Assembly: GCF_000427685.1 (NCBI RefSeq)
Contig: NZ_KE386573.1
Span: 62,001-126,000, forward strand
Source: Haloplanus natans DSM 17983
GTDB lineage: Archaea; Halobacteriota; Halobacteria; Halobacteriales; Haloferacaceae
Direction of reading: 5' to 3'
DNA length: 64,000 nt
Shown: piece by piece, positions 1 to 64,000 of the stretch
Layout of the letters: every line of letters begins with the position of its first letter
How positions within the stretch are numbered: position 1 is the first letter of the stretch
Made by a program: the position numbers and the translations under genes
Notes under the pieces: model-generated
What the model was told of the DNA's origin: nothing
Seen by the model: the letters and a program-made list of their open reading frames with translations, nothing else
Databases searched by the model: none

Positions 1-495
1 AAGCGCCTGCTCCAAGACAAGCTCGAAGGACGGATGGACGAGGAGGTGGGGAGCGTCGTGAGTGTCATCGAAGTCCACGACATCGGTGACGGCGCGGTGT
101 TGCCCAACCGACCCGGCGTCTACTACGAGGCCGATTTCGACGCCATCACCTTCGATCCACAGATGCAGGAGGTCGTCGACGGGACGGTCGTCGAAGTCGT
201 GGAGTTCGGTGCCTTCGTCGGGATCGGTCCCGTCGACGGCCTGCTCCACGTCTCTCAGATCTCCGATGAATATCTCGCCTACGATGGCGAGAACCAGCAG
301 CTCGCCTCGACGCAGACGAACCGGACCCTCGGCGTCGGCGACGAGATTCGGGTGCGCATCGTCACCAAGAGCGTCGACGAGCGCAACCCCCGTGACAGCA
401 AGATCGGGTTGACGGCCAAACAGCCCGGGCTTGGCAAGCACGGCTGGCTCGAAGAGGAACGCCAGAAACGCGAGGCGCAGATGGAGGGTAACTGA
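1..495 (+). CDS. rpo7: RNA polymerase subunit Rpo7 (E'), 5' end cut by window
   Basis: Stalk subunit of archaeal RNA polymerase, homologous to Rpb7; with Rpo4 it binds emerging RNA and helps promoter opening. The frame is open from base 1, so the start lies upstream of the window and 164 residues are visible. The Rpb7-type N-terminal part ends in HDIGDGAVLPN, followed by an S1/OB RNA-binding domain (GTVVEVVEFGAF ... GLLHVSQI ... KIGLTAKQPGLG). The stop TGA overlaps the ATG of the Spt4 gene by one base, so the two are probably translated together. Assignment rests on strong family resemblance and on the conserved rpo7-spt4 order. Confidence 0.95.
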   Translation, partial: KRLLQDKLEGRMDEEVGSVVSVIEVHDIGDGAVLPNRPGVYYEADFDAITFDPQMQEVVDGTVVEVVEFGAFVGIGPVDGLLHVSQISDEYLAYDGENQQLASTQTNRTLGVGDEIRVRIVTKSVDERNPRDSKIGLTAKQPGLGKHGWLEEERQKREAQMEGN

Positions 496-692
496 TGGCC
501 GAGGACCGCCTCGCCTGCCGTGAGTGTCACTTCATCAACGATCCCGACACGCAGACGTGTGCGAACTGCGGATCGTCGAGCCTCACGGAGGACTGGGCGG
601 GCTACGTCATCATCACCCACCCCGAACGCTCGGCGGTCGCCGAGGAGATGAACGTCTCCGCGCCGGGCGGCTACGCACTCAAGGTCCGCTGA
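495..692 (+). CDS. spt4: Transcription elongation factor Spt4 (RpoE'')
   Basis: A 65-residue zinc-ribbon protein that partners with the NGN domain of Spt5 to close the RNA polymerase clamp and keep elongation processive. Two CxxC pairs are visible, CREC near residue 8 and CANC near residue 23, followed by the conserved WAGYVIITHPERS block and a C-terminal GGYALKVR. Length is normal for archaeal Spt4. The start overlaps the rpo7 stop (TGATG). The next gene begins three bases after its stop, so this is the middle gene of a tight operon. Confidence 0.95.
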   Translation: MAEDRLACRECHFINDPDTQTCANCGSSSLTEDWAGYVIITHPERSAVAEEMNVSAPGGYALKVR

Positions 693-694
693 CC

Positions 695-1222
695 GTGCTG
701 GAACTCCCCGACGACCTGCGGGGAGCCTTCAAAGACCCGCTGGGTCCCGTCTTCACCGATCCGGAGACGCTTCTGGCGGCCGACGACGCCGGCACCCCGC
801 TCGTCGCCGTCGGCGACGTGGTCACGGCCCACCTCCGCGACGCCGGTCACCCGCCAGACGTGGCGGTGATCGACGGGAAGACCGAGCGCCACGCCGTCGA
901 CGACTCCATCGGACGCTCGCTTCCCCACCCCGACATCGAGGTGACGAACCCGCCGGCCACTCTCTCCCGCGCGCTTCTCGATGCGCTCGTCGAGGCGCTT
1001 GCCCGTGACGCCCCGACGACTATCGGCGTCGACGGCGAGGAGGATCTGGCGGCGCTGCCGGCCATCCTCGCGACGCCACTCGGCGGCTGTGTCGTCTACG
1101 GCCAGCCCGGCGAGGGAATGGTGCTCGTGCCCGTGACCGCCGAAACGCGAACGCTCGCTCGCGACTTGCTCTCGCGGATGGCCGGCGACGTCGATGCCGC
1201 GCTCGCCGGTCTCGACGGCTGA
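695..1222 (+). CDS. GTP-dependent dephospho-CoA kinase (DUF359 family)
   Basis: Archaeal enzyme that phosphorylates dephospho-CoA with GTP, the last step of coenzyme A synthesis, unrelated to bacterial CoaE. I chose the GTG at 695, three bases after the spt4 stop, which gives 175 residues starting VLELPDDLRGAFKDPLG, the usual N-terminus. The family motif VIDGKTERH is at about residue 65, and the C-terminal half has VVYGQPGEGMVLV. The same frame is open further upstream inside spt4, but that extension has no family resemblance. In haloarchaea and other archaea this gene commonly sits in the Rpo7/Spt4/S24e cluster, which supports the call. Confidence 0.9.
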   Translation: MLELPDDLRGAFKDPLGPVFTDPETLLAADDAGTPLVAVGDVVTAHLRDAGHPPDVAVIDGKTERHAVDDSIGRSLPHPDIEVTNPPATLSRALLDALVEALARDAPTTIGVDGEEDLAALPAILATPLGGCVVYGQPGEGMVLVPVTAETRTLARDLLSRMAGDVDAALAGLDG

Positions 1223-1299
1223 TCGGCCGCTGTGAACGCCTCGCCGACCGCTTCGTAATCCTTTTGTCCAGTTCGGGACCACGTATGGGTAACTGAACG

Positions 1300-1626
1300 A
1301 TGGATATCGACATCATCGAGGAAGACGAGAACCCCATGTTGCATCGAACGGACGTGCGTTTCGAGATCACTCACGAGGAGGCGACGCCCTCGCGCCTCTC
1401 CGTCCGCGACAGCCTCGCGGCCAAGCTGAACAAGGACTCCGCCGAAGTGGTCGTTCACAAACTCGACACGAAGTTCGGGATGCGAAAGACCGTCGGCTAC
1501 GCCAAAGTGTACGAAAGCCCGGACCACGCCCGCGACGTGGAACAGGAGCATATGCTCGACCGGAACAAGATCAGTCCGGACGGCGAGGACGCCGACGAGG
1601 CCGACGCGGAAGCCGAAGAAGCGTAA
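1300..1626 (+). CDS. rps24e: 30S ribosomal protein S24e
   Basis: Small-subunit ribosomal protein eS24, 108 residues. The N-terminus MDIDIIEEDENPMLHR, the RLSVRDSLAAKLN helix and the GMRKTVGYAKVYES strand are typical, and the C-terminus ends in an acidic tail typical of halophiles. A separate 77-base gap precedes it, with an AT-richer patch (about 1256-1266) that could be a promoter. The next gene starts six bases after its stop. In many haloarchaea a small zinc-ribbon S27ae gene lies between S24e and Kae1-Bud32; there is no room for it here. Confidence 0.95.
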   Translation: MDIDIIEEDENPMLHRTDVRFEITHEEATPSRLSVRDSLAAKLNKDSAEVVVHKLDTKFGMRKTVGYAKVYESPDHARDVEQEHMLDRNKISPDGEDADEADAEAEEA

Positions 1627-1632
1627 CGCTGG

Positions 1633-3228
1633 ATGCGCATTCTCGGCATCGAGGGCACCGCGTGGGCGGCAAGTGCCGCCGTCTTCGACTACGACCCCGA
1701 CGACCCCGCGCCCCTCGACGCCGACCCACCGGTTATCGAAACCGACGCCTACCAGCCACGTAGCGGCGGCATTCACCCGCGCGAGGCCGCCGAACACATG
1801 GGCGAGGCCATCCCCACGGTGATCGAATCGGCGCTCGACGCCGCCGACGGCCCCATCGACGCCGTCGCCTTCTCTCGTGGACCGGGACTCGGCCCCTGCC
1901 TGCGTATCGTCGGCACCGCCGCCCGCGCCCTCGCGGGCAGCCTCGACGTACCCCTGATCGGCGTCAACCACATGGTCGCCCACCTCGAAATCGGGCGATA
2001 CGGCGCCGGGTTCGACGCCCCCGTCTGTCTGAACGCCAGTGGCGCCAACGCCCACCTGCTTGGCTACCACGGCGGCCGATACCGCGTCCTCGGCGAGACG
2101 ATGGACACCGGCGTGGGCAACGCCATCGACAAGTTCACGCGACACGTCGGCTGGTCACACCCGGGCGGCCCAAAAGTCGAGGCGTCCGCCGAGGACGGCG
2201 AGTACGTCGACCTCCCCTACGTCGTCAAGGGGATGGACTTCTCGTTTTCGGGGCTCATGAGCGCCGCCAAGGACGCCTACGACAGTGACACGCCCGTCGA
2301 GGACGTGTGCTTTGCGCTACAGGAGACGATTTTCGCCATGCTGACCGAGGTGGCCGAACGCGCCCTGTCGCTCACGGGGGCGGACGAACTCGTCCTCGGC
2401 GGCGGTGTCGGGCAAAACGAGCGCCTGCGGGAGATGCTGGCGACGATGTGTGCCGACCGCGGCGCGCGGTTTTACGCGCCCGACCCCCGCTACCTCCGCG
2501 ACAACGCGGGCATGATCGCCGTCCTCGGCGCGAAGATGCTCGCCGCAGGCGACACCGTCGCTATCGAGGAGTCGGCGGTCGATCCGAACTTCCGCCCCGA
2601 TCAGGTCGACGTGACGTGGCGGGCCGATGAGGGGTCCGTCGCCGTCGCCCCCACGGAGACGCCCGAACGACGCGGCGCGGAGGCGGTCGTCACCGTGGCC
2701 GACGACCGCGTGACAAAGCGCCGGATTCCGAAGCCGTACCGCCACCCCGAACTCGATGCTCGCCTGCGTCGGGAGCGGACGGTCGCCGAGGCCCGCCTCA
2801 CCAGCGACGCGCGCCGGGTGGGCGTACCGACGCCAGTCGTCCGCGACGTGGACGTAGCCGAGGCGACGCTCACGTTCGACCCGGTGGGCGACCGTGACCT
2901 CGGCGCCGCGCTCACCCCCAACCGCGCCCGGACCGTCGGCGAACACCTCGCCCGCCTCCACCGGGCGGGCATCGTCCACGGCGACCCCACGGTTCGGAAC
3001 GTCCGGGTCGGGGGGCGCATCTACCTCATCGACTTCGGCCTCGGCTACCACAGCGGCCACGTCGAGGATCACGCGATGGACTGTCACGTCTTCGGCGGGA
3101 GCGTCCGCGGGACGGCCACCGACGTGGACGCGACGCTCGCGGCGTTCGAGGCGGGCTACGCCGACACCGGCGACGACGCGGTACTGGGTCGCTTACGGAA
3201 GATAGAGGAGCGGGGCCGGTACACCTAG
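1633..3228 (+). CDS. kae1-bud32: Kae1-Bud32 fusion: tRNA threonylcarbamoyltransferase plus KEOPS kinase
   Basis: Two KEOPS subunits in one 531-residue chain. Kae1 (about residues 1-330) transfers threonylcarbamoyl to A37 of ANN-decoding tRNAs; its ASKHA fold shows MRILGIEGTAWAAS, the metal-binding motif HMVAHLEIG and the late GGGVGQNERLR and DNAGMIA blocks. Bud32 (about 345-531) is a small kinase/ATPase with a lysine-rich N-lobe (KRRIPKPYRHPELD), the catalytic HGDPTVRNV and the metal-binding LIDFGLGY. The fusion is usual in haloarchaea. Another KEOPS subunit, Pcc1, is encoded at 48410-48688. The 3' end overlaps the convergent zinc-ribbon gene by four bases. Confidence 0.95.
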   Translation: MRILGIEGTAWAASAAVFDYDPDDPAPLDADPPVIETDAYQPRSGGIHPREAAEHMGEAIPTVIESALDAADGPIDAVAFSRGPGLGPCLRIVGTAARALAGSLDVPLIGVNHMVAHLEIGRYGAGFDAPVCLNASGANAHLLGYHGGRYRVLGETMDTGVGNAIDKFTRHVGWSHPGGPKVEASAEDGEYVDLPYVVKGMDFSFSGLMSAAKDAYDSDTPVEDVCFALQETIFAMLTEVAERALSLTGADELVLGGGVGQNERLREMLATMCADRGARFYAPDPRYLRDNAGMIAVLGAKMLAAGDTVAIEESAVDPNFRPDQVDVTWRADEGSVAVAPTETPERRGAEAVVTVADDRVTKRRIPKPYRHPELDARLRRERTVAEARLTSDARRVGVPTPVVRDVDVAEATLTFDPVGDRDLGAALTPNRARTVGEHLARLHRAGIVHGDPTVRNVRVGGRIYLIDFGLGYHSGHVEDHAMDCHVFGGSVRGTATDVDATLAAFEAGYADTGDDAVLGRLRKIEERGRYT

Positions 3229-3509
3229 CAGTCCGCACGCGGCCTGAACAGCGCCGTCCACGCCGACCAGTAGTCGCCGACGGCGTCGACGTAGCGTCGG
3301 AGCGGTCCCTCGGGAGTGGGTTCGCGGACACGTCGGTCGTCGACGACGCTCCGGCAGTCCGGACAGCGAAGCCGCTGCCGTTCGCCGACGGTCCGGACGG
3401 TCCAGTCGCCGTCGACCGGACTGGCGTGGCCGCAGTCCTGACAGAACAGGGTCGCCTTGTGGTCGCTCGTGTCGGCGCCCGACGGCGACGAAACGTGGGT
3501 CGAACTCAT
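3225..3509 (-). CDS. Small halophilic zinc-ribbon protein, unknown function
   Basis: A 94-residue protein beginning MSSTHVSSPSGADTSD. Two CxxC pairs, CQDC at about residues 23-26 and CPDC at 49-52, flank a short beta segment with DGDWTVRTV, so it should fold as one zinc ribbon. The C-terminal tail (YVDAVGDYWSAWTALF) is amphipathic and aromatic. I chose the ATG at 3509 because the same frame upstream of it is only the shadow of the MoxR gene. No function can be assigned; comparable single zinc-ribbon proteins are common and conserved in haloarchaea. Convergent with kae1-bud32, four-base overlap. Confidence 0.75.
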   Translation of the reverse strand: MSSTHVSSPSGADTSDHKATLFCQDCGHASPVDGDWTVRTVGERQRLRCPDCRSVVDDRRVREPTPEGPLRRYVDAVGDYWSAWTALFRPRADC

Positions 3510-3618
3510 CGGTTCAACTACGAGCCTGAGTCGGATAATGTTGGCGGCAGACGGTCTGAATCGGTAGATAATGATGAATACGGGTTGGCGAGTCGCACCC
3601 GAACCACCCCGAAGACCT

Positions 3619-4641
3619 ATGTACGAACGCCCCCTGGCCGACGGCGTGACCGAACCGATGGACGTCGAGACGGCGGCGGGCGTCTGTAGCGACATCGTCG
3701 ACCGGGTGGGCGAAGCCGTCATCGCCGATCGAACCTTTCTGGAGACGGTGTTGACCGGCCTGCTCGCCCGTGGGCACGTCCTCGTCGAGGACGTTCCCGG
3801 TACCGGCAAGACGCTGACCGCCATCGCGTTCGCGGACGCCCTCGGCCTGGAGTTCAACCGCATCCAGTTCACGCCGGACCTCCTCCCGAGCGACATCACG
3901 GGCACGCACGTCTACGACGAACACGAGGGAACCTTCCGCTTCCAGCGCGGCCCCGTGTTCGCGAACGTCGTCCTCGCCGACGAAATCAACCGCGCGCCGC
4001 CGAAGACCCAGTCCGCCCTGCTGGAGGCGATGGACGAAGGGCAGGTAAGCGCCGACGGCGAAACGTTCTCGCTCCCCGACCCGTTTTTCGTCATCGCGAC
4101 ACAGAACCCCGTCGAACAGGAGGGCACCTTCCGCCTGCCCGAAGCCCAGCGCGACCGGTTCGTCGTCGAAGTCTCGATGGGGTATCCGGATCGTGACGGC
4201 GAACTCGAACTCCTCGAACGGCGGAGCAACCGGACGACGACGAAACCCCGCGTCGACTCCGTCTTCGACTCCGGAGCCGCGAGCGACCGGCCCAGCGCCG
4301 ACCGCGTACGCACCCTCCGACAGGTGCCCGAGACGGTGACCGTCGAACGCGGGGTGTGCGAGTATCTCGTCGACCTGGCGCGGGCGACCCGCGAGGACGA
4401 CCGGGTGGCGGTGGGCGTCTCCCCCCGTGGCATCCAGCGGTTCTACGAGGCGGCCCGCGCCCACGCGGTCGTCGCCGGCCGGTCGTACGTCGCGCCCGAC
4501 GACGTGAAGGCCATCGCGTCCGCGGTGTTGACCCACCGGCTCGTGCTCACCTCCGAGGCGTCCATCCGCGACGTGGACCCTTCGACTATCGTCTCGGCCG
4601 TCTTGGATAGCGTGGCCGTGCCAGCGGCGACGGCGGACTAA
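3619..4641 (+). CDS. MoxR-family AAA+ ATPase
   Basis: Chaperone-like AAA+ ATPase of the MoxR branch, thought to help assemble or activate partner proteins, often alongside DUF58 proteins. Walker A DVPGTGKT lies near residue 50, Walker B VVLADEINRAPP near 125, sensor 1 VIATQNPVEQEGTF near 160, and the C-terminal lid includes VGVSPRGIQRF. I use the ATG at 3619 (MYERPLADG); an in-frame ATG at 3571 and another at 3658 are possible. The genes for DUF58 and DUF7519 proteins lie next to it on the opposite strand, the standard MoxR neighbourhood, and the 3' ends overlap by four bases. Confidence 0.9.
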   Translation: MYERPLADGVTEPMDVETAAGVCSDIVDRVGEAVIADRTFLETVLTGLLARGHVLVEDVPGTGKTLTAIAFADALGLEFNRIQFTPDLLPSDITGTHVYDEHEGTFRFQRGPVFANVVLADEINRAPPKTQSALLEAMDEGQVSADGETFSLPDPFFVIATQNPVEQEGTFRLPEAQRDRFVVEVSMGYPDRDGELELLERRSNRTTTKPRVDSVFDSGAASDRPSADRVRTLRQVPETVTVERGVCEYLVDLARATREDDRVAVGVSPRGIQRFYEAARAHAVVAGRSYVAPDDVKAIASAVLTHRLVLTSEASIRDVDPSTIVSAVLDSVAVPAATAD

Positions 4642-6155
4642 GCCCGCAGGACACCTAGCAGGATCACCGCCGCCGCGACGGCGGCCACCGCGCCGAGTAG
4701 CGCGCCGTCCGGGAGCGCCACCGCACCGACGAGGCCGAGCGACACCCACGCCACGCCGACGCCGACGGCAGCGACGGCGACGCTCCCGACGACGTGGACG
4801 GCTTCGATGCTCGTCGCCGACCGCGGGCCGAGATCCGCCCGCGCCGCCACGCCCCGGTCGCTCACGTCCCACGCGACGACCCCGAGGCCGACGAGGACGA
4901 ACGTCGCCAGCGCGGGCGCTGCCCCGAGGCCGAGGACGACCGCACACGCCGCCAGCCCCGTTCCGGCGAGGGCGCCGCCGCTCCCCCGAGTCGGCACGAG
5001 GTCGACGGCCAGAAGGACGACGAATGCAGTCAGCGCGGCGATCAGCGCCCCCAGCGCGCCGACGACGACGCCGAGCACGAGTCCCGTCGGCGAGAGCGCG
5101 TCGAGCAACCCGACCGCGACGGGCCGCACCGCCGACGGTAGCCCGTCCACGACGCCCCGGACGGCATCCTCCGTGCCGACGGCGACGACGACGACACCGA
5201 CTCCGCCGACCGTCGCGGGCAGTATCCGGCCGAGCGCAGCCGCCGTGTCCCCCGCGGCGGCCTGCAGGAGGCGTCCGGCGAGCGCGAGCGTCGCCGCAGC
5301 GGCTGCCAACGAGAGGAGGACGACCCGCGGCCCCGTCGACGCCACGAACGCGGCCACCGCCACGACCGGGAGCGCCTCGCGGACGACCGGGAGCGCCGTC
5401 GGGAGGCTCGCGCTCGCGGCCACCACGCCGTATTTCACCGCCACACGGCAGTCGGCGTCGAGGCGGTCGACTACCTGTCCGACCGCCTCGCGTCGCGCCC
5501 GCGGCGCCAGTTCGACCACCGGCAGGACCGACAGCGCCCACCGGCCGGCGAGCGCCGCGGCGACGACGAGGCCGAAAAACGACACCAGCGACATCGTCGG
5601 CCCACCCGGCGACAGCACGGGGTCGAGAAGCGCACCCGGCGCGAACGCCGGCGTTGAAAGCCCGTCGAGCGCGTCGAATCGGGCGACCAACACGGCGCCG
5701 AAAGCCAGTCCGATCACCGTCGCCGTCACGATGGCGGAGCGATACACCTGCCGGAGCGCCACCTCACCGATCCCGTCCCCGAGCGTCCCGGTCGCGCCGA
5801 AGGCCGCCACGCCGGCACCGACCGCCAGGGCGACTGCGGGGAGTACCGCCGCGAACTCGCCGCCGAGAAGTCCGTCCAGACCTCCACGCTCCGCGGCGAC
5901 GCGGACGACGCCCGCGACACCGACGAGGGCGACGACGGGCGTCAGCGCCGAACCGACGGCCGTGGCCGCCGGGCCGTCGTGGGCGCGACAGAGCGTCGCG
6001 ACCCCCAGCCCGACGCCCGCCGCTGCCGTCGCCGCGACGCCCGCCGCCGCCCCACCCGTCACGCCCGCGACGATCAAGCCGACGCCGACGGCGAGTGCCA
6101 CCGTCAGGCTCGCCGGTCGGGACGCGCCGGCGCCGAGAGACGAGTCGTGGCTCAC
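4638..6155 (-). CDS. Multi-pass membrane protein, DUF7519-like
   Basis: A 505-residue, almost entirely hydrophobic Ala/Val/Leu/Gly-rich protein with roughly 12-14 membrane segments and short charged loops such as RARREAVGQVVDRLDAD. I recognise it as the membrane protein that accompanies MoxR and DUF58 in haloarchaea (DUF7519); no biochemical role is known. The GTG at 6155 gives VSHDSSLGAG; it overlaps a TGA at 6152-6154 (GTGA), a layout typical of coupling to the upstream gene. That TGA is no longer the stop of DUF58 because of the repeat described at 6163-6349. Low-complexity hydrophobic sequence limits certainty. Confidence 0.75.
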   Translation of the reverse strand: MSHDSSLGAGASRPASLTVALAVGVGLIVAGVTGGAAAGVAATAAAGVGLGVATLCRAHDGPAATAVGSALTPVVALVGVAGVVRVAAERGGLDGLLGGEFAAVLPAVALAVGAGVAAFGATGTLGDGIGEVALRQVYRSAIVTATVIGLAFGAVLVARFDALDGLSTPAFAPGALLDPVLSPGGPTMSLVSFFGLVVAAALAGRWALSVLPVVELAPRARREAVGQVVDRLDADCRVAVKYGVVAASASLPTALPVVREALPVVAVAAFVASTGPRVVLLSLAAAAATLALAGRLLQAAAGDTAAALGRILPATVGGVGVVVVAVGTEDAVRGVVDGLPSAVRPVAVGLLDALSPTGLVLGVVVGALGALIAALTAFVVLLAVDLVPTRGSGGALAGTGLAACAVVLGLGAAPALATFVLVGLGVVAWDVSDRGVAARADLGPRSATSIEAVHVVGSVAVAAVGVGVAWVSLGLVGAVALPDGALLGAVAAVAAAVILLGVLRA

Positions 6156-6162
6156 GGCTGTC

Positions 6163-6239
6163 CCCCCGCCCGGAGCGCCCGGGCCAACGCCATCGGCAAC
6201 TGTTCGTCTCGATCCCAGTCGACGACGGCCGCCCCGACC
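6163..6239 (+). repeat. 77-bp perfect direct repeat, copy 1 (between DUF58 and DUF7519)
   Basis: Identical over 77 bases to 6273-6349, with 33 unique bases between them, so the copies are offset by 110 bp. Copy 2 encodes the last 25 or so residues of the DUF58 protein. Copy 1 encodes the same tail in another frame and runs into the TGA at 6152-6154. Removing 110 bp restores a DUF58 reading frame that ends in RAGGQP and overlaps the DUF7519 start as GTGA. Confidence 0.95.
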
Positions 6240-6264
6240 GGCGCGCCCGTCGACACCCTGCACA

Positions 6265-7557
6265 TCACCGCACCCCCGCCCGGAGCGCCCGGGCCAACGC
6301 CATCGGCAACTGTTCGTCTCGATCCCAGTCGACGACGGCCGCCCCGACCCCTCGCATCCGGTCGAGCCGAACCGCACGCTCCAGTGCGAGCACCCGCCCA
6401 CCCACGGACGCCGGCGTCACCGACGGCGAGAGGACGGTCACCGCGTGGCCGCGGCCCCGGAGCGACTCCACCGTCGACACCGCCGCGTCGTCGAGAGCGG
6501 GCGTACAGTGGATCACCTGGGCCGACGCGGGGAGGCGGCCAAGCAGTTCGCGGCTGTCGCCGCCGGCCCCGTCGGCCCGCACCGCGTCGGTGACCCCGTC
6601 GTCGGCGCCGGTCGCGGCGGCGTTGCAGACGGCGGCGGCGTGGGTCGCGAAGGCGTCGGCGTCCGGCGGCACCCACGCCGGTCGGCGGTCGGTGATCGGA
6701 TCTGCGGTGCCGAGGGCGCCGACGCCGACGTGGTGGCCCTCGTCGCGAAGCGTTCGGACCGCGAGGGTGGCGGCGTACGCACACAGCGTCGCCCCGGTCG
6801 GGCGCGACGCCTCGCCTGCGACGTGGTTCGGCTCGCGGCCGTCGATCAGTACCGCCACCCGTGCGGCGCGCTGTTCGCGGTACTCGACCGTCGATAGCTC
6901 GCCGGTCTTGGCGTAGCGCCGCCAGTTGATGCGGTTGACCGGGTCGCCCGCGCGATAGTCACGGGTGGCGTGAAACTCGACGCCGACGCCGCCCGTGTCG
7001 GTCGCCATCGACCCGGTGAAGGCCGCGGTCCGCCGGCAGAGGGGTACGTCCTCGGCATCGATTCGACACTCGAACGCCGCGGCGCCGTCGGCCTCGCGGG
7101 TCGCCTCGTCGACGACCGTTCCGCTCACGCTCGACGCCCGGAGTCGGACCGGCTCGAACGCGTAGCGCCCGCGGTTCGCGGTCAGCGTATACGTCGCCGT
7201 CGTCGACTCGCTGCTCCGAAGCGCCGCGCCCGTGCTCTCCGACCCGTCCCGGACGGCGAGTTCCTCGGGCACGCCGTCCCGGACGCGCAGGTCCGGCACG
7301 ACCGACTCGCCGACGTTCGTGGCCGTCAGCGTCACCTCGACAGGCTGACCCGGGAGCGGCGCCTCCGGCCGAATCTCGCGTTCGATCCGCACCCGGCCGT
7401 CGAGGGGCGCGAGCGTCGACAGCGCGCCCTGGATGACGAACGCGAGGGGGACGACCCCCGCGACCAGGAGCGTCGGCGTCCCCGTGCCGACGCCGACGGC
7501 GACGAGGAGGACCGTCGCCGCGGCCAACCCCCCGTACCGCCGGACGCGACGGGTCAC
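6265..7557 (-). CDS. DUF58 domain protein with altered C-terminus
   Basis: A 430-residue membrane-anchored protein that works with MoxR-type ATPases; the DUF58 region is related to von Willebrand A folds. Two hydrophobic segments occupy about residues 8-45, then an Ig-like region (VEVTLTATNVGESVVPDLRV), then the DUF58 hallmark around YRAGDPVNRINWRRYAKTG near residue 210. The GTG start at 7557 overlaps the TGA of the DUF7269 gene (GTGA). The last residues are ALRAGVR; without the duplication it would end ALRAGGQP and overlap DUF7519, so the extreme C-terminus and the coupling to the next gene are changed. Confidence 0.85.
   Translation of the reverse strand: MTRRVRRYGGLAAATVLLVAVGVGTGTPTLLVAGVVPLAFVIQGALSTLAPLDGRVRIEREIRPEAPLPGQPVEVTLTATNVGESVVPDLRVRDGVPEELAVRDGSESTGAALRSSESTTATYTLTANRGRYAFEPVRLRASSVSGTVVDEATREADGAAAFECRIDAEDVPLCRRTAAFTGSMATDTGGVGVEFHATRDYRAGDPVNRINWRRYAKTGELSTVEYREQRAARVAVLIDGREPNHVAGEASRPTGATLCAYAATLAVRTLRDEGHHVGVGALGTADPITDRRPAWVPPDADAFATHAAAVCNAAATGADDGVTDAVRADGAGGDSRELLGRLPASAQVIHCTPALDDAAVSTVESLRGRGHAVTVLSPSVTPASVGGRVLALERAVRLDRMRGVGAAVVDWDRDEQLPMALARALRAGVR
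6273..6349 (+). repeat. 77-bp perfect direct repeat, copy 2 (3' end of DUF58 gene)
   Basis: Partner of 6163-6239, lying inside the coding end of the DUF58 gene (residues VGAAVVDWDRDEQLPMALAR and following). Because 110 is not a multiple of three, the present DUF58 frame stops at 6265 just after this copy. Confidence 0.95.
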
Positions 7558-8192
7558 GACGACCCCTCCAGCGCCGCACGGAGGGCACGGAGTCGGCTCC
7601 GCGGCGACGACACGTCCGGCGCCTCGTACCCGGACGACCGTTCCTCGTACGCTCGCTCGGTGGCGGCGAGCGCCCGACGTACCCGTCGGTCGTAGGCGCG
7701 ACCGGGATAGAGCCACGCGTACAGCCGGTGATACCACGGGTAGTCCACGTCGGCGGTCGTCGAGAGGAAGGCGGCCGCGTATCGGTCGTCGGTCCACGTC
7801 CCCCGGTCGACGGACGCCGCGGCGTCGCCGTCGACGCTCGCGACGACCACGTCCCGGAGTCGCCGCCGGATGGGGTCGCGCGCCGCGTCGTCGGGACCGT
7901 CCTCGACCGCCCGCTCGTGGTACGTCGAGAGGTCGGTCCCGGCGACGGCCGGCGTCGAGGGAGCTCCCTTGCGCTCCGACATCGGCGTCGTGACGTCCGG
8001 TTCGGTGAGCCACGAGTACAGGAGGCCGATCACGCCGGCGACTGCGCCGGCGAACACCAGCGCCAAGCCGCGGTCGACACCGGTCCGTATCGACGCCGGA
8101 ACCGACCCCGGCGCGTAGCCGTACCAGACCGCGAACCCGACGCTAGCGAGGGCGAGGCCGACCCCGCCCCGACGCAACGTGAGGTGGCTCAT
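7554..8192 (-). CDS. DUF7269-like membrane protein
   Basis: A 212-residue protein with two N-terminal membrane helices (about residues 8-27 and 40-62) and a soluble C-terminal part rich in Arg, Asp and Ala that includes YPWYHRLYAWLYPGRAYDRR. I recognise it as the small protein (DUF7269) that lies between the DUF4129 and DUF58 genes in haloarchaeal MoxR clusters; its role is unknown. The ATG at 8192 overlaps the preceding stop as ATGA, and its own stop overlaps the DUF58 GTG, so all genes of the operon are chained. Confidence 0.75.
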   Translation of the reverse strand: MSHLTLRRGGVGLALASVGFAVWYGYAPGSVPASIRTGVDRGLALVFAGAVAGVIGLLYSWLTEPDVTTPMSERKGAPSTPAVAGTDLSTYHERAVEDGPDDAARDPIRRRLRDVVVASVDGDAAASVDRGTWTDDRYAAAFLSTTADVDYPWYHRLYAWLYPGRAYDRRVRRALAATERAYEERSSGYEAPDVSSPRSRLRALRAALEGSS

Positions 8193-10784
8193 CCCTCTCC
8201 CCGAACCGCCTCACGAACCGCCCGAAGCGCCTCGCGGGCGCGGGAGAGGCGGTCCGCATCGGGCGCGAAGCGGCCGTACTCGGCGTCTCGATACGCCTCG
8301 GTCAGTGCGTGGATCGGCGCCGCCGGCAACCCCCGGTCGACGGCGTAGCGCGCGATCTCCCCCGGCGTCCGGGTGGTCGCCCGCGGCGGCGCGACGAGGC
8401 CGACGAACTCGCGCCAGAGGTCACGGAGCGTCGCCGTCCCGTCGTCGCCGTCCTCGGCGTCGAGCCCCGAGACCGTCGTCACGCGACCGCCCCCACCGTT
8501 CGACTTCGATTCGGCCGACACGCTCCGCGACAGCACCGCCGCCAGCCACCGGCGGAGCAGCCGGACGAATCGACGCGGATCGAGCGCCGCGAGTGCGGCC
8601 AGCCCCTGCGTCGCGAGTCGTCCCGGGAACGCTACGAGACGCCCCAGCCCGCGACGGAGCGTCCTCCCCGCGGCGACGAGACGGTCGGCGGCCCGGACGC
8701 AGGCGCTCGCCGCCCACGCGACGATCCGAGGCAGTCGCGCCGCCACCGCCCGGCCCGCGCGCCGCGCGGTGACGTTTCGCCGCCGGAGCGCCCGGCCGAC
8801 GAGTGCGAGGCCGACCAGTCCGGCGGCGCCGACGACGGCGGCGTTGCGGGCGAGCGGAAGGGACACCCGCGCTTCCCCACCGCCCGGGCCGCGGGCGACG
8901 ACGCTGGCGCCTCCGGCGACCGGGAGCGAGACGCCGAGCGTGCCGTTTTCGGTCGTCGTGCCCGCCTCGCGTCCGTCGACGGTCACCGCGGCGCCGCCGA
9001 CCGGCGTCCCGTTCCGCGTCGTCGTCACCGTCGCCGAACCGCCCGGGAACACGAGAAGCGGCGCCGACACCGAGAGATTCAGCGGCGGCGGCTCGGCTCG
9101 TGGCGCCTCGCCGGCGGCGTACACCCGAACCGTCGTCGTCGCCCCGCTCGCCGTCGAGGGTCACTGTCGCCCCGCGGACGGGCACGTCACGGATCACCGC
9201 CCAGACCGTCATTCCACCGCCCGAGACGGGCGTCCCTTCGACGGTGATCGTGACGTTCGTGTCGCTCCGGTAGGTCCGCGAAGATCCGTTCGGCGCCGGC
9301 GCGGCCCGCTGTGTGGCTATCGGCAGTCCGTCTGTCACCGCCCCGCCACCGGCCGGAAGCGCCGCGCCGCCGGCCCACAGGTCGGCCGCCGTCCCGCCGT
9401 CAGCCCCTGTCCGATTTCCCGAGGACCGTGCCCCTTCGTATTTGCTCGCCCCGTCCGGCGGCCGCGCGGTCACGGTTAGCTCGGCCGCGTAGGGGAGTCG
9501 CGTCCGAACCGTCCCGTTCGCGCCCGTCCAGCCGACCCGCTCCCCGTTGATTTCGACCGGTGCGCCGACGACCGGCGACCCGTTCTTGGCGACGCTGACC
9601 GTGACGGGCGCACCCGCCACTGCCGAGCGGTTCAACGAGATGTCGTACGGCGGCTGGGGGTTCTGCACCGGCAGTCGTCCCGAAGCCGTCGGATCGAATC
9701 GTACCCACCCGGTCCCGGGGAAGAAGGCTTCGACCCACGCGTGCCCCCGGTCGGCGGTGACGAGATACTGCTTTTCGCCCACCCGCTCGCCCGGCGCGTA
9801 GCCGACGACGTACCGCGCCGGGATACCCTGCGTGCGCAGCATGACCACCATCGACGTGGCGTAGTACTGGCAGTAGCCCGACTCCATCTCGAAGATGAAC
9901 TGGTCGGCGACGGGTTCGCCCGGTTCGTGGCTGGCGTTCAGCGAGTAGGGCTTCCCCTTGAGCCAGTCGCGGATCGTCACGGCCCGATCGTACGCCGTCT
10001 CGTCGCCGGCGGTCAACTCGTCGGTGAACGCGCCCACCCGATCGGGGGTCGACTCCGGCAGTTGCGTGTACCGCTCCTCGATCCCTTGGGGGTAGTCGGT
10101 GCCCGCCGCTCGGAGCGTCGACGGGTCCGCCGGCGGCGCCGCGCTTCGGGCCAGATACGTCGTCTCCGCGGGGAGCCGGCGTGTCGCGCGAACCCCCCCG
10201 ACGCTCGACGCCTCGACGCTCGCGCTCCCGTTCGGCACGCTGACCGCGCTCGGCTGCCAGGCGGTCGGGAGCGACGACGAGGGGACCAGCAGGGTCACCT
10301 CGTAGTCCATCGCTCGCCCGTCGACCGTCCGCGCGTCGTTGGGAACGCCGTCGGCGATGGATCGCCACTGCGGCGAACTCGACCACGCCGACCCCGTGTA
10401 CGTCGCGTACGCCGTCTGTCGCCAGTAGGTGTTCTCGCCACCCTCGACGACGAACTGTGGCGTCTGGGGGAGTTCGCCCTCGAACCCCCGTGTCGAGCCG
10501 ATTCGCGTCCGATCGGGCGGCTGCGAGAGCGGGACGCCACTCGGCGATCCGCCACGTAACGCCTCCATCGGGGCCGTGGACGCCGGTCGCTCCCCACCGG
10601 CCTCGGCCGTCGCCGTCGCTGCCGGCGTCCCACGGTCGCTCGGTTCGCTCGCGCCGCCACCGAGTCCGGCCGCGGGAAGCAGCGCCGCCGCGACGACGAG
10701 CGCCGCGACGGCCGCCAGTGCGAGCGCGGCTTCGCCGTACTCGACCCCCGTTTCGTCGGGGCCGTCGGACCCCTCACCACTCAT
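8189..10784 (-). pseudogene. Transglutaminase-like / DUF4129 membrane protein, frameshifted
   Basis: Protease- or transglutaminase-fold membrane protein of the MoxR-DUF58 cluster. From ATG 10784: one membrane helix (about residues 15-38), a long extracytoplasmic domain, and a transglutaminase core with catalytic Cys in ESGYCQYYATSMV, His in DRGHAWVEAFFPG and Asp in VRFDPTAS. Ig-like repeats follow (GAPVEINGERVGWTGANG). Near 9141-9150 the coding frame changes: the repeat sequence VTLDGE continues in another frame as ATTTVRVYAAGE, then two more membrane helices and a C-terminal DUF4129 to the stop at 8189. One extra base in a C/G run, either real or a sequencing error, explains it. Confidence 0.8.
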
Positions 10785-10849
10785 TGCGGATAGCGTCACT
10801 CGGCCGCCGTCGACAATAACCCTGTTCCCGCTCGGCGTCGAGCCGAAAC

Positions 10850-10858
10850 GATTTATCC
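10850..10858 (+). promoter_or_regulatory. TATA-like box for the DUF5808 gene
   Basis: The AT-rich GATTTATCC lies about 25-30 bases before the ATG at 10881 in an otherwise GC-rich gap. The distance fits a haloarchaeal promoter producing a leaderless or nearly leaderless transcript. Confidence 0.45.
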
Positions 10859-10880
10859 CGGGGAACCGTACGACTCGGCT

Positions 10881-11159
10881 ATGGCAGACAAGCCGCAGTC
10901 AGGATCGATTCTCGGCATCCCGTACAACTTCGAACGTCCGAGCCTCGGGCGCCTGCTCTCCGCGCACTGGAAGCCCGGTGAGGGGATGATCGTCGAGAAA
11001 CCCTTCGGCATCGGCTACACGCTGAATCTGGCGAACTGGCGGTCGTGGATCGTCGTCCTCGTCGCCGGCGTCCTGCTCTGGCAGGAGCGCGGCGGCGCCG
11101 ACGACTTCGACGAGAGCGACGACGGCGACGAACCCGTCGAAGTCGTCGTCGACGACTGA
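10881..11159 (+). CDS. DUF5808 small membrane protein
   Basis: A 92-residue protein with the conserved block ILGIPYNFERPSLGRLL followed by EGMIVEKPFGIGYTLNL, one hydrophobic segment (WIVVLVAGVLLW, residues about 54-68) and an acidic tail. This matches the haloarchaeal DUF5808 family; the function is unknown. Its TGA stop (11157-11159) contributes its last A as the first base of an 82-bp inverted-repeat element, the arrangement seen at two other genes in this window. Confidence 0.85.
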   Translation: MADKPQSGSILGIPYNFERPSLGRLLSAHWKPGEGMIVEKPFGIGYTLNLANWRSWIVVLVAGVLLWQERGGADDFDESDDGDEPVEVVVDD

Positions 11160-11240
11160 GACGGTTTATCGTCACTATTCACCGGTCAGCCGCCGTGACG
11201 TGTCGGCGCCGTACCGGCAAACGGTTACGACACCTCCGAT
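11159..11240 (+). repeat. 82-bp inverted-repeat element, degenerate copy C
   Basis: Same 16-9-11-10-11-9-16 layout as the elements at 32005-32086 and 56024-56105. Left end AGACGGTTTATCGTCA, right end TTACGACACCTCCGAT. The inner arms (11184-11194 and 11205-11215) pair at 8 of 11 positions. It starts on the A of the upstream gene's TGA. The outer arms are decayed, but the T-A pair at position 12/5 of copies A and B is C-G here, a paired change. Confidence 0.7.
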
Positions 11241-11276
11241 GACCGCCCGTCACCGCCGTCCCGACTCCGCCACATC

Positions 11277-12281
11277 ATGAACGCCGACGAGCACGCGGGG
11301 TCGGAGTACGCCTTCGAACTCGCGCTGTGTGCCCACCTCGAACGCACCCGAGACTGGGTGCTCGGCCGCCAGATCGGCGCGTCGGTCGCCGACCCCGGCG
11401 CCCGCATCGTCGATGTCTGTGCGGTCGTCCCCGGCCCCGAGTTCGACCGCCGGGCCGCGATCACGAGCGAGACCATCCCGCCTCGTGCCGTCGAGAGCGA
11501 CGTGGGACCGGGCCGCGCCGTCGACCCCGCTTCGGCGTTCGACTGCTCGCCCGACCACGCCCGGAGCGTCGCCGACCGCGCCGTCGACGTGGGCTACTTC
11601 GAGGCCGAACACCGTGGGAGTCGCCGGCACGTCCGCGCGACGGCGCGCTACCCCGACTGGATCGGCCGCCTCGTCGGCATCGAGAACAAACCCGACCTCG
11701 GCCGCCCCGGCGACCTCGAACGCCAGTTGCGCCGCGACGCCTCGCTCGGCCTCTTCGACACCGTCGTCCTCGCCACCGAGAGCTACGTGACCGGCGCGCA
11801 TCTGAACCGTATTCCCGACGCGGTGGGCGTCTGGCGGTTTGGCGAGGCCTCGGAGACGCCTCGGGGCGGCGACGCCGCCGACCTCACCGTGATCCGGGAC
11901 CCGACGCCGCTCGATCCGGCCGCGCCGGGGATCGAACCCCTCGCCGACCGACCGCTCCGGACGGACGTGGCCGTCGTCTCGCCGGACGCGAAGGCACGCA
12001 AACGCCGCGCCGTCGCCGAGCGCGCCTACGGCAAAGGGTGGCGTCCTCGCGAGTTTCCGGGCTGTGCGTCGATGTGCCCGACCGACGACGGCCGGCCGTA
12101 CTGCGCCGCCTTCGAGCGCGTCGTCGACCCCGCGAGCGACTGCGGCGAGTCGTGTCCGGCCGTCGACCCCGCCGACCCGCCGACGGTCGACCGCGAGGCG
12201 TTGCGCGACGCGCGGACGCCGTGGGTCGCGGAGCCGGCGGGGGTGGCGCGGCGACAGGCCGGGCTGGATCGGTTCAGGTGA
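11277..12281 (+). CDS. DUF5787 family protein
   Basis: A 334-residue soluble protein I recognise as the haloarchaeal DUF5787 family. Visible features are a helical N-terminus (EYAFELALCAHLERTRDWVLGRQIG), a central IENKPDLG segment with ERQLRRDASLGLFDTVVLAT, which resembles nuclease or restriction-fold cores, and a C-terminal Cys-rich part (FPGCASMCPTDDGRPYC ... DCGESC) that could bind zinc or an Fe-S cluster. The E-x-K motif followed by a conserved strand is suggestive of a PD-(D/E)XK fold, but that is inference. It ends by overlapping the convergent small gene by eight bases. Confidence 0.75.
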   Translation: MNADEHAGSEYAFELALCAHLERTRDWVLGRQIGASVADPGARIVDVCAVVPGPEFDRRAAITSETIPPRAVESDVGPGRAVDPASAFDCSPDHARSVADRAVDVGYFEAEHRGSRRHVRATARYPDWIGRLVGIENKPDLGRPGDLERQLRRDASLGLFDTVVLATESYVTGAHLNRIPDAVGVWRFGEASETPRGGDAADLTVIRDPTPLDPAAPGIEPLADRPLRTDVAVVSPDAKARKRRAVAERAYGKGWRPREFPGCASMCPTDDGRPYCAAFERVVDPASDCGESCPAVDPADPPTVDREALRDARTPWVAEPAGVARRQAGLDRFR

Positions 12282-12450
12282 GGCGGGCGACGGCCGTCAC
12301 GGCCGCAACGAGGGCGGCGAGTGCGAGGCCGGCGACGGCCGCTCGCTGGGGGTCGGGCGTGCCGAGGAAGAGCACCGAGGCGGCGACCCAGGCGAACGCG
12401 CCCGCGAGGCCGCTGGCGGCGCCGCGGCCGAGCGTCGAGGCGACGGTCAT
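12274..12450 (-). CDS. Small two-helix membrane protein
   Basis: A 58-residue protein starting MTVASTLGRGAASGLAGA with two hydrophobic segments (about residues 12-30 and 36-55) and a VTAVARLT end. I chose the ATG at 12450; the same frame further upstream reads through the neighbouring gene and looks like shadow sequence. An AT-rich patch, CCATTATA on the plus strand (12473-12480), is about 25 bases upstream and can serve as its TATA box. Unknown function. Confidence 0.6.
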   Translation of the reverse strand: MTVASTLGRGAASGLAGAFAWVAASVLFLGTPDPQRAAVAGLALAALVAAVTAVARLT

Positions 12451-12481
12451 GGTGGGTGTGTGAGGTCGGGGCCCATTATAC

Positions 12482-13306
12482 TTACAGATCGTACTGCTCG
12501 CCGTCGACGGCCAGTGGCTCTTCGAACGCCTCGTCGGCCGGGTAGTAGTGGGCGAGATGGACAAGCCGCGTCCAGTCGGCACCCAGTTCGGCGGCCAGAT
12601 CTAACGCCCCCTCGCGGGTCATGTGTTTCGTCCCGAAGGTCCGCGGGACGCCGTCGGAATCGTGGTGTTTCCCGCCGAGTGGGTGGTGTACCGCCGACGA
12701 CGCGGGGACGATACCGTCCGCGAGCAGGAGGTCGGGGTCGGACAGTGCTGCCCGCGAGTCCCCGGGAATCCCGTAGCTCGTATCGCCGGTGAGCGAGCAT
12801 TTCGCGCCCGTCTCGGGGTCCTCGACGACGACGCCATAACACAGGAGCGGGGGGTGGTCGACGGGGACGAGACGCACGTCCAGCCCGCAGGTGCGAAACC
12901 ACTCGCTCGGCGTGTGGTCGCGGACGCTCACGCGGTCGAGATAGTCGTATTTCCGGCGGATGGTGTCGGCGACGCTCTCCCCGGTTACGGGGTCCACCTC
13001 GTTGGCCGCGTGGACGGGCAGGTCGTCGAACAGGCGGTAGGCGTTGCCGAGGCCGTCGAGGTGGTCGAAGTGGATGTGGGTCACCAGCGCGGCGTCCGGG
13101 AGCGACACGTCGTGTGTGAGAAACTGGTAACGGAAGTCGGGGCTCAGATCGATCAGTAGCGACTCGCCGGTCCGCCCGTTCTCGACGTGGACCGAGAAAC
13201 GCGAGCGCTCGACGCCCAGTTCGCGGGCGCGTTCGCAGGTGTCGCAGTCACAGCCGACCGTCGGCGTGCCCGTCGTATCACCCGTCCCCAGTAGCGTCAC
13301 CCGCAT
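12482..13306 (-). CDS. MBL-fold metallohydrolase, PhnP-like
   Basis: A 274-residue metallo-beta-lactamase-fold enzyme of the PhnP (cyclic phosphodiesterase) or RNase Z-like side of the superfamily. The metal-binding signature THIHFDHLDG is near residue 78, and later ligands are in SLTGDTSYG and LVHLAHYY. The N-terminal segment TPTVGCDCDTCERARE gives extra cysteines that match the structural zinc site of PhnP-type proteins. The substrate cannot be read from sequence. It is a single gene with its own promoter: TATACTG reads on the plus strand at 13335-13341, equivalent to AGTATAAG on the coding strand, about 30 bases before the ATG. Confidence 0.85.
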   Translation of the reverse strand: MRVTLLGTGDTTGTPTVGCDCDTCERARELGVERSRFSVHVENGRTGESLLIDLSPDFRYQFLTHDVSLPDAALVTHIHFDHLDGLGNAYRLFDDLPVHAANEVDPVTGESVADTIRRKYDYLDRVSVRDHTPSEWFRTCGLDVRLVPVDHPPLLCYGVVVEDPETGAKCSLTGDTSYGIPGDSRAALSDPDLLLADGIVPASSAVHHPLGGKHHDSDGVPRTFGTKHMTREGALDLAAELGADWTRLVHLAHYYPADEAFEEPLAVDGEQYDL

Positions 13307-13383
13307 TCGGTCGCCGATTGCCGCCCGCCCGTCTTATACTGTCGGATGTTCCCGGGCCGAAGCGGTGGTGTCCGTCCCCACCG

Positions 13384-13611
13384 TCAGCGCCCGCGATTCA
13401 CGCGGTCGGACGCGTAGCCGTGACCGACGACGAGCGCCGCGGCGTTGCAGGCGAGGAGGACCCCGATCCACGTGAGCGGGACATTGAGTGCCAGCAAGCC
13501 GATGACTGCGAACGGGAGGGCAACGGCGCTCCAGAAGGCGGCGGCGCGGACGGCGGAGCCGGTGCGCGCGGCGGCGGACCGAGCGCGGTGGGTGGCGACG
13601 GATGGGACCAT
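13384..13611 (-). CDS. Small two-helix membrane protein
   Basis: A 75-residue protein, MVPSVATHRARSAAARTG at the N-terminus, then two hydrophobic helices (AAAFWSAVALPFAVIGLLAL and WIGVLLACNAAALVVGHG, about residues 24-62) and a basic C-terminus. No family recognised. Nothing in the neighbourhood hints at its role; the genes on both sides are unrelated. The orientation of charges (Arg-rich N-terminus) suggests that both ends are cytoplasmic. Confidence 0.6.
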   Translation of the reverse strand: MVPSVATHRARSAAARTGSAVRAAAFWSAVALPFAVIGLLALNVPLTWIGVLLACNAAALVVGHGYASDRVNRGR

Positions 13612-13675
13612 ACGTGGTTCTCGAACGGGCGATGCAAAAGGGTGTGTAAGACGAAAGCGGGCGTTTGAGTGACGG

Positions 13676-14164
13676 TCAGATACCGATGTGTTTCCTGATG
13701 AGGCCGTCGTTTTGTAACCGTTCTACGTCGCCTTCCTCGACGATGCGACCGTTCTCGATGATGTAGCCCCGATCCGCCACGGCGAACACGAGTTCGATGT
13801 TCTGCTCGACGACGATGACCGGTACGTCCTCGTTGCGGTGGATCTCGGGAAGGATTTCGCCGATCTGTTCGACGATGGACGGCTGGATTCCTTCGGACGG
13901 TTCGTCGAGAAGGATGAGTTCGGGATTGGTCACGAGGCCGCGAGCGATTGCCAGCATCTGCTGTTGGCCGCCACTGAGCGTCCCACCTTTCTGTTCGAGT
14001 CGCTCCTCCAGAATGGGGAAGTACTCATACACGCGTTCGCGGTCCAGCGGCGTCCGATCACCGGCCGCGTACGTCCCCATCTGCAGATTCTCGTCGACGG
14101 TCAGATCCGGGAATATCTCCCGTCCCTGCGGGATCAGCGTGATTCCGCGGCGTGCTCGCTCGTG
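13676..14164 (-). pseudogene. ABC transporter ATPase (UrtE-type), 5' truncated
   Basis: C-terminal two thirds of an ATP-binding subunit of the urea/branched-chain amino acid transporter class. Visible are IPQGREIFPDLTVDENL, the signature LSGGQQQMLAIARGL, Walker B LILLDEPSEGIQPSI (the EGIQPSI form is typical of UrtE) and the H-loop region VIVVEQN. Walker A and everything before HERARRGI is missing: homology stops at about 14164, where a nitrilase gene on the other strand begins, itself cut. From the first ATG (14080) only 134 residues remain, so it cannot bind ATP normally. No permease or binding-protein gene is nearby. Confidence 0.85.
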
Positions 14165-15012
14165 TGACGACCCGAGTCGGCGACTTGGAGGGGAACCGCG
14201 AGAAATCCTGTGAGTTCATCGAGGACGCCGCCGAACGCGGCGCGGATTTCATCGTCCTCCCCGAACTCGCCAACTCGGGCTACGTGTTCAACTCCCGCGA
14301 GGAGGCGCGGTCGCTCGCCGAGCCCATCCCCGAGGGGAAGACGGCACAGCGATGGATCGACCTCGCCGAGGAGTACGGCGCCTACATCGTCGGCGGCTAC
14401 TCCGAACGGGACGGCGACCTGCTGTACAACTCCTCGATTCTCGTCGGCCCCGACGGGTACGTCGGCACGCACCGGAAGGTCCACCTCTGGAACGAGGAGA
14501 AACTCTGGTTCGAACCCGGCGACGAGGTAGCGGTGTTCGAGACGAAGATCGGTCGGATCGGCATGCAGATCTGTTACGACCAGTGGTTCCCCGAACTGAC
14601 CCGGATTCAAGCGGGCAAGGGCGCCGACATCATCGCCGAACCGACCAACTGGGTGCCGATCAACGAGTACGAGCAGTCGGGACGGATGGACGAGGACGAA
14701 CTCGCCCGCGCGAACTACCTCGCGGTGTCGAACGCCCACGTCAACACGGTGTGGTTCGCCTGTGCCGACCGCGTCGGCACCGAACGGGGCCAGCCCTTCC
14801 TCGGCCGCAGCCTCGTCGTCGACCCCGCGGGCAACCCCATCGCCGGTCCCGCGAGTCAGGAGGACGAGGAACTGCTCCTCGTGGAGGACTGTAACCTCAT
14901 GGACGCCCGCAAGATGAAGACCTGGAACGACCACAACGTCATCCCGCGGGACCGCCGAACCGATCTCTACGACGAACTCTGTGGATACGAGGACGACCCA
15001 CACGCCTTTTAA
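14152..15012 (+). CDS. Carbon-nitrogen hydrolase (nitrilase superfamily), N-terminus truncated
   Basis: Nitrilase-superfamily amidohydrolase, 286 residues from a GTG. The triad is present: Glu in VVLPELANSGYVF, Lys in GTHRKVHLWNEEKLW and Cys in QICYDQWFPEL. The CYDQWFPE form resembles N-carbamoyl amidases and short-chain amidases, but the substrate is unknown. Homology begins abruptly at RVGDLEGNREK (about 14173); the first beta strand, usually reading like RVAACQ before the RVGD segment, is absent and the bases before it belong to the ABC gene on the other strand. It may be expressed from the GTG, but the missing strand makes activity doubtful. The 3' end overlaps the Cu-ATPase gene by four bases. 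Confidence 0.75.
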   Translation: MLARVTTRVGDLEGNREKSCEFIEDAAERGADFIVLPELANSGYVFNSREEARSLAEPIPEGKTAQRWIDLAEEYGAYIVGGYSERDGDLLYNSSILVGPDGYVGTHRKVHLWNEEKLWFEPGDEVAVFETKIGRIGMQICYDQWFPELTRIQAGKGADIIAEPTNWVPINEYEQSGRMDEDELARANYLAVSNAHVNTVWFACADRVGTERGQPFLGRSLVVDPAGNPIAGPASQEDEELLLVEDCNLMDARKMKTWNDHNVIPRDRRTDLYDELCGYEDDPHAF

Positions 15013-17507
15013 CGCGCCTCGGACCCACCGTCGGCGACCGTCGCAGCCGGCTCCGGCGTCCCGTCCGGGGATGACGCCGTCGTGGGCGACGACTCCGCGT
15101 CACGCTCCCCCGTCCCCAGCCCCCGCGCCGAGTTCCCGACCACCAGCAGGCTGCTCGTCGCCATCGCGACGGCCGCGACGAGGGGATTGAGAACGCCGAG
15201 TGCGGCCGCCGGCACGGCGAGGACGTTGTAGAGGAACGCCCACCCGAGGTTCTCGTGGAGACGGCGCTTCGTCGCCGCGGTCAGGTCGAACACGGCCGGA
15301 ACGGTCGTCAGGTCGTCCGTCGTGACGACGGCGTCGGCGGCGTCGGCGGCGAGGCGGGTGCCGCTCGAAAGCGAGATGCCCAGGTCGGCGGCCGCCAGCG
15401 CGGGGGCGTCGTTGCTCCCGTCGCCGACCATCACCGTCGTCCCCTCCGCGCGGAGTCGATCGATCACCTCGGCTTTCGCCTCGGGAGGCACGCCGGCGAA
15501 GGTGTCGTCCACGTCGGGATGGTCGCGGAAGCGGGCGGCCGCCGGCTCCCCGTCGCCCGTGATGACGACCACGCGATCCACCGCCGCCGCGACGGCCGAG
15601 ACGACCGACTCCCACTCCGGACGGGGTTCGTCGCCGGCGACGAGCACTCCCCGGACCCTGCCGTCCCAGCCGACGTAGGCGGCGATACGCCCGGCGTCGA
15701 CGGCGCGGTCGTAGCGCTCGCGGTAGGCGTCGGGAATTTCACAGTTCTGGAACAGATCGGCGCGGCCGACGGTTACGCGGTCGCCGGCGATACGGCCGCT
15801 CACGCCCCGTCCGGGGTGGTGCTCGAAGTCGTCGACGGCGAAGTCGGGGATATCGACCGCGTCGGTCACCGCCGTCCCCATCGGGTGATCCGCGAACGTC
15901 TCGACGGCGGCGGCGCGGGCGATGGCGTCGCTTTCGGCGGACTGCGTCCGGCGCTTCGAGGAGTGTGGCTCCTCGCTGTCACCGACCGCGTCGTACAGTC
16001 GCATCTCGCCCGTCGTCAGCGTCCCCGTCTTGTCGAAGGCGACGATGTCGGCCTCGGTCGCGCGCTCGAACACGTCGCCGTCGGTGATGACGACTCCCGA
16101 ATCGAGCGCCTCGCGGACGCCCGCGGCGACGGCGAGCGGCGTCGCCAGCCCCAGCGCACAGGGACAGGAGACGACGAGGACGGTCAGCCCGGTCAGAAAC
16201 GCCGTCGTCGGCGCCGCCCCGAGGGCGAGGTGGACGGCGAAGGCCGCCACGGCCAGCAGGACGACGACGGGGACGAACACCGCCGCGATGCGGTCGGCGA
16301 GGCGCTGGACGCCCGAGCGCGAACTCCGGACGTTCCAGAGGTGGGTGACGAGGCGGTCGAGCGTACTCGTCGCGGCGTCGTCGGCTTCGATCACGAACCC
16401 GCCCTCGGCGACGAGGCCGCCGCCGATCACCTCGTCACCGACCTCCCGCCGGACGGGCACCGACTCGCCGGTCACGAGCGACTCGTCGACCGCGGCAGTC
16501 CCCTCGATCACCGTGCCGTCGACGGGCACGCGGTCGCCCGTGCCGACGACGAGTTCGTCGCCCGCGGCCACGTCCTCGACGGCGACTGTCTCCTCGCCCT
16601 CGTTCGTCCGCCGTCGGGCCACCTCGACCCGGCTCTCGGTGAGTTCGGTCAGTCGCCCCGCCGCGCGCGCTTTCAGGCGCGTCTCGTAGTAGCCGCCGAG
16701 CGTCACGACGATGACGACCACCGTCGTGATGTCGAAGTAGACCTCCGTCCCGCCGAGAAGGATCGTCGCCGTGGAGTAGACGTAGGCGGTGCCGGCCGCC
16801 AGCGCGACCAGGAGGTCCATGTTCGGCCTGCCGGCCCGGAGGCTGACGTATGCCCCCCGGAGGATGGGGTAGCCGGTGTACCCGAGGACGATACTCGTCA
16901 TCAGCCAGACGTTCCAGAGGAGATACGTCCCCGCGATACCCGTCACGTCGAGGAGGCTCACGTCGAGGCCGAGGTAGGTCGGGTAGAGAAAGAGGACGTA
17001 CCACGCCATCGTCATCATGCCGAAGAAGCCGCCGATGATCAGGCGACCGATCGTCTCGGTGGTGTCGTCCTCCCCGTCGGCATCGACGGGGCGGGCGCGG
17101 TAGCCCGCGCCGTCCAGAATCGAGGGGAGGTCGGCCTCGTCGAGGCGGTCCGGGTCGTAGACGAGTCGAACCAGGTTCGAGGGGTACGACGCCTCCGCCT
17201 CGACGACGCCCTCGTCGTCCGTCGCCCGCGCTTCGAGAAACGCCTCACAGGTCGCACAGTGCATCCCGTTGACGGCGACGAAGGCCGCCTCGGTGTCCCC
17301 CGTCTCGGCGGCGGCCGACGCGTCGTCGGCGCCGAGGGCCGCCCGCACGTCGCCGGGGCCGTCCACCTCCGCGGCAGCCGACGCGTCGTCGGCGTCGAGG
17401 GCCCGTGCCACCTCCAGACAGCCCCGACAGCAGAAACGCCCGTCGACGGCCTCGTCCGTGACCGGCGGATCGGGCGTCGGCAGGTCACAGAGCGTACAGG
17501 ACATCAT
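15009..17507 (-). CDS. Copper-translocating P1B-type ATPase
   Basis: An 832-residue heavy-metal pump. The N-terminus has a cysteine-rich metal site (CTLCDLP and RFCCRGCLEVARAL), a linker containing an imperfect DDASAAAE repeat, and an HMA domain with GMHCATCE. The membrane part carries the ion-binding SCPCALGLATP motif; phosphorylation site FDKTGTLTTGE, ATP-binding HP in FADHPMG, and GDGSNDAPALAAADLG follow. The double N-terminal Cys region plus SafE-like partner matches CcoI/FixI-type pumps that supply copper for oxidase assembly, consistent with the oxidase genes next door. ATG at 17507 or 17504 (ATGATG) overlaps the SafE stop as ATGA. Length is normal. Confidence 0.9.
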   Translation of the reverse strand: MMSCTLCDLPTPDPPVTDEAVDGRFCCRGCLEVARALDADDASAAAEVDGPGDVRAALGADDASAAAETGDTEAAFVAVNGMHCATCEAFLEARATDDEGVVEAEASYPSNLVRLVYDPDRLDEADLPSILDGAGYRARPVDADGEDDTTETIGRLIIGGFFGMMTMAWYVLFLYPTYLGLDVSLLDVTGIAGTYLLWNVWLMTSIVLGYTGYPILRGAYVSLRAGRPNMDLLVALAAGTAYVYSTATILLGGTEVYFDITTVVVIVVTLGGYYETRLKARAAGRLTELTESRVEVARRRTNEGEETVAVEDVAAGDELVVGTGDRVPVDGTVIEGTAAVDESLVTGESVPVRREVGDEVIGGGLVAEGGFVIEADDAATSTLDRLVTHLWNVRSSRSGVQRLADRIAAVFVPVVVLLAVAAFAVHLALGAAPTTAFLTGLTVLVVSCPCALGLATPLAVAAGVREALDSGVVITDGDVFERATEADIVAFDKTGTLTTGEMRLYDAVGDSEEPHSSKRRTQSAESDAIARAAAVETFADHPMGTAVTDAVDIPDFAVDDFEHHPGRGVSGRIAGDRVTVGRADLFQNCEIPDAYRERYDRAVDAGRIAAYVGWDGRVRGVLVAGDEPRPEWESVVSAVAAAVDRVVVITGDGEPAAARFRDHPDVDDTFAGVPPEAKAEVIDRLRAEGTTVMVGDGSNDAPALAAADLGISLSSGTRLAADAADAVVTTDDLTTVPAVFDLTAATKRRLHENLGWAFLYNVLAVPAAALGVLNPLVAAVAMATSSLLVVGNSARGLGTGERDAESSPTTASSPDGTPEPAATVADGGSEAR

Positions 17508-18295
17508 CCGAGCGGTTGGTAGACGGGGATCATCGGGTGGGGGATGTGGATGCCGACGAGCATCAGCCCGTGCGCCAGCGGCAGGTAGCCGAGGACGACG
17601 AAGGCGACGCCGAGGACCCGGTGGAGCCCGACCCGCGTTCCCGTATCGAGCGATTGGAAGACGGTACCGTAAGCGAGCAGCGTCGGCACGGTGCCGATAC
17701 CGAGAACGGCGAGCGACAGCGCCCCGCGAAGCGGGGAGCCGACGGCGAACGCATAGAGGAAGGCGGGGTAGAGCAACGGACAGGGCAAGAAGCCGTGGAG
17801 TGCGCCGAGTGCGGCGATTCGTGGGCCGCCGACCCACCGATCGACGCGGGCCGTGACCGCGCCGTAGAGCCGTGCGAACGCGTCCCCGACGACCGGGAGC
17901 GAGCCGCCGTGTCCGACCGAGCCCCGGACGACGTAGCCCGCGCCGGTGAGGACGATGAAACCGCCGGCCACGATGCCCGTGATGGCGCGCACGTCGGTCG
18001 CGACGGCGGCGACGGCCGCGGCGTCGAAGAGGACGGCGCCGAGCGCCCCCATCAGTCCGCCGATGAGCGCGTAACTGGCGGTCCGTCCGGCGTTGAAGAG
18101 GAGATGCTGGCGAACGTCGATGGGGCGCACGCGGTCGGCGTCGGCACCCATCCGGTTCGCGTACAGCGTCACGAGCGGCCCACACATTCCGAGACAGTGG
18201 GCGCCGCCGAGCACCCCGATCGCGAGGAAGACGAGCAGCCCAACGTCACCCTGTACGGCGGGGAGTACGCTCGACACGCCGGCGAGTGACAGCAT
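17504..18295 (-). CDS. SafE-like (sulfite exporter TauE/SafE family) membrane protein
   Basis: A 263-residue, roughly six-helix membrane protein with the signature GGAHCLGMCGPLV near residue 32 and the second conserved block LGALHGFLPCPLLYPAFLYA. This subgroup is found beside CcoI-type copper pumps and is thought to take part in metal homeostasis or oxidase assembly rather than sulfite export (family knowledge plus inference). The Cys/His/Met-rich first block could bind copper. Its stop overlaps the ATPase start, and the upstream small gene ends three bases before its ATG, so the three are one operon. Confidence 0.85.
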   Translation of the reverse strand: MLSLAGVSSVLPAVQGDVGLLVFLAIGVLGGAHCLGMCGPLVTLYANRMGADADRVRPIDVRQHLLFNAGRTASYALIGGLMGALGAVLFDAAAVAAVATDVRAITGIVAGGFIVLTGAGYVVRGSVGHGGSLPVVGDAFARLYGAVTARVDRWVGGPRIAALGALHGFLPCPLLYPAFLYAFAVGSPLRGALSLAVLGIGTVPTLLAYGTVFQSLDTGTRVGLHRVLGVAFVVLGYLPLAHGLMLVGIHIPHPMIPVYQPLG

Positions 18296-18298
18296 AGC

Positions 18299-18478
18299 CT
18301 ACGCGGAGGCGGCCTTGACCGTCGACTCGCTGGGCAGGAACATAACGTACACGCTCGCCGCGATGAGAACGACGTTGACCAGCGCGACGGCGACGACGGT
18401 GCTGATCGAGAACGCGTACGCCGCGACAGGCAGCAGTGCGAGCAGTCCGACGACCGGCACCTGGTGTACGGAAATCAT
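18299..18478 (-). CDS. Small membrane protein of the oxidase cluster
   Basis: A 59-residue protein, MISVHQVPVVGLLALLPVAA at the start, with two hydrophobic segments (residues about 8-24 and 27-46) and the end LPSESTVKAASA. It has its own TATA-like TTATTAGG (coding strand, about 18505-18512) roughly 30 bases before the ATG, fitting a leaderless transcript. It heads the SafE-copper pump operon and faces the halocyanin-oxidase operon. Small oxidase-associated membrane proteins are annotated at this place in other haloarchaea; calling it an oxidase subunit would be inference. Confidence 0.65.
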   Translation of the reverse strand: MISVHQVPVVGLLALLPVAAYAFSISTVVAVALVNVVLIAASVYVMFLPSESTVKAASA

Positions 18479-18547
18479 ACTGGGATTCTCGGGGAGTCGT
18501 CCTAATAACTACCTCCGCCATTCCAGCGAAGCGAAAATCGCCGGTTC

Positions 18548-18555
18548 GTATTATA
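18548..18555 (+). promoter_or_regulatory. TATA box for the halocyanin-oxidase operon
   Basis: ATTATATG stands out in the gap between the two divergent operons. Transcription would start about 25 bases downstream, giving a leader of roughly 70 bases before the ATG at 18652. The minus-strand operon has a separate AT-rich box near 18505-18512. Confidence 0.55.
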
Positions 18556-18651
18556 TGTGCAAGGTGGTGAGGTGGCACGTATGGTGGTAGACGACGGCAG
18601 TGAACGACTCGTCGGGACGTGGGATGGACCCCACGTCGGGAGGCGACGACG

Positions 18652-19956
18652 ATGAACCGGGACCCCGACGGTGGGCCACGGACGCTCACTCGACGGGCGG
18701 CACTCCGGACGGCTGCGGGGACCGTCGCCGCCGGCGTCGCCGGAACGGGCGTCGCCGGCACCGCCGCCGCCCAGGGCGGCGTCGACTACGGCGGCTGGTT
18801 CGGGAACGCCACCGGCGGCGAGACGGGGAACTTCGACGGCACCGTCGACCGGACCGGTCAGGACTCGGTGACGGTCGACGTCGGCGCCGAGGGCAACGGC
18901 GGGCCGTACGCGTTCGGTCCGGCTGCCGTCCGCGTCGATCCCGGTACGACGATAACCTTCGAGTGGGTGTCGAACACCCACAACATCCTGATCGAGAGCC
19001 AGCCGTCCGGCGCTAGCTGGGGCGGCGTCGAGGCCATCGAAAACTCCGGATTCAGCCACGAACACACCTTCGAGACCGAAGGCATCTACAAGTACTACTG
19101 TCAGCCACACCTCGCGCTCGGGATGAAAGGCGCCATCGTCGTCGGTGGCGGTGGTGGTGGCGGCAGCAGCAGTGGCGGCGTCGCCGCCGACTACGGCGAC
19201 TGGTTCGGGAACGCCACCGGCGGCGAGACGGGGAACTTCGACGGCACCGTCGACCGGACCGGCCGGGATTCGGTGACGGTCGACGTCGGCGCCGAGGGCA
19301 ACGGCGGCCCGTACGCGTTCGGGCCCGCCGCCGTTCGGATCGATCCCGGCACGACAGTCACGTTCGAGTGGGTCTCCGACACCCACAACGTCCTGATTCA
19401 GGAACAGCCGTCCGGCGCCGGCTGGAGCGGCCACGAGACGATAGAGAACTCCGGGTTCACCTACGAACACACGTTCGAAACCGAAGGCGTCTACAAGTAC
19501 TACTGTCAGCCCCACCTCGCGCTCGGGATGAAAGGCGCCATCGTCGTCGGCGCGGCACCGTCCGGGGGCGGCGGTGGTGGTGGTGAGACCCCTGCCGGCG
19601 GTGGTGAAGCCGGTGGTGCCGGGAGTTCGCCCGCTCTCACGCTCGCGTTCCGGCTGGTCGGCGGCGCCGTCGCGGCGGCGCTGGCCGTCGTCCTCGGCGT
19701 CACCGCGTGGGTGTTCATCAACTACGACGAGTTCACGACCGGCGGCGGAACGGCGGGCGCCGTCAAATCCGTCGCCGAACGGACGCCGGCCGAGTCGGTG
19801 TTCGAGTCGGGGGTCGTCCGCGAACTCGGCCACGACGACTTCGATCCGTACGGCACTGCGACGCTCATCGCTATTTACGTCGGTCTCATCAGCCTGCTGT
19901 GGGTGTTCATGTACTTCGTCGAGTTCCTCGGCGGCGGACCGACGGTGATCGGATAG
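18652..19956 (+). CDS. Double-domain halocyanin with C-terminal membrane anchor
   Basis: A 434-residue blue-copper protein that should carry electrons to the adjacent oxidase. A Tat signal (TLTRRAALRTAAGTVAAGV) targets it outside. Two nearly identical halocyanin domains follow (about residues 45-165 and 180-300), each starting DYG-WFGNATGGETGNF and each with all copper ligands: His in TH(N)ILI or THNVLI and the YYCQPHLALGMKG block with Cys, His and Met. They are separated by a Gly/Ser linker. Two membrane helices follow, the last in the context HDDFDPYGTATLIAIYVGLI and VFMYFVEFLGGGP, which looks like a small oxidase subunit (CbaD-like) fused on; that last point is inference. The oxidase subunit II gene starts 12 bases later. 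Confidence 0.9.
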   Translation: MNRDPDGGPRTLTRRAALRTAAGTVAAGVAGTGVAGTAAAQGGVDYGGWFGNATGGETGNFDGTVDRTGQDSVTVDVGAEGNGGPYAFGPAAVRVDPGTTITFEWVSNTHNILIESQPSGASWGGVEAIENSGFSHEHTFETEGIYKYYCQPHLALGMKGAIVVGGGGGGGSSSGGVAADYGDWFGNATGGETGNFDGTVDRTGRDSVTVDVGAEGNGGPYAFGPAAVRIDPGTTVTFEWVSDTHNVLIQEQPSGAGWSGHETIENSGFTYEHTFETEGVYKYYCQPHLALGMKGAIVVGAAPSGGGGGGGETPAGGGEAGGAGSSPALTLAFRLVGGAVAAALAVVLGVTAWVFINYDEFTTGGGTAGAVKSVAERTPAESVFESGVVRELGHDDFDPYGTATLIAIYVGLISLLWVFMYFVEFLGGGPTVIG

Positions 19957-19960
19957 GAGG
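19955..19960 (+). promoter_or_regulatory. Shine-Dalgarno site for oxidase subunit II
   Basis: AGGAGG, overlapping the TAG stop of the halocyanin gene, eight bases before the ATG at 19969. Strong SD sites like this and the one before subunit I are notable in a genome where many genes look leaderless. Confidence 0.7.
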
Positions 19961-19968
19961 GCACGCAC

Positions 19969-20472
19969 ATGGAAATTCACCGATACGAGAAGATCTGGAC
20001 TGCCGCTGCACTGCTACTCATCGTCGGGCTTATCGCCACCGTGACCTACGGTGCGCTCGGCCCGGGTGTGAAGATGGTCGACGACTCCGGCGGGACGGTC
20101 GATCCCGGATCGCTCGGCGAGACCGAGTTCGCCGACCCCGGCGTGACACGGACCGGCGAGAACCAGTACGAGGTGCACGTGGTCGCCCGGCAGTTCCTCT
20201 TCCAGCCGGGCACTACCTCGCCGATCCGCGTCCCGGCGAACTCGAAGGTAACGTTCTACATCACCAGCGCCGACGTGGTCCACGGCTTCGAGGTCGCCGG
20301 CACCAACGTCAACGTGATGGTGGTCCCCGGACAGGTCAGCGAAATCACGGTCCGATTCGACGAGCCAGCACAGTACGGTATCGTCTGTCACGAGTACTGT
20401 GGCGCCGGCCACCACACGATGGCCGGACAGCTCGTCGTCGTCCCCGAAGACGAGTACGACGGAGGTAACTAG
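19969..20472 (+). CDS. ba3-type oxidase subunit II (CuA subunit)
   Basis: A 167-residue subunit II of a terminal heme-copper oxidase. One N-terminal membrane helix (about residues 11-30), then a cupredoxin domain with the CuA site: His in ADVVHGFEV and the CHEYCGAGHHTM loop supplying two Cys, His and Met plus the bridging Glu carbonyl. The single helix and short length are typical of ba3 (B-type) oxidases rather than aa3. It accepts electrons from the upstream halocyanin and passes them to subunit I. Confidence 0.93.
   Translation: MEIHRYEKIWTAAALLLIVGLIATVTYGALGPGVKMVDDSGGTVDPGSLGETEFADPGVTRTGENQYEVHVVARQFLFQPGTTSPIRVPANSKVTFYITSADVVHGFEVAGTNVNVMVVPGQVSEITVRFDEPAQYGIVCHEYCGAGHHTMAGQLVVVPEDEYDGGN
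20461..20465 (+). promoter_or_regulatory. Shine-Dalgarno site for oxidase subunit I
   Basis: GGAGG within the last codons of the subunit II gene, eight bases before the ATG at 20474, which fixes the subunit I start at MAYVDDFPTDARIV. Confidence 0.7.
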
Positions 20473-20473
20473 C

Positions 20474-22153
20474 ATGGCATACGTCGACGACTTTCCGACC
20501 GACGCACGCATCGTTCGCTGGAATATGGGGGTCGCCTTCCTCGCGCTCGGGGTCGGCGGCCTCTTCGGGATGATTCAGGCGCTCCACCGGACGGGCATCT
20601 TCCGCGGCTTCGTGAGCTCCGCCGATTACTACACGGTGCTTACGGGTCACGGCGTCCTGCTCGCCCTGGTGTTCACCACGTTCGCCCTCGCGGGCCTGTT
20701 CACCTGGGGCGTCACCCGGAGTCTCGACCGGCCGCTCCCGAGTCCACGCTTCACGATGTCGTGGTTCGTGCTGATGCTCGTGGGCGCCGTCCTCGCGGCC
20801 GTCACCATCCTCGGGGGTCTGGTCCCCCAGATGCCGCTGAAGGCCGACGTGCTCTATACGTTCTACGCCCCGATGCAGGCACACCCGCTTTTTTACATCG
20901 GGCTCGTGCTGTTTATCGTCGGGTCGTGGCTCGCCGGCTTCGACTGGTTCCGTACCTACTGGCAGTGGCGCGGTGACAACCCCGACCGGCGCATCCCGCT
21001 GCAGACGTTCATGGTCCTCACGACCATGCTGATGTGGTATATCTCCTCGGCCGGCGTCGCGGTGGAGGTCCTCGTGTTCCTCCTGCCGTGGTCGCTCGGC
21101 CTGATCGAGAGCGTCGACCCCCTGCTCACCCGGACGCTGTTCTGGTACTTCGGCCACCCGGTCGTCTACTTCTGGCTCATGCCGGCCTACTTCATCTGGT
21201 ACACCGTTCTGCCGAAGCTCTCCGGTGGCCGCCTGTTCAGCGACCCGCTCGCCCGCGTCGTCTTCGTCCTCTTTCTCCTGCTTTCGACGCCGGTCGGCTT
21301 CCACCACCAGTACACCGACCCCGGCATCCCCGAGGGCTTCAAATTCATCGCGATGACGAACACGATGTTCCTCCTGTTGCCCAGCTTACTCACCGCCTTC
21401 ACCGTCGTCGCCAGCATCGAACACGGCGCGCGACAGCGCGGCGGTGAAGGGCGTCTCGGCTGGCTCCGCTCGCTCCCCTGGGACGAACCCGCCTTCGCCG
21501 GCTGCGTGCTCGCCGGCCTCATGTTCGCCGCCGGCGGCTTCTCCGGCATGATCAACGCGGGCATGAACATCAACTACCTCGTCCACAACACGCTGTGGGT
21601 GCCGGGTCACTTCCACCTCACCGTCGGCACCGCCTCGGCCCTGACGTTCATGGCCGCCGGCTACTGGCTGTTCCCACAGATCACCGGCAACCGCCTGCGC
21701 TTTCGCTCGCTCGCGACCGTCCAGCCATACGTCTGGTTCATCGGCATGACGCTGATGTCGAACGCGATGCACCGGGCCGGCCTCGCGGGCGTCCCGCGCC
21801 GGACCGCCGAACCCCAGTACGACGCCGTGACGTTCCAGGGTGTCGTCGGCGGGATCAGCGAGATGCGTCTCCAAATCGCCATCGGCGGCACGATCCTCTT
21901 CGTGGGGCTCGTGCTCTTCCTCGTCGTCATCTTCGGCACGTGGCTCGCCGGCAGCGGCAGCGACTCCCTCCGGGTCAACGGGACGATCCCAACACCACTC
22001 TCCGGCCCCGAACACAGCCCGAAGATTCTCGACAACCTGAAGCTCTGGACGGCCATCGCCGTCGTGCTGATCGTGCTCGCCTACGGGCTGCCGCTGTCGG
22101 CGCTGCTCGCCGACGGCCTGTTCGCACCGGGTAGCCCGCCGATCCCCGTCTAA
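20474..22153 (+). CDS. ba3-type cytochrome c oxidase subunit I
   Basis: A 559-residue heme-copper oxidase catalytic subunit that reduces oxygen and pumps protons. Ligands visible: His in YTVLTGHGVLLAL (low-spin heme), the CuB/Tyr block FWYFGHPVVYFWLMPAYF (His-Tyr pair), the His-His pair in GFHHQYTDPG and the late VPGHFHLTVG heme ligands. About 13 membrane helices are expected. The lack of A-type K/D-channel motifs and the HPVVYFW block fit the B/ba3 class. It starts one base after the subunit II stop with a good SD. No subunit III gene follows, as usual for ba3 enzymes. Confidence 0.95.
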   Translation: MAYVDDFPTDARIVRWNMGVAFLALGVGGLFGMIQALHRTGIFRGFVSSADYYTVLTGHGVLLALVFTTFALAGLFTWGVTRSLDRPLPSPRFTMSWFVLMLVGAVLAAVTILGGLVPQMPLKADVLYTFYAPMQAHPLFYIGLVLFIVGSWLAGFDWFRTYWQWRGDNPDRRIPLQTFMVLTTMLMWYISSAGVAVEVLVFLLPWSLGLIESVDPLLTRTLFWYFGHPVVYFWLMPAYFIWYTVLPKLSGGRLFSDPLARVVFVLFLLLSTPVGFHHQYTDPGIPEGFKFIAMTNTMFLLLPSLLTAFTVVASIEHGARQRGGEGRLGWLRSLPWDEPAFAGCVLAGLMFAAGGFSGMINAGMNINYLVHNTLWVPGHFHLTVGTASALTFMAAGYWLFPQITGNRLRFRSLATVQPYVWFIGMTLMSNAMHRAGLAGVPRRTAEPQYDAVTFQGVVGGISEMRLQIAIGGTILFVGLVLFLVVIFGTWLAGSGSDSLRVNGTIPTPLSGPEHSPKILDNLKLWTAIAVVLIVLAYGLPLSALLADGLFAPGSPPIPV

Positions 22154-22164
22154 CCTCCCTATTC

Positions 22165-22740
22165 GTGACCGACACACCCGACGACGGCGACGACACGCCA
22201 GGCGGCCTCTCGAAGCGGACGCTGATCCGCCTGCTGGTGGGGTTCGGTATCGGCATCCCGATCCTCGTCGAGGCGATCACCTTCCTCGGCCTGCTCGACC
22301 AGCAGTTCGGCGGCGGGGAGGACCCCGACACGGGGTCGACTGCGACCACGACGGCCACGCCGAGTGTCGCCGTCGGCGACGACCTCCTCCCGGAGACCGA
22401 CCGATCCGAGACGCTCGCCTCGGCCGTCCTGCGGGAGGTCAGTGGCGACCGCTGGCCCCTCACGCTTACCGTCGAGGTCACCAATTCCGGCGACACTGAT
22501 TACGAGTTCCAACTCCTCACCATCCATCTCGACGACGGTCGGACCGTGAGCGGGCGCACGAGTACCGACCGCCTCGAACCCGGCGAGCGGCGGGCCATCA
22601 CCGGCGAGTGGTCCATCCCCGCCGGATCGACGCCGCGTTCCGTTGAGGTGGTCGCGCTCGTCTATCCCGGCGACGACGGCGCAGTCGAGACTATCGAACG
22701 CCGCGTCGAACTGGCGAAAATCCCCGTCCGAGGCGGCTAA
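22165..22740 (+). CDS. Membrane-anchored accessory protein of the oxidase operon
   Basis: A 191-residue protein from a GTG 12 bases after the oxidase stop. It has one membrane anchor (LIRLLVGFGIGIPILVEAIT, about residues 20-40), a Thr-rich linker (TGSTATTTATPS) and an extracytoplasmic beta-sandwich-like domain (WPLTLTVEVTNSGDTDYEFQ). No named family recognised. Its place at the end of the halocyanin-subunit II-subunit I operon suggests an assembly or stabilising role outside the membrane; that is inference from context. Confidence 0.7.
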   Translation: MTDTPDDGDDTPGGLSKRTLIRLLVGFGIGIPILVEAITFLGLLDQQFGGGEDPDTGSTATTTATPSVAVGDDLLPETDRSETLASAVLREVSGDRWPLTLTVEVTNSGDTDYEFQLLTIHLDDGRTVSGRTSTDRLEPGERRAITGEWSIPAGSTPRSVEVVALVYPGDDGAVETIERRVELAKIPVRGG

Positions 22741-22883
22741 TTCTCCTCGGCGTCGCCGAAGGCCGTCGGTTCGATGCGGATATACTCGTCACCGTTCACG
22801 TCGCCGCGCTGGAAGCGTAGCCACCGCTCGTACGGTCGAACGGGACGGTCGGATCGGCTGCCCTCGAGACCGCGGTTTCGCAT
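22737..22883 (-). CDS. Possible small basic protein or gene remnant
   Basis: A 48-codon frame from ATG 22883 (MRNRGLEGSRSDRPVRPYER) to a TAG overlapping the 3' end of the oxidase accessory gene. The same frame stays open upstream to a TAA near 23010 and reads protein-like there (RAFEYNCAENRAGTLKLTAR), but that part has no ATG, GTG or TTG. It may be a short gene, a remnant that lost its start, or the shadow of a structured RNA. I do not recognise it. Confidence 0.3.
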   Translation of the reverse strand: MRNRGLEGSRSDRPVRPYERWLRFQRGDVNGDEYIRIEPTAFGDAEEN

Positions 22884-23195
22884 ATCGCCCGCCGACCCTC
22901 CCCAGCGGTAGCCCCGAGCGGTCAGTTTGAGCGTCCCCGCGCGGTTCTCCGCGCAGTTGTACTCGAACGCGCGTGACCGTCGCGCTCCCCCGCTATCGGC
23001 GTCGGAGAGGCGCCGTTACTGGACGGGCAACCGAGCCGCCGTCGCTCGCTCCGCGACGGGGTGGCCCCAGCCGAGTCCTCGTAGACGCCCACCCTTTCGG
23101 GTCGCCCCGGACTCTCATCTTCGACGGGAGGACGGCCGGAGAAAAGATTCCGGGCGGTTTGCCGGGTCGCCGGACGTGCCGCCCGAGAGTTCCGC
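22884..23195. other. Intergenic stretch with no assignable gene
   Basis: About 310 bases between the small frame above and the convergent membrane-protein gene. All three minus-strand frames are open for long distances, and one contains YEDSAGATPSRSER-like coding in the shadow. No start codon context, no tRNA-like fold and no clear terminator were found by eye. The GC-rich complementary blocks (for example TCGGAGAGGCGCC and nearby) leave room for a non-coding RNA. Confidence 0.4.
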
Positions 23196-24056
23196 TCAGT
23201 ACCGCGAGGGCAGGTACGCCATCCCGAGCAGCATGATCGCCGTGCTGAAACTGACGATCGAGACGCCCCAGAGACCGTTGACGTGGTCGCGGTAGCTGTC
23301 GATTTCGTTCACCTGTTCCTGGTAGACGTTGTAGTCGCTCTCGAGGACGAGCGTGCTGTTATCGGGGAAGTACGCGAAGTACTGTTGCCCGTTCACCGTC
23401 ACGTTCGCCTCGTTGCTCACGCTGACGGTGTTGGTCCGCGGCGCGGTCCACGCCAGGGTCGCGCCCTCGCCCGTCACGTCGGCGACGGTCGTCGCGTTCC
23501 CCTGGAACTGGAGGGTGTCGTCTTCCGCGTACTGTGTCGTGGACGGCGTCGGGAAATACTCGCTTGCGGGGATCAGCGTCCGGTTGTCGCCCGCCTCGCG
23601 GACGACGTACTCCGTGCCGTTCACCGTCACCGTCTCGTCGTTGACGGCCGTGTCCGCCTGCAGGACGGCGCTCCGGTTGATCTCCTCGACCAGCTGGAAC
23701 GAGGTGGGGTCGTCCGCGTCTTCGACGAGGACGCGGTACTCCTCGTCTTGATACGTGATGGTCGCGTTGTGCTCCCATGTCTGTGTGTACCGAGCCGAGT
23801 CGTTGGTCCAGGAGAGCTCCCCGGAGCGGGTGACGCTCGGGGCACCGCCGTGGCCGCCGCCGCCGGACGTCTCGGCGGAAATCGACGAGACGGTGTACTG
23901 GCGGTTATCGACCGAGAACTGGTCCCCTTCTGCGAGCCTGTGATCGGGATTCTCGAACCCGATCGTCGGCGCCGTGGCCGTCGCGATCACCGAGTACGAC
24001 GCCGCGCCGAGCACGATAAAGAACGCGACGTAGATGGCTGCAGCGCGTCGTTGCAT
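23196..24056 (-). CDS. Membrane protein with large extracytoplasmic domain, unknown
   Basis: A 286-residue protein with an N-terminal membrane segment (IYVAFFIVLGAASYSVIATA, residues about 8-27), a roughly 220-residue outside domain rich in Thr, Asp and NxT/S sequons (for example NDSA, NATI, NRTL), and a C-terminal helix (LWGVSIVSFSTAIMLLGMAY) before LPSRY. The domain contains repeated VTVNGTEYVV / VTVNGQQYFA motifs that look like two related beta units. No known family. It lies beside the oxidase operon but is transcribed towards it from its own promoter (TTATACG on the coding strand, about 24077-24083). Confidence 0.7.
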   Translation of the reverse strand: MQRRAAAIYVAFFIVLGAASYSVIATATAPTIGFENPDHRLAEGDQFSVDNRQYTVSSISAETSGGGGHGGAPSVTRSGELSWTNDSARYTQTWEHNATITYQDEEYRVLVEDADDPTSFQLVEEINRSAVLQADTAVNDETVTVNGTEYVVREAGDNRTLIPASEYFPTPSTTQYAEDDTLQFQGNATTVADVTGEGATLAWTAPRTNTVSVSNEANVTVNGQQYFAYFPDNSTLVLESDYNVYQEQVNEIDSYRDHVNGLWGVSIVSFSTAIMLLGMAYLPSRY

Positions 24057-24191
24057 ACGTCGAATCTAGTCCACCCGGCGTATAACGATTACTAAGTCGC
24101 GTTTGGTCCGCCCCTGGCAACGGCTCGACCGCCGGACCGCACTCAGGTGTCCGAACGACTCCACGGCACCCGTAGCCCGACCGCCCGGCAC

Positions 24192-24371
24192 TCACTCCTC
24201 GAGTGCCTTGACGAGTTGGAGCGCCTGTCTGAGGTGAAAGCGCGTCTCAGGCGACTGCGACGCGTCGAGTGCCTCGGTAAGCTGGCGCTCGATGGCCTCA
24301 CTCGCCGAAGCGACAGTCGGTCCGGCGTCGGTGTCGGCTCCCCGCTGATCGGTTTTCGAACCGGAGCTCAT
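24192..24371 (-). CDS. Small acidic helical protein
   Basis: A 59-residue protein, MSSGSKTDQRGADTDAGP at the start, then an amphipathic helical stretch EAIERQLTEALDAS and FHLRQALQLVKALEE. It contains no cysteines or membrane segments. Codon phasing (GC-rich third positions in this frame) supports coding. No family recognised; the divergent neighbour is the sugar dehydrogenase. Confidence 0.55.
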   Translation of the reverse strand: MSSGSKTDQRGADTDAGPTVASASEAIERQLTEALDASQSPETRFHLRQALQLVKALEE

Positions 24372-24399
24372 ACCTCATCATTCGTCGTCATCCGGAATA

Positions 24400-24416
24400 G
24401 GTATCGGTACCATACC
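24400..24416. promoter_or_regulatory. 17-bp inverted repeat, candidate operator
   Basis: Five-base arms GGTAT and ATACC enclose CGGTACC, itself centred on the palindrome GGTACC. It lies between the divergent starts at 24371 and 24582 and close to the first of them. Confidence 0.35.
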
Positions 24417-24478
24417 GTCCGTCTGTGCGCCGTTGAATCCGGTTCGAGCGTCCGATCAGAATCCGCATTTCGTCGGGT

Positions 24479-24494
24479 TTTGAACCGGTTCAAA
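24479..24494. promoter_or_regulatory. 16-bp perfect palindrome, candidate operator
   Basis: TTTGAACCGGTTCAAA, about 90 bases before the dehydrogenase start, with a related half-site (GAATCCGGTTC) about 40 bases upstream. Its length and perfection suggest a dimeric regulator binding site. No tRNA lies here, although the sequence resembles a T-loop. Confidence 0.45.
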
Positions 24495-24581
24495 CCGGAG
24501 AAATGTATGCCTACGGGGGTGTTCGGGGGCGTCGACGAGACGATCCAAACGCTCTACTTGCCACCCTTCGTATGCGGGGTC

Positions 24582-26003
24582 GTGACACGGGAACTTCACG
24601 GGGACGGCGCGGGGCGGCGGACGACCACCGGTCGCCGACGCTTCCTCCGACTGGCAGCCGGCGGGGTCCTCGCCGGACTCGCCGGCTGTGGAGGCGACAA
24701 GAGCGGGCCGGGTGCGACGCGGACGCCGACGGAGGCGGTGACGCCCACGGCCGCTCCCGACCGCGCCAGCGTCGGCGCCGACCCCGTCGCCGACGGCTTC
24801 ACCGCCCCGACCGACGTGGCCTTTCCGACGGGCATCGACCGCGCGTTCGTCGGCGACCAGCCGGGGCAGGTGTACGCGACGGACCGCCCCGACGGGCCCG
24901 TTCTCGACCTCTCGGAGCGCGTCGTCGACCTCCGATCCGGGCCCGACGAGCGGGGGCTCCTCGGCCTCGCCCCACACCCCGACTTCGCGTCCAACGGCCG
25001 CCTGTTCGTCCGGTACAGCGCGCCCGTGCGCTCGTCGACGCCACCCGGCTACTCACACACGTTCGTCCTCTCCGAGTTCGCCGTCGATCCGGCCGCCGAC
25101 CGCGCCGCCGCCGAAACCGAGCGGATCGTTCTGGAGATTCCCCAGCCCCAGCCCAACCACAACGCGGGGTCGCTCGCGTTCGACCCCGAGGGCTCCCTTT
25201 TCGTCGGCGTCGGCGACGGCGGCGGCGGCGGCGACGTGGGGCGTGGCCACGCCGAGGACTGGTACGAGCGGGTCCGCGGCGGCAACGGGCAGGATCTCAC
25301 GGAGAATCTGCTGGGGAGTATCCTGCGACTCGACGTGGACGGCGAGCCGACCCGGGCGCCTCGGGGAGGCGGCGATCCCGAGGGGGACGGCGGCTACGCC
25401 GTCCCCGACGACAATCCGCTCGTCGGCGCGGACGGCCTCGACGAGCAGTGGGCGTGGGGATTCCGCAACCCCTGGCGGTTCTCGGTCGACGGGGATGCCC
25501 TCCTCGTCGCGGACGTGGGGCAGGTGCGGTACGAGGAGGTGAGCCGCGTCGAACGCGGCGGGAACTACGGCTGGAACGTCCACGAGGGGACGAGCTGTTT
25601 CGACCCGTCGGCGCCGGCCGAGGGCCCCGCGGGCTGTCCGAGCCACACGCTCGCCGGCGGTCAGTTGCTGGACCCGGTGATCGAGTACCCTCATCCGGGC
25701 GTGGAGGACGACCCGACTGCGACGGGTATCGCCGTCGTCGGCGGCTACCGCTACGACGGCCCCATCGAGGCGTTCGACGGCCGGTACGTCTTCGCCGACT
25801 GGCGGGCCGACGGGCGGCTGTTTCTGGCCGACCCCGTCGACGACGGCCTCTGGCCGATTTCGACGCTCCCGATCCGCGGCGAGTCGGTCGGATCGTTCGT
25901 CCGCGCGTTCGGTCGCGACCCGGACGGCCGCCTCTACGTCCTGTCGAGCCAGCGGGGCGGGGTCGCGGGATCGACGGGTGCGCTCCATCGCTTCGTCGCG
26001 TAA
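24582..26003 (+). CDS. PQQ-dependent sugar dehydrogenase (Gdh/Hhip-like), Tat lipoprotein
   Basis: A 473-residue secreted six-bladed beta-propeller of the soluble glucose/aldose sugar dehydrogenase family. From GTG 24582 there is a Tat signal (GRRRFLRLAAGGVLAGL) ending in a lipobox AGC, so it should be anchored outside the cell. Motifs: GLLGLAPHPDF, QPNHNAGSLAF (catalytic His), GVGDGGGGGD, GFRNPWRFSVD, GNYGWNVHEG and IAVVGGYRYDG. PQQ synthesis is uncommon in haloarchaea, so the true cofactor is uncertain. An in-frame ATG at 24507 exists but would place 25 residues before the Tat motif. Possible control by the palindrome at 24479-24494. Confidence 0.88.
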   Translation: MTRELHGDGAGRRTTTGRRRFLRLAAGGVLAGLAGCGGDKSGPGATRTPTEAVTPTAAPDRASVGADPVADGFTAPTDVAFPTGIDRAFVGDQPGQVYATDRPDGPVLDLSERVVDLRSGPDERGLLGLAPHPDFASNGRLFVRYSAPVRSSTPPGYSHTFVLSEFAVDPAADRAAAETERIVLEIPQPQPNHNAGSLAFDPEGSLFVGVGDGGGGGDVGRGHAEDWYERVRGGNGQDLTENLLGSILRLDVDGEPTRAPRGGGDPEGDGGYAVPDDNPLVGADGLDEQWAWGFRNPWRFSVDGDALLVADVGQVRYEEVSRVERGGNYGWNVHEGTSCFDPSAPAEGPAGCPSHTLAGGQLLDPVIEYPHPGVEDDPTATGIAVVGGYRYDGPIEAFDGRYVFADWRADGRLFLADPVDDGLWPISTLPIRGESVGSFVRAFGRDPDGRLYVLSSQRGGVAGSTGALHRFVA

Positions 26004-26038
26004 CTCCCCGTGCCGATACCCACCATCCCGCACCGATC

Positions 26039-26061
26039 GACAGGTTTTGTACCGACCTGTC
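26039..26061. promoter_or_regulatory. Inverted repeat before hemH, candidate operator
   Basis: Seven-base arms GACAGGT and ACCTGTC separated by nine bases, ending 14 bases before the hemH ATG. The position overlaps where RNA polymerase would sit, so it could be a repressor site for the heme genes. It could also be a weak terminator hairpin for the dehydrogenase gene. Confidence 0.4.
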
Positions 26062-26075
26062 CCTAAGGGCGACGC

Positions 26076-27128
26076 ATGACCACCGGAATCGTGTTACTCA
26101 ACTTCGGCGAGCCGCCGGAGCCGGATCGTGACGTCGTCGTCGACTACCTCGAACGCATCTTCTTCGCCAACATGGACATCGAGGGCGAGGAGACAACCGA
26201 GGCGGAGGCGCGAGCGCGGTCACAGGAACTCGCCAAGCGCCGTGCCCCCGGCCTCATGGAGGAGTACGAGGCGATCGGCGGGTCGCCGCTGTACGACCAC
26301 GCCACCACGCAGGCGACGATGCTCGCCGACGAACTGGAGCGTCGCGGCTACGACGTAAACACCTACTACGGGATGCAGTACACCGAGCCGTTCATCACGG
26401 ACGCGGTGGGGCAAGCCCGTGAAGACGGCGTCGACCACTTGGTCGGCCTGCCGATCTACCCGCTCTGTGGCCCGTCGACCAACGTCCAGTCGCTGGACGA
26501 ACTCGACGCGGCCCTCGACGAGGTCGGATGGGACGTTCCCGTCGACGGCCTGACGGGCTGGCACAAACATCCGGCGTACACCCGCCTCCGCATCGACAAC
26601 ATCCGCGAGTTCCTCGACGAGAACGACCTCACGCTCGGCGACGGCACGAAACTCATCTTCTCCGCGCACGGTACGCCCCAGTACTACCTCGACGAGGGGA
26701 GTCGGTACGAGCAGTACGTCGAGGAGTTCTGTGGCGTCGTCGCCGCGGCGCTCGACGCGCCGGACTACGCGCTCGGCTACCAGAACCACGAGAACCGCGA
26801 CGTGGAGTGGACCGAACCCGACGTGGAGGAGGTCATCGAGACCATCGAGGCCGATCGGGTCGTCGTCGAACCGGTGAGCTTCATGCACGAACAGAGCGAG
26901 ACGCTCTCGGAACTCGACGTGGAACTCCGGGAGGAGGCCGAGGCGGCGGGACTGGAGTTCTACCGCGTTCCCATCCCCTACGACGACGCACGCTTTGCCG
27001 GCGCGCTCGCGGACCTCGTGGAGCCGTTCGTCGCGGGCTACGACCCCTCCTACGCCGGCCTCCAGCAGTGTCTGTGCCGGGATACACCGGGAACGATGTG
27101 TCTGAACGCCGCCCACCACGACGAATGA
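26076..27128 (+). CDS. hemH: Ferrochelatase
   Basis: A 350-residue ferrochelatase that inserts iron into a porphyrin, probably coproporphyrin III, given the pathway used by haloarchaea with hemE and hemG. Start MTTGIVLLNFGEPP is typical; the active-site His is in IFSAHGTPQYY and the conserved acidic metal site lies in SFMHEQSETLSELD. The C-terminus has Cys residues in QQCLCRDTPGTMC, resembling ligands of the [2Fe-2S] cluster found in actinobacterial and animal ferrochelatases. The stop overlaps the hemG ATG (ATGA). Confidence 0.93.
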   Translation: MTTGIVLLNFGEPPEPDRDVVVDYLERIFFANMDIEGEETTEAEARARSQELAKRRAPGLMEEYEAIGGSPLYDHATTQATMLADELERRGYDVNTYYGMQYTEPFITDAVGQAREDGVDHLVGLPIYPLCGPSTNVQSLDELDAALDEVGWDVPVDGLTGWHKHPAYTRLRIDNIREFLDENDLTLGDGTKLIFSAHGTPQYYLDEGSRYEQYVEEFCGVVAAALDAPDYALGYQNHENRDVEWTEPDVEEVIETIEADRVVVEPVSFMHEQSETLSELDVELREEAEAAGLEFYRVPIPYDDARFAGALADLVEPFVAGYDPSYAGLQQCLCRDTPGTMCLNAAHHDE

Positions 27129-28429
27129 CGGTCGGCATCGTCGGCGCCGGCATCACGGGCCTCGCGCTCTCTCACTACCTCGGGAAGCGTGGGGTCGACG
27201 CCGTCGCCTTCGAGGCGTCGTCCGACCCCGGCGGCGTCATCAGGTCCGAACGGGTCGACGGCCGCGTCCTCGAACACGGCCCCCAGCGCACCCGGCTGAC
27301 ACCGGAGATCGAGGCGCTGATCGACGACTGCGGGCTGGGATCGGCCCTCCGAACCGCCGACACCGACCTGCCGCTGTACGTCTACGTCGACGGCCGCCTC
27401 CGACGGGTGCCCTTCTCGGTCGAGGAGTTCCTCTCGACCGACCTGCTCTCGGTGCGGGGGAAGCTCCGCCTGCTCGCGGAGCCGCTGACCGCGGGGGCCC
27501 GCGACGGCGAGACGGCCGCCGACTACTTCGTCCGGAAGTTCGGCCCCGAGGCGTACCGGAACCTCGTCGAACCGCTGTTCGGCGGTATCTACGGCTCCGA
27601 CCCGGCGGAGATGCCGGGCGAGTACGCCTTGCAGACGATCAAGAAGATGGAGCGGTCGGGCAGTCTGATCCGGGCGGCGGTCAATCGTCGGCTTGAGGGC
27701 ACGGAGCGCCAACCACCCATCTCGTTCGACGAGGGCATGGCCCAACTCCCGCGTGCGCTCTACGAACACAACGCCGACCGGATCGAACTGGAGACGGGAG
27801 TCGATCGAATCGTCCCCGAAGGGTCGGGTTACCGGCTGGAGACGGCCGCCCGGGACCGACTCGTCGACCACGTGGTCGTCACGGCGCGGGCGGACGTGGC
27901 CGCCGGCTTGCTGGCCGACGTGGACGCCGACAGCGCCCGCGCGCTCCGCCGTCTCTACTACAACCCGCTCGCGTACGTTCACGTCTACTCCGCGGCCGAC
28001 CCGGACGGCTACGGCTATCAGGTGCGCCACGACGAACCGCTCCGCACCCTCGGCGTGACCTGGAACGCCAGCCTGTTCGACCGCGACGGCGTCTACACCT
28101 GCTTTCTCGGGGGCATGGAGAACCCGGGGCTCGTCGACCGCTCCGAGCGCGAACTCGGCCGGATAGCGACCGAGGAGTTCGAGATGGTGATGGGCGCGTC
28201 CGCGGAGGTGTTGAACGTCACCCGCCACCCGCGGGGCATCCCCGCCTACGACGGGTCGTGGACGGCGATGGCGGACGTGAATCTCCCCGACGGGATCACG
28301 CTGGCCTCGAACTACGCGGGCCGCATGGGCGTTCCGGCACGGATTCGCGAAGCGGACCGGCTGGCCGAGCGGTTCGCGGGCGACGGTGCGGACGCCGACG
28401 CCGCGGCCCCCGCCGAAGCTACCGGCTGA
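27125..28429 (+). CDS. hemG: Protoporphyrinogen/coproporphyrinogen III oxidase
   Basis: A 434-residue FAD-dependent oxidase of the HemY/CgoX type that aromatises the porphyrinogen before iron insertion. FAD-binding motif VGIVGAGITGLALSHYL at residues 3-19, followed by FEASSDPGGVIRSE; the middle has LVEPLFGGIYGSDPAEM, and the C-terminal FAD contact is GITLASNYAGRMGVPARI. The stand-alone HemY fold together with hemH and hemE in one cluster suggests the coproporphyrin-dependent heme route. Convergent with hemE, 11-base overlap. Confidence 0.92.
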   Translation: MTVGIVGAGITGLALSHYLGKRGVDAVAFEASSDPGGVIRSERVDGRVLEHGPQRTRLTPEIEALIDDCGLGSALRTADTDLPLYVYVDGRLRRVPFSVEEFLSTDLLSVRGKLRLLAEPLTAGARDGETAADYFVRKFGPEAYRNLVEPLFGGIYGSDPAEMPGEYALQTIKKMERSGSLIRAAVNRRLEGTERQPPISFDEGMAQLPRALYEHNADRIELETGVDRIVPEGSGYRLETAARDRLVDHVVVTARADVAAGLLADVDADSARALRRLYYNPLAYVHVYSAADPDGYGYQVRHDEPLRTLGVTWNASLFDRDGVYTCFLGGMENPGLVDRSERELGRIATEEFEMVMGASAEVLNVTRHPRGIPAYDGSWTAMADVNLPDGITLASNYAGRMGVPARIREADRLAERFAGDGADADAAAPAEATG

Positions 28430-29426
28430 TCGACTTCGCCGTCTCGACGAACGCTTTCACCGACTCGACGGGCGTGTCGCGGTTGACGCCGTGGCCGAGG
28501 TTGAGGATGTGGCCCGCCGGCCCGGCGGCGTCGACGACTTTTTTCGTCTCCTCGCGGACGAACTCGGGTGACCCGAACAGATACTGCGGGTCGAGGTTGC
28601 CCTGCACCGGCTGGTCGCCGAGTTCGGCCCGTGCCGCGGCCATGTCGACGGTCCAGTCGAGGCTCACCACGTCCGCCCCCGTCGCCTGCAGGCTGTCGAG
28701 GCGGCCGCCCATGTTGCGCACGAAGACGATGGATGGGACCGAGAGGTCGGACAGGATTTCGCGGTGGAGCGGGAGGACGAACTCGCGGTAGTCGGCGGGT
28801 GAGAGGACGCCCGCGTAGGTGTCGAACAGCTGGACCACGTCGGCGCCGTGGGCGGCCTGATACTCCAGATACTCGCGCACCACGTCGGCGAACTCGCCGA
28901 GGAGGGTTCGGAAGGCCTCGGGGTGGCGGGCGCGGAAGCGACGAACGGGGCCGTGATTGCGGGAGGACCCACCTGCGACGACGTAGGACGCGAGGGTGAA
29001 TGGGCCGCCGGCGAAGCCGATGACGGCCGTCTCCGATCCGACGCGGTCGACGAGTCTGTCGAGGAGGGCACCGACGAACTCGAGGTCGGTCGCCACGTCG
29101 CCGCGGGGGCGTTCGGCGTCGCCGGGGCCGTCGACCGGGTTCTCGACCACAGGACCGACGCCGCTCTCGATGTGGTAGTCGAAGCCGAGCGGTTCAAGCA
29201 CGGTGAGGATATCGGAGAACATCACGACTCCGTCGGGTTCGTACAGGTCCCACGGAAGGAGGGTGATGCGCTCGGCAACCTCCGGCGTCTCGATGGCTTC
29301 GCGAAACGTGTAGTCGGCGCGTATCTCGCGGTATTCGGGGATGTGTCGGCCGGCCTGACGCATCAGCCAGACGGGCGGCCGCTCGGTCCGCTCACCGCGG
29401 GCCGCACGGACGAGGAGGTGGGTCAT
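28419..29426 (-). CDS. hemE: Uroporphyrinogen decarboxylase
   Basis: A 335-residue TIM-barrel enzyme converting uroporphyrinogen III to coproporphyrinogen III. Signature PPVWLMRQAGRHIPEYREIR near residue 17, catalytic Asp in LPWDLYEPDGVVMFSDILTV, the GFAGGPFTLASYVV block and GHILNLGHGVNRDTPVESV at the C-terminus are all standard. It faces hemG at the 3' end and has its own promoter (CTAAGTATG on the plus strand near 29449-29457). With hemG and hemH it makes the last visible heme steps; no HemQ-type decarboxylase gene lies in the window. Confidence 0.94.
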   Translation of the reverse strand: MTHLLVRAARGERTERPPVWLMRQAGRHIPEYREIRADYTFREAIETPEVAERITLLPWDLYEPDGVVMFSDILTVLEPLGFDYHIESGVGPVVENPVDGPGDAERPRGDVATDLEFVGALLDRLVDRVGSETAVIGFAGGPFTLASYVVAGGSSRNHGPVRRFRARHPEAFRTLLGEFADVVREYLEYQAAHGADVVQLFDTYAGVLSPADYREFVLPLHREILSDLSVPSIVFVRNMGGRLDSLQATGADVVSLDWTVDMAAARAELGDQPVQGNLDPQYLFGSPEFVREETKKVVDAAGPAGHILNLGHGVNRDTPVESVKAFVETAKSISR

Positions 29427-29512
29427 GGACGTGGATTGGGCCGCGGCCGGCTAAGTATGTCGCATCGCGCTCAGCCGGGAGTATATGTGCGTCCGGACCG
29501 TAGCTTGTGCGC

Positions 29513-29863
29513 ATGCGATCCCGCCTGATAAATAGTGACAGTACGTCCCCGCTCGACCTGACGCTCCTCGGGATCATCGCGGTCATCGTCGGGTGGTACG
29601 GCCGGACGATGTCGGTGCCGGCGACCACGAAGCCGGATCTCATCCGGTTTTTCTCCGTCTCCCCGGATCGAACCTACCCGGCGGTGATGCCCCAGGACAA
29701 GGCGTTGCTCCTGTTGAGCGATCCGGCGACCGGGCAGGCGACCGGGGAGGCGACGGCGAGTACCGCCGGCGCCTTGAACGGCGTCTGGGCGCTCGTCGCC
29801 CTCGTCGGGTTCATGCTGGTGTTCGCCGGTCCGATGCTCGTGTGGGTCAACCGGGGTAACTAG
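29513..29863 (+). CDS. Two-helix membrane protein, unknown
   Basis: A 116-residue protein from ATG 29513 (an in-frame GTG lies at 29507). Two membrane helices, PLDLTLLGIIAVIVGWYG (residues about 14-30) and WALVALVGFMLVFAGPMLVW (about 92-112), enclose an outside loop with RTYPAVMPQDKALLLLSDP. TATATG at about 29483-29488 is 25-30 bases upstream, fitting a leaderless start. No family recognised; its neighbours are hemE and an HxlR regulator. Confidence 0.65.
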   Translation: MRSRLINSDSTSPLDLTLLGIIAVIVGWYGRTMSVPATTKPDLIRFFSVSPDRTYPAVMPQDKALLLLSDPATGQATGEATASTAGALNGVWALVALVGFMLVFAGPMLVWVNRGN

Positions 29864-29880
29864 CTTCCGTCTCGGACGTA

Positions 29881-30216
29881 CTACGCCGTCGACTCCTCCG
29901 CGATCCACTCTTTCGCCCAGTCGCCGATGGCGTCGAACACCGGGCAGAGCGACTCCCCCTTGTCGGTCAGGGAGTAGTATGTCGCTACCGGCGCGTCCTC
30001 CTCGAGGCGTCGGTCGACGAAGCCCATCTCCTGCAGGTCGTCGACGACCCGTGAGAGCGTCCGCGAACTCGCGCCCGTCGAGCGTTTGAGTTCGTTGAAC
30101 CGCTTTTCGCCCTCCTGAAGGTCGTGCAACACCGCCAGCCGCCACTGGGAACCGATCTGTTCGAGCGAGTCGATGACGTAACACGTCTCGGCGTCGTCTC
30201 CCGTTCCGATGGCCAT
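29881..30216 (-). CDS. HxlR-family winged-helix regulator
   Basis: A 111-residue DNA-binding protein of the HxlR/MarR-like class. The typical core is CYVIDSLEQIGSQWRLAVLHDL, RFNELKRSTGASSRTLSRVV (recognition helix) and YYSLTDKGESLCPVFDAIGDW. The conserved Cys near residue 12 is present; in the family it can sense redox or aldehydes. It is divergent from a DoxX gene across an intergenic region with repeated GGTGACACC-like sites, so autoregulation and control of doxX are likely. HxlR-DoxX pairs are common. Confidence 0.9.
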   Translation of the reverse strand: MAIGTGDDAETCYVIDSLEQIGSQWRLAVLHDLQEGEKRFNELKRSTGASSRTLSRVVDDLQEMGFVDRRLEEDAPVATYYSLTDKGESLCPVFDAIGDWAKEWIAEESTA

Positions 30217-30277
30217 ACCGGCCCAACGTCGCCCGCCGGGTTAGCAGTTTCGTTCGGAATCAGGTGTCGAAATGTTA

Positions 30278-30348
30278 CCGTGATACCGACCGACCCGGTG
30301 ACACCGACGACACCCGGTGACACCAATGTCAGATAACGTATATATTTG
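30278..30348 (+). promoter_or_regulatory. Repeated operator-like sites and TATA box before doxX
   Basis: Two identical CCCGGTGACACC copies (30294-30305 and 30313-30324, 19 bases apart) follow a related CCGTGATACC (about 30279-30288). A strong TATA box GTATATATTT (30339-30348) comes next. The sites lie just upstream of the BRE/TATA region of the doxX promoter and between it and the HxlR gene, so HxlR is the obvious candidate to bind there. Confidence 0.6.
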
Positions 30349-30432
30349 CGGGCGGCGTACGGGGTGTACGATGATCGACCCATCGACTCACGACGTATCG
30401 CTCGCACCCACCGCAGTCACGGAGGCCCTCTG

Positions 30433-30849
30433 ATGGCGTTCGACACCGCCGGCGCGGGCCTCGCCTTTCTGCTCGCGCGCGCCCTCTTCGGCGCGGTGTT
30501 CGCCTTCACCGGCCTGAACCACTTCCTCGACGCGGAGGGGATGATCGGCTACGCGCAGGCGAAGGGCATCCCGATGGCGTCGCTCGGCGTCCCGGTGTCC
30601 GGTGGAATGTTGATCGCCGGCGGCCTGGGCATCGCTCTCGGCGTGTATCCGACGGTCGCCGCGGGCGCCATCGCCGTCTTCCTCGTCGCCGCCACGCCGA
30701 CGATGCACGACTTCTGGAACGCGCCCGAGGAGCAGCGACAGGGCGAGTTCAACAACTTCCTGAAAAACGTCGCGCTGCTCGGTGCCGCGCTCGCTCTCCT
30801 CGCGTTCGCGAGCGAGACGTGGCCGCTCGCGGCGAATGTTGGGCTGTAA
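30433..30849 (+). CDS. DoxX family membrane protein
   Basis: A 138-residue four-helix membrane protein of the DoxX/MauE superfamily. The family look is LLARALFGAVFAFTGLNHFLD at the start, GGMLIAGGLGIALGVYPTVA in the middle and HDFWNAPEEQRQGEFNNFLK before the last helix. These proteins are linked to thiol, sulfur or redox-stress functions, but no activity is established for this one. Transcribed from the TATA box at 30339 and probably controlled by the divergent HxlR gene. Confidence 0.88.
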   Translation: MAFDTAGAGLAFLLARALFGAVFAFTGLNHFLDAEGMIGYAQAKGIPMASLGVPVSGGMLIAGGLGIALGVYPTVAAGAIAVFLVAATPTMHDFWNAPEEQRQGEFNNFLKNVALLGAALALLAFASETWPLAANVGL

Positions 30850-30863
30850 CTGCACCGAAACCA

Positions 30864-30870
30864 GTTTTTA
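30864..30870 (+). promoter_or_regulatory. TATA-like box of the second DoxX-type gene
   Basis: TTTTTAT about 30 bases before the ATG at 30899 in the 49-base gap after doxX. The spacing fits a leaderless transcript, so this gene need not depend on the doxX promoter. Confidence 0.45.
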
Positions 30871-30898
30871 TCACTCTCGTCCCATTTGTTCAGGAACG

Positions 30899-32005
30899 AT
30901 GAGTCTCGACTGGACGCGCCGCGCTCTGGCCGGCACGCTCGTGAGCGTCGCGCTCGCCGCCCGCCCGGCGGCTGCACACGTCGACTACGTGACCGACCCC
31001 GGCGGATCGGGGCCCAGTGTCGCCGAGTTCTTCGCGGCTGTCTTCTCCCAGCCGCTCAACGTCGCCCTCCTCGTCGCCGGTGGGGCCGGCGTCACCGTCG
31101 CGACGCTCGGATGGCTCCGGTACGGCGACGGCGTCGCGGACGTGACGGTGACACGGCAGGCGCTCCGCTCCTATCAGCCGTATCTGGGCTGGCTGCTGCG
31201 GCTCGCGACCGGCCTGCCGCTGATGGGTGCCGGCTTCGGCGGCTACTTCTTCTCGCCCGTCGTGACCGTCGAGGCCCGTCTCGTCCAGATCACCCTCGCC
31301 TTCCTGCTCCTGTTCGGCCTGGCGACGCGGTTGGCGGCGCTCGCCGGCCTGCTCACCTACGCCGTCGGCCTCGCCACTCACTTCCCGACGCTCCTGCTCA
31401 GTCTGGAGTACGTCGCCGGCTTTCTCGGCATTCTCGTCGTCGGCCCCGGTCAGCCGAGCGCCGACCTCCTGTTCCGGCGGCTGATCCTCACCGACGGCAC
31501 GATCATGAGCCGCTTCCGGGGCCTGACGACTGTCGGCGACCTGCTCTCCGGCCTCGGCATCGAGAAGCCGGCCGCCGGCCTCGTCATCCGCGTTTTCCTC
31601 GGGCTCAACTTCGCCTACCTCGGCGTCACCGAGAAGTGGCTCGACCCCGGCCGGGCGCTCCAAGTGGTCGCGAAATACGACCTTACGGCCGTCGCCCCCC
31701 TCTCTCCCGAGATGTGGGTGTTCGCCGCGGGCCTGGGCGAACTCACCGTCGGCGTCCTCATCCTGACCGGCACGTTCACCCGGAGCGCCGCCGGCGCCGG
31801 CTTCGTCATCCTCACGACCACCCTCTTTGGGCTCCCCGACGATCCGGTGCTTGCCCACGTCACCCTGTTCGGACTCACCTCCGCCCTGCTGATCACCGGC
31901 AGTGGCCCCCTCGCCGCCGACCGGACCGTGATCCCGGCGCTTCGCCAGCGCATCGGTCGGCCGTCGACCGACGGCGACGCCGAAACGGCGACCCCCGCGG
32001 ACTGA
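30899..32005 (+). CDS. Larger DoxX-type membrane protein with signal peptide
   Basis: A 368-residue membrane protein. N-terminal hydrophobic leader with AARPAAAHVDYVTDPGG resembles a cleaved signal; about eight helices follow in two DoxX-like halves, the second containing VIRVFLGLNFAYLGVTEKWLDP, a typical DoxX start (FLGLxFxxxGxxK). Its relation to the smaller DoxX upstream suggests both act in the same redox or sulfur pathway (inference). The TGA stop shares its A with the 82-bp inverted-repeat element at 32005-32086. Confidence 0.8.
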   Translation: MSLDWTRRALAGTLVSVALAARPAAAHVDYVTDPGGSGPSVAEFFAAVFSQPLNVALLVAGGAGVTVATLGWLRYGDGVADVTVTRQALRSYQPYLGWLLRLATGLPLMGAGFGGYFFSPVVTVEARLVQITLAFLLLFGLATRLAALAGLLTYAVGLATHFPTLLLSLEYVAGFLGILVVGPGQPSADLLFRRLILTDGTIMSRFRGLTTVGDLLSGLGIEKPAAGLVIRVFLGLNFAYLGVTEKWLDPGRALQVVAKYDLTAVAPLSPEMWVFAAGLGELTVGVLILTGTFTRSAAGAGFVILTTTLFGLPDDPVLAHVTLFGLTSALLITGSGPLAADRTVIPALRQRIGRPSTDGDAETATPAD

Positions 32006-32086
32006 TACGGTTTATTGTAAGTCATTACCGGTGGATCGCCGGGACGGGCTGGCGATCCACCAGTGAGCAGTTACAATAATCCGTAT
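32005..32086 (+). repeat. 82-bp inverted-repeat element, copy A
   Basis: Outer arms ATACGGTTTATTGTAA (32005-32020) and TTACAATAATCCGTAT (32071-32086) pair at 15 of 16 positions. Inner arms GGTGGATCGCC (32030-32040) and GGCGATCCACC (32051-32061) are perfect around a 10-base loop GGGACGGGCT; the spacers between arms are nine bases on both sides. It begins on the A of the upstream gene's TGA. Related copies are at 56024-56105 and 11159-11240. Confidence 0.9.
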
Positions 32087-32173
32087 GATACGGTACTGGC
32101 GTACAACAGCCGTCTGCGCCGGGGCGAGCCCTCGCCGCACCCGATTATCAGACCTTGTACTTGGGGGGGTGCG

Positions 32174-32181
32174 ATTATTAA
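32174..32181 (+). promoter_or_regulatory. TATA box of the htrII-sop2 operon
   Basis: TTATTAAA, 26-34 bases before the ATG at 32208, preceded by a G-rich patch. The distance indicates a leaderless or very short-leader transcript for the transducer-rhodopsin pair. Confidence 0.55.
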
Positions 32182-32207
32182 ACGGTAGACAAAATCGGGG
32201 CACAAGC

Positions 32208-34550
<2,343 letters not shown>

Positions 34551-34551
34551 G

Positions 34552-35271
34552 ATGATCTCATCGGCAGCGATCTGGGCGGCGCTCGGCGCCGTCGGCATGG
34601 CACTCGGCACCGTCCCCCCGCTCTGGGGGCTGGCCAACGACCCCGAGCGGCGAACCCACTACCTCGTCCTCGCGGGCGTCACCGGCGTCGCCGCCGTGGC
34701 GTATACGCTGATGGCGTTCGACATCGGGACGATCACGGCCTCCGGTCGCGTCGTCTCCATCCCCCGCTATGTCGACTGGTTGATCACGACCCCGCTCATC
34801 CTCCTCTTTCTCGCGATGCTCGGGCGGACGGGACGGGGATCGCTCGTCCGTCTCGTGGTCGCCGACATCGCTCTGTTGCTCCTGGGTGGCGTCGCCGTCG
34901 TCATCTCCGGGCCGATCCGCTGGGCTGCCTTCGCCGCCGGCGTCGCCTGTTTCGGCCTCTTGGCCTACGAACTCTACGTCACCATCCCGCGAAAGGCGAC
35001 GTTCTCGACCGAGCGGACGCGCATCCTGTTTGTCACCCTGCGCAACCTCACTATCGCGCTGTGGACGCTGTACCCCGTCGCCTGGCTGCTCGCACCCTCC
35101 GGCATCGGGCTTCTCAGCCGTGATATGGCGATGCTCGTCGTCGCCTACCTCGACCTGATCAGCAAGGCGGCGTTCGTCGCACTGGCGGTCGACGGGATGG
35201 ACGCCCTCGCCGACGGCGACACCGGTGCCGTCGCGGTCGACCCCGACGAGTCGACGCCGGCGGCCGACTAA
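34552..35271 (+). CDS. sop2: Sensory rhodopsin II
   Basis: A 239-residue seven-helix retinal protein. Numbering coincides with N. pharaonis SRII: Arg72 and counter-ion Asp75 in RYVDWLITTPL, Phe86 where pumps have the proton-donor Asp, Trp171 and Tyr174 in LWTLYPVAWLL, and the Schiff-base Lys205 in AYLDLISKAAF. The missing donor at 86 and the coupled transducer gene mark it as a sensor, not a pump. Two positions differ from the NpSRII sequence: 204 is Ser instead of Thr and 193 is Ala instead of Asp. It lies one base after htrII, so the two are co-translated. Confidence 0.93.
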   Translation: MISSAAIWAALGAVGMALGTVPPLWGLANDPERRTHYLVLAGVTGVAAVAYTLMAFDIGTITASGRVVSIPRYVDWLITTPLILLFLAMLGRTGRGSLVRLVVADIALLLLGGVAVVISGPIRWAAFAAGVACFGLLAYELYVTIPRKATFSTERTRILFVTLRNLTIALWTLYPVAWLLAPSGIGLLSRDMAMLVVAYLDLISKAAFVALAVDGMDALADGDTGAVAVDPDESTPAAD

Positions 35272-35304
35272 TCGATTCACGTTCACCTCCGCAACTCCCC
35301 ATCG

Positions 35305-37149
35305 ATGCCCCACCCGACATCCACCCCGTCGATCGACGTGCTGTACGTCGGCGACGACGCGTCCACCGCCACCACCGAGGGGATCGCCCACGCCGACGAC
35401 CGGCTCTCGGTCCGGCGGGTCGCGTCGGTCGACGACGCACTCGCCGCCCTCGACGCCGATCGACCGGTCGACTGCGCCGTGATCGATACCCGCTTCTCGG
35501 CCGGCCCCCTCGCCACCCTCGCCGCCCTCGACGACGCCGACGCGTCCCTTCCCGTACTCTTTTATTTCGACTCCGCACACGACGTGACCGTCGGTGACGC
35601 GTTCGACGCCGGCGCCACCGACTGTGTCCGTTACGCGCCGGGCGGGGGTCACGGCCTCCTCGCCCATCGCATCCGCGACGCGGTGGCGAGTCACCGAACC
35701 GAGCGCCGCCTTCGCACCCAGCGCTCACAGTACCGACAGCTCTTCGACGACGCCCCGGTGATGTTCGCCGTCTTCCGGAGTGTCGACGACGAACCCGTCA
35801 TCGAGGACTGCAACGACCGGTTTTGCGACCGCCTCGGCTACGACCGCGACGCGCTGGTCGATCGATCGGTCTGGAACCTCTACGCCGACGAGTCGATGGA
35901 GCGCGCCGTCGACGGCTTCGACAGCGGGCGACGGGGAACCTTCGGCCAGCAGGAACGGACGCTCGTCGCCGCCGACGGCGAACGCGTCGAGACCATCTTC
36001 CGGGCGAGTCCCCGCGTCGACCGGTACGGCGACGTGATCGGTACGGTCGGCTTGTACCTCGACATCACGGAGCGAAAGCGCCGCGAGCGGACGCTCGAAC
36101 GCCTCCACGATGTTACCCGGAACCTGCTCTACGCGGAGAGTCGCGCGGCGGTCGCCGAGGCCGTCACCGACGCCGTCGGGGACGTGCTCGGCTACCCCCG
36201 GAATCTGGTCAGACTCGTCGACGACGGCGAACTCCGCTCCGTCGCCATCACCGATGCGGCCGAACGGATGCTCGGCGACCGCCCCGTCTACGCGGTCGGC
36301 GAGGGGACCGCCGGCCGTGCCTTCGCTCGGGGGGAGACGCTGGTCTACGACGACGTTCGCACGGTCGACGACGACTACGACCGGCACGGCGCCCGGGCGT
36401 CGATGTTCGTCCCTATCGGCGACCACGGCGTCCTGAGTATCGGCGACACCGAGGTCGGCACGTTCGATCGATCGGATCGCCATCTCGCCGAGGTGTTCGC
36501 GGCCAACGCCGCGACCGCCCTGACGCTTCTCGACCGCACCCGGAATCTGGAGCGCCAGAACGACCGCTTAGAGGAGTTCGCGAGCGTCGTTTCACACGAC
36601 CTCCGCACGCCGCTGACGGTCGTCGACGGCTCGCTCGAACTCGCCCGTGCGCGGTACGACGACGACGACCTCGACCGCGCCGCGCGGTCGCTCGACCGGG
36701 CGTTCGATCTGATAGAGGACCTGCTGACCCTCGCCCGGCGGGACGACGCCCCCGACCGCCGGCCGATCGAACTGTCCGCGCTCGCCGAGGCCTGCTGGCG
36801 GACCGCCGACACGGCCGACGCGACGCTCGTCGTCGACGGGGAGCCGACGGTCCAGGCCGACGAATCGCGGCTCCGACGACTCCTGGAGAACCTGTTTCGG
36901 AACAGCGTCGAGCATGGCTCCACGAGCGACCTCACCGTCGCCCTCGGGTCGCTTCCCGACGGCTTCTACGTCGAAGACGACGGGTCGGGACTCCCCGACG
37001 ACGACGTGTTCGAGGCGGGGTACACCACCGGCGACGACGGGACGGGCCTGGGGCTCGCCATCGTCGAACGGATCGCGGAAGAACACGGGTGGTCGGTCGA
37101 CGCCGTCGACGCCGACGGCGGCGGCGCGCGCTTCGAGTTTCGCGGTTAA
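35305..37149 (+). CDS. Sensor histidine kinase (REC-like, PAS, GAF, HisKA, HATPase)
   Basis: A 614-residue soluble kinase. Domains in order: a receiver-like N-terminus (about 1-125; Asp in CAVIDTRF kept, but the usual late Lys is not evident), PAS (about 130-255, ending YLDITERKRRERTLERL), GAF (about 270-405, GEGTAGRAFARGETLVYDDV), HisKA with phosphoacceptor His in VVSHDLRTPL near residue 430, and an ATPase domain with NLFRNSVEHG and TGLGLAIVERIAEEHG. No membrane segments. It follows sop2 by 33 bases on the same strand; a light-related role is possible but not shown. Four-base convergent overlap with the ferredoxin gene. Confidence 0.9.
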   Translation: MPHPTSTPSIDVLYVGDDASTATTEGIAHADDRLSVRRVASVDDALAALDADRPVDCAVIDTRFSAGPLATLAALDDADASLPVLFYFDSAHDVTVGDAFDAGATDCVRYAPGGGHGLLAHRIRDAVASHRTERRLRTQRSQYRQLFDDAPVMFAVFRSVDDEPVIEDCNDRFCDRLGYDRDALVDRSVWNLYADESMERAVDGFDSGRRGTFGQQERTLVAADGERVETIFRASPRVDRYGDVIGTVGLYLDITERKRRERTLERLHDVTRNLLYAESRAAVAEAVTDAVGDVLGYPRNLVRLVDDGELRSVAITDAAERMLGDRPVYAVGEGTAGRAFARGETLVYDDVRTVDDDYDRHGARASMFVPIGDHGVLSIGDTEVGTFDRSDRHLAEVFAANAATALTLLDRTRNLERQNDRLEEFASVVSHDLRTPLTVVDGSLELARARYDDDDLDRAARSLDRAFDLIEDLLTLARRDDAPDRRPIELSALAEACWRTADTADATLVVDGEPTVQADESRLRRLLENLFRNSVEHGSTSDLTVALGSLPDGFYVEDDGSGLPDDDVFEAGYTTGDDGTGLGLAIVERIAEEHGWSVDAVDADGGGARFEFRG

Positions 37150-37742
37150 GGGGCTTCGCCAGTTTCGATGGTGAAGTCGGCCTTGGGGTAGGCGACGCAG
37201 GTCAGCGTGTAGCCGTCGTCGAGTTCGTTGTCGTCGAGCATCTGCTGGTCGTCGTGGACGACGTAGTCCTCGGAGTTACCGCCCGAGGTGATCTGCCCGG
37301 CACAGGAGACACACTGGCCCTGCCGGCAGGCGTAAGGCAAGTCCCAGCCCTCGTCCTCGCCGGCTTCGAGGACCGTCTCGTTTTCTTTCACCTCGACTGT
37401 CGACCCCTCTTTGACGTACTCGATTTCGAAGACTTCGGCCTCGTCGTCAGCCACGTCCCAGGGGCCGGCCTCCTCGGCCGCCTCGGCGCCGCCTTCGAGT
37501 TCGGCGCCCTCCTCCTCGCCAGCGACGGCGCCGGCCGCGACGGCCCCGCCGCCGGCGCCGATGGCGCGGTTCATCGGCTCCGGGAAGTCCGTCTCCGGCA
37601 CCGACTCGGCCCGGCGTTCGAGTACTTCCTGGCTGATGTCGGTGGTGGGGGTCCATCCCGTCCCCTTCGATAGATGGAGCGCGACGGCGGTGAGCGTCAG
37701 GAGCGCCCCCATGCTCAGCCCCACCAGATTTACCTCGACCAT
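37146..37742 (-). CDS. Membrane-anchored [2Fe-2S] ferredoxin
   Basis: A 198-residue protein with an N-terminal membrane helix (VGLSMGALLTLTAVALHL), an Ala/Glu/Gly-rich linker, and a plant-type ferredoxin domain at about residues 105-198. The cluster ligands are in YACRQGQCVSCAGQ (three Cys) and YTLTCVAYPKAD (fourth). Halophilic ferredoxins usually lack the membrane anchor, so this one may serve a membrane electron-transfer partner. It is single, convergent with the histidine kinase, and starts in the gap before the gnd gene. Confidence 0.88.
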   Translation of the reverse strand: MVEVNLVGLSMGALLTLTAVALHLSKGTGWTPTTDISQEVLERRAESVPETDFPEPMNRAIGAGGGAVAAGAVAGEEEGAELEGGAEAAEEAGPWDVADDEAEVFEIEYVKEGSTVEVKENETVLEAGEDEGWDLPYACRQGQCVSCAGQITSGGNSEDYVVHDDQQMLDDNELDDGYTLTCVAYPKADFTIETGEAP

Positions 37743-37796
37743 GACTGTCGGTTTGGATGCGGGGGTTAAGGGGATTGTGATTGTCGCGCCCCGTCC

Positions 37797-38690
37797 TCAC
37801 TCCCGGCGTGCGACCTCGTGGCGTCCGAAGCCGTAGCGCAGTCGGTTGGCGAGTCGCCGCGAGAACCGCTCCCGGCGCGACGCGAACCGCTCCGCGAGCG
37901 CCTGATGAATCAGCGGTACCGGCACCTCCCGTTCCAGGGCCTCCTGCACCGTCCAGGTGCCCGTCGATCCGCCCGCGACGTGGTCGGCCACGTCGCCCAG
38001 ATCCGAGCCCTCCTCGCGGAACGCCTCCTCGCAGAGTTCGAGCAGCCACGACCGGATCACGGCGCCGTTGTTCCACGTCCGCGCGACGGCTTCGAGATCG
38101 AGGTCGTACCGCCCCTCGTGGAGGAGTTCGAACCCCTCGCCGTACGCCTGCATCAGCGCGTACTCGACCCCGTTGTGGATCATCTTCACGTAGTGGCCCG
38201 ACCCCGCCGGCCCCATCCGGTCGTGGCCGTCCGGCCCCGTCGCCACCGCGTCGAAGACGGGGACCAGTTCCTCGTAGGCGCTCTCGGGGCCGCCGACCAT
38301 CAGCGAGAAGCCGAGTTCGGCGCCCGCGGGGCCGCCGGAGGTGCCACAGTCCAGATACGCCGCGTCGGTCGACGCCGCGCGGCGCGTCGAGTCCTCGAAG
38401 TGGGAGTTGCCGCCGTCGACGACGATGTCGTCGTCGTCGAGGTGTGGCTCCAGTTCCGCCAGCGCGGCGTCCACCGCGTCGCCCGCGGGCACCATCAGCC
38501 AGATCCGTTTCCCCGCGCCCAGCCGATCGACGAGGTCGTCGAGCGAGTCGGCCGGCGTCGCCCCCGCGTCCGCCGCCGCCGCCACCGCCCCGTCGTCGAT
38601 GTCGAACGCCACCACGTCGTGTCCGGCGTCGAGTACGCGGTCGACGACGATCCGTCCCATCCGCCCCAGTCCGACGACTCCGAGTTGCAT
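37797..38690 (-). CDS. gndA: 6-phosphogluconate dehydrogenase (decarboxylating)
   Basis: A 297-residue enzyme oxidising 6-phosphogluconate to ribulose 5-phosphate; in haloarchaea this supplies pentoses through the oxidative pathway. Rossmann motif LGVVGLGRMGRIVVDRVL at residues 3-20, substrate loop CGTSGGPAGAELG, catalytic Lys and His in YVKMIHNGVEYALMQ. The short form (about 300 residues rather than 470) is the archaeal/Gram-positive YqeC type. ATG 38690 is clear; the gene is divergent from the M29 peptidase across 84 bases. Confidence 0.9.
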   Translation of the reverse strand: MQLGVVGLGRMGRIVVDRVLDAGHDVVAFDIDDGAVAAAADAGATPADSLDDLVDRLGAGKRIWLMVPAGDAVDAALAELEPHLDDDDIVVDGGNSHFEDSTRRAASTDAAYLDCGTSGGPAGAELGFSLMVGGPESAYEELVPVFDAVATGPDGHDRMGPAGSGHYVKMIHNGVEYALMQAYGEGFELLHEGRYDLDLEAVARTWNNGAVIRSWLLELCEEAFREEGSDLGDVADHVAGGSTGTWTVQEALEREVPVPLIHQALAERFASRRERFSRRLANRLRYGFGRHEVARRE

Positions 38691-38774
38691 ACCTCCGGCT
38701 CCGCCGCGACGGGAGGTAGTGGTTGTGGTTCGCTCACCCGTCGCGCTTTTTACCGCCGCCCGCCACGGCCGCAC

Positions 38775-39869
38775 ATGGACGACCGCATCCGCGCCCACGC
38801 CGAGACGCTCGTCGACTGGAGCGCCCGGGTCGAACCGGGCGACGAAGTGGTGATGCGCGTCGCCGAGGGCGCCCATGACCTCGCCGTCGCCGTCGCCGCC
38901 GAACTCGGCGCCAGAGGGGCGACACTGCTCGCCACCTACGGCTCCGACGAAGTGCAACGCGCTTACCTCCGCGCCTACGACGGCGACTTCGCCCCCGCCG
39001 AGGCCGAACGCGCGCTCTACGACCGCGCCGACGTCTACCTCTCGCTCGGCGGCGGCCGCAATACGACCGCCACGGCCGACGTGCCCGGCGAGACCCAGAG
39101 CGCGTACGCCCGCGCCCGAGAAGACGCTCGTGAGGCCCGCTTCGCGACGGACTGGGTGTCGACTGTCCACCCCACCCGCTCGCTCGCGCAGGCAGCCGGT
39201 ATGTCCTACGAGGCCTACCGGGACTTCGTCTACGACGCCGTCCTCCGCGACTGGGAGGCGCTCGCGGCCGAGATGGGGCAGTTGAAAGAGGTCCTCGACG
39301 ACGGCCGCGAGGTTCACCTCGTGAACGAGGGGACCGACCTCACCCTCGACATCGGGGGCCGGACCGCCGTCAACAGCGCCGCCAGCGTCACCTACGACTC
39401 CCACAACCTCCCCAGCGGCGAGGTGTTCACCGCACCCGCCGGCGCCGAGGGCGAGGTCACCTTCGACGTGCCGATCACGGTCAAGGGCCGTCGTCTCCGC
39501 GACGCACATCTCGTCTTCGAGGACGGCTCGGTGGTCGACTTCGCCGCGGTGGAGGGGGGGGACGCCCTCGCGGACCTCCTCGACACCGACGAGGGCGCGA
39601 CACGACTCGGCGAACTCGGCGTGGGCATGAACCGCGGTATCACCCGCCCCACGGACACCGTGCTCTTCGACGAGAAGATGGCCGGCACCGTCCACCTCGC
39701 CCTCGGGCGCGCGTACGACGCCTGCCTGCCCGCAGGCGAGTCGGGCAACGAGAGCGCGATCCACACCGACCTCATCACGCGGATGGACGAGGGCTCGCGC
39801 CTCGTCGTCGACGGCGAGACGATCCAGCGGGACGGCCTGTTCCGGTGGGAGGACGGGTTTGCGGGATGA
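38775..39869 (+). CDS. M29 family aminopeptidase
   Basis: A 364-residue metallo-aminopeptidase of the thermophilic AmpS/AmpT (M29) family, removing N-terminal residues from peptides in the cytoplasm. The metal-binding Glu in LPSGEVFTAP, second Glu near GVGMNRG, His in GTVHLALG and His-Asp in IHTDLI are present. The N-terminal half (AETLVDWSARVEPGDEVVMR) is the usual dimerisation domain. The stop overlaps the ATG of the next gene (ATGA), so the two are co-translated. Confidence 0.9.
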   Translation: MDDRIRAHAETLVDWSARVEPGDEVVMRVAEGAHDLAVAVAAELGARGATLLATYGSDEVQRAYLRAYDGDFAPAEAERALYDRADVYLSLGGGRNTTATADVPGETQSAYARAREDAREARFATDWVSTVHPTRSLAQAAGMSYEAYRDFVYDAVLRDWEALAAEMGQLKEVLDDGREVHLVNEGTDLTLDIGGRTAVNSAASVTYDSHNLPSGEVFTAPAGAEGEVTFDVPITVKGRRLRDAHLVFEDGSVVDFAAVEGGDALADLLDTDEGATRLGELGVGMNRGITRPTDTVLFDEKMAGTVHLALGRAYDACLPAGESGNESAIHTDLITRMDEGSRLVVDGETIQRDGLFRWEDGFAG

Positions 39870-40603
39870 CCCGAATCGTCGCCCACCGCGGGTTCGCGGG
39901 TGTCACCCCCGAAAACACGGTGGGTGCGGTTCGGGCCGCGGCGGACCGGGCCGACCGGGTCGAACTCGATGTCGTCGCCTGCGCGGACGGCACACCCGTC
40001 GTCTTCCACGACACCCACCTCGGTTCGGCGGGCGGGAGCCGTGGCATCACCGACGGTTCGGGCGCCGTCGCCGACCTGTCACCGGACGCCGTGACCGCCG
40101 CCGAAGTGCTCGACAGTGGGGAGTGCGTGCCGACCCTCGACCGTCTGCTCGCCGAGACGGACACCCCGCTCAACGTCGAACTCAAACGCCCCGTCGCGGC
40201 GCCGGGGCCTCGCGGCGCACTCCCGACTGCCGACCGCGACGCGGCCCGCGAGCGGTGGCAGTCGCTCGTCGACCGGGTGCTCGACTGCCTCGACGACCGC
40301 GACATCCTCCTCTCCTCGTTCTACGAGGGCGCGCTGGCCGCGGTCCGACGACGCGACGGGGCGGCCGCGCTCGCCCCCATCTGTACCGACCTCGGCACGG
40401 GCCATGACCTCGCTGCCCGGTACGACGCCGGGACGATCCATCCGTCGCTCTCGGCGGTGCAGGATACCGATCCGATGTCGACCGATCGGACCCTCAACGT
40501 CTGGACGATTCGGACGTGGCACGAGGCACGCGAGGCGATTCGAGCGGGGGCCGACGGGCTGATCGCCGACTACCCCGGGCTGGTGCGGTGGCTCGAAGCC
40601 TGA
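39866..40603 (+). CDS. Glycerophosphodiester phosphodiesterase
   Basis: A 245-residue TIM-barrel GDPD that releases glycerol 3-phosphate from glycerophosphodiesters. Signature IVAHRGFAGVTPENTVGA at residues 4-21 with catalytic His, metal Glu/Asp in VELDVVACADG, second His in VVFHDTHL, then NVELKRP and NVWTIRTWHEAREA. No signal peptide, so cytoplasmic. Archaeal lipid head-group turnover is the likely use. Its TGA ends exactly where the RNase P RNA gene on the other strand ends. Confidence 0.9.
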   Translation: MTRIVAHRGFAGVTPENTVGAVRAAADRADRVELDVVACADGTPVVFHDTHLGSAGGSRGITDGSGAVADLSPDAVTAAEVLDSGECVPTLDRLLAETDTPLNVELKRPVAAPGPRGALPTADRDAARERWQSLVDRVLDCLDDRDILLSSFYEGALAAVRRRDGAAALAPICTDLGTGHDLAARYDAGTIHPSLSAVQDTDPMSTDRTLNVWTIRTWHEAREAIRAGADGLIADYPGLVRWLEA

Positions 40604-41085
40604 GCGGCTGAGAGGAGTAAGCCCCCTTCTGTTCGTCCCGGCATTCGGCTGAGCGTCCACCTCCGCGTCCGGACTACCTTGACGAGGCGGACTTGCACCG
40701 GTGAGGATTCGCCGTTCCATCCGTTCTCGGCCGTCGCGGGACCCGACGGGTCCCGAAGGCGCGCGGTTCCACCGCGCGCCCGTCGAGACGCGTGGCGCCT
40801 CCCTGCTCGCGGCTTCGCCGCTCGGGAGACGCGTGGCGGCTCGCGGTTCGCGGCTGACGCCGCTCACCGTTCGGAGATGCGTGGCATCTCCCTACCCTCG
40901 GTGGGTCAACTCCCCTCGCTTGCGCTCGGGTTCGCACACCTCATCGGTCGGGCCGAGTGGTCTCGTTTCTGTTCCAGAGCCAGCCGTCTCCGACTCCGGG
41001 CTTGCGCCCGGTCACCCGTCCGGACGGTGGGGGGACTTTCCTCATGCCCTCGCGGGCACGGGAGCCGGGCTCTCTCTGCCGCCGG
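40604..41085 (-). ncRNA. rnpB: RNase P RNA
   Basis: Catalytic RNA of RNase P, which trims the 5' leader of tRNA precursors. On the minus strand the invariant GAGGAAAGTCC of P4 (plus strand 41033-41043) lies near the 5' end, and the matching 3' conserved part reads GAACAGAAGGGGGCTTAC (plus strand around 40618-40635). P1 can form between GCGGCAGAGAGAG at the 5' end and CTCCTCTCAGCCGC at the 3' end, which sets the limits; P2 (CCCGGC with GCCGGG) and the P3 hairpin TGCCCGCGAGGGCA also fit. Ends are accurate to perhaps ten bases. A TTATTC box upstream near 41105 may be its promoter. Confidence 0.9.
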
Positions 41086-41190
41086 AACGTAGGTCGGTGG
41101 GTCGAATAAGCCGTTCGGTCGGCGGGGATTCATCATGGTTCTCCCCGATGGAAAGGAAGACTTCAAGTCTATTCGGCGTAAGGTTGTCCT

Positions 41191-41793
41191 ATGTCCGAGG
41201 CGCAGACGGTACACCTTTCTTACGAAGACGGGGCCCGAGCGGTCGAACTGGCTCGTGAGGCTGTCGAGGCGTACGTGCTCCAGGGCCAGCGGGAACAGCC
41301 GGGAAGCATGCGTGATGCGTTCTACGCCCGAACGGGCGCGTTCGTGCGAATCACGTCCACCCGCGGCCGCGGTCGACTCCGTGGCTGTGCCGGCGCGTAT
41401 CGCGGCTCCGACCAACTCGGCCACGCCATCGTCGACGCGGCCATCACCGCCGCATCCGACGACTCCTGTGGCTCCGAAATCGAACCCCCGGAGCTCCAGA
41501 CGCTCAACATCTCCGTCTGTGTCGTCTGTAATCACGTCCTCACCAACGATCCGCTCGCCGACCTCGAACTCGGCACACACGGCGTCGCCCTCGATGCAGA
41601 CGGCCAACACGCCTGGATGTACCCCACGCTTCCGGTCGAGAACGGCTGGAACGAAGAACAGTTCCTCACCCACGCCTGCCGCAAAGCCGGCCTCTCGCCG
41701 CTCGCCTGGCAGGACGACGACACCATGATCACCCTCTTCGAGGGACAGGTCTTCCGAGAGCGCCCCGGAGGCGGCTCCGTCGAACAGTTGTAG
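41191..41793 (+). CDS. AMMECR1 domain protein (TIGR00296 family)
   Basis: A 200-residue protein of the widely conserved AMMECR1 family, whose biochemical role is not established; ligand-binding or RNA/redox roles have been proposed. The hallmark GRLRGCAGAYRG is at about residues 58-69, with ISVCVVCNHVL in the middle and GLSPLAWQDDD near the end. Start MSEAQTVHLSYEDGARAV is usual. It is a single gene between rnpB and a transposon inserted behind it. Confidence 0.88.
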   Translation: MSEAQTVHLSYEDGARAVELAREAVEAYVLQGQREQPGSMRDAFYARTGAFVRITSTRGRGRLRGCAGAYRGSDQLGHAIVDAAITAASDDSCGSEIEPPELQTLNISVCVVCNHVLTNDPLADLELGTHGVALDADGQHAWMYPTLPVENGWNEEQFLTHACRKAGLSPLAWQDDDTMITLFEGQVFRERPGGGSVEQL

Positions 41794-41935
41794 GTCGCCC
41801 TTACGGAAGTGCAAGGAGAAAGCCCCGTGCTTTAGCGCGGGGATGAATCCGACACTACCTTTCACGAACCACCGATGATAGCACGGCCTGATATTCCAAT
41901 ATTTTCTTAAAATAGCGTATACTATTACAAATGTA

Positions 41936-43224
<1,289 letters not shown>

Positions 43225-44373
43225 TCAATCCCCGAACCCGACGGCATCCGCGTCAGCCAGCGCCCGCTCGGCCGCCGCGTCCACGTCGAACTCCCTGACC
43301 ACCTCGCCGTCCCGAATCAGCGGTTCGAGCAGGGGGTCGCCGTCGGCTGGCCCTTCGCGGTCGGCGAGGCCGACGTGATGCCCGCCGTCCGGGGTCCGAT
43401 AGACCTGCTTCGTCCCCGAGAGCTTCCCGCGCTTGGCCGCCGGCTCCCCGTCCACCTCCACGATGTCCAGCGCGAAGTCCACGGGTTCGGCGTTCGAGAT
43501 GTGGCTCCCGACTCCGAAGCCGTCGGCCACGTCCCGGAGTCGCCGGAGGGCCGCGGGATCGAGGCCACCGCTCGCGAACACGTCTACGTCCTCGTTCCCT
43601 CGGGTGTCGAGTTCCCAGCGCACCTCCCGGAGGATGTGCCGGAAGTCGCCCCGGCGTGATCCCGTGGTGTCGATCCGGACGCTGTCCAGGTCGTCGCCCA
43701 GCGTCTCGGCCGCCCGCAACACTTCGTCCACCTCGTCGCTGTAGGTGTCACAGAGCGCCACTCGCGGCACCTCGGACGCCACCGCGTCGTCGAACGCCCG
43801 CCACGCCGCCTCCTGTTCCCCGCGGCCGAAACAGATCACGAGGGCGTGGGGCATCGTCCCTCCGGCCTCCCGGCCCAACACCTCGCCCGCGGCGACGTGT
43901 GAGAAGCCGTCGACCCCGGCGATCAGCGCGCTCCGCTCGACGACCGCCGCGATGGACGGGTGGACGTGCCGCGCGCCAAAGGAGAGCACCGTCGACTCCG
44001 GGGCGGCCCGCCGTACCTCCAGTGCCCCCGTCGCCATCCCGCTGGCGTGCGAGAGGAAGCCGAGCAGCGAGGTTTCGAACCGCGCGAACTCGAGGTAGGG
44101 ACCTTCGATCCGCATGACTGGCCCGCCGTCGAACAGCCGCCCCTCGCACATTGCGTCCACGTCGATGTCCCGGCCCTCCAGCAGCGCCGCGGCGTCTTTC
44201 ACGCCCGCGAGGAGTTCGAAGTCGCCGTCGGGGAACTGATCGGCCGTCACCTCCGCGACGACTGTCGGGTTCCGGCCGGCATGTCGCAGCGTCGTCTCCG
44301 TCCGCAGAAAGTACGCGTCGGTCGCCGTCCCGTCGCGGATGGCGTCGGAACCAACGATGTCGAACGGTGGCAT
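43225..44373 (-). CDS. Nicotinate phosphoribosyltransferase
   Basis: A 382-residue enzyme of NAD salvage, joining nicotinate and PRPP. Typical parts: GTATDAYFLRTETTLRH at the N-terminus, EGPYLEFARFETSLLGFLSH, LSFGARHVHPSIA, DTYSDEVDEVLRAAE, RIDTTGSRRGDF and the phosphate-binding FASGGLDPAALRRLRD with GFGVGSHISNA. I chose ATG 44373 (MPPFDIVGSDAIRDG); the frame is open 36 codons further upstream without resemblance. Its TGA (43225-43227) lies directly at the right end of the TnpB transposon, so only the sequence behind the stop has been replaced. Confidence 0.88.
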   Translation of the reverse strand: MPPFDIVGSDAIRDGTATDAYFLRTETTLRHAGRNPTVVAEVTADQFPDGDFELLAGVKDAAALLEGRDIDVDAMCEGRLFDGGPVMRIEGPYLEFARFETSLLGFLSHASGMATGALEVRRAAPESTVLSFGARHVHPSIAAVVERSALIAGVDGFSHVAAGEVLGREAGGTMPHALVICFGRGEQEAAWRAFDDAVASEVPRVALCDTYSDEVDEVLRAAETLGDDLDSVRIDTTGSRRGDFRHILREVRWELDTRGNEDVDVFASGGLDPAALRRLRDVADGFGVGSHISNAEPVDFALDIVEVDGEPAAKRGKLSGTKQVYRTPDGGHHVGLADREGPADGDPLLEPLIRDGEVVREFDVDAAAERALADADAVGFGD

Positions 44374-44490
44374 TGCCGCCGGCTTCGCACCCGCCGGTGA
44401 AAAATCCGTTCGTTCGGTCACCGCTGTCGAAGAGGATTCGTCTTCATACGCCCCGTCGTGGATCGTCGTCCGCTTCGGCACCCGACGCGA

Positions 44491-45888
44491 CTACCCGGCT
44501 CGACGCGCGTACACGCCGTCGAGCGCCTCCACCGTCGGCGCGTTGACGACGGTGACCGTCGTCCCGTTTCGCGTCACCCGGAACGCGTCGGCGTAGGGGC
44601 CGGCGGGCACCACCAGTACGTCGCCCTCGCGACGCTCGGCACCCCGGCGCGTCCGCAACAGGTCGCGGTACGCGATGGCGAACGCGGCGGCGTCGCCCGT
44701 CGTCGCCCACTCCGTTCGGAGGACGTAGGCCGTTTCCGTCCCGTTGCGGTAGGGGACGAGTCGGTCGCCGACCCAGCCGGCGGTGGTGGGATGAGTGTAG
44801 TTGTACGCCCGGTGTGGGCGCGTGGGGCGTTGCAGGTGGAAGGTCCCCGTCCCACCGTTGGCCCAGACGGTCGCGAACAGCGACGCCTCGCCGACCGTCG
44901 TCCCCGGCGGCGACCGATCGAACCGCGTCCAGTTCGCCGCCGACCGGTCCGGAATCCGAACCTCCCGCGCCGACCAGTTCGGGTAGCGGTCGGGGTGGAT
45001 CACCTGTGCCGAACTCGTCGGGGGGTCGGCGTACGCGGCGTCCACCGCGGCCCAGCCACCGCGCTCGCGGAGCCGGTGGACGAACGCCGGCCCGTCGCTG
45101 TACGGCTGGTACGCGGCGACGTAAACGCCCATATCGTCGTCGAGGCTCGCGCCCGGCCCGGCCGGCGGCCGCGGGAGACACGCCCACCCGCTTTCGCACC
45201 GTCGCTCGTAGAGGTCCTCGATGTAGCCCGCGTCGCCCTCGATCAACCCCTGTCGCGCCAGCCGCTCGTCACGGGTCAGATTCGCCCGTCCGTCGAACAC
45301 CGACCCGAAGTGCTGGTCCTGCAGGGCGTGGACCAGTTCGTGGGCGAGCGTCCGCCGATCCAGCATCGGCCGTGGTGTGTCGCTCACCACGACGATCCGA
45401 TCCTCGCTTGGAACGTACGACCCCTGAACCGACGCGCCGTAGAACGACTCGAACACTGCCTCGACCGACCGATCCTCGCCGACGAGGAGCAATCCCTCCC
45501 ACACGGCCTCGTCCCACCCCGTCGCCGTCACGTTCTCGTCGGCGAGATACGTCTCGCGGTCGACGACTGTAACGGGCACTGCCGACTCGAACTCCAGGCC
45601 CCGAACCCGCTCGACGCGGGCCATCGTCCGCGCGACGACGGCGTTCCGTTCGCTCGCGTTCAGCCCGTCAGTGGCGTTCACGTCGAGTGACTCGTCGAAC
45701 CAGTAGCCCGCCTCCCAGCCGAGGCGATCCGTGGCCGGGTCGGCGAAGTCGGGGTGGGCGGGCATCGGCGTGGGCGTCGCTGTCGGCGTCTCGGTTTCCG
45801 TCCCCGTCGCCGCCGCTTCCGGGCCGACCGCGCCGCCACAGCCCGCGAGGACGACGAGCGCCGCCAGCAGAACCGGCCGGAGAGACAT
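44491..45888 (-). CDS. Hvo_1808-type surface lipoprotein with HExxH motif
   Basis: A 465-residue secreted protein. The signal ends in a lipobox (LVVLAGCGG, Cys near residue 17), followed by a Thr/Pro-rich linker. The body has the family block TDRLGWEAGYWFDESLDVN, a zinc-peptidase-like LAHELVHALQDQHFG near residue 180, with a downstream Glu in LIEGDAGYIEDLY that could be the third ligand, and YNYTHPTTAGWVGDRLVPYR. I recognise it as the haloarchaeal Hvo_1808 family; activity is unknown, but a gluzincin-like metallopeptidase is plausible. A related gene follows upstream, seven bases away, so the pair arose by duplication. Confidence 0.82.
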   Translation of the reverse strand: MSLRPVLLAALVVLAGCGGAVGPEAAATGTETETPTATPTPMPAHPDFADPATDRLGWEAGYWFDESLDVNATDGLNASERNAVVARTMARVERVRGLEFESAVPVTVVDRETYLADENVTATGWDEAVWEGLLLVGEDRSVEAVFESFYGASVQGSYVPSEDRIVVVSDTPRPMLDRRTLAHELVHALQDQHFGSVFDGRANLTRDERLARQGLIEGDAGYIEDLYERRCESGWACLPRPPAGPGASLDDDMGVYVAAYQPYSDGPAFVHRLRERGGWAAVDAAYADPPTSSAQVIHPDRYPNWSAREVRIPDRSAANWTRFDRSPPGTTVGEASLFATVWANGGTGTFHLQRPTRPHRAYNYTHPTTAGWVGDRLVPYRNGTETAYVLRTEWATTGDAAAFAIAYRDLLRTRRGAERREGDVLVVPAGPYADAFRVTRNGTTVTVVNAPTVEALDGVYARRAG

Positions 45889-45894
45889 CCCGGT

Positions 45895-47481
45895 TCAGTG
45901 CCGCCGGGTCACCGTGGCCAGCGCCACCGCGGCGATCAGGGCGAGCACAGCCGTAAGCGCCCCGAATCCGGGCGCTTCGAGGCCGGTCGATCCCGATTCG
46001 CTCCCGTCACCGCCGGCGGCGGCCGTGGTACCGGCGCTACTCCCGCCGTCGCCGCTCGTCCCCGCCGGCCGCACGTCGCTCAGGTCGTCGGCCGTCGGCG
46101 CGTTGACGATGGTGACTCGCGTCCCCTCGCGGTCGATGCGGAAGGCGTCGGCGAACCGTCCCTCGGAGATCACGTACGTGCGCTCGCCCTGTTGGGTCGC
46201 GTCGTGTGCGTTCAGGATGGCGCGGTAGGCCCTGAGGAACTGGTCGGCATCCTGTTGGCTATCCCACTCGGTCACCCAGACGTAGCCGTACTTGGCGTCC
46301 TCACCGCTTCCCTTGCGATACGGGAACACCCGGTCGTTCCCCCAGCCGGCCGCGGCGCGCGTATCGTAGTTGTACGTATCGAGGCTACTGGTGGGGCGTA
46401 TCGAGCGCTGCCACGACGTTTCGAGCGTGTTGGCCCCGGTTCTGCGCGCCTGATACCAGAACATCACGTACATCGAGGCCTCGCCGACCGTATCGGAGCC
46501 GTTCACGCCCTGGTTCGGGAACGTCTCCCAGCCGTTTCGCGCGCGGTCCTCGTACTCGATGGGGACCGGTTCCTCGTCGTTCAGGTGGATCACCTGCTCC
46601 GTCGAGGTGGGGGGGTTCTGAAACGCCTCGTCGACCGCCTGCCAGCCGCCCCGTTCGAGGAGCCAGTCGATGTACACCGGCCCGTCGGAGTAGGGCTGAA
46701 GGAGCGTCAGGAGGATGCCGAGGTTCGGTGGCGCTCCCGTCCCGCCGGCGCTCGAACGCGGCGTCTCGACGCAGTCCCACTCCGCGCCGCATCGCTCGGT
46801 GTAGCGTTGCTCGATGTAGTTGGCCTCGCCCTCGACGACGCCGTCGGTCGCCAGCCCGGCGTCCTGGGTCTCGGTGCTCGAAATCCGCTCGCCGAGGTCG
46901 CCCGTCTGGTCCTGCAGGGCGTGGGTGAGTTCGTGGACGAGCGTCGCGTTGTCGATGGTCGGGCTCCCCGGCGAATCGGTGATGATCCGGATGCGGTCGT
47001 CGCTGGGGGCGTAGAAGCCCGCGGTCGACTGCCCGGTCGCCGACTGGAGTTCCTCGTTCGCCCCCGCGTCCTCGCCGATGACGAACAGCGCCTCCCACAC
47101 CTGGTCGTTCCACGCGTCGAAGTCGGGGGTATCCGTCTCGTTTCGACTGCGCTGGTTCCGGAACTCCTCGCGCGAGATGACCTCGACCGGCACCTCGCTC
47201 TCGAACTCCGCCCGTCTGACGTACTCGACGCGCGCCATCGCCCGCGCCACGTACGCGTCGAGTTCGGCGTCGGAGAGCCCGTCGGACTGGTCGACGTCGA
47301 TGGGTTCGTCGTGCCAGTAGCCACCCTCCCAGCCCATGGCGTCACCGTCCGGATCGGAACGCTGTGGCGCCACGTCCCGGTCGGGGTCGATGGCCGCCGG
47401 GGACGCACCCGCAACGACCGCCGGACCGACGGACGCCACGACGATCAGTACCGCGAGACAGACGGAGGCCCGCTTTCGCAT
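45895..47481 (-). CDS. Hvo_1808-type surface protein with C-terminal sorting helix
   Basis: A 528-residue paralogue of the preceding protein. It has a cleavable signal (CLAVLIVVASVGPAVVAGA), GWEGGYWHDEPIDVDQSDGL, LVHELTHALQDQTGDLGERI with the HExxH motif, and VVEGEANYIEQRY as the likely third ligand. The C-terminus is a Gly/Ser linker followed by APGFGALTAVLALIAAVAL and RRH, a PGF-CTERM-like archaeosortase signal, so it should be attached at the surface in a different way from its lipoprotein neighbour. Four cysteines (RCGAEWDC and others) may form disulfides. Confidence 0.85.
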   Translation of the reverse strand: MRKRASVCLAVLIVVASVGPAVVAGASPAAIDPDRDVAPQRSDPDGDAMGWEGGYWHDEPIDVDQSDGLSDAELDAYVARAMARVEYVRRAEFESEVPVEVISREEFRNQRSRNETDTPDFDAWNDQVWEALFVIGEDAGANEELQSATGQSTAGFYAPSDDRIRIITDSPGSPTIDNATLVHELTHALQDQTGDLGERISSTETQDAGLATDGVVEGEANYIEQRYTERCGAEWDCVETPRSSAGGTGAPPNLGILLTLLQPYSDGPVYIDWLLERGGWQAVDEAFQNPPTSTEQVIHLNDEEPVPIEYEDRARNGWETFPNQGVNGSDTVGEASMYVMFWYQARRTGANTLETSWQRSIRPTSSLDTYNYDTRAAAGWGNDRVFPYRKGSGEDAKYGYVWVTEWDSQQDADQFLRAYRAILNAHDATQQGERTYVISEGRFADAFRIDREGTRVTIVNAPTADDLSDVRPAGTSGDGGSSAGTTAAAGGDGSESGSTGLEAPGFGALTAVLALIAAVALATVTRRH

Positions 47482-47637
47482 ACCCCTCGTTGGGATGCGC
47501 TACGGAAGTACCTTGCCCGCGGTGTCGTCGTCGCGCCGACGGTCGCTACTGCGATACCTTCGAGGAGGCCACGGCGTGCCGTATCCCGTGTCGGTCGATC
47601 ACTTCACGCAGTCCTACGCGGGTGCTAAAAGTGAAAC

Positions 47638-47670
47638 GCCGTTAACGCCGGTTTGGAGCGGATTAACGGC
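47638..47670 (-). terminator. Candidate terminator after the DUF3194 gene
   Basis: Inverted repeat GCCGTTAA / TTAACGGC with a 17-base loop, starting 14 bases after the DUF3194 stop; on the minus strand it is followed by a CACTTTTAGC stretch. It would close the L37Ae-RpoP-Pcc1-prefoldin-DUF3194 operon before the surface-protein genes. Confidence 0.4.
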
Positions 47671-47683
47671 AGTGTGGTTCGAT

Positions 47684-47929
47684 TTATGCGTCTTCGAACA
47701 GCTCGTCGACGGCGTCCCGAGCCGCGCGTGCGGCTTCGTCCGCCACGGCCTCCGGGTCCGCCTCGTCGTCCGGTGCGTTCAGGTAGACGTCGACATCGAG
47801 GACGCCCGCCTCGAAGGTGACCGTCACGTCCAGGTCGCGCACGTCGGACTGGCGGTAGTGAGCGAAGACGACTCCCTCGGCCGCCTCGGCGGCCGTCCGG
47901 ACGACGGTTTCGTCGTCGGGCTCGGCCAC
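47684..47929 (-). CDS. DUF3194 family protein
   Basis: An 81-residue acidic protein from GTG 47929, four bases after the prefoldin stop: VAEPDDETVVRTAAEAAEG, then the beta segment LDVTVTFEAGVLDVDVYL and the helix DEAARAARDAVDELF. Conserved in archaea next to prefoldin beta, but without known activity. The GTG is the only start that avoids overlapping the prefoldin gene in a shadow frame. Confidence 0.8.
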   Translation of the reverse strand: MAEPDDETVVRTAAEAAEGVVFAHYRQSDVRDLDVTVTFEAGVLDVDVYLNAPDDEADPEAVADEAARAARDAVDELFEDA

Positions 47930-47933
47930 GGCC

Positions 47934-48332
47934 TTACGCGCCGCCGGCGCCGCCCGGTCCCATCGGGCCGCCGCCAGCGCCGCCAGCGCCGCCCTGCAGC
48001 ATCTGCTGGAGCTCCTCCTGGAGCGACTCGAACTGCTCGCGGACGCGCTCTTCCTGTTTACCCAGCTGTTCGACGCGAACCTCCAGGCTCTCGACTTTCT
48101 CCTCGAGGTTCTCGTAGGCGTCGTCGTACTCCGTCGAGACGAGGAGTTCACCGACCTCGCGGTACATCTCGGTGTCCTCGTCGATGTCCTCGAGCGCGTC
48201 GAGCGCCGTCTGGGACTCGTTGAGCGTGGTCTCGGCCTGCTGTTTCTGCGCCGCGACCTGCTGAGCCGTCTCCTGCAGATCCTGCAGTTCCTCGATTTTC
48301 TCCTGGGCCTCCGGCGGCAGATTCCCTTGCAT
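47934..48332 (-). CDS. pfdB: Prefoldin beta subunit
   Basis: A 132-residue subunit of the archaeal hexameric chaperone prefoldin (two alpha, four beta) that delivers unfolded proteins to the thermosome. Two long coiled-coil helices (residues about 8-45 and 75-118) flank a beta hairpin with [16 protein letters not shown]; the start [20 protein letters not shown] is typical. The C-terminal Gly/Ala tail ([15 protein letters not shown]) is common in halophiles. It lies in the L37Ae-RpoP-Pcc1 operon. Confidence 0.93.
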
Positions 48333-48409
48333 GGGCGGACCGTTGGGTCCCGGAGTGAAAAAGCCCCGTATTCCGTCCCGTGCCGGCGTGATCGACCGAC
48401 TACGGCGGG

Positions 48410-48688
48410 CTACCTGTCGTCGGATCGCGCGTCGGCGCCGACCGTGACCGCCTCGGCTACGTCCACCAGCCGCAGCCAGGTGTTCGCTCCCGCCCGCAGG
48501 GCAACGAGGTCGGCCGCCCCGACCCGTACTCGAACCGTCCGCTCCTTGCGGTCGACGGCCGCCGTCGAGCGGCCGTCGTCTATCTCCCCCACTTCGACCC
48601 GGACGCTCCGTTCGACGATCCGGGCGCGTCGCTCGGCGTCGTACTCGAAGCGCAAAGAGAGGGTGTGTGGCGCGTCGTCGACGAGCAC
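48410..48688 (-). CDS. pcc1: KEOPS complex subunit Pcc1
   Basis: A 92-residue protein with the Pcc1 alpha/beta fold: [20 protein letters not shown] at the start, [20 protein letters not shown], then [23 protein letters not shown]. Pcc1 dimerises KEOPS and contacts Kae1, whose gene in this window is the Kae1-Bud32 fusion. A GTG start at 48688 fits best. The order L37Ae-RpoP-Pcc1-prefoldin is conserved in archaea. Sequence is divergent, so context contributes to the call. Confidence 0.85.
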
Positions 48689-48766
48689 GTTAGATGGGCC
48701 GTCGTGTACCGGTGGGTCGCCGTGCCGGGTCTACGACCTGCCGGCACCGACCGACGACGAGCACGG

Positions 48767-48901
48767 TTACTCGATGTCGACTTCCTTGATCGTCGGCGCG
48801 CGCTCCTTCAGGAGCACCCGGTGCCCGCAGTACGGACAGCGAACGCCGCCGTACTCGTCGAGTTCCACGTCTCGCTTACACCGGGAACACTTGTAGCTCA
48901 T
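48767..48901 (-). CDS. rpoP: RNA polymerase subunit P (Rpo12)
   Basis: A 44-residue zinc-ribbon subunit of archaeal RNA polymerase, equivalent to Rpb12. [20 protein letters not shown] followed by [16 protein letters not shown] gives the CxxC pairs and the typical basic end. The ATG comes one base after the TAA of the L37Ae gene, so the two are probably co-translated. The length is normal. Confidence 0.95.
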
Positions 48902-48902
48902 G

Positions 48903-49172
48903 TTATTCGTCGTCGGTGGCGAGTGCCGCGCGGATCGACCGCCGGACGGTACGGCCGCCGGGCGTCTCGGGCCGGTACGCCCCGCCGGTGAAGGTTTCGC
49001 CCGTCTCCTCGTTCTTCCAGACGCCAGTTCCGACGCGGGTGACGCTGTCCCCGTCGAGCGTGGCGTTCTGCATCTCTCCTTCGATTTCCTTGACGCGCCG
49101 GCGGGCGACACGCCCGTATCGCGCGCCGAATCGGCCCGCGCTCCCGGTGCTGCGTGCCTTGTTCTCGGCCAT
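48903..49172 (-). CDS. rpl37ae: 50S ribosomal protein L37Ae, lacking zinc-ribbon cysteines
   Basis: An 89-residue eL43. The N-terminal [20 protein letters not shown] and the C-terminal [20 protein letters not shown] are typical. Between them the family normally has a zinc ribbon with two CxxC pairs (CPxCG ... WQCGxC). Here that segment reads [20 protein letters not shown] and TGETFTGG, without a single Cys in the protein. The fold may be kept without metal, as known for other ribosomal zinc ribbons that exist in Cys-free forms. ATG 49172 is chosen; an in-frame ATG four codons upstream is less likely. Confidence 0.88.
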
Positions 49173-49214
49173 AGTACCGCTCAATACCGCTAGCGAACGG
49201 ATAAACCCTGCGAG

Positions 49215-49937
49215 TTACTCCTGTAGATCGGCGGCCGCCAGCGCCTCGTTCAGGTCGTCGCGAACGCGCTCACCCGTCTCACGGTTCATCGCCGTCGTGA
49301 CGATCCGGTTTTCCTGCACGCTCGACCCGTCGCGCAGGAGCAGTCGCACGTTGCCGTTGCCGTCCGCACGCGTCACCTTCGCCCGCAGGCCGGACTGTGA
49401 CCCCGTGCCGCCGGCGTCGATCGGCCCCGGAACGATCTTCTTGACGTGTGGATGCTCCGCCACCGTCGAGATGGCCCGTCTGCCCGTTCGTCCGCCTATC
49501 AGCGTCGTGTGCCGGCCACCGAGTTTCTCCTTCGGCGCCGTCTCCACCACCTCCAGCGCCCGCTCGCCCCGGCGATCCAGCACCGCGGCGACGGGGTCCT
49601 CGCCCGCGACGCGGTAGAACTCGTAGTGGGTCTCCGCGCGCACCGCCCGGATCGTCTCGCGGTCGCCCGCCGCGAACACCGTCTCCGGGCGCTTTCGGCG
49701 CAGTTCGTCCGCGATCAGCCCCGCGAAGTTCCGGCGCTCGATCACCCGCGCCTCCCCCTCCTCCTCCGGTCGCGTGGTGATCGTCGTCTCGCCCAGTACC
49801 TCCTCACCGTCGAGCATCGTCAGGTGGGCGCGGTCCTCGGCCACGTCGAGGACGACGGCGTCGCAGTTGGCGGTGTGACAGACCAGACAGTAGTCGCCCG
49901 GCCGGTCCAACGGGGATCCACACCGCCCACACTCCAT
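49215..49937 (-). CDS. DUF2103 zinc-ribbon protein
   Basis: A 240-residue protein starting with a zinc ribbon (MECGRCGSPLDRPGDYCLVC) and continuing with a conserved archaeal domain: VLDVAEDRAHLTMLDGEEVLG, RNFAGLIADELRRKRPETV and KLGGRHTTLIGGRTGRRAI. The C-terminal part includes VKKIVPGPIDAGGTGSQSG and ends with ALAAADLQE. I recognise it as DUF2103; the ribbon, basic loops and location next to ribosomal-protein genes suggest nucleic-acid or ribosome-related work, but that is inference. Divergent from the membrane protein at 50028. Confidence 0.78.
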   Translation of the reverse strand: MECGRCGSPLDRPGDYCLVCHTANCDAVVLDVAEDRAHLTMLDGEEVLGETTITTRPEEEGEARVIERRNFAGLIADELRRKRPETVFAAGDRETIRAVRAETHYEFYRVAGEDPVAAVLDRRGERALEVVETAPKEKLGGRHTTLIGGRTGRRAISTVAEHPHVKKIVPGPIDAGGTGSQSGLRAKVTRADGNGNVRLLLRDGSSVQENRIVTTAMNRETGERVRDDLNEALAAADLQE

Positions 49938-50027
49938 ACAGTCGTGGCAGACGGCCGCGCCGGATAAGTCCGTCTTTCGCGCCCGGACGGCACAAAACCC
50001 ATTTGCACGCGCCGACACGCCCCGCCT

Positions 50028-51374
50028 ATGGTCCGCCGCCTCCTCGTCGCCGCCCTCCTCGTCGGATCGCTCCTCGGGGTCGTGTTCGCGGCCCCCGTGA
50101 CGGCCAGCCCTCGCCCCGTCGCCGTCTGTGCACCCTGCGAGCGCGGGTTCAGCGCCGCGGCACGGGCCCACGACACCCCCGTTCGGATCGAACACAGCAC
50201 TGCCACGATGCGCGTCCACCGGAACGGCTCCGCGACGTGGACCGTCGAGAACCGCCTGAACGACACCACCGCCTTCGAGAACGCGTCGCTCCGCAACGCC
50301 GTCGCCCGCGACGCCGTCGCGGTCCACGACGCCCGCCTGCTGTCGACGAGCGTCGACGGGGATACGATCCAGATGCGCTACCGCACGCCCGACGCCGCGA
50401 CCGAGGCGCCCGGTGGCGTCCTCCGGGTGACCCACTTCCGCGACGACCCCGGCGTGACAGTCTACACCGGTCTCGGCGCCGACCGCCTCACCCTCGTCGC
50501 GCCCGAGGGGATGGTCGTCGGCATCGGCCTCCCCGGCGCCGACGTATCCGACGACGACCGCCGGCTGACCGTCACGTCCTTCGAGGGCGACGGCGACGGT
50601 CCGTTCGTGACGCTCGTCCCCGAGGGTGACCCGCTCGCACCGCTGTGGAGTCTCGTCGCCGTCGCCCTCCCGCTCGCGCCCATCGTCGGGCGCAACCTCC
50701 TCCTTCTCGTCGCCGTCCCGACGCTCGTCTTCGCGGGTGGACTCCGAACGGTCGCGTGGGCTGTCGGCGCCGTCGGCCTCGATCCGGGCACCGCCAACCC
50801 CGGCCGGCGCGCACTCGCCGTCGTTGCTCTTGGCGTCCTCGCCCTCGCCCACCCGCTCGCACCGGGTTCGTTCGCGCTCGGCGGGACCGAACCCCCCCTC
50901 CTCGTCGGCGCGGTCGGTGTCATCGCCCTCGGCGGCGCCCTCGCTCTTCCCGCCGTGCGCGCCCGCCTCTCCTTCCGCTCTCTCGCCGGTCTCGTCGGCC
51001 TCACCTTCGCCGTCACCGTCGCCGTCGGCTTCGCCCTCCGAGCGGTACCGGGCTTGCACGTCGACGACGGTGTCGTCCGGCGGATGCTCCTCACGCTCCC
51101 CGTCTACACCGCCACGCTCGTGGGCTACGCGGCCGCTCATGGTGGACTTCGGTGCGCGCTCGCGGCCGCCGGCGGCGCGTTCGCCCTCGTCCTCGTCACC
51201 ACCTTCCCCATCCTCTCGCAGGGCGGGACGCTCTACTTCCTCGGCGTCGTCCTCGCCGTCATCGGTGCCGTCGCCGGCGGCGTCGTCGGAATCCCGCTTT
51301 TCGTGCTGGGCCACGGGCTTCCCGGTGGGAGGTCGCGTGCGGAGGGTGGGACCGCCGGCGACGCGCCGGTCTAG
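50028..51374 (+). CDS. Multi-pass membrane protein with N-terminal outside domain
   Basis: A 448-residue protein. A signal peptide ([21 protein letters not shown]) is followed by an extracytoplasmic domain of about 180 residues with a CAPC motif near residue 34, and then about seven membrane helices from residue 210 to the end. The domain reads like a beta-sandwich ([20 protein letters not shown]), the layout of regulatory or protease-associated membrane proteins. No family recognised. Divergent from the DUF2103 gene; four-base convergent overlap with truD. Confidence 0.7.
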
Positions 51375-52705
51375 AGGTCCCGCGGGTCGACTTTCAGATA
51401 CTCCCTGAGGACGGCCGTCGCGTACGACCCGCTCGGGAGGGAAAAGGAGAGAGTCAGCGGATCGCGCGCGAGTTCGAGAGCGGTGTCGACGAGGATCGCC
51501 CGCCGCGTCCCCGTCGACTCGAAGTTGCCGGGGAGGTCGAAATCCGCGGGGTCGAGATCGAGATCGGCGAGGATTTCGCGCTCGATGTCGCCCGGTTCGC
51601 CGTCGCCGAGTTCCGTCTCCGTCCCCACCAGCGGCGCGGTGACGAACGCTCGCCCGCGCTCGCAGTGGCGACGAACCACGTCGACGCGGTCCGCGCTCAC
51701 CCGCTGGAGCCGGCCGGTGTCGGGGAGGGCCACCCCGTCTGGCGCGTCGGCGTCCGCGAACGCCACCACGTCGCCGGCGACCGGACGGTCGAACGGCAGG
51801 CCGCGGCGCAGGCGTTCGGAGAGTATCCGATTGAACGCGTGGGACTGTGCCGCGTTGACGAAGAGGCGCTGGAGGTTCCACGGGACGGTTTCGAGCGCCG
51901 CGCGGAAGTCGGCGGGCTCCGCCCCGCCGTTCTCGACCAGCTTACGAAGCATCGACCGCTCGTAGCCGAGATGTCCCGGCATCGCGTCGAGCGCCGCCTG
52001 CCAGTCGGGGTCGGCGCTCGCCGCCACGTCGTCGACCGTCTCCCGCGCCGCCTGGGTCCGCTCCGGCTCCGTCTCGGCGGGGTTGCCTGCGTAGACGAGG
52101 ACGGCCTCGCGCCACTCCTCGCGGACGACGTGGAGACCGACCTCGTGGGTGACGGGGCGCTTGCTGCCGAAGCGCTGGTTGCCGAAGACGTTGGGGACGG
52201 CGACGCGTCCGCCGCCGAACTCGCTGAGGTCCTCGGTGACGGCGGCCACCGCGTCGGGCCGGTCCGGATCGCGAACCCGGATCTGGAAGGCGTTGCCGGC
52301 GAGGTCACCGAACTCCAGGTTGCGGCCGATGCGGCCCAGGGGGTCGACCTTGGCGGCCGAGAGGGCGGGTAGGTCGGCGGCGTCGACGCCCCGGATCGAA
52401 AACAGCTGCGTCGTGACCGCGCGTTTGTCCTTGGTGCCCGCCCACGACACCCGTTCGCGGCTGATGCCCAGCGCGTCCGAGAGCGCGCCCGCGAAGTCGT
52501 TGGTGTCCCAGTCGGTGAGCGTCGCGCGGACGAGGAGGTGGGGGTACGCGCCGGGGTCGGCGTCGAGTGGCTCCGGCGCCATCGCCTCGATTTCGCGCAC
52601 CCGGAAGTCGGCCGGGTCGGCGCGAAGGCGCCCGCCCGTGCCGGGACCGTCGCTCACGTAGTAGTCGATGCCGACCTGCCGTTCGAGTGGGTGTGCCTCG
52701 CGCAT
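51371..52705 (-). CDS. truD: tRNA pseudouridine(13) synthase TruD
   Basis: A 444-residue pseudouridine synthase of the TruD family, acting at position 13 of tRNA (and position 35 of tRNA-Tyr in some archaea). The catalytic Asp is in [18 protein letters not shown] near residue 90; the insertion domain and [36 protein letters not shown] and [16 protein letters not shown] motifs are all present. ATG 52705 gives the known start [19 protein letters not shown]; the frame is open further upstream without family resemblance. Confidence 0.93.
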
Positions 52706-52760
52706 CTGAGCCGTCGCCTCCGGCTTCGCGGTCCCGACGGGATACGCTGTCGGTTCGGGG

Positions 52761-53432
52761 TCAGCCGACGAGGCCGACCCACTCGACCAGCAACAGGCAG
52801 CCGACGCCGATCCCGAGGGCGCCCGCGAACCCGTGGAGCGCACGTTCCAGCCCCGTTCCCAGCGTTCGCCCCCACAGCGCCGACACCGCCGCCATCGTCA
52901 GGACCGAGCAGACGCCGAAGGCGGCGAGAAAGGTGGCTGCCGTCGGGAGACCGGGCGCCGTCGAGACGAGGGCGACGACGAGGGCGCCGCTGCCGGCGAC
53001 GCCGTGGAGGGCGCCCACGACCGCGGAGTCGCCGTGGAGGTGGACGTGGCCGCCGAGCGACAGTCGCCCCACGTCGACGCGCCCGTGGAGCGGCCGGGAC
53101 CCGTGGGCGTGTTCGTGGCGACGGCCCACGCCCGCGAGCATCCGGGCGCCGAGGTAGATCAGGACGGCACCGACGGCCGCCTCGAAGAGGCCGACGACCG
53201 ACTCGGGGAGACGTACGCCGACCAGGAGCAAGGCGAGGCCGAGGACGGCGATTGGGGCGGTGTGCCCGACACCCCACGACGCGCCGACGAGGCTCGGACG
53301 CGAAGCGGTGCCGTCCGATTCGTGGGGCTCGACGAGCGTCACCACTGCCGCGAGATGGTCGGTTTCGAGGGCGTGACGGGTGCCGAGGGCACCACCCGCG
53401 ACGGCCGCGGCGACCAGTGACACGCTCGACAC
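52761..53432 (-). CDS. Nickel/cobalt transporter family protein (NiCoT/HupE-like)
   Basis: A 223-residue membrane protein with about six helices. The hallmark HX4DH of Ni/Co transporters is in [13 protein letters not shown] near residue 20, and a second conserved block, [10 protein letters not shown], near residue 54. A His-rich cytoplasmic loop ([14 protein letters not shown] and HVHLHGD) can bind metal ions. No cobalamin or urease genes lie in the window, so which ion is moved is not known. The start [20 protein letters not shown] agrees with the family. Confidence 0.8.
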
Positions 53433-53510
53433 TCGTCGACGGGTGGCTTAATTCGCGCGGTTCGCGGTACGCCCCCAGCGAGTCCCACCGACGCCCACGG
53501 ATACCCCCGC

Positions 53511-53849
53511 TCAGTACAGCGAGAGGTCGCCCGTCACCCCGTCGACCTCGTCGTCGTCGCCCGGCCCGACCGCGAGCGCCGTCACCGTTCCCGACTCCAA
53601 CTGGGTGTGGCCGGCGTCGCGGATGATGGCGTTCGGCAGGCCCGCCCGCTCGGCGGCGTCGGCCAACTCGAAGAGTTCGGATTCGCCGCTCGCCTTCAGG
53701 ACGACTTTCTTCTGTCCCTCGCCCTTCCACGCCCGGCGGGTGCGCTTGCTGGCGTCCTCGTACGCCGAGAGCGAGGCGTGGGCGACCTGTGCGGCGAGTT
53801 TCCCCTGTCCCATGCCGAGGTCGGTCCGCGCGACGATGGCCTGTTTCAT
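53511..53849 (-). CDS. pth2: Peptidyl-tRNA hydrolase 2
   Basis: A 112-residue archaeal/eukaryotic-type hydrolase that recycles peptidyl-tRNA released from stalled ribosomes. Typical motifs: [47 protein letters not shown] and the C-terminal [22 protein letters not shown] 53849 gives the conserved start; nine more codons upstream lack resemblance. Length is normal for Pth2. A small membrane-protein frame on the same strand ends 48 bases upstream. Confidence 0.94.
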
Positions 53850-53897
53850 ACCTCGTCGCTGACGCGGGGGCGCCAAAGCGTCGTCGGTCCGGCGCGG

Positions 53898-54065
53898 TCA
53901 CTCCTCGGTCGGTTCGGGGGGTCGAAGGGCACCGTAGCCGAGGCTCCCGACCAGATACAGGAGCGCCCCGGCGAACAGCGGAATCGTGACGAACGTCGCG
54001 ATGGAGCCTTCGCTCCCGCCGGGGTCGATTTCGTATAGCTGTGCCGAGATGGCGCTCAGTTGCAC
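53898..54065 (-). CDS. Small membrane protein with unclear start
   Basis: The frame ends in YGALRPPEPTEE and contains two hydrophobic segments (IAVLLVQLSAISAQL and ATFVTIPLFAGALLYLVG), so it looks like a real small membrane protein. The first canonical start is a GTG at 54065, which cuts the first helix. The coding-like frame (TPALQRTVRRGIAVLLVQLS) goes on upstream to about 54165, right to the stop of the actin-like gene, with no ATG, GTG or TTG; an ATT at 54119 is present. Coordinates here use the GTG. Confidence 0.45.
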   Translation of the reverse strand: MQLSAISAQLYEIDPGGSEGSIATFVTIPLFAGALLYLVGSLGYGALRPPEPTEE

Positions 54066-54168
54066 GAGCAGGACGGCGATGCCGCGGCGGACGGTCCGCT
54101 GGAGGGCCGGCGTGTCAATGCGCGGCGTCTCGACGGGGCGGAGAAAGTCGTTTTGACTGGGGCCGGCG

Positions 54169-55320
54169 TCAGTACGCGTCCGCGTCGACGAGGCGGTCGG
54201 CGATGCGCTGGGCGCCGACGGCCGCCGACGTGGCCGGTTCGTCCGGCGCCGTCGCCTCGACCTCCCGCTGGAGTTCCTCGCTCAGCCGCTCCTCGAACTC
54301 CTCGACGATGCCGGGGATACAGGCCATCCCGCCGGTGAGGACGACGGGGCGGTCGAGCGCGAGCTGGTACACCTTGATGTAGTCGTTGGCGAGTTCGGGC
54401 AGGAAGGCGTTGGCTATCTCCTCAACGGCGTCGTCGACGTACTCGTCGACGGCGTCCATGACGCTGCGCTCGATGGTGAACTCGTGGGAGCCGCCGCCGG
54501 GCTGCTGGATCACGTCCGTGAACGGCTCGAAGTCGACGAAGTCGGCGTGGGCCTCCTTGTACTCGCGGGCGGTCGTGTTGTCGATGTTCACGCGGCCCTG
54601 AGTCTCCTCCTCGACGTAGTTGGCGATCATGCGGTCGACTTCGTTGCCGGTGACGGCGCCGGTGGTGAAGGGGACGAGCTGCTCGCCGCGGCGGTAGGCG
54701 GAGGCTTCGAGGTTCGTCGACCCCAGGTTGACGGTGACGAAGATGTCGTCGACGGCTTCGAGGCCGTCGCCGAGCGCGGGGACGGAGCCACAGAGCGACT
54801 CCGGATAGCTTCTGATCAGCGCCTCGCCGATCGAACTCCCTTCGATGACCGACTGGAGGTTCTCCAGCCCGCGTTCGTTGTCGATGGTCGGGATGGCGTA
54901 GACGACGGCGCTGTTTTCGGGGACGTCGTTGGCCTCGATCACTTCCTGGAAGAACGTCGACGTCAACTCGGCGCGGGATTCGTCCTCCGGCAGCCCCGAG
55001 CGGAGCGTGTACTGTACCCGGTCGGGATACTCGGTCGCCGCCTCCTCCCCGTAGAGTACCTTCTCCTCGCCCGTGATCACGTCCTCGTAGGTGGCGAGGC
55101 AGGTCAGTGTCTTGACCGTCCGCAACCCGTCGCCGTCGGGGATGGCGATGACCGTCCGCGTGCTCCCGAGTTTGACGCCGATGGGAATCGGTTCGCCGTC
55201 GCCGCCGTCGGCGGCCGTCTCGGCGTCCTCGCTCTCCGAGGACCGTGGCTCCTCGCTCTCCGAGGACCGTGGCTCCTCGCTCTCCCCGTCCGCCCCGCTC
55301 TCCGCGTCGGTGTCGCTCAT
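54169..55320 (-). CDS. Actin-like cytoskeletal protein (salactin/volactin type)
   Basis: A 383-residue ASKHA-fold ATPase related to MreB, FtsA and actin, probably a filament former in haloarchaea. An acidic, disordered N-terminus of about 50 residues (with an EEPRSSES repeat) precedes the fold. Phosphate 1 reads IGVKLGSTRTVIAIPDGDG; phosphate 2 VTVNLGSTNLEASAYRRGEQ; the adenosine motif is PVVLTGGMACIPGIVEEFE. The middle has AVVYAIPTIDNERGLENLQ. I assign the family by the ATPase motifs and halophile-type N-terminus; which of the named haloarchaeal actins it is cannot be settled by eye. An archaellum D/E-domain gene lies 48 bases upstream on the same strand. Confidence 0.8.
   Translation of the reverse strand: MSDTDAESGADGESEEPRSSESEEPRSSESEDAETAADGGDGEPIPIGVKLGSTRTVIAIPDGDGLRTVKTLTCLATYEDVITGEEKVLYGEEAATEYPDRVQYTLRSGLPEDESRAELTSTFFQEVIEANDVPENSAVVYAIPTIDNERGLENLQSVIEGSSIGEALIRSYPESLCGSVPALGDGLEAVDDIFVTVNLGSTNLEASAYRRGEQLVPFTTGAVTGNEVDRMIANYVEEETQGRVNIDNTTAREYKEAHADFVDFEPFTDVIQQPGGGSHEFTIERSVMDAVDEYVDDAVEEIANAFLPELANDYIKVYQLALDRPVVLTGGMACIPGIVEEFEERLSEELQREVEATAPDEPATSAAVGAQRIADRLVDADAY
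55225..55284 (-). repeat. 24-bp in-frame tandem repeat in the actin-like gene
   Basis: Two and a half perfect copies of a 24-base unit (55225-55248, 55249-55272, then half a unit) encoding repeated EEPRSSES in the disordered N-terminus. Because it is in frame, copy number can vary without breaking the protein; slippage or recombination should make it variable between strains. Confidence 0.9.
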
Positions 55321-55368
55321 ACGGCCGGCGCTACACGGGGGGATGGTAAATAATCACGCCCACGATTC

Positions 55369-55887
55369 TCAGCGTTGCGAAAGGGAGGCGAGCCGCGCGA
55401 CGTAGTGGAGGCTCACCCGATGATCGTCGGCGTCGAGGTCGTTCGCCGCGTTGGCTCGCGGATGATCGATCCCCGACAGGTAGCGCTCGAGCATCTCGGC
55501 GGCGTCGCGTCCGAGCCAGCCCACACGTTCGTAGAAGTCGAACGCGTCGGCCACCGACTCGCGGCCCGCCTGCATGACGAGAAACTCCAGCCACTCGAAG
55601 ATCAACGCCTCGGCCGAAAGCGACGCGGGGAGCGTCGACAGATACGGCCGCTCGACGGCGCCCCGGTCCAACGCCGCGAGGTCGCGCGCGATGGCCGTCT
55701 CGAAGGCGACGGCGGCGGCCGGCCGGTCCGGGTCGTCGCCATCGTCGTCGCTCGTCTCCGCGGCCTCGTCGTCGTCCGCCGCGTCGACCCACGCCCCCGG
55801 CCACTCGTCGCGCCCCCCGAGCGACGGCTGGCCGACGCTGGCCGCCCGGAGTTCGTCGAGGTCGTAGTTTCGGGGGTCGATGGCCAT
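55369..55887 (-). CDS. FlaD/FlaE (ArlD/E) domain protein
   Basis: A 172-residue soluble protein. Residues about 75-150 match the archaellum D/E domain: RPYLSTLPASLSAEALIFEW, LEFLVMQAGRESVADAFDFY and ERVGWLGRDAAEMLERYLSG. In the archaellum this domain belongs to the cytosolic ring linking motor and chemotaxis proteins. The acidic N-terminus (DDDEAAETSDDDGDDPD) is halophile-specific. The gene stands alone, away from any archaellum genes in the window, and directly upstream of the actin-like gene, with which it probably forms an operon. Confidence 0.75.
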   Translation of the reverse strand: MAIDPRNYDLDELRAASVGQPSLGGRDEWPGAWVDAADDDEAAETSDDDGDDPDRPAAAVAFETAIARDLAALDRGAVERPYLSTLPASLSAEALIFEWLEFLVMQAGRESVADAFDFYERVGWLGRDAAEMLERYLSGIDHPRANAANDLDADDHRVSLHYVARLASLSQR

Positions 55888-56023
55888 CCGAACGCGAAGG
55901 CGTAGGGCCGCCCGGGAATTAAACCTTCGCGCGCGAGCCGGGATGAACGCTTATATCGTCGTCTCCGTGGCCGACGCCCGTCGGACGGACGTTGCACCGG
56001 TTCGAGCGACGGCCGGCAGTCAC

Positions 56024-56105
56024 ATACGGTTTAGTGTAAATCATTACCGGTGGTTCGCCGACCCGTCCTGGCGAACCGTCGGTAAACAGTTACACTACTC
56101 CGTAT
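56024..56105 (-). repeat. 82-bp inverted-repeat element, copy B
   Basis: Outer arms ATACGGTTTAGTGTAA (56024-56039) and TTACACTACTCCGTAT (56090-56105) pair at 14 of 16 positions. Inner arms GGTGGTTCGCC (56049-56059) and GGCGAACCGTC (56070-56080) pair fully if two G-T(U) pairs are allowed. Spacers and loop have the same lengths as copy A. Relative to copy A, T-A is changed to G-C in the outer stem and A-T to T-A in the inner stem, both paired changes. Its outer end is the A of the TGA of the MFS gene on the minus strand, the same join as for copy A. Confidence 0.9.
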
Positions 56106-57265
56106 CAGGCGTCGACGCCCAGGACCCGGTTGGCGACGATGACCGAGACGAGGACGGCGAGCAGGATGCCGACGAGTCCGTAGGCGGCGAGCCAGCCGAC
56201 CTGCGCGGCGAGTGTCCCGGTCACGCCGCTCCCGAGCGAACTCACGAGCAGGACGACGGTCCGCACGAGGCCGAACCCGGTGCCACGCTCGTCGGCGGCG
56301 AGGTGGTCCATGAACCGGGAGTTGAGGACGCCCGGCCACGAGAGGCCGAGGCCGACGAGGAGGGTTCCCGGAACGACGGCGAGGAGGCCGCCGTCACCGA
56401 ACAGGAAGCAGGCGTAGCCGCCGACGCCGGCGAGAAAGGAGGCGGTCAGGGTCCGGTCCCGTCCCAGCCGATCCGAGAACCAGCCGAGCGACGGCGCGGC
56501 GACCAGCGTGACGGCGAAGACGACGCCGAAGACGAAACTCGCCCGCCCCGTCCCGAGGCCGACGTACTCGACGAGGAACGTGGGAAAAAAGGAGGCGAAG
56601 GACTGCCAGGTGAAGAAGGCGACCATCGCCAGCAGGGTGGTGAAGGCGATGCTGGGGCGGGCGAGCAGCGCCAGCAACGCCCGCGGGTCGACGTTCCACC
56701 CGGCGTCGGGGTTCGTGGGCGGCGTCTCGGGCACCCGCCACGCGAACAGGACGAGGGCAACGGGGGCGACGACGGCGGGGACGAGCAGGCCGGCCCGCCA
56801 GCCGAAGCGGACGGCGACGGCGGCGCTCGCGACGGGGGCGATCAGGCCGGCGCCCGACGCGCCGATTTCGTGGACGCCGAGCGCCCGGCCGGTGTTCTCG
56901 AACTGATCGGCGAGAAAAGATGTGCCGGCGGTGAAATAGAGCCCGGCGCTGGCGCCGAGGGTGACGGCGCCGACGGCGAACACCGCGATTCCGGGCGCGC
57001 TCGCGAGCAGGAGGCTCGTCGACGCGATGCCGCCCATCGCGAAGGTGACGACCCGGCGCTGTCCGATCCGGTCGGCGACGATGCCGCCCGGGAACTGAAA
57101 GAGGGCGTAGGCGGCCCACATCCCCGAGAGCGCGAGGCCGACGGTTCCTTTCGAGACGCCGAAGGCGTCGATGAGGTCGGGCACCAGCGGGCTCGGCGCC
57201 AGCCGGGCGACCATCGTCACGAAGAAGGCCCCGGTCGTCACGCCGAGCAGGTCCCACCGCTTCAT
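56105..57265 (-). CDS. MFS transporter
   Basis: A 386-residue major facilitator with 12 predicted helices. The MFS loop motif between helices 2 and 3 is GGIVADRIGQRRVVTFAMGG, and its counterpart in the second half is LGWFSDRLGRDRTLTASFLA. The start MKRWDLLGVTTGAFFVTMVA is typical. The substrate is unknown; no neighbours help. The TGA stop (56105-56107) shares its last base with the inverted-repeat element copy B. Confidence 0.85.
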   Translation of the reverse strand: MKRWDLLGVTTGAFFVTMVARLAPSPLVPDLIDAFGVSKGTVGLALSGMWAAYALFQFPGGIVADRIGQRRVVTFAMGGIASTSLLLASAPGIAVFAVGAVTLGASAGLYFTAGTSFLADQFENTGRALGVHEIGASGAGLIAPVASAAVAVRFGWRAGLLVPAVVAPVALVLFAWRVPETPPTNPDAGWNVDPRALLALLARPSIAFTTLLAMVAFFTWQSFASFFPTFLVEYVGLGTGRASFVFGVVFAVTLVAAPSLGWFSDRLGRDRTLTASFLAGVGGYACFLFGDGGLLAVVPGTLLVGLGLSWPGVLNSRFMDHLAADERGTGFGLVRTVVLLVSSLGSGVTGTLAAQVGWLAAYGLVGILLAVLVSVIVANRVLGVDA

Positions 57266-57324
57266 CGGTGACTCCGTCCGCACGCACTCGCTTCGTTCTT
57301 GCGTTCCCGACCGACCGGGCGACG

Positions 57325-57330
57325 TTTTAT
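57325..57330 (+). promoter_or_regulatory. TATA-like box before the PhoU/TrkA-C gene
   Basis: TTTTAT, about 25-30 bases before the ATG at 57355, followed by GGAGGGAGG just before the start, which could also work as an SD-like site. Confidence 0.45.
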
Positions 57331-57354
57331 CCGCTCGGCCGACGGAGGGAGGAT

Positions 57355-58560
57355 ATGGACCCTGGGGACGTGGAGTACGAGCCGATAAGCGTCAAGGCCG
57401 TCCTCGTCGAGATGAAGGACACGGCCGAACTCCTCATCGACCTCTCGTACTCGGCGGTCCTCCACGGGAGCGACGAGGTGGCCGGCGAGGTGCTCGAACT
57501 CGAAGAGCGGATGGACGTGTTGCAGATGCAGGCGCGGATGAGTCTCCTGATGGCGGCCCGGAGTCCCGAGGACGCGGAGGGGTTGGCGCCGGTGCTCGGC
57601 GTCGTCGGCGCCGCCGAAAAGATCAGCGACGCCGCGGGCGACATCGCCAAGGTCGTACTGGAGGATATCGGCGTCCCCGAGGCGATGCGGACGGCGATTC
57701 CCGAGGCAGTCGAGACGGTGGTGCGGGCACAGGTCGTCCCGGACGCCGACTACCTCGGCGCGTCACTCGGCGACCTCAACCTCGAGACGGAGACGGGTGT
57801 CCGCGTCATCGCTATCCGCCGGGCGGGCGAGTGGATCGTCAACCCCGACCGGGAGACCACGTTCGAGGCCGGCGACGTGGTCTTGCTCCGGGGGACGGAG
57901 ACGGCGCTGTCGGCGGTGTACGAAACCGTCACCGGCGAGGCGTACGACCCGCCGGCTCCCGTCGAATCCTCGATCGACGATCTGGAACGCGCCGTCGACT
58001 CCATCGTCCTCATGAAAAACATGAGCGAACTCGCGGTCGATCTGGCCTACGGGGCGGTGTTGTTCGACAGCGAGGGGGTCGCCGAGGAGGTGGTGGAACT
58101 CGAAGCCGAGGTGGACGCCCTCAAATCCCGGTTCGAGGCGTGGGTGTTGCGCGCCGCGTCGCGGGTCGAAGACCCCATCTCCCTCCGGGGCCTGGTCCAT
58201 CTCGCGAGCGCGACGGAGGTGATCAGCGACGCCGCCTTGGAGATCAGCGAGGGGGTCCTCCGGGGACTCGACACCCATCCGGTCGTCGCCGCGGCCGTCG
58301 AGGAGTCCGACGAGGTGATCGTTCGGGTGACCGTCGGCGGCGGGAGCCGACTGGCGGACGCCTCTCTCGGCGACCTGCAGGTAAAAACGGAGACGGGGAT
58401 GCGCGTGATCGCGGTGCGGCGTGGCGACGGCGACTGGGTCATCTCGCCCGGCCCGGAGACGACGGTCCGAGACGGCGACGTCCTCATCGCGAAGGGGACC
58501 CGCGCCGGCGCGACCCGCCTCGCGGAGCTCGCGGGCGCGGACGATCCGGTCGACTCGTAG
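57355..58560 (+). CDS. Double PhoU / TrkA-C regulatory protein
   Basis: A 401-residue cytoplasmic protein built as a duplication. Each half has a PhoU-like helical part (VLVEMKDTAELLIDLSYSAV and IVLMKNMSELAVDLAYGAVL) and a TrkA-C (RCK-C) domain (YLGASLGDLNLETETGVRVI and LADASLGDLQVKTETGMRVI), each ending with a GDVV/GDVL-type turn. TrkA-C domains bind nucleotides or other small ligands and gate potassium or other cation transporters. There is no membrane pore in the protein and no transporter gene adjacent, so the partner must be elsewhere. Four-base gap from the convergent dehydrogenase. Confidence 0.88.
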   Translation: MDPGDVEYEPISVKAVLVEMKDTAELLIDLSYSAVLHGSDEVAGEVLELEERMDVLQMQARMSLLMAARSPEDAEGLAPVLGVVGAAEKISDAAGDIAKVVLEDIGVPEAMRTAIPEAVETVVRAQVVPDADYLGASLGDLNLETETGVRVIAIRRAGEWIVNPDRETTFEAGDVVLLRGTETALSAVYETVTGEAYDPPAPVESSIDDLERAVDSIVLMKNMSELAVDLAYGAVLFDSEGVAEEVVELEAEVDALKSRFEAWVLRAASRVEDPISLRGLVHLASATEVISDAALEISEGVLRGLDTHPVVAAAVEESDEVIVRVTVGGGSRLADASLGDLQVKTETGMRVIAVRRGDGDWVISPGPETTVRDGDVLIAKGTRAGATRLAELAGADDPVDS

Positions 58561-59668
<1,108 letters not shown>

Positions 59669-61282
59669 ATGAACGTAACAGATGCCATCGCGGAAATCTT
59701 GGCCGAAGAAGGTGTAAACCATCTGATTGGATTCCCGAGCAACCCGCTGTTCGACGACAACGCCGCGGCGGAGGCCGGTATTCGGCCCATCGTCGTTCGA
59801 CAGGAACGGACCGGCGCGCACATACTCGACGGCATCGCCCGGATCACCTCCGGCGATCAAGTGGAGGCGTTCGCGTGTCAACACGGCCCGGGGACGGAGA
59901 ACTCCGTCGGCGGCATCGCGCAGGCGTACGCCGAGTCGGCGCCCATCGTCGCGCTCCCGGCGGGCTACTCCCGTGCGAAGACGAACACCGACCCCAAGTT
60001 CAGTTCGCTCATCAACTACCAGGCGGTCACGAAGACGACGGAGCAGTTGACCGACCCCGACGCGACCGAGGAGACGATCCGGCGCGCGTTCCAGGCCGCC
60101 CGTAACGGCCGCCAGCGTCCCGGACTCGTCGAGATTCCGAAAGACGTCTTCTACGAGGAGGCCGGCGACATCGACTACGAGCCCACCACGTCGACGCGCT
60201 CGGGTCCGGACCCACACGCCGTCTCGGAGGCCGCCGACGCCCTCCTCGACGCCAACCTGCCGGTCATCAACGCGGGACAGGGCGTCCACTACGCGAAGGC
60301 GTGGGAGCCGCTGCAGGAACTCGCGGAACTGCTCGAAGCCCCGGTCGCCACCACGCTCAACGGCAAGAGCGCGTTCCCCGAGGACCACCCGCTCGCGCTC
60401 GGCGCGGGCTCGAAGAGCGAACCCCGCCAGCTCAACCACTTCATCAACGAGGCCGACGTGTTCTTCGGCATCGGCTGTTCGTTCACCAAGACGGCGTACG
60501 GCATCACGCCGCCGACGGACAACACCCTCATCCACTCGACGAACGACCCCGGCGACGTCGACAAGGACGTGAAATCGGACATCGCGGTCATCGGCGACGC
60601 TAAACTCACGCTCGAAGCCCTCGTCGACGAGATCGAGACCCGCGTCGGCGACGACGCCGACTTCGGCCGGTACGACGAGGTCACGTCCGAGATCGCCGAG
60701 ATCGAGGCGGCGTGGCTCGACGACTGGGCGGACGTGCTCGAATCCGACGAGACGCCGATCAACCCCTACCGCGTCGTCAAGGAACTCGACGAAACCCTCG
60801 ACAAGGACGAGGTCGTCGCCACCGCCGACGCCGGCAACGCCCGTGACTTCATGGCACCCTTCTTCGAGGTCACCGAACCCCTCTCCTATCTCGGATGGGG
60901 GAAGACGACCCAGCTCGGCTACGGCCTCGGCCTCATGATGGGCGCGAAACTCGCCGAACCCGAGAAGACCTGCGTCCACGTCATGGGCGACGGCGCCATC
61001 GGTATGACTGGCATGGACTTCGAGACGGCCGTCCGCGAGGACATCCCCATTATCGCCGTCGTGCTCAACAACTTCGAGATGGCGAGCTACGACACGCCGT
61101 TTTCCGGCCACTACGCCGACTTCGCCGAATCCATGGGTGGCTACGGCGAGCGGATCGAGGACCCGGAGAACATCTCCGACGCCATCGAGCGCGCCGTCCG
61201 CAAAAACGAGGAGGGGACGCCGGTCCTGCTGGAGTTCCTCACCGCCAAGTACACGAAGCTCTCGCGTCCCGATCTCGACTAG
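59669..61282 (+). CDS. Thiamine pyrophosphate enzyme (acetolactate synthase-like)
   Basis: A 537-residue TPP enzyme with the usual three domains: pyrimidine-binding (EEGVNHLIGFPSNPLFDD with the Glu in VVRQERTGAHIL), central (about 190-340) and PP-binding with GDGAIGMTGMDFETAVRED and NNFEMASYD, matching the GDG-x(24-27)-N motif. It belongs to the broad acetolactate synthase/benzoylformate decarboxylase group; the substrate is unknown. No small regulatory subunit gene follows, arguing against a classical IlvB. It is divergent from a D-2-hydroxyacid dehydrogenase, and both act on 2-oxoacid chemistry, which may be meaningful. Confidence 0.85.
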   Translation: MNVTDAIAEILAEEGVNHLIGFPSNPLFDDNAAAEAGIRPIVVRQERTGAHILDGIARITSGDQVEAFACQHGPGTENSVGGIAQAYAESAPIVALPAGYSRAKTNTDPKFSSLINYQAVTKTTEQLTDPDATEETIRRAFQAARNGRQRPGLVEIPKDVFYEEAGDIDYEPTTSTRSGPDPHAVSEAADALLDANLPVINAGQGVHYAKAWEPLQELAELLEAPVATTLNGKSAFPEDHPLALGAGSKSEPRQLNHFINEADVFFGIGCSFTKTAYGITPPTDNTLIHSTNDPGDVDKDVKSDIAVIGDAKLTLEALVDEIETRVGDDADFGRYDEVTSEIAEIEAAWLDDWADVLESDETPINPYRVVKELDETLDKDEVVATADAGNARDFMAPFFEVTEPLSYLGWGKTTQLGYGLGLMMGAKLAEPEKTCVHVMGDGAIGMTGMDFETAVREDIPIIAVVLNNFEMASYDTPFSGHYADFAESMGGYGERIEDPENISDAIERAVRKNEEGTPVLLEFLTAKYTKLSRPDLD

Positions 61283-61332
61283 CGCGGACCGATATCGCGG
61301 CCGCGAAACAACCGTTCGACGTTTCTCCCCCG

Positions 61333-61363
61333 ACATAATGTAACTGATACTAGTTACTTATGT
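61333..61363. promoter_or_regulatory. 31-bp near-perfect palindrome before the DUF2061 gene
   Basis: Arms ACATAA-(T)-GTAACT and AGTTAC-TTATGT enclose GATACT; each arm is 12 bases, with one unpaired T on the left. It lies 24 bases before the ATG at 61387, overlapping where the TATA element should be. It is a candidate operator or a promoter-embedded hairpin. Confidence 0.55.
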
Positions 61364-61386
61364 GGCTGGCGGCCCGAACGTTCGCC

Positions 61387-61623
61387 ATGCCACCGAGCGC
61401 CGTGACCGGTTCGCCACGGCAGCCGCGTTCGCGCGCCCTCGTCAAGACACTCGGCTACCGGCTGCTGATGATCGTCGTCACCGTCGTCGTCGCGTGGCTC
61501 GTTCTCGGTGACCTGCGCGACGCGGCGAGCATCGGCATCGTCGCCAACGCCGTCAAAACGGGGACGTACTACGCTTACGAGCGATTCTGGGACCGGATCG
61601 CGTGGGGGCTGTCGGAGCCGTGA
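61387..61623 (+). CDS. DUF2061 membrane protein
   Basis: A 78-residue protein starting MPPSAVTGSPRQPRSRALVK, with two helices (LMIVVTVVVAWLVLGD and IGIVANAVKTGTYYAYERFW regions) and the family ending YYAYERFWDRIAWG. I recognise it as DUF2061, a small predicted membrane protein of unknown role. The ATG at 61387 gives the usual length; nine codons upstream are open without resemblance. Confidence 0.8.
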   Translation: MPPSAVTGSPRQPRSRALVKTLGYRLLMIVVTVVVAWLVLGDLRDAASIGIVANAVKTGTYYAYERFWDRIAWGLSEP

Positions 61624-61676
61624 CTGCTACACGCTCGTGGGAAACGCTAACGAACGTCCAGCACGTATAGGCGCCC

Positions 61677-61946
61677 ATGGCCTTCGAAATCGGCTTCCTC
61701 GTCGGGTCGCTCGCACTGCTCGGCGTCGTCCTCTACATCACGCGGATTCGGGGCCCGTCGCTTCCCCACGAGGCGATGGTCGAGGGGGCGAGCGAGGGCG
61801 AACGCGCCGACGCCGGGCAGCACGCCGGTCCGGCCGGGCCGCGAGCGCCGACGGTCGAAGCGTGCGAACTCTGCGGCGAGAACCCCGCCACGGAGTCGGT
61901 CAACGAGATGGCTGTCTGTGCCCAGTGTAACGACGACCTGTTGTGA
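61677..61946 (+). CDS. Small membrane-anchored zinc-ribbon protein
   Basis: An 89-residue protein with an N-terminal helix (IGFLVGSLALLGVVLYI), a linker, and a C-terminal treble-clef or zinc-ribbon-like end with CELCGENPATESVNEM and AVCAQCNDDLL (four Cys). No known function. Likely monocistronic: 53 bases after the DUF2061 stop, and followed by the convergent aconitase. Confidence 0.7.
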   Translation: MAFEIGFLVGSLALLGVVLYITRIRGPSLPHEAMVEGASEGERADAGQHAGPAGPRAPTVEACELCGENPATESVNEMAVCAQCNDDLL

Positions 61947-62000
61947 CGTGCCGGTCGCGCGACCGGCCGGAGCCCGGGATCGACAGTCGTCACGCCGCGT

Positions 62001-63968
62001 TCAGACCTCTTCTCCGACGCTGTCGCCGAACTGCTGGCGGGTGTGCGGGAGTTTCCCGCCGGCCGCGAGGAGTTCCCGCTGTCGCCCGTTGGCGTCGAGG
62101 TGGGCCTCGGCTTCCCACTCGTCGTCGACGCGGATCGTGACCGTCTCTTGGCCGCTCTCGACCGCGTCGACCGCGTCATCGACGATTTCGATCCCGTCGC
62201 CCTGTTCGATGCGGTCGTAGGTTTCGGCGTCGATGGTCAGCGGCAGGAGGCCGAAGTTGATGAGGTTGGACTTGTGGATGCGCGCAAAGGACTGTGCGAG
62301 GACGCCGTGGATACCGAGATACATCGGACAGAGCGCGGCGTGTTCACGGGAGGAGCCCTGGCCGTAGTTCTCGCCCGCGACGAGGAAGCCCCCGTCGGCT
62401 TCGGCCGCCCGCCGGGCGAAGGTTTCGTCGACCCGCTTGAGCGTGAACTCCGATAGCTTGGGGACGTTCGACCGGTAGACCGACACTTCCTGGGTCGCCG
62501 GAATCACGTGGTCGGTCGTGATGTTGTCGGGCATTTTCAGAAGCGCCGGGCCGGCGAGGGAGGCGCCAAGCGGGTCTTTCAGCGGCACCTCGTCGATGTT
62601 CGGCCCCTTGACGAGGCCGTCGTCGACCGCCTCGTCGGGCATGATGATGTCCGACTCGCTGGCGCCGATGTAGCGGTCGGGGTACTCGAAGCCCGGCGCC
62701 GCCAGGTCGTCGAGTTCGTCGGCCAGGTCGCGGGGGTCGGTGATCTCGCCGGTCAGCGCCGTCGCCGCCGCCACCTCGGGCGAACAGAGATAGACCGCGT
62801 CGTCTTCCATCCCCGACCGCCCCTCGAAGTTGCGGTTGAAGGTGCGCACGCTCACCGACTCGCTGGCGGGGACGTGGCCCGCGCCGATGCAGGCGCCACA
62901 CGTCGCCTCGGAGATGTTGACGCCGGCGGCCATCAACTCGGCGGTGAGGCCGTTTCGCGCGGCCATCTCCGCGGCCTGTTTCGACCCCGGCGCGACGATT
63001 GTCTCCGTTCGCTTCGCCACCTCGCGGTCCCGAAGCATCTTCGCCACCGGGAGGATATCTTCGTAGGCGCCGTTGGTACAGGAGCCGACGAGCACCTGAT
63101 CCGTCTCGATGCCCGCCACCTCGCGGACCGGCACCACGTTGTCGGGCATCGACGGGCAGGCGATGAGGGGTTCGATCTCCGAGAGGTCGACGACGATTTC
63201 GTCGTCGTACTCCGCGTCGGGATCGGGTTGCACCTCGACGTAATCCTCCGGCCGCCCGAGTCGCTCGAAGAACTCCTTCGTCCGCTCGTCGGTGGGGAAA
63301 ACCGAGGTGGTCGCGCCGAGTTCCGTCCCCATGTTGGTGACGACGGTGCGTTCGTGCGCCGAGAGGCTCTCGACGCCGGGGCCGGTGTACTCGAATACCT
63401 TGCCGACGCCCTCCTTGACCGAGAACCGCCGCAGGAGTTCGAGGATCACGTCCTTCGCGGTCGACCACTCGGGGAGTTCGCCCTCCAGTCGGACGTTCAC
63501 GACTTCGGGCACGTCGAGGTAGAAGGGGGCACCGCCCATCGCGGTGGCCACGTCGAGGCCGCCGGTACCGATGCCGAGACAGCCCAGGCCGCCGGCGGTG
63601 GGGGTGTGTGAGTCGGCGCCGATGAGCGTCTTGCCCGGCGCCGTGAAGTTCTCCTTGTGGACCTGGTGGAGGATACCGGTCCCCGGCCGCGCGAAGTAGG
63701 CGCCGTACGTGCCCGCCGCCGACCGGAGAAATCGGTGGTCGTCGGAGACTTTGAAATCGGGCTGGTAGGTCTGGTGGTCGCAGTGCTGGCCGGCCACCTC
63801 GACCTGTACCTCGTCGAGGCCGAGCGCCTCGAACTGGAGCCACGCCATCGTCCCCGTCAGGTCGTGAGCGATGGTCTGATCCACCGCGATGCCGACCTCC
63901 GACCCCGTTTCGACCTCGCCGTCGACGAGATGATCCGCCAGAATCTTCTCCGTGAGAGTCCGTCCCAT
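62001..63968 (-). CDS. acnA: Aconitate hydratase
   Basis: A 655-residue aconitase interconverting citrate and isocitrate in the TCA cycle with a [4Fe-4S] cluster. Cluster cysteines are in VLVGSCTNGAYED and CGACIGAGHVP; other signatures are IGADSHTPTAGGLG, the substrate-binding NRNFEGRSG and the swivel-domain GENYGQGSSREHAA. This is the shorter archaeal/mitochondrial-type enzyme rather than the 900-residue AcnA of bacteria. The start MGRTLTEKILADHLVDG is 32 bases from the window edge; a promoter would lie there. Confidence 0.95.
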   Translation of the reverse strand: MGRTLTEKILADHLVDGEVETGSEVGIAVDQTIAHDLTGTMAWLQFEALGLDEVQVEVAGQHCDHQTYQPDFKVSDDHRFLRSAAGTYGAYFARPGTGILHQVHKENFTAPGKTLIGADSHTPTAGGLGCLGIGTGGLDVATAMGGAPFYLDVPEVVNVRLEGELPEWSTAKDVILELLRRFSVKEGVGKVFEYTGPGVESLSAHERTVVTNMGTELGATTSVFPTDERTKEFFERLGRPEDYVEVQPDPDAEYDDEIVVDLSEIEPLIACPSMPDNVVPVREVAGIETDQVLVGSCTNGAYEDILPVAKMLRDREVAKRTETIVAPGSKQAAEMAARNGLTAELMAAGVNISEATCGACIGAGHVPASESVSVRTFNRNFEGRSGMEDDAVYLCSPEVAAATALTGEITDPRDLADELDDLAAPGFEYPDRYIGASESDIIMPDEAVDDGLVKGPNIDEVPLKDPLGASLAGPALLKMPDNITTDHVIPATQEVSVYRSNVPKLSEFTLKRVDETFARRAAEADGGFLVAGENYGQGSSREHAALCPMYLGIHGVLAQSFARIHKSNLINFGLLPLTIDAETYDRIEQGDGIEIVDDAVDAVESGQETVTIRVDDEWEAEAHLDANGRQRELLAAGGKLPHTRQQFGDSVGEEV

Positions 63969-64000
63969 AACTACCGGGGCTTGCGCACTGGCTTACATAA

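Follow-up and report, generated by a model that had tools for sequence, protein, structure and literature searches.

The palindromic repeat that lies at three stop codons in the Haloplanus natans DSM 17983 window (the whole 64,000-nucleotide stretch of DNA analysed here) is very probably a non-autonomous, MITE-like transposable hairpin, which is nearly fixed at 80 bp, targets TNA and is mobilised in trans. The family is real, old and recently mobile in at least one genome of the genus (G006). Its unit consists of an 80-bp core placed between 3-bp direct target duplications of the form TNA (TGA, TCA, TAA or TTA).

Two of the three window copies, copy B (32003–32088) and copy C (56022–56107, minus sense), are near-perfect palindromes. 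Copy B, on the plus strand, comprises a left target duplication TGA (32003–32005) that doubles as the stop of the plus-strand gene upstream (30899–32005), an 80-bp palindromic core (32006–32085) and a right target duplication TGA (32086–32088). Copy C lies on the minus strand and its 80-bp palindromic core spans 56025–56104; the target duplication at one end (56105–56107) reads TCA on the plus strand and forms the TGA stop of a minus-strand gene (56105–57265), and the far flank (56022–56024) reads ACA on the plus strand and is probably a mutated TCA. Copy A (11157–11242), on the plus strand, is composed of a left TGA (11157–11159), which is the stop codon of the plus-strand gene 10881–11159, a decayed 80-bp core (11160–11239) and a right target duplication TGA (11240–11242). 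The genes were called with a simple codon-usage caller that returned 62 genes in the window, and with this gene model the contact of all three copies with a stop codon, as noted in the original prediction, was borne out.

When the RNA folds were compared to those of 200 shuffled sequences, copies B (z −7.9) and C (z −7.6) each folded better than all 200, and folding of copy C on the minus strand gave a z of −4.2. Copy A gave a z of −1.19, with 25 of 200 shuffles equally good. In the 30-pair layout of the family, copy B makes 28 Watson-Crick pairs, copy C 27 (layout started at 56022) and copy A 18, while the layout applied elsewhere in the 64 kb gave a best count of 20–22 pairs and a mean of 8.6. 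Thus, the repeat is real for B and C. The original prediction described an identical layout with paired changes in all three copies, and this description holds for B and C, but not for copy A, which keeps 18 of 30 pairs and 62% identity to B. Copy A retains the two TGA triplets 80 bp apart and is a decayed homologue of B and C. The unit first drawn, 82 bp starting on the A of the TGA, gives way to the 80-bp core with a 3-bp duplication on each side.

Searches of the organism's own genome (3.8 Mb, 8 contigs) revealed that the element is abundant. A DNA search with copy B as the query gave 58 matches, both strands counted, and a first covariance model, built from 29 copies, gave at least 150 scored matches. 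After the strands were collapsed and copies A and C were added from the window, a strand-free recount gave at least 101 distinct copies, so that the three copies of the original prediction have many companions. Note, 101 is a lower bound, as the copies at C7:2252886 and C7:2258969, which are alike in the element and the near flanks, were counted once, and more decayed copies were found at orphan arms beyond those tabulated. Subfamilies can be distinguished by their ends, TACGG, TAGTG or TACTG, and 91 oriented copies of 86 bases show a mean pairwise identity of 79% and a median nearest-neighbour identity of 94%. The paired changes first seen in the window extend to the family: in a set of 27 distinct copies, 95.1% of the cells are paired, and 8 of 32 pairs show changes on both sides. 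Like a MITE, the element is short (80-bp core), non-coding, bounded by terminal inverted repeats and multicopy (at least 101 copies). A third relative, TAGGGG-ended and about 78 bp long, is also present in this genome (L140, L151, L152 and L154), with an inner stem that reads AGATTCTCGCCGG or close to it. Two other repeats were observed in the window. One is a perfect 77-bp direct repeat (6163–6239 and 6273–6349; 110 bp from start to start) that surrounds the gap between two called minus-strand genes, and the other is a pair of 300-bp stretches (18726–19025 and 19131–19430) that are 82% alike, start 405 bp apart and represent an internal duplication within one called gene.

The flanks carry the evidence for insertion. 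In 76 of the 101 own-genome copies the same 3-mer stands on the left and on the right, compared to a mean of 36 and a maximum of 52 when partners were permuted and to 0–11 of 101 in shifted-comparison controls. The middle base of the 3-mer is the same on both sides in 93 of 101, TAA/TAA and TTA/TTA included, and the reverse-complement match that would be expected from a mere palindrome was found in 2 copies of the 101. The remaining 25 copies differ between flanks by at least one base, and we read them as mostly decayed. Outside the genus, the flank 3-mers are identical in 21 of 22 loci from 12 genera. These 22 loci (23 minus one that lacked a readable element) are the best-scoring matches of a model that included the flanking triplets, so their bias to TGA and TCA was partly selected by the model, while equality of left and right was not part of it. 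We also considered a fixed TGA at the element end, a possible Y1-type outcome. This was rejected, as TGA/TGA, TCA/TCA, TTA/TTA and TAA/TAA all occur in one arm orientation, and the six copies flanked on both sides by TAA or TTA indicate that the flank triplet is not a fixed element-end TGA. The original suggestion of a miniature element that inserts at TGA was thus essentially right, except that the target is a TNA triplet, which is duplicated on insertion, and not TGA in its role as a stop codon.

Two observations demonstrate mobility: a set of eight identical copies and a filled/empty comparison inside another repeat. In G006, a genome of the same genus, eight identical 80-bp cores (L160–L167) have intact duplications, which are TGA in six and TCA in two. 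One of these, L165, is inserted as TGA-element-TGA within a member of a second 80-bp palindromic family that starts TAGTAGCGATTGAAA. The empty site is provided by intact copies of this second family, L259 and L269 in G006 and L273 in G002, in which GCGATTGA is followed directly by AACTG, with one TGA. Moreover, at L133 (G008) a different copy is found at the same base of the second family in the opposite orientation. At L140 the element stands in tandem with a TAGGGG-type relative, in the order TGA-element-TGA-second element-TGA, and the middle TGA is common to both. The second family itself runs from TAGTAGCGATTGAAA to TTTCAATCGCTACTA and was seen in G006, G008, G002 and others (L165, L133, L259, L269, L273). 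It has an internal asymmetry like that of the main element, with GTCATTAC in one arm and CTGTTTGC in the other, its exact start pattern is present in 5 of 12 genus genomes, and its target duplication is perhaps TA.

The hairpin is conserved well beyond Haloplanus. With the first covariance model, 17 of 40 genomes were matched, namely the organism's own, each of the 11 further members of the genus and 5 of the 28 genomes from outside the genus. A second model, built from 16 sequences of several haloarchaeal families and applied with E values up to 1e-5, matched at least 84 of 194 genomes of the class, representing at least 33 of 65 genera and seven family codes under strict filters; the 84 include the window's own genome and three others of its genus. 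Carriers with the element on plasmids are Halomicrobium mukohataei, Natrialbaceae archaeon AArc-T1-2, Haloarcula sinaiiensis, Haloarcula marismortui, Halomontanus rarus, Halococcus dombrowskii and Natronomonas gomsonensis; a plasmid copy in Haloplanus sp. GDY1 is decayed, and a Haloferacaceae MAG is a further carrier. The phage collection gave no match to the element, and viral contigs gave no match for one strict pattern. In a wider contig collection, a weak guide to distribution, a long pattern gave 0 and a shorter pattern 3 stretches, two of which, from Pseudomonas, lack a palindrome and were judged by inspection to be chance.

In the 19 outside loci of 86 bases (from the 22), the inner stem differs in sequence and 13–16 of its 16 positions are paired. 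By contrast, pairing at positions 19, 21 and 22 is seen in none of the 19, and in 2, 1 and 3, respectively, of 93 own-genome copies. The motif GTCA, or a close variant, is present on one arm in all 19 outside loci and in 91 of the 93 own-genome copies. Template switching between the arms should erase such an unpaired loop, and from this we infer that a DNA hairpin or cruciform containing an internal loop has been selected along the transposing lineages. When copies are oriented by the GTCA arm, the commonest loops are found both ways round (12:10, 8:7 and 5:8), and the Halomicrobium copies L246 and L247 differ by an inversion of the loop. Inversion at every transposition was ruled out by the eight-copy burst in G006, which is in one orientation and indicates that inversion is slower than transposition. 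The likely origin of the inverted loops is strand switching, or recombination within the palindrome, over time.

We next turn to the stop codons. The preferred target context is GNC-TNA-GNC: a G occupies position +1 in 59% and a C position +3 in 64% of the sequences beside copies, compared to 26% and 39%, respectively, after the called stops of the window, and both preferences are mirrored on the left. Stops were called with a codon-usage classifier that recognised 29 of 34 training stops and called 30 of 1081 TGA triplets in the window. By this measure, 63 of the 101 copies lie exactly at a called stop. A called stop is the site of 49 of the 70 copies whose TGA/TCA duplications are perfect, and of 2 of the 6 with TAA/TTA duplications. 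The window contains 31 TGA at called stops, 174 between genes and 884 in genes. If only insertions at stops and intergenic sites survive, the expected share at stops from the window gene model would be 15%, and it would rise to 36% after addition of a symmetric flank preference, measured on the downstream side; both values are based on one 64-kb window and on our own gene caller. The observed 49 of 70 is a roughly two-fold excess over 36%. We attribute this excess to the elimination of copies that landed in promoters or 5′ regions, and a further bias, or a benefit at 3′ ends, may also contribute. Nine copies on named plasmids were examined in public annotation. The adjoining TNA is exactly an annotated stop in four (L246, L249, L251 and L253, the last of which has lost its second duplication), no annotated gene end adjoins L248, L250 and L252, and L247 and L254 are overlapped by an annotated hypothetical gene. 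The apparent anchor to stops can be explained because the TGA stop of a GC-rich gene fits the GNC-TNA-GNC context without damage.

The position next to stops, the very stable hairpins predicted for B and C and the strong covariation across the family are what would also be expected of a conserved RNA, such as a terminator, a 3′-end stabiliser or a processed or regulatory RNA, whose normal place is directly downstream of stop codons, as the original prediction proposed. The resident copies make this highly improbable. In 56 copies oriented by the upstream gene, the stem cells comprise 1473 Watson-Crick pairs, 62 G·U, 59 A·C and 86 others. Constraint on a transcript should favor G·U over A·C on the gene-sense strand, and the near-equal counts therefore give no sign of RNA selection. 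The same copies have no fixed orientation, with the GTCA arm first in 26, second in 28 and unassigned in 2, and, read relative to the gene, 21 loops are of the ACGG type, 19 of the CCGT type and 16 of neither. A T5 tract within 40 nt downstream follows 1 of 63 copies, much as it follows 1 of 62 called window genes, so there is no T-tract signal. Thus, neither RNA-type pairing on the transcribed strand nor a fixed orientation, as expected of a structured RNA, was found. A search of Rfam with 31900–32200, the region of copy B, gave no family near threshold, and two matches of one microRNA family were far below its threshold. Orthologous stops in relatives, not all of which are strict empty sites, are mostly vacant: among 11 relatives inspected over the 150 nt past the stop at site B, one has a decayed copy (L181) and one a probable remnant (L178), and in the other 9 nothing was recognisable by eye; at site C, where 8 relatives have a close orthologue, a remnant is present in one (L195) and the other 7 have nothing. 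Direct TNA duplications would also be unexpected for an RNA of this kind. For these reasons functional RNA was rejected as the main reading, and the resident copies instead appear to decay like neutral DNA. That copies lie at stops more often than the context-weighted 36% (49 of 70) would be consistent with exaptation, in which copies of a transposable element at 3′ ends have since become useful host hairpins at some sites. We regard this as unlikely, given that the copies show neither an orientation preference nor a G·U bias and, at the two orthologous sites examined, are not conserved in most relatives.

As to the mobilising enzyme, a DDE transposase is suggested by the 3-bp TNA duplication. 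Such duplications are made by the IS1031 and IS427 groups of the IS5 family. In G006, all 58 exact matches to a strict arm pattern, which variant ends escape, fall within full elements (17 pairs identified by spacing, 13 arms read individually and 11 inside full-length model matches), leaving no autonomous partner. The own genome gave 228 arm matches, compared to 5 in the control, and no autonomous partner was present among the approximately 100 listed; the orphan arms among the matches listed read as decayed copies or relatives, except L156, which shows no clear element. Of 27 PF01609 transposase loci in two genomes, G000 and G006, 21 were scanned and these contain no terminal repeats that match the element ends. 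A DDE transposase frame of 332 codons was noted at L216 and L218 (G006) and at L217 (G000). The elements at L216 and L218 are approximately 1.07 kb, with ends near GAGGGTGTCATAGA that are unlike the palindromic element; at L217 no ends were identified and the frame is interrupted by a stop. Beside the element copies, no transposase gene recurs in the loci that were clustered (ORFs of at least 100 codons, short flanks). Six loci make up the largest neighbour cluster, one ORF of which corresponds to the ATP-binding gene of an ABC transporter annotated in L246. A recurring cargo or neighbour gene was rejected, as this cluster reflects a common paralogous ABC family and the other clusters hold at most four loci.

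A different route would be movement of the hairpin as single-stranded DNA by an IS200/IS605 or RAYT-like tyrosine transposase, in the manner of PATE or REP sequences. The conserved hairpin with its unpaired internal loop is in keeping with this, as is the presence of Y1 transposase genes in 11 of 12 element-rich genomes, but Y1 genes are also present in 9 of 14 genomes that lack a second-model match and are absent from the element-rich G101. Presence and absence are uninformative as to Y1 transposase as the partner, with G101 as one counter-example. Single-strand Y1 transposition is not expected to give 3-bp target duplications with an equal middle base, and the duplications found do not fit that mechanism. 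Together with the lack of a recurrent transposase neighbour in the loci clustered, this makes a single-strand route very unlikely.

Of the known systems compared, MITEs and the small mobile repeats of Haloquadratum have most in common with the element. Prokaryotic MITEs are short, non-coding and multicopy, with terminal inverted repeats, a target duplication and presumed mobilisation in trans (PMC10969869), and the element shares all of those features. Unlike MITEs, its whole 80 bp forms a hairpin of nearly fixed length, with compensatory changes between genera and a conserved unpaired loop, and a limited search found no parent. In Haloquadratum walsbyi, SMR-A (about 110 bp) and SMR-B (HqIRS41, 80 bp) are described as having inverted terminal repeats unrelated to known transposons, as inserting into other mobile elements by a mode of mobilisation unknown there, and as lacking target duplications (PMC3119063). 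Set beside these by description rather than by sequence, our element is similar in size, in its inverted ends and in its insertion into another mobile element, but it makes a 3-bp TNA duplication. REPs mobilised by RAYT are described as palindromic, intergenic, high-copy sequences of 20–40 bp that often touch stop codons and have a GTAG tag at one end, with RAYT genes flanked by repeats (PMC3733652). The element is likewise palindromic, intergenic, high-copy and often in contact with stops; unlike the REPs so described, it is 80 bp long, has TACGG/TAGTG-type ends in place of a GTAG tag, lacks a recurrent transposase neighbour in the loci clustered and occurs in the Y1-free G101. PATE and other IS605-derived elements have neither terminal inverted repeats nor a target duplication, whereas the element has both. 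With the IS1031 and IS427 groups it shares the 3-bp TNA duplication, but no IS5-family member with matching ends was found among the loci scanned in G000 and G006. We found no description of the element in the open-access literature; it may bear a name in ISfinder or in the Haloquadratum supplement.

These data can be accommodated in a model for the MITE-like transposable hairpin. An enzyme supplied in trans would cut a TNA target with a 3-base stagger, preferably in the context GNC-TNA-GNC, and the element would insert in either orientation so that the TNA is duplicated, as seen in the flanks and in one filled/empty comparison. Where the target is a TGA stop, the duplication would restore the stop and hence leave the upstream gene intact. 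Copies would gather at stops through the context preference that we observe and through probable selection against insertions inside genes. Once inserted, a copy would decay like neutral DNA, while the palindrome and its GTCA loop would be kept only along lineages that still transpose, presumably because DNA folded into the hairpin or cruciform is required for mobilisation. More tentatively, the family could be an ancient haloarchaeal mobile DNA in which the transposing unit is the folded 80-nt hairpin itself, with its conserved asymmetric internal loop, moved by a structure-reading enzyme that leaves a 3-bp staggered duplication. Such a mode would lie between that of a single-strand hairpin (REP/IS200) and that of a cut-and-paste IS, with loops that invert relative to the arms.

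For an element that targets TNA, the TGA stops of GC-rich genes would be a harmless and preferred landing site, and no role in termination is needed to explain its position. Covariation beside stop codons, which is usually read as the mark of a functional RNA, can stem from transposition that selects for a DNA hairpin, and a comparison of G·U to A·C pairs separates these two types of selection. As the element is present in about half of the haloarchaeal genera sampled (at least 33 of 65), studies of transcript 3′ ends in these organisms may meet it.
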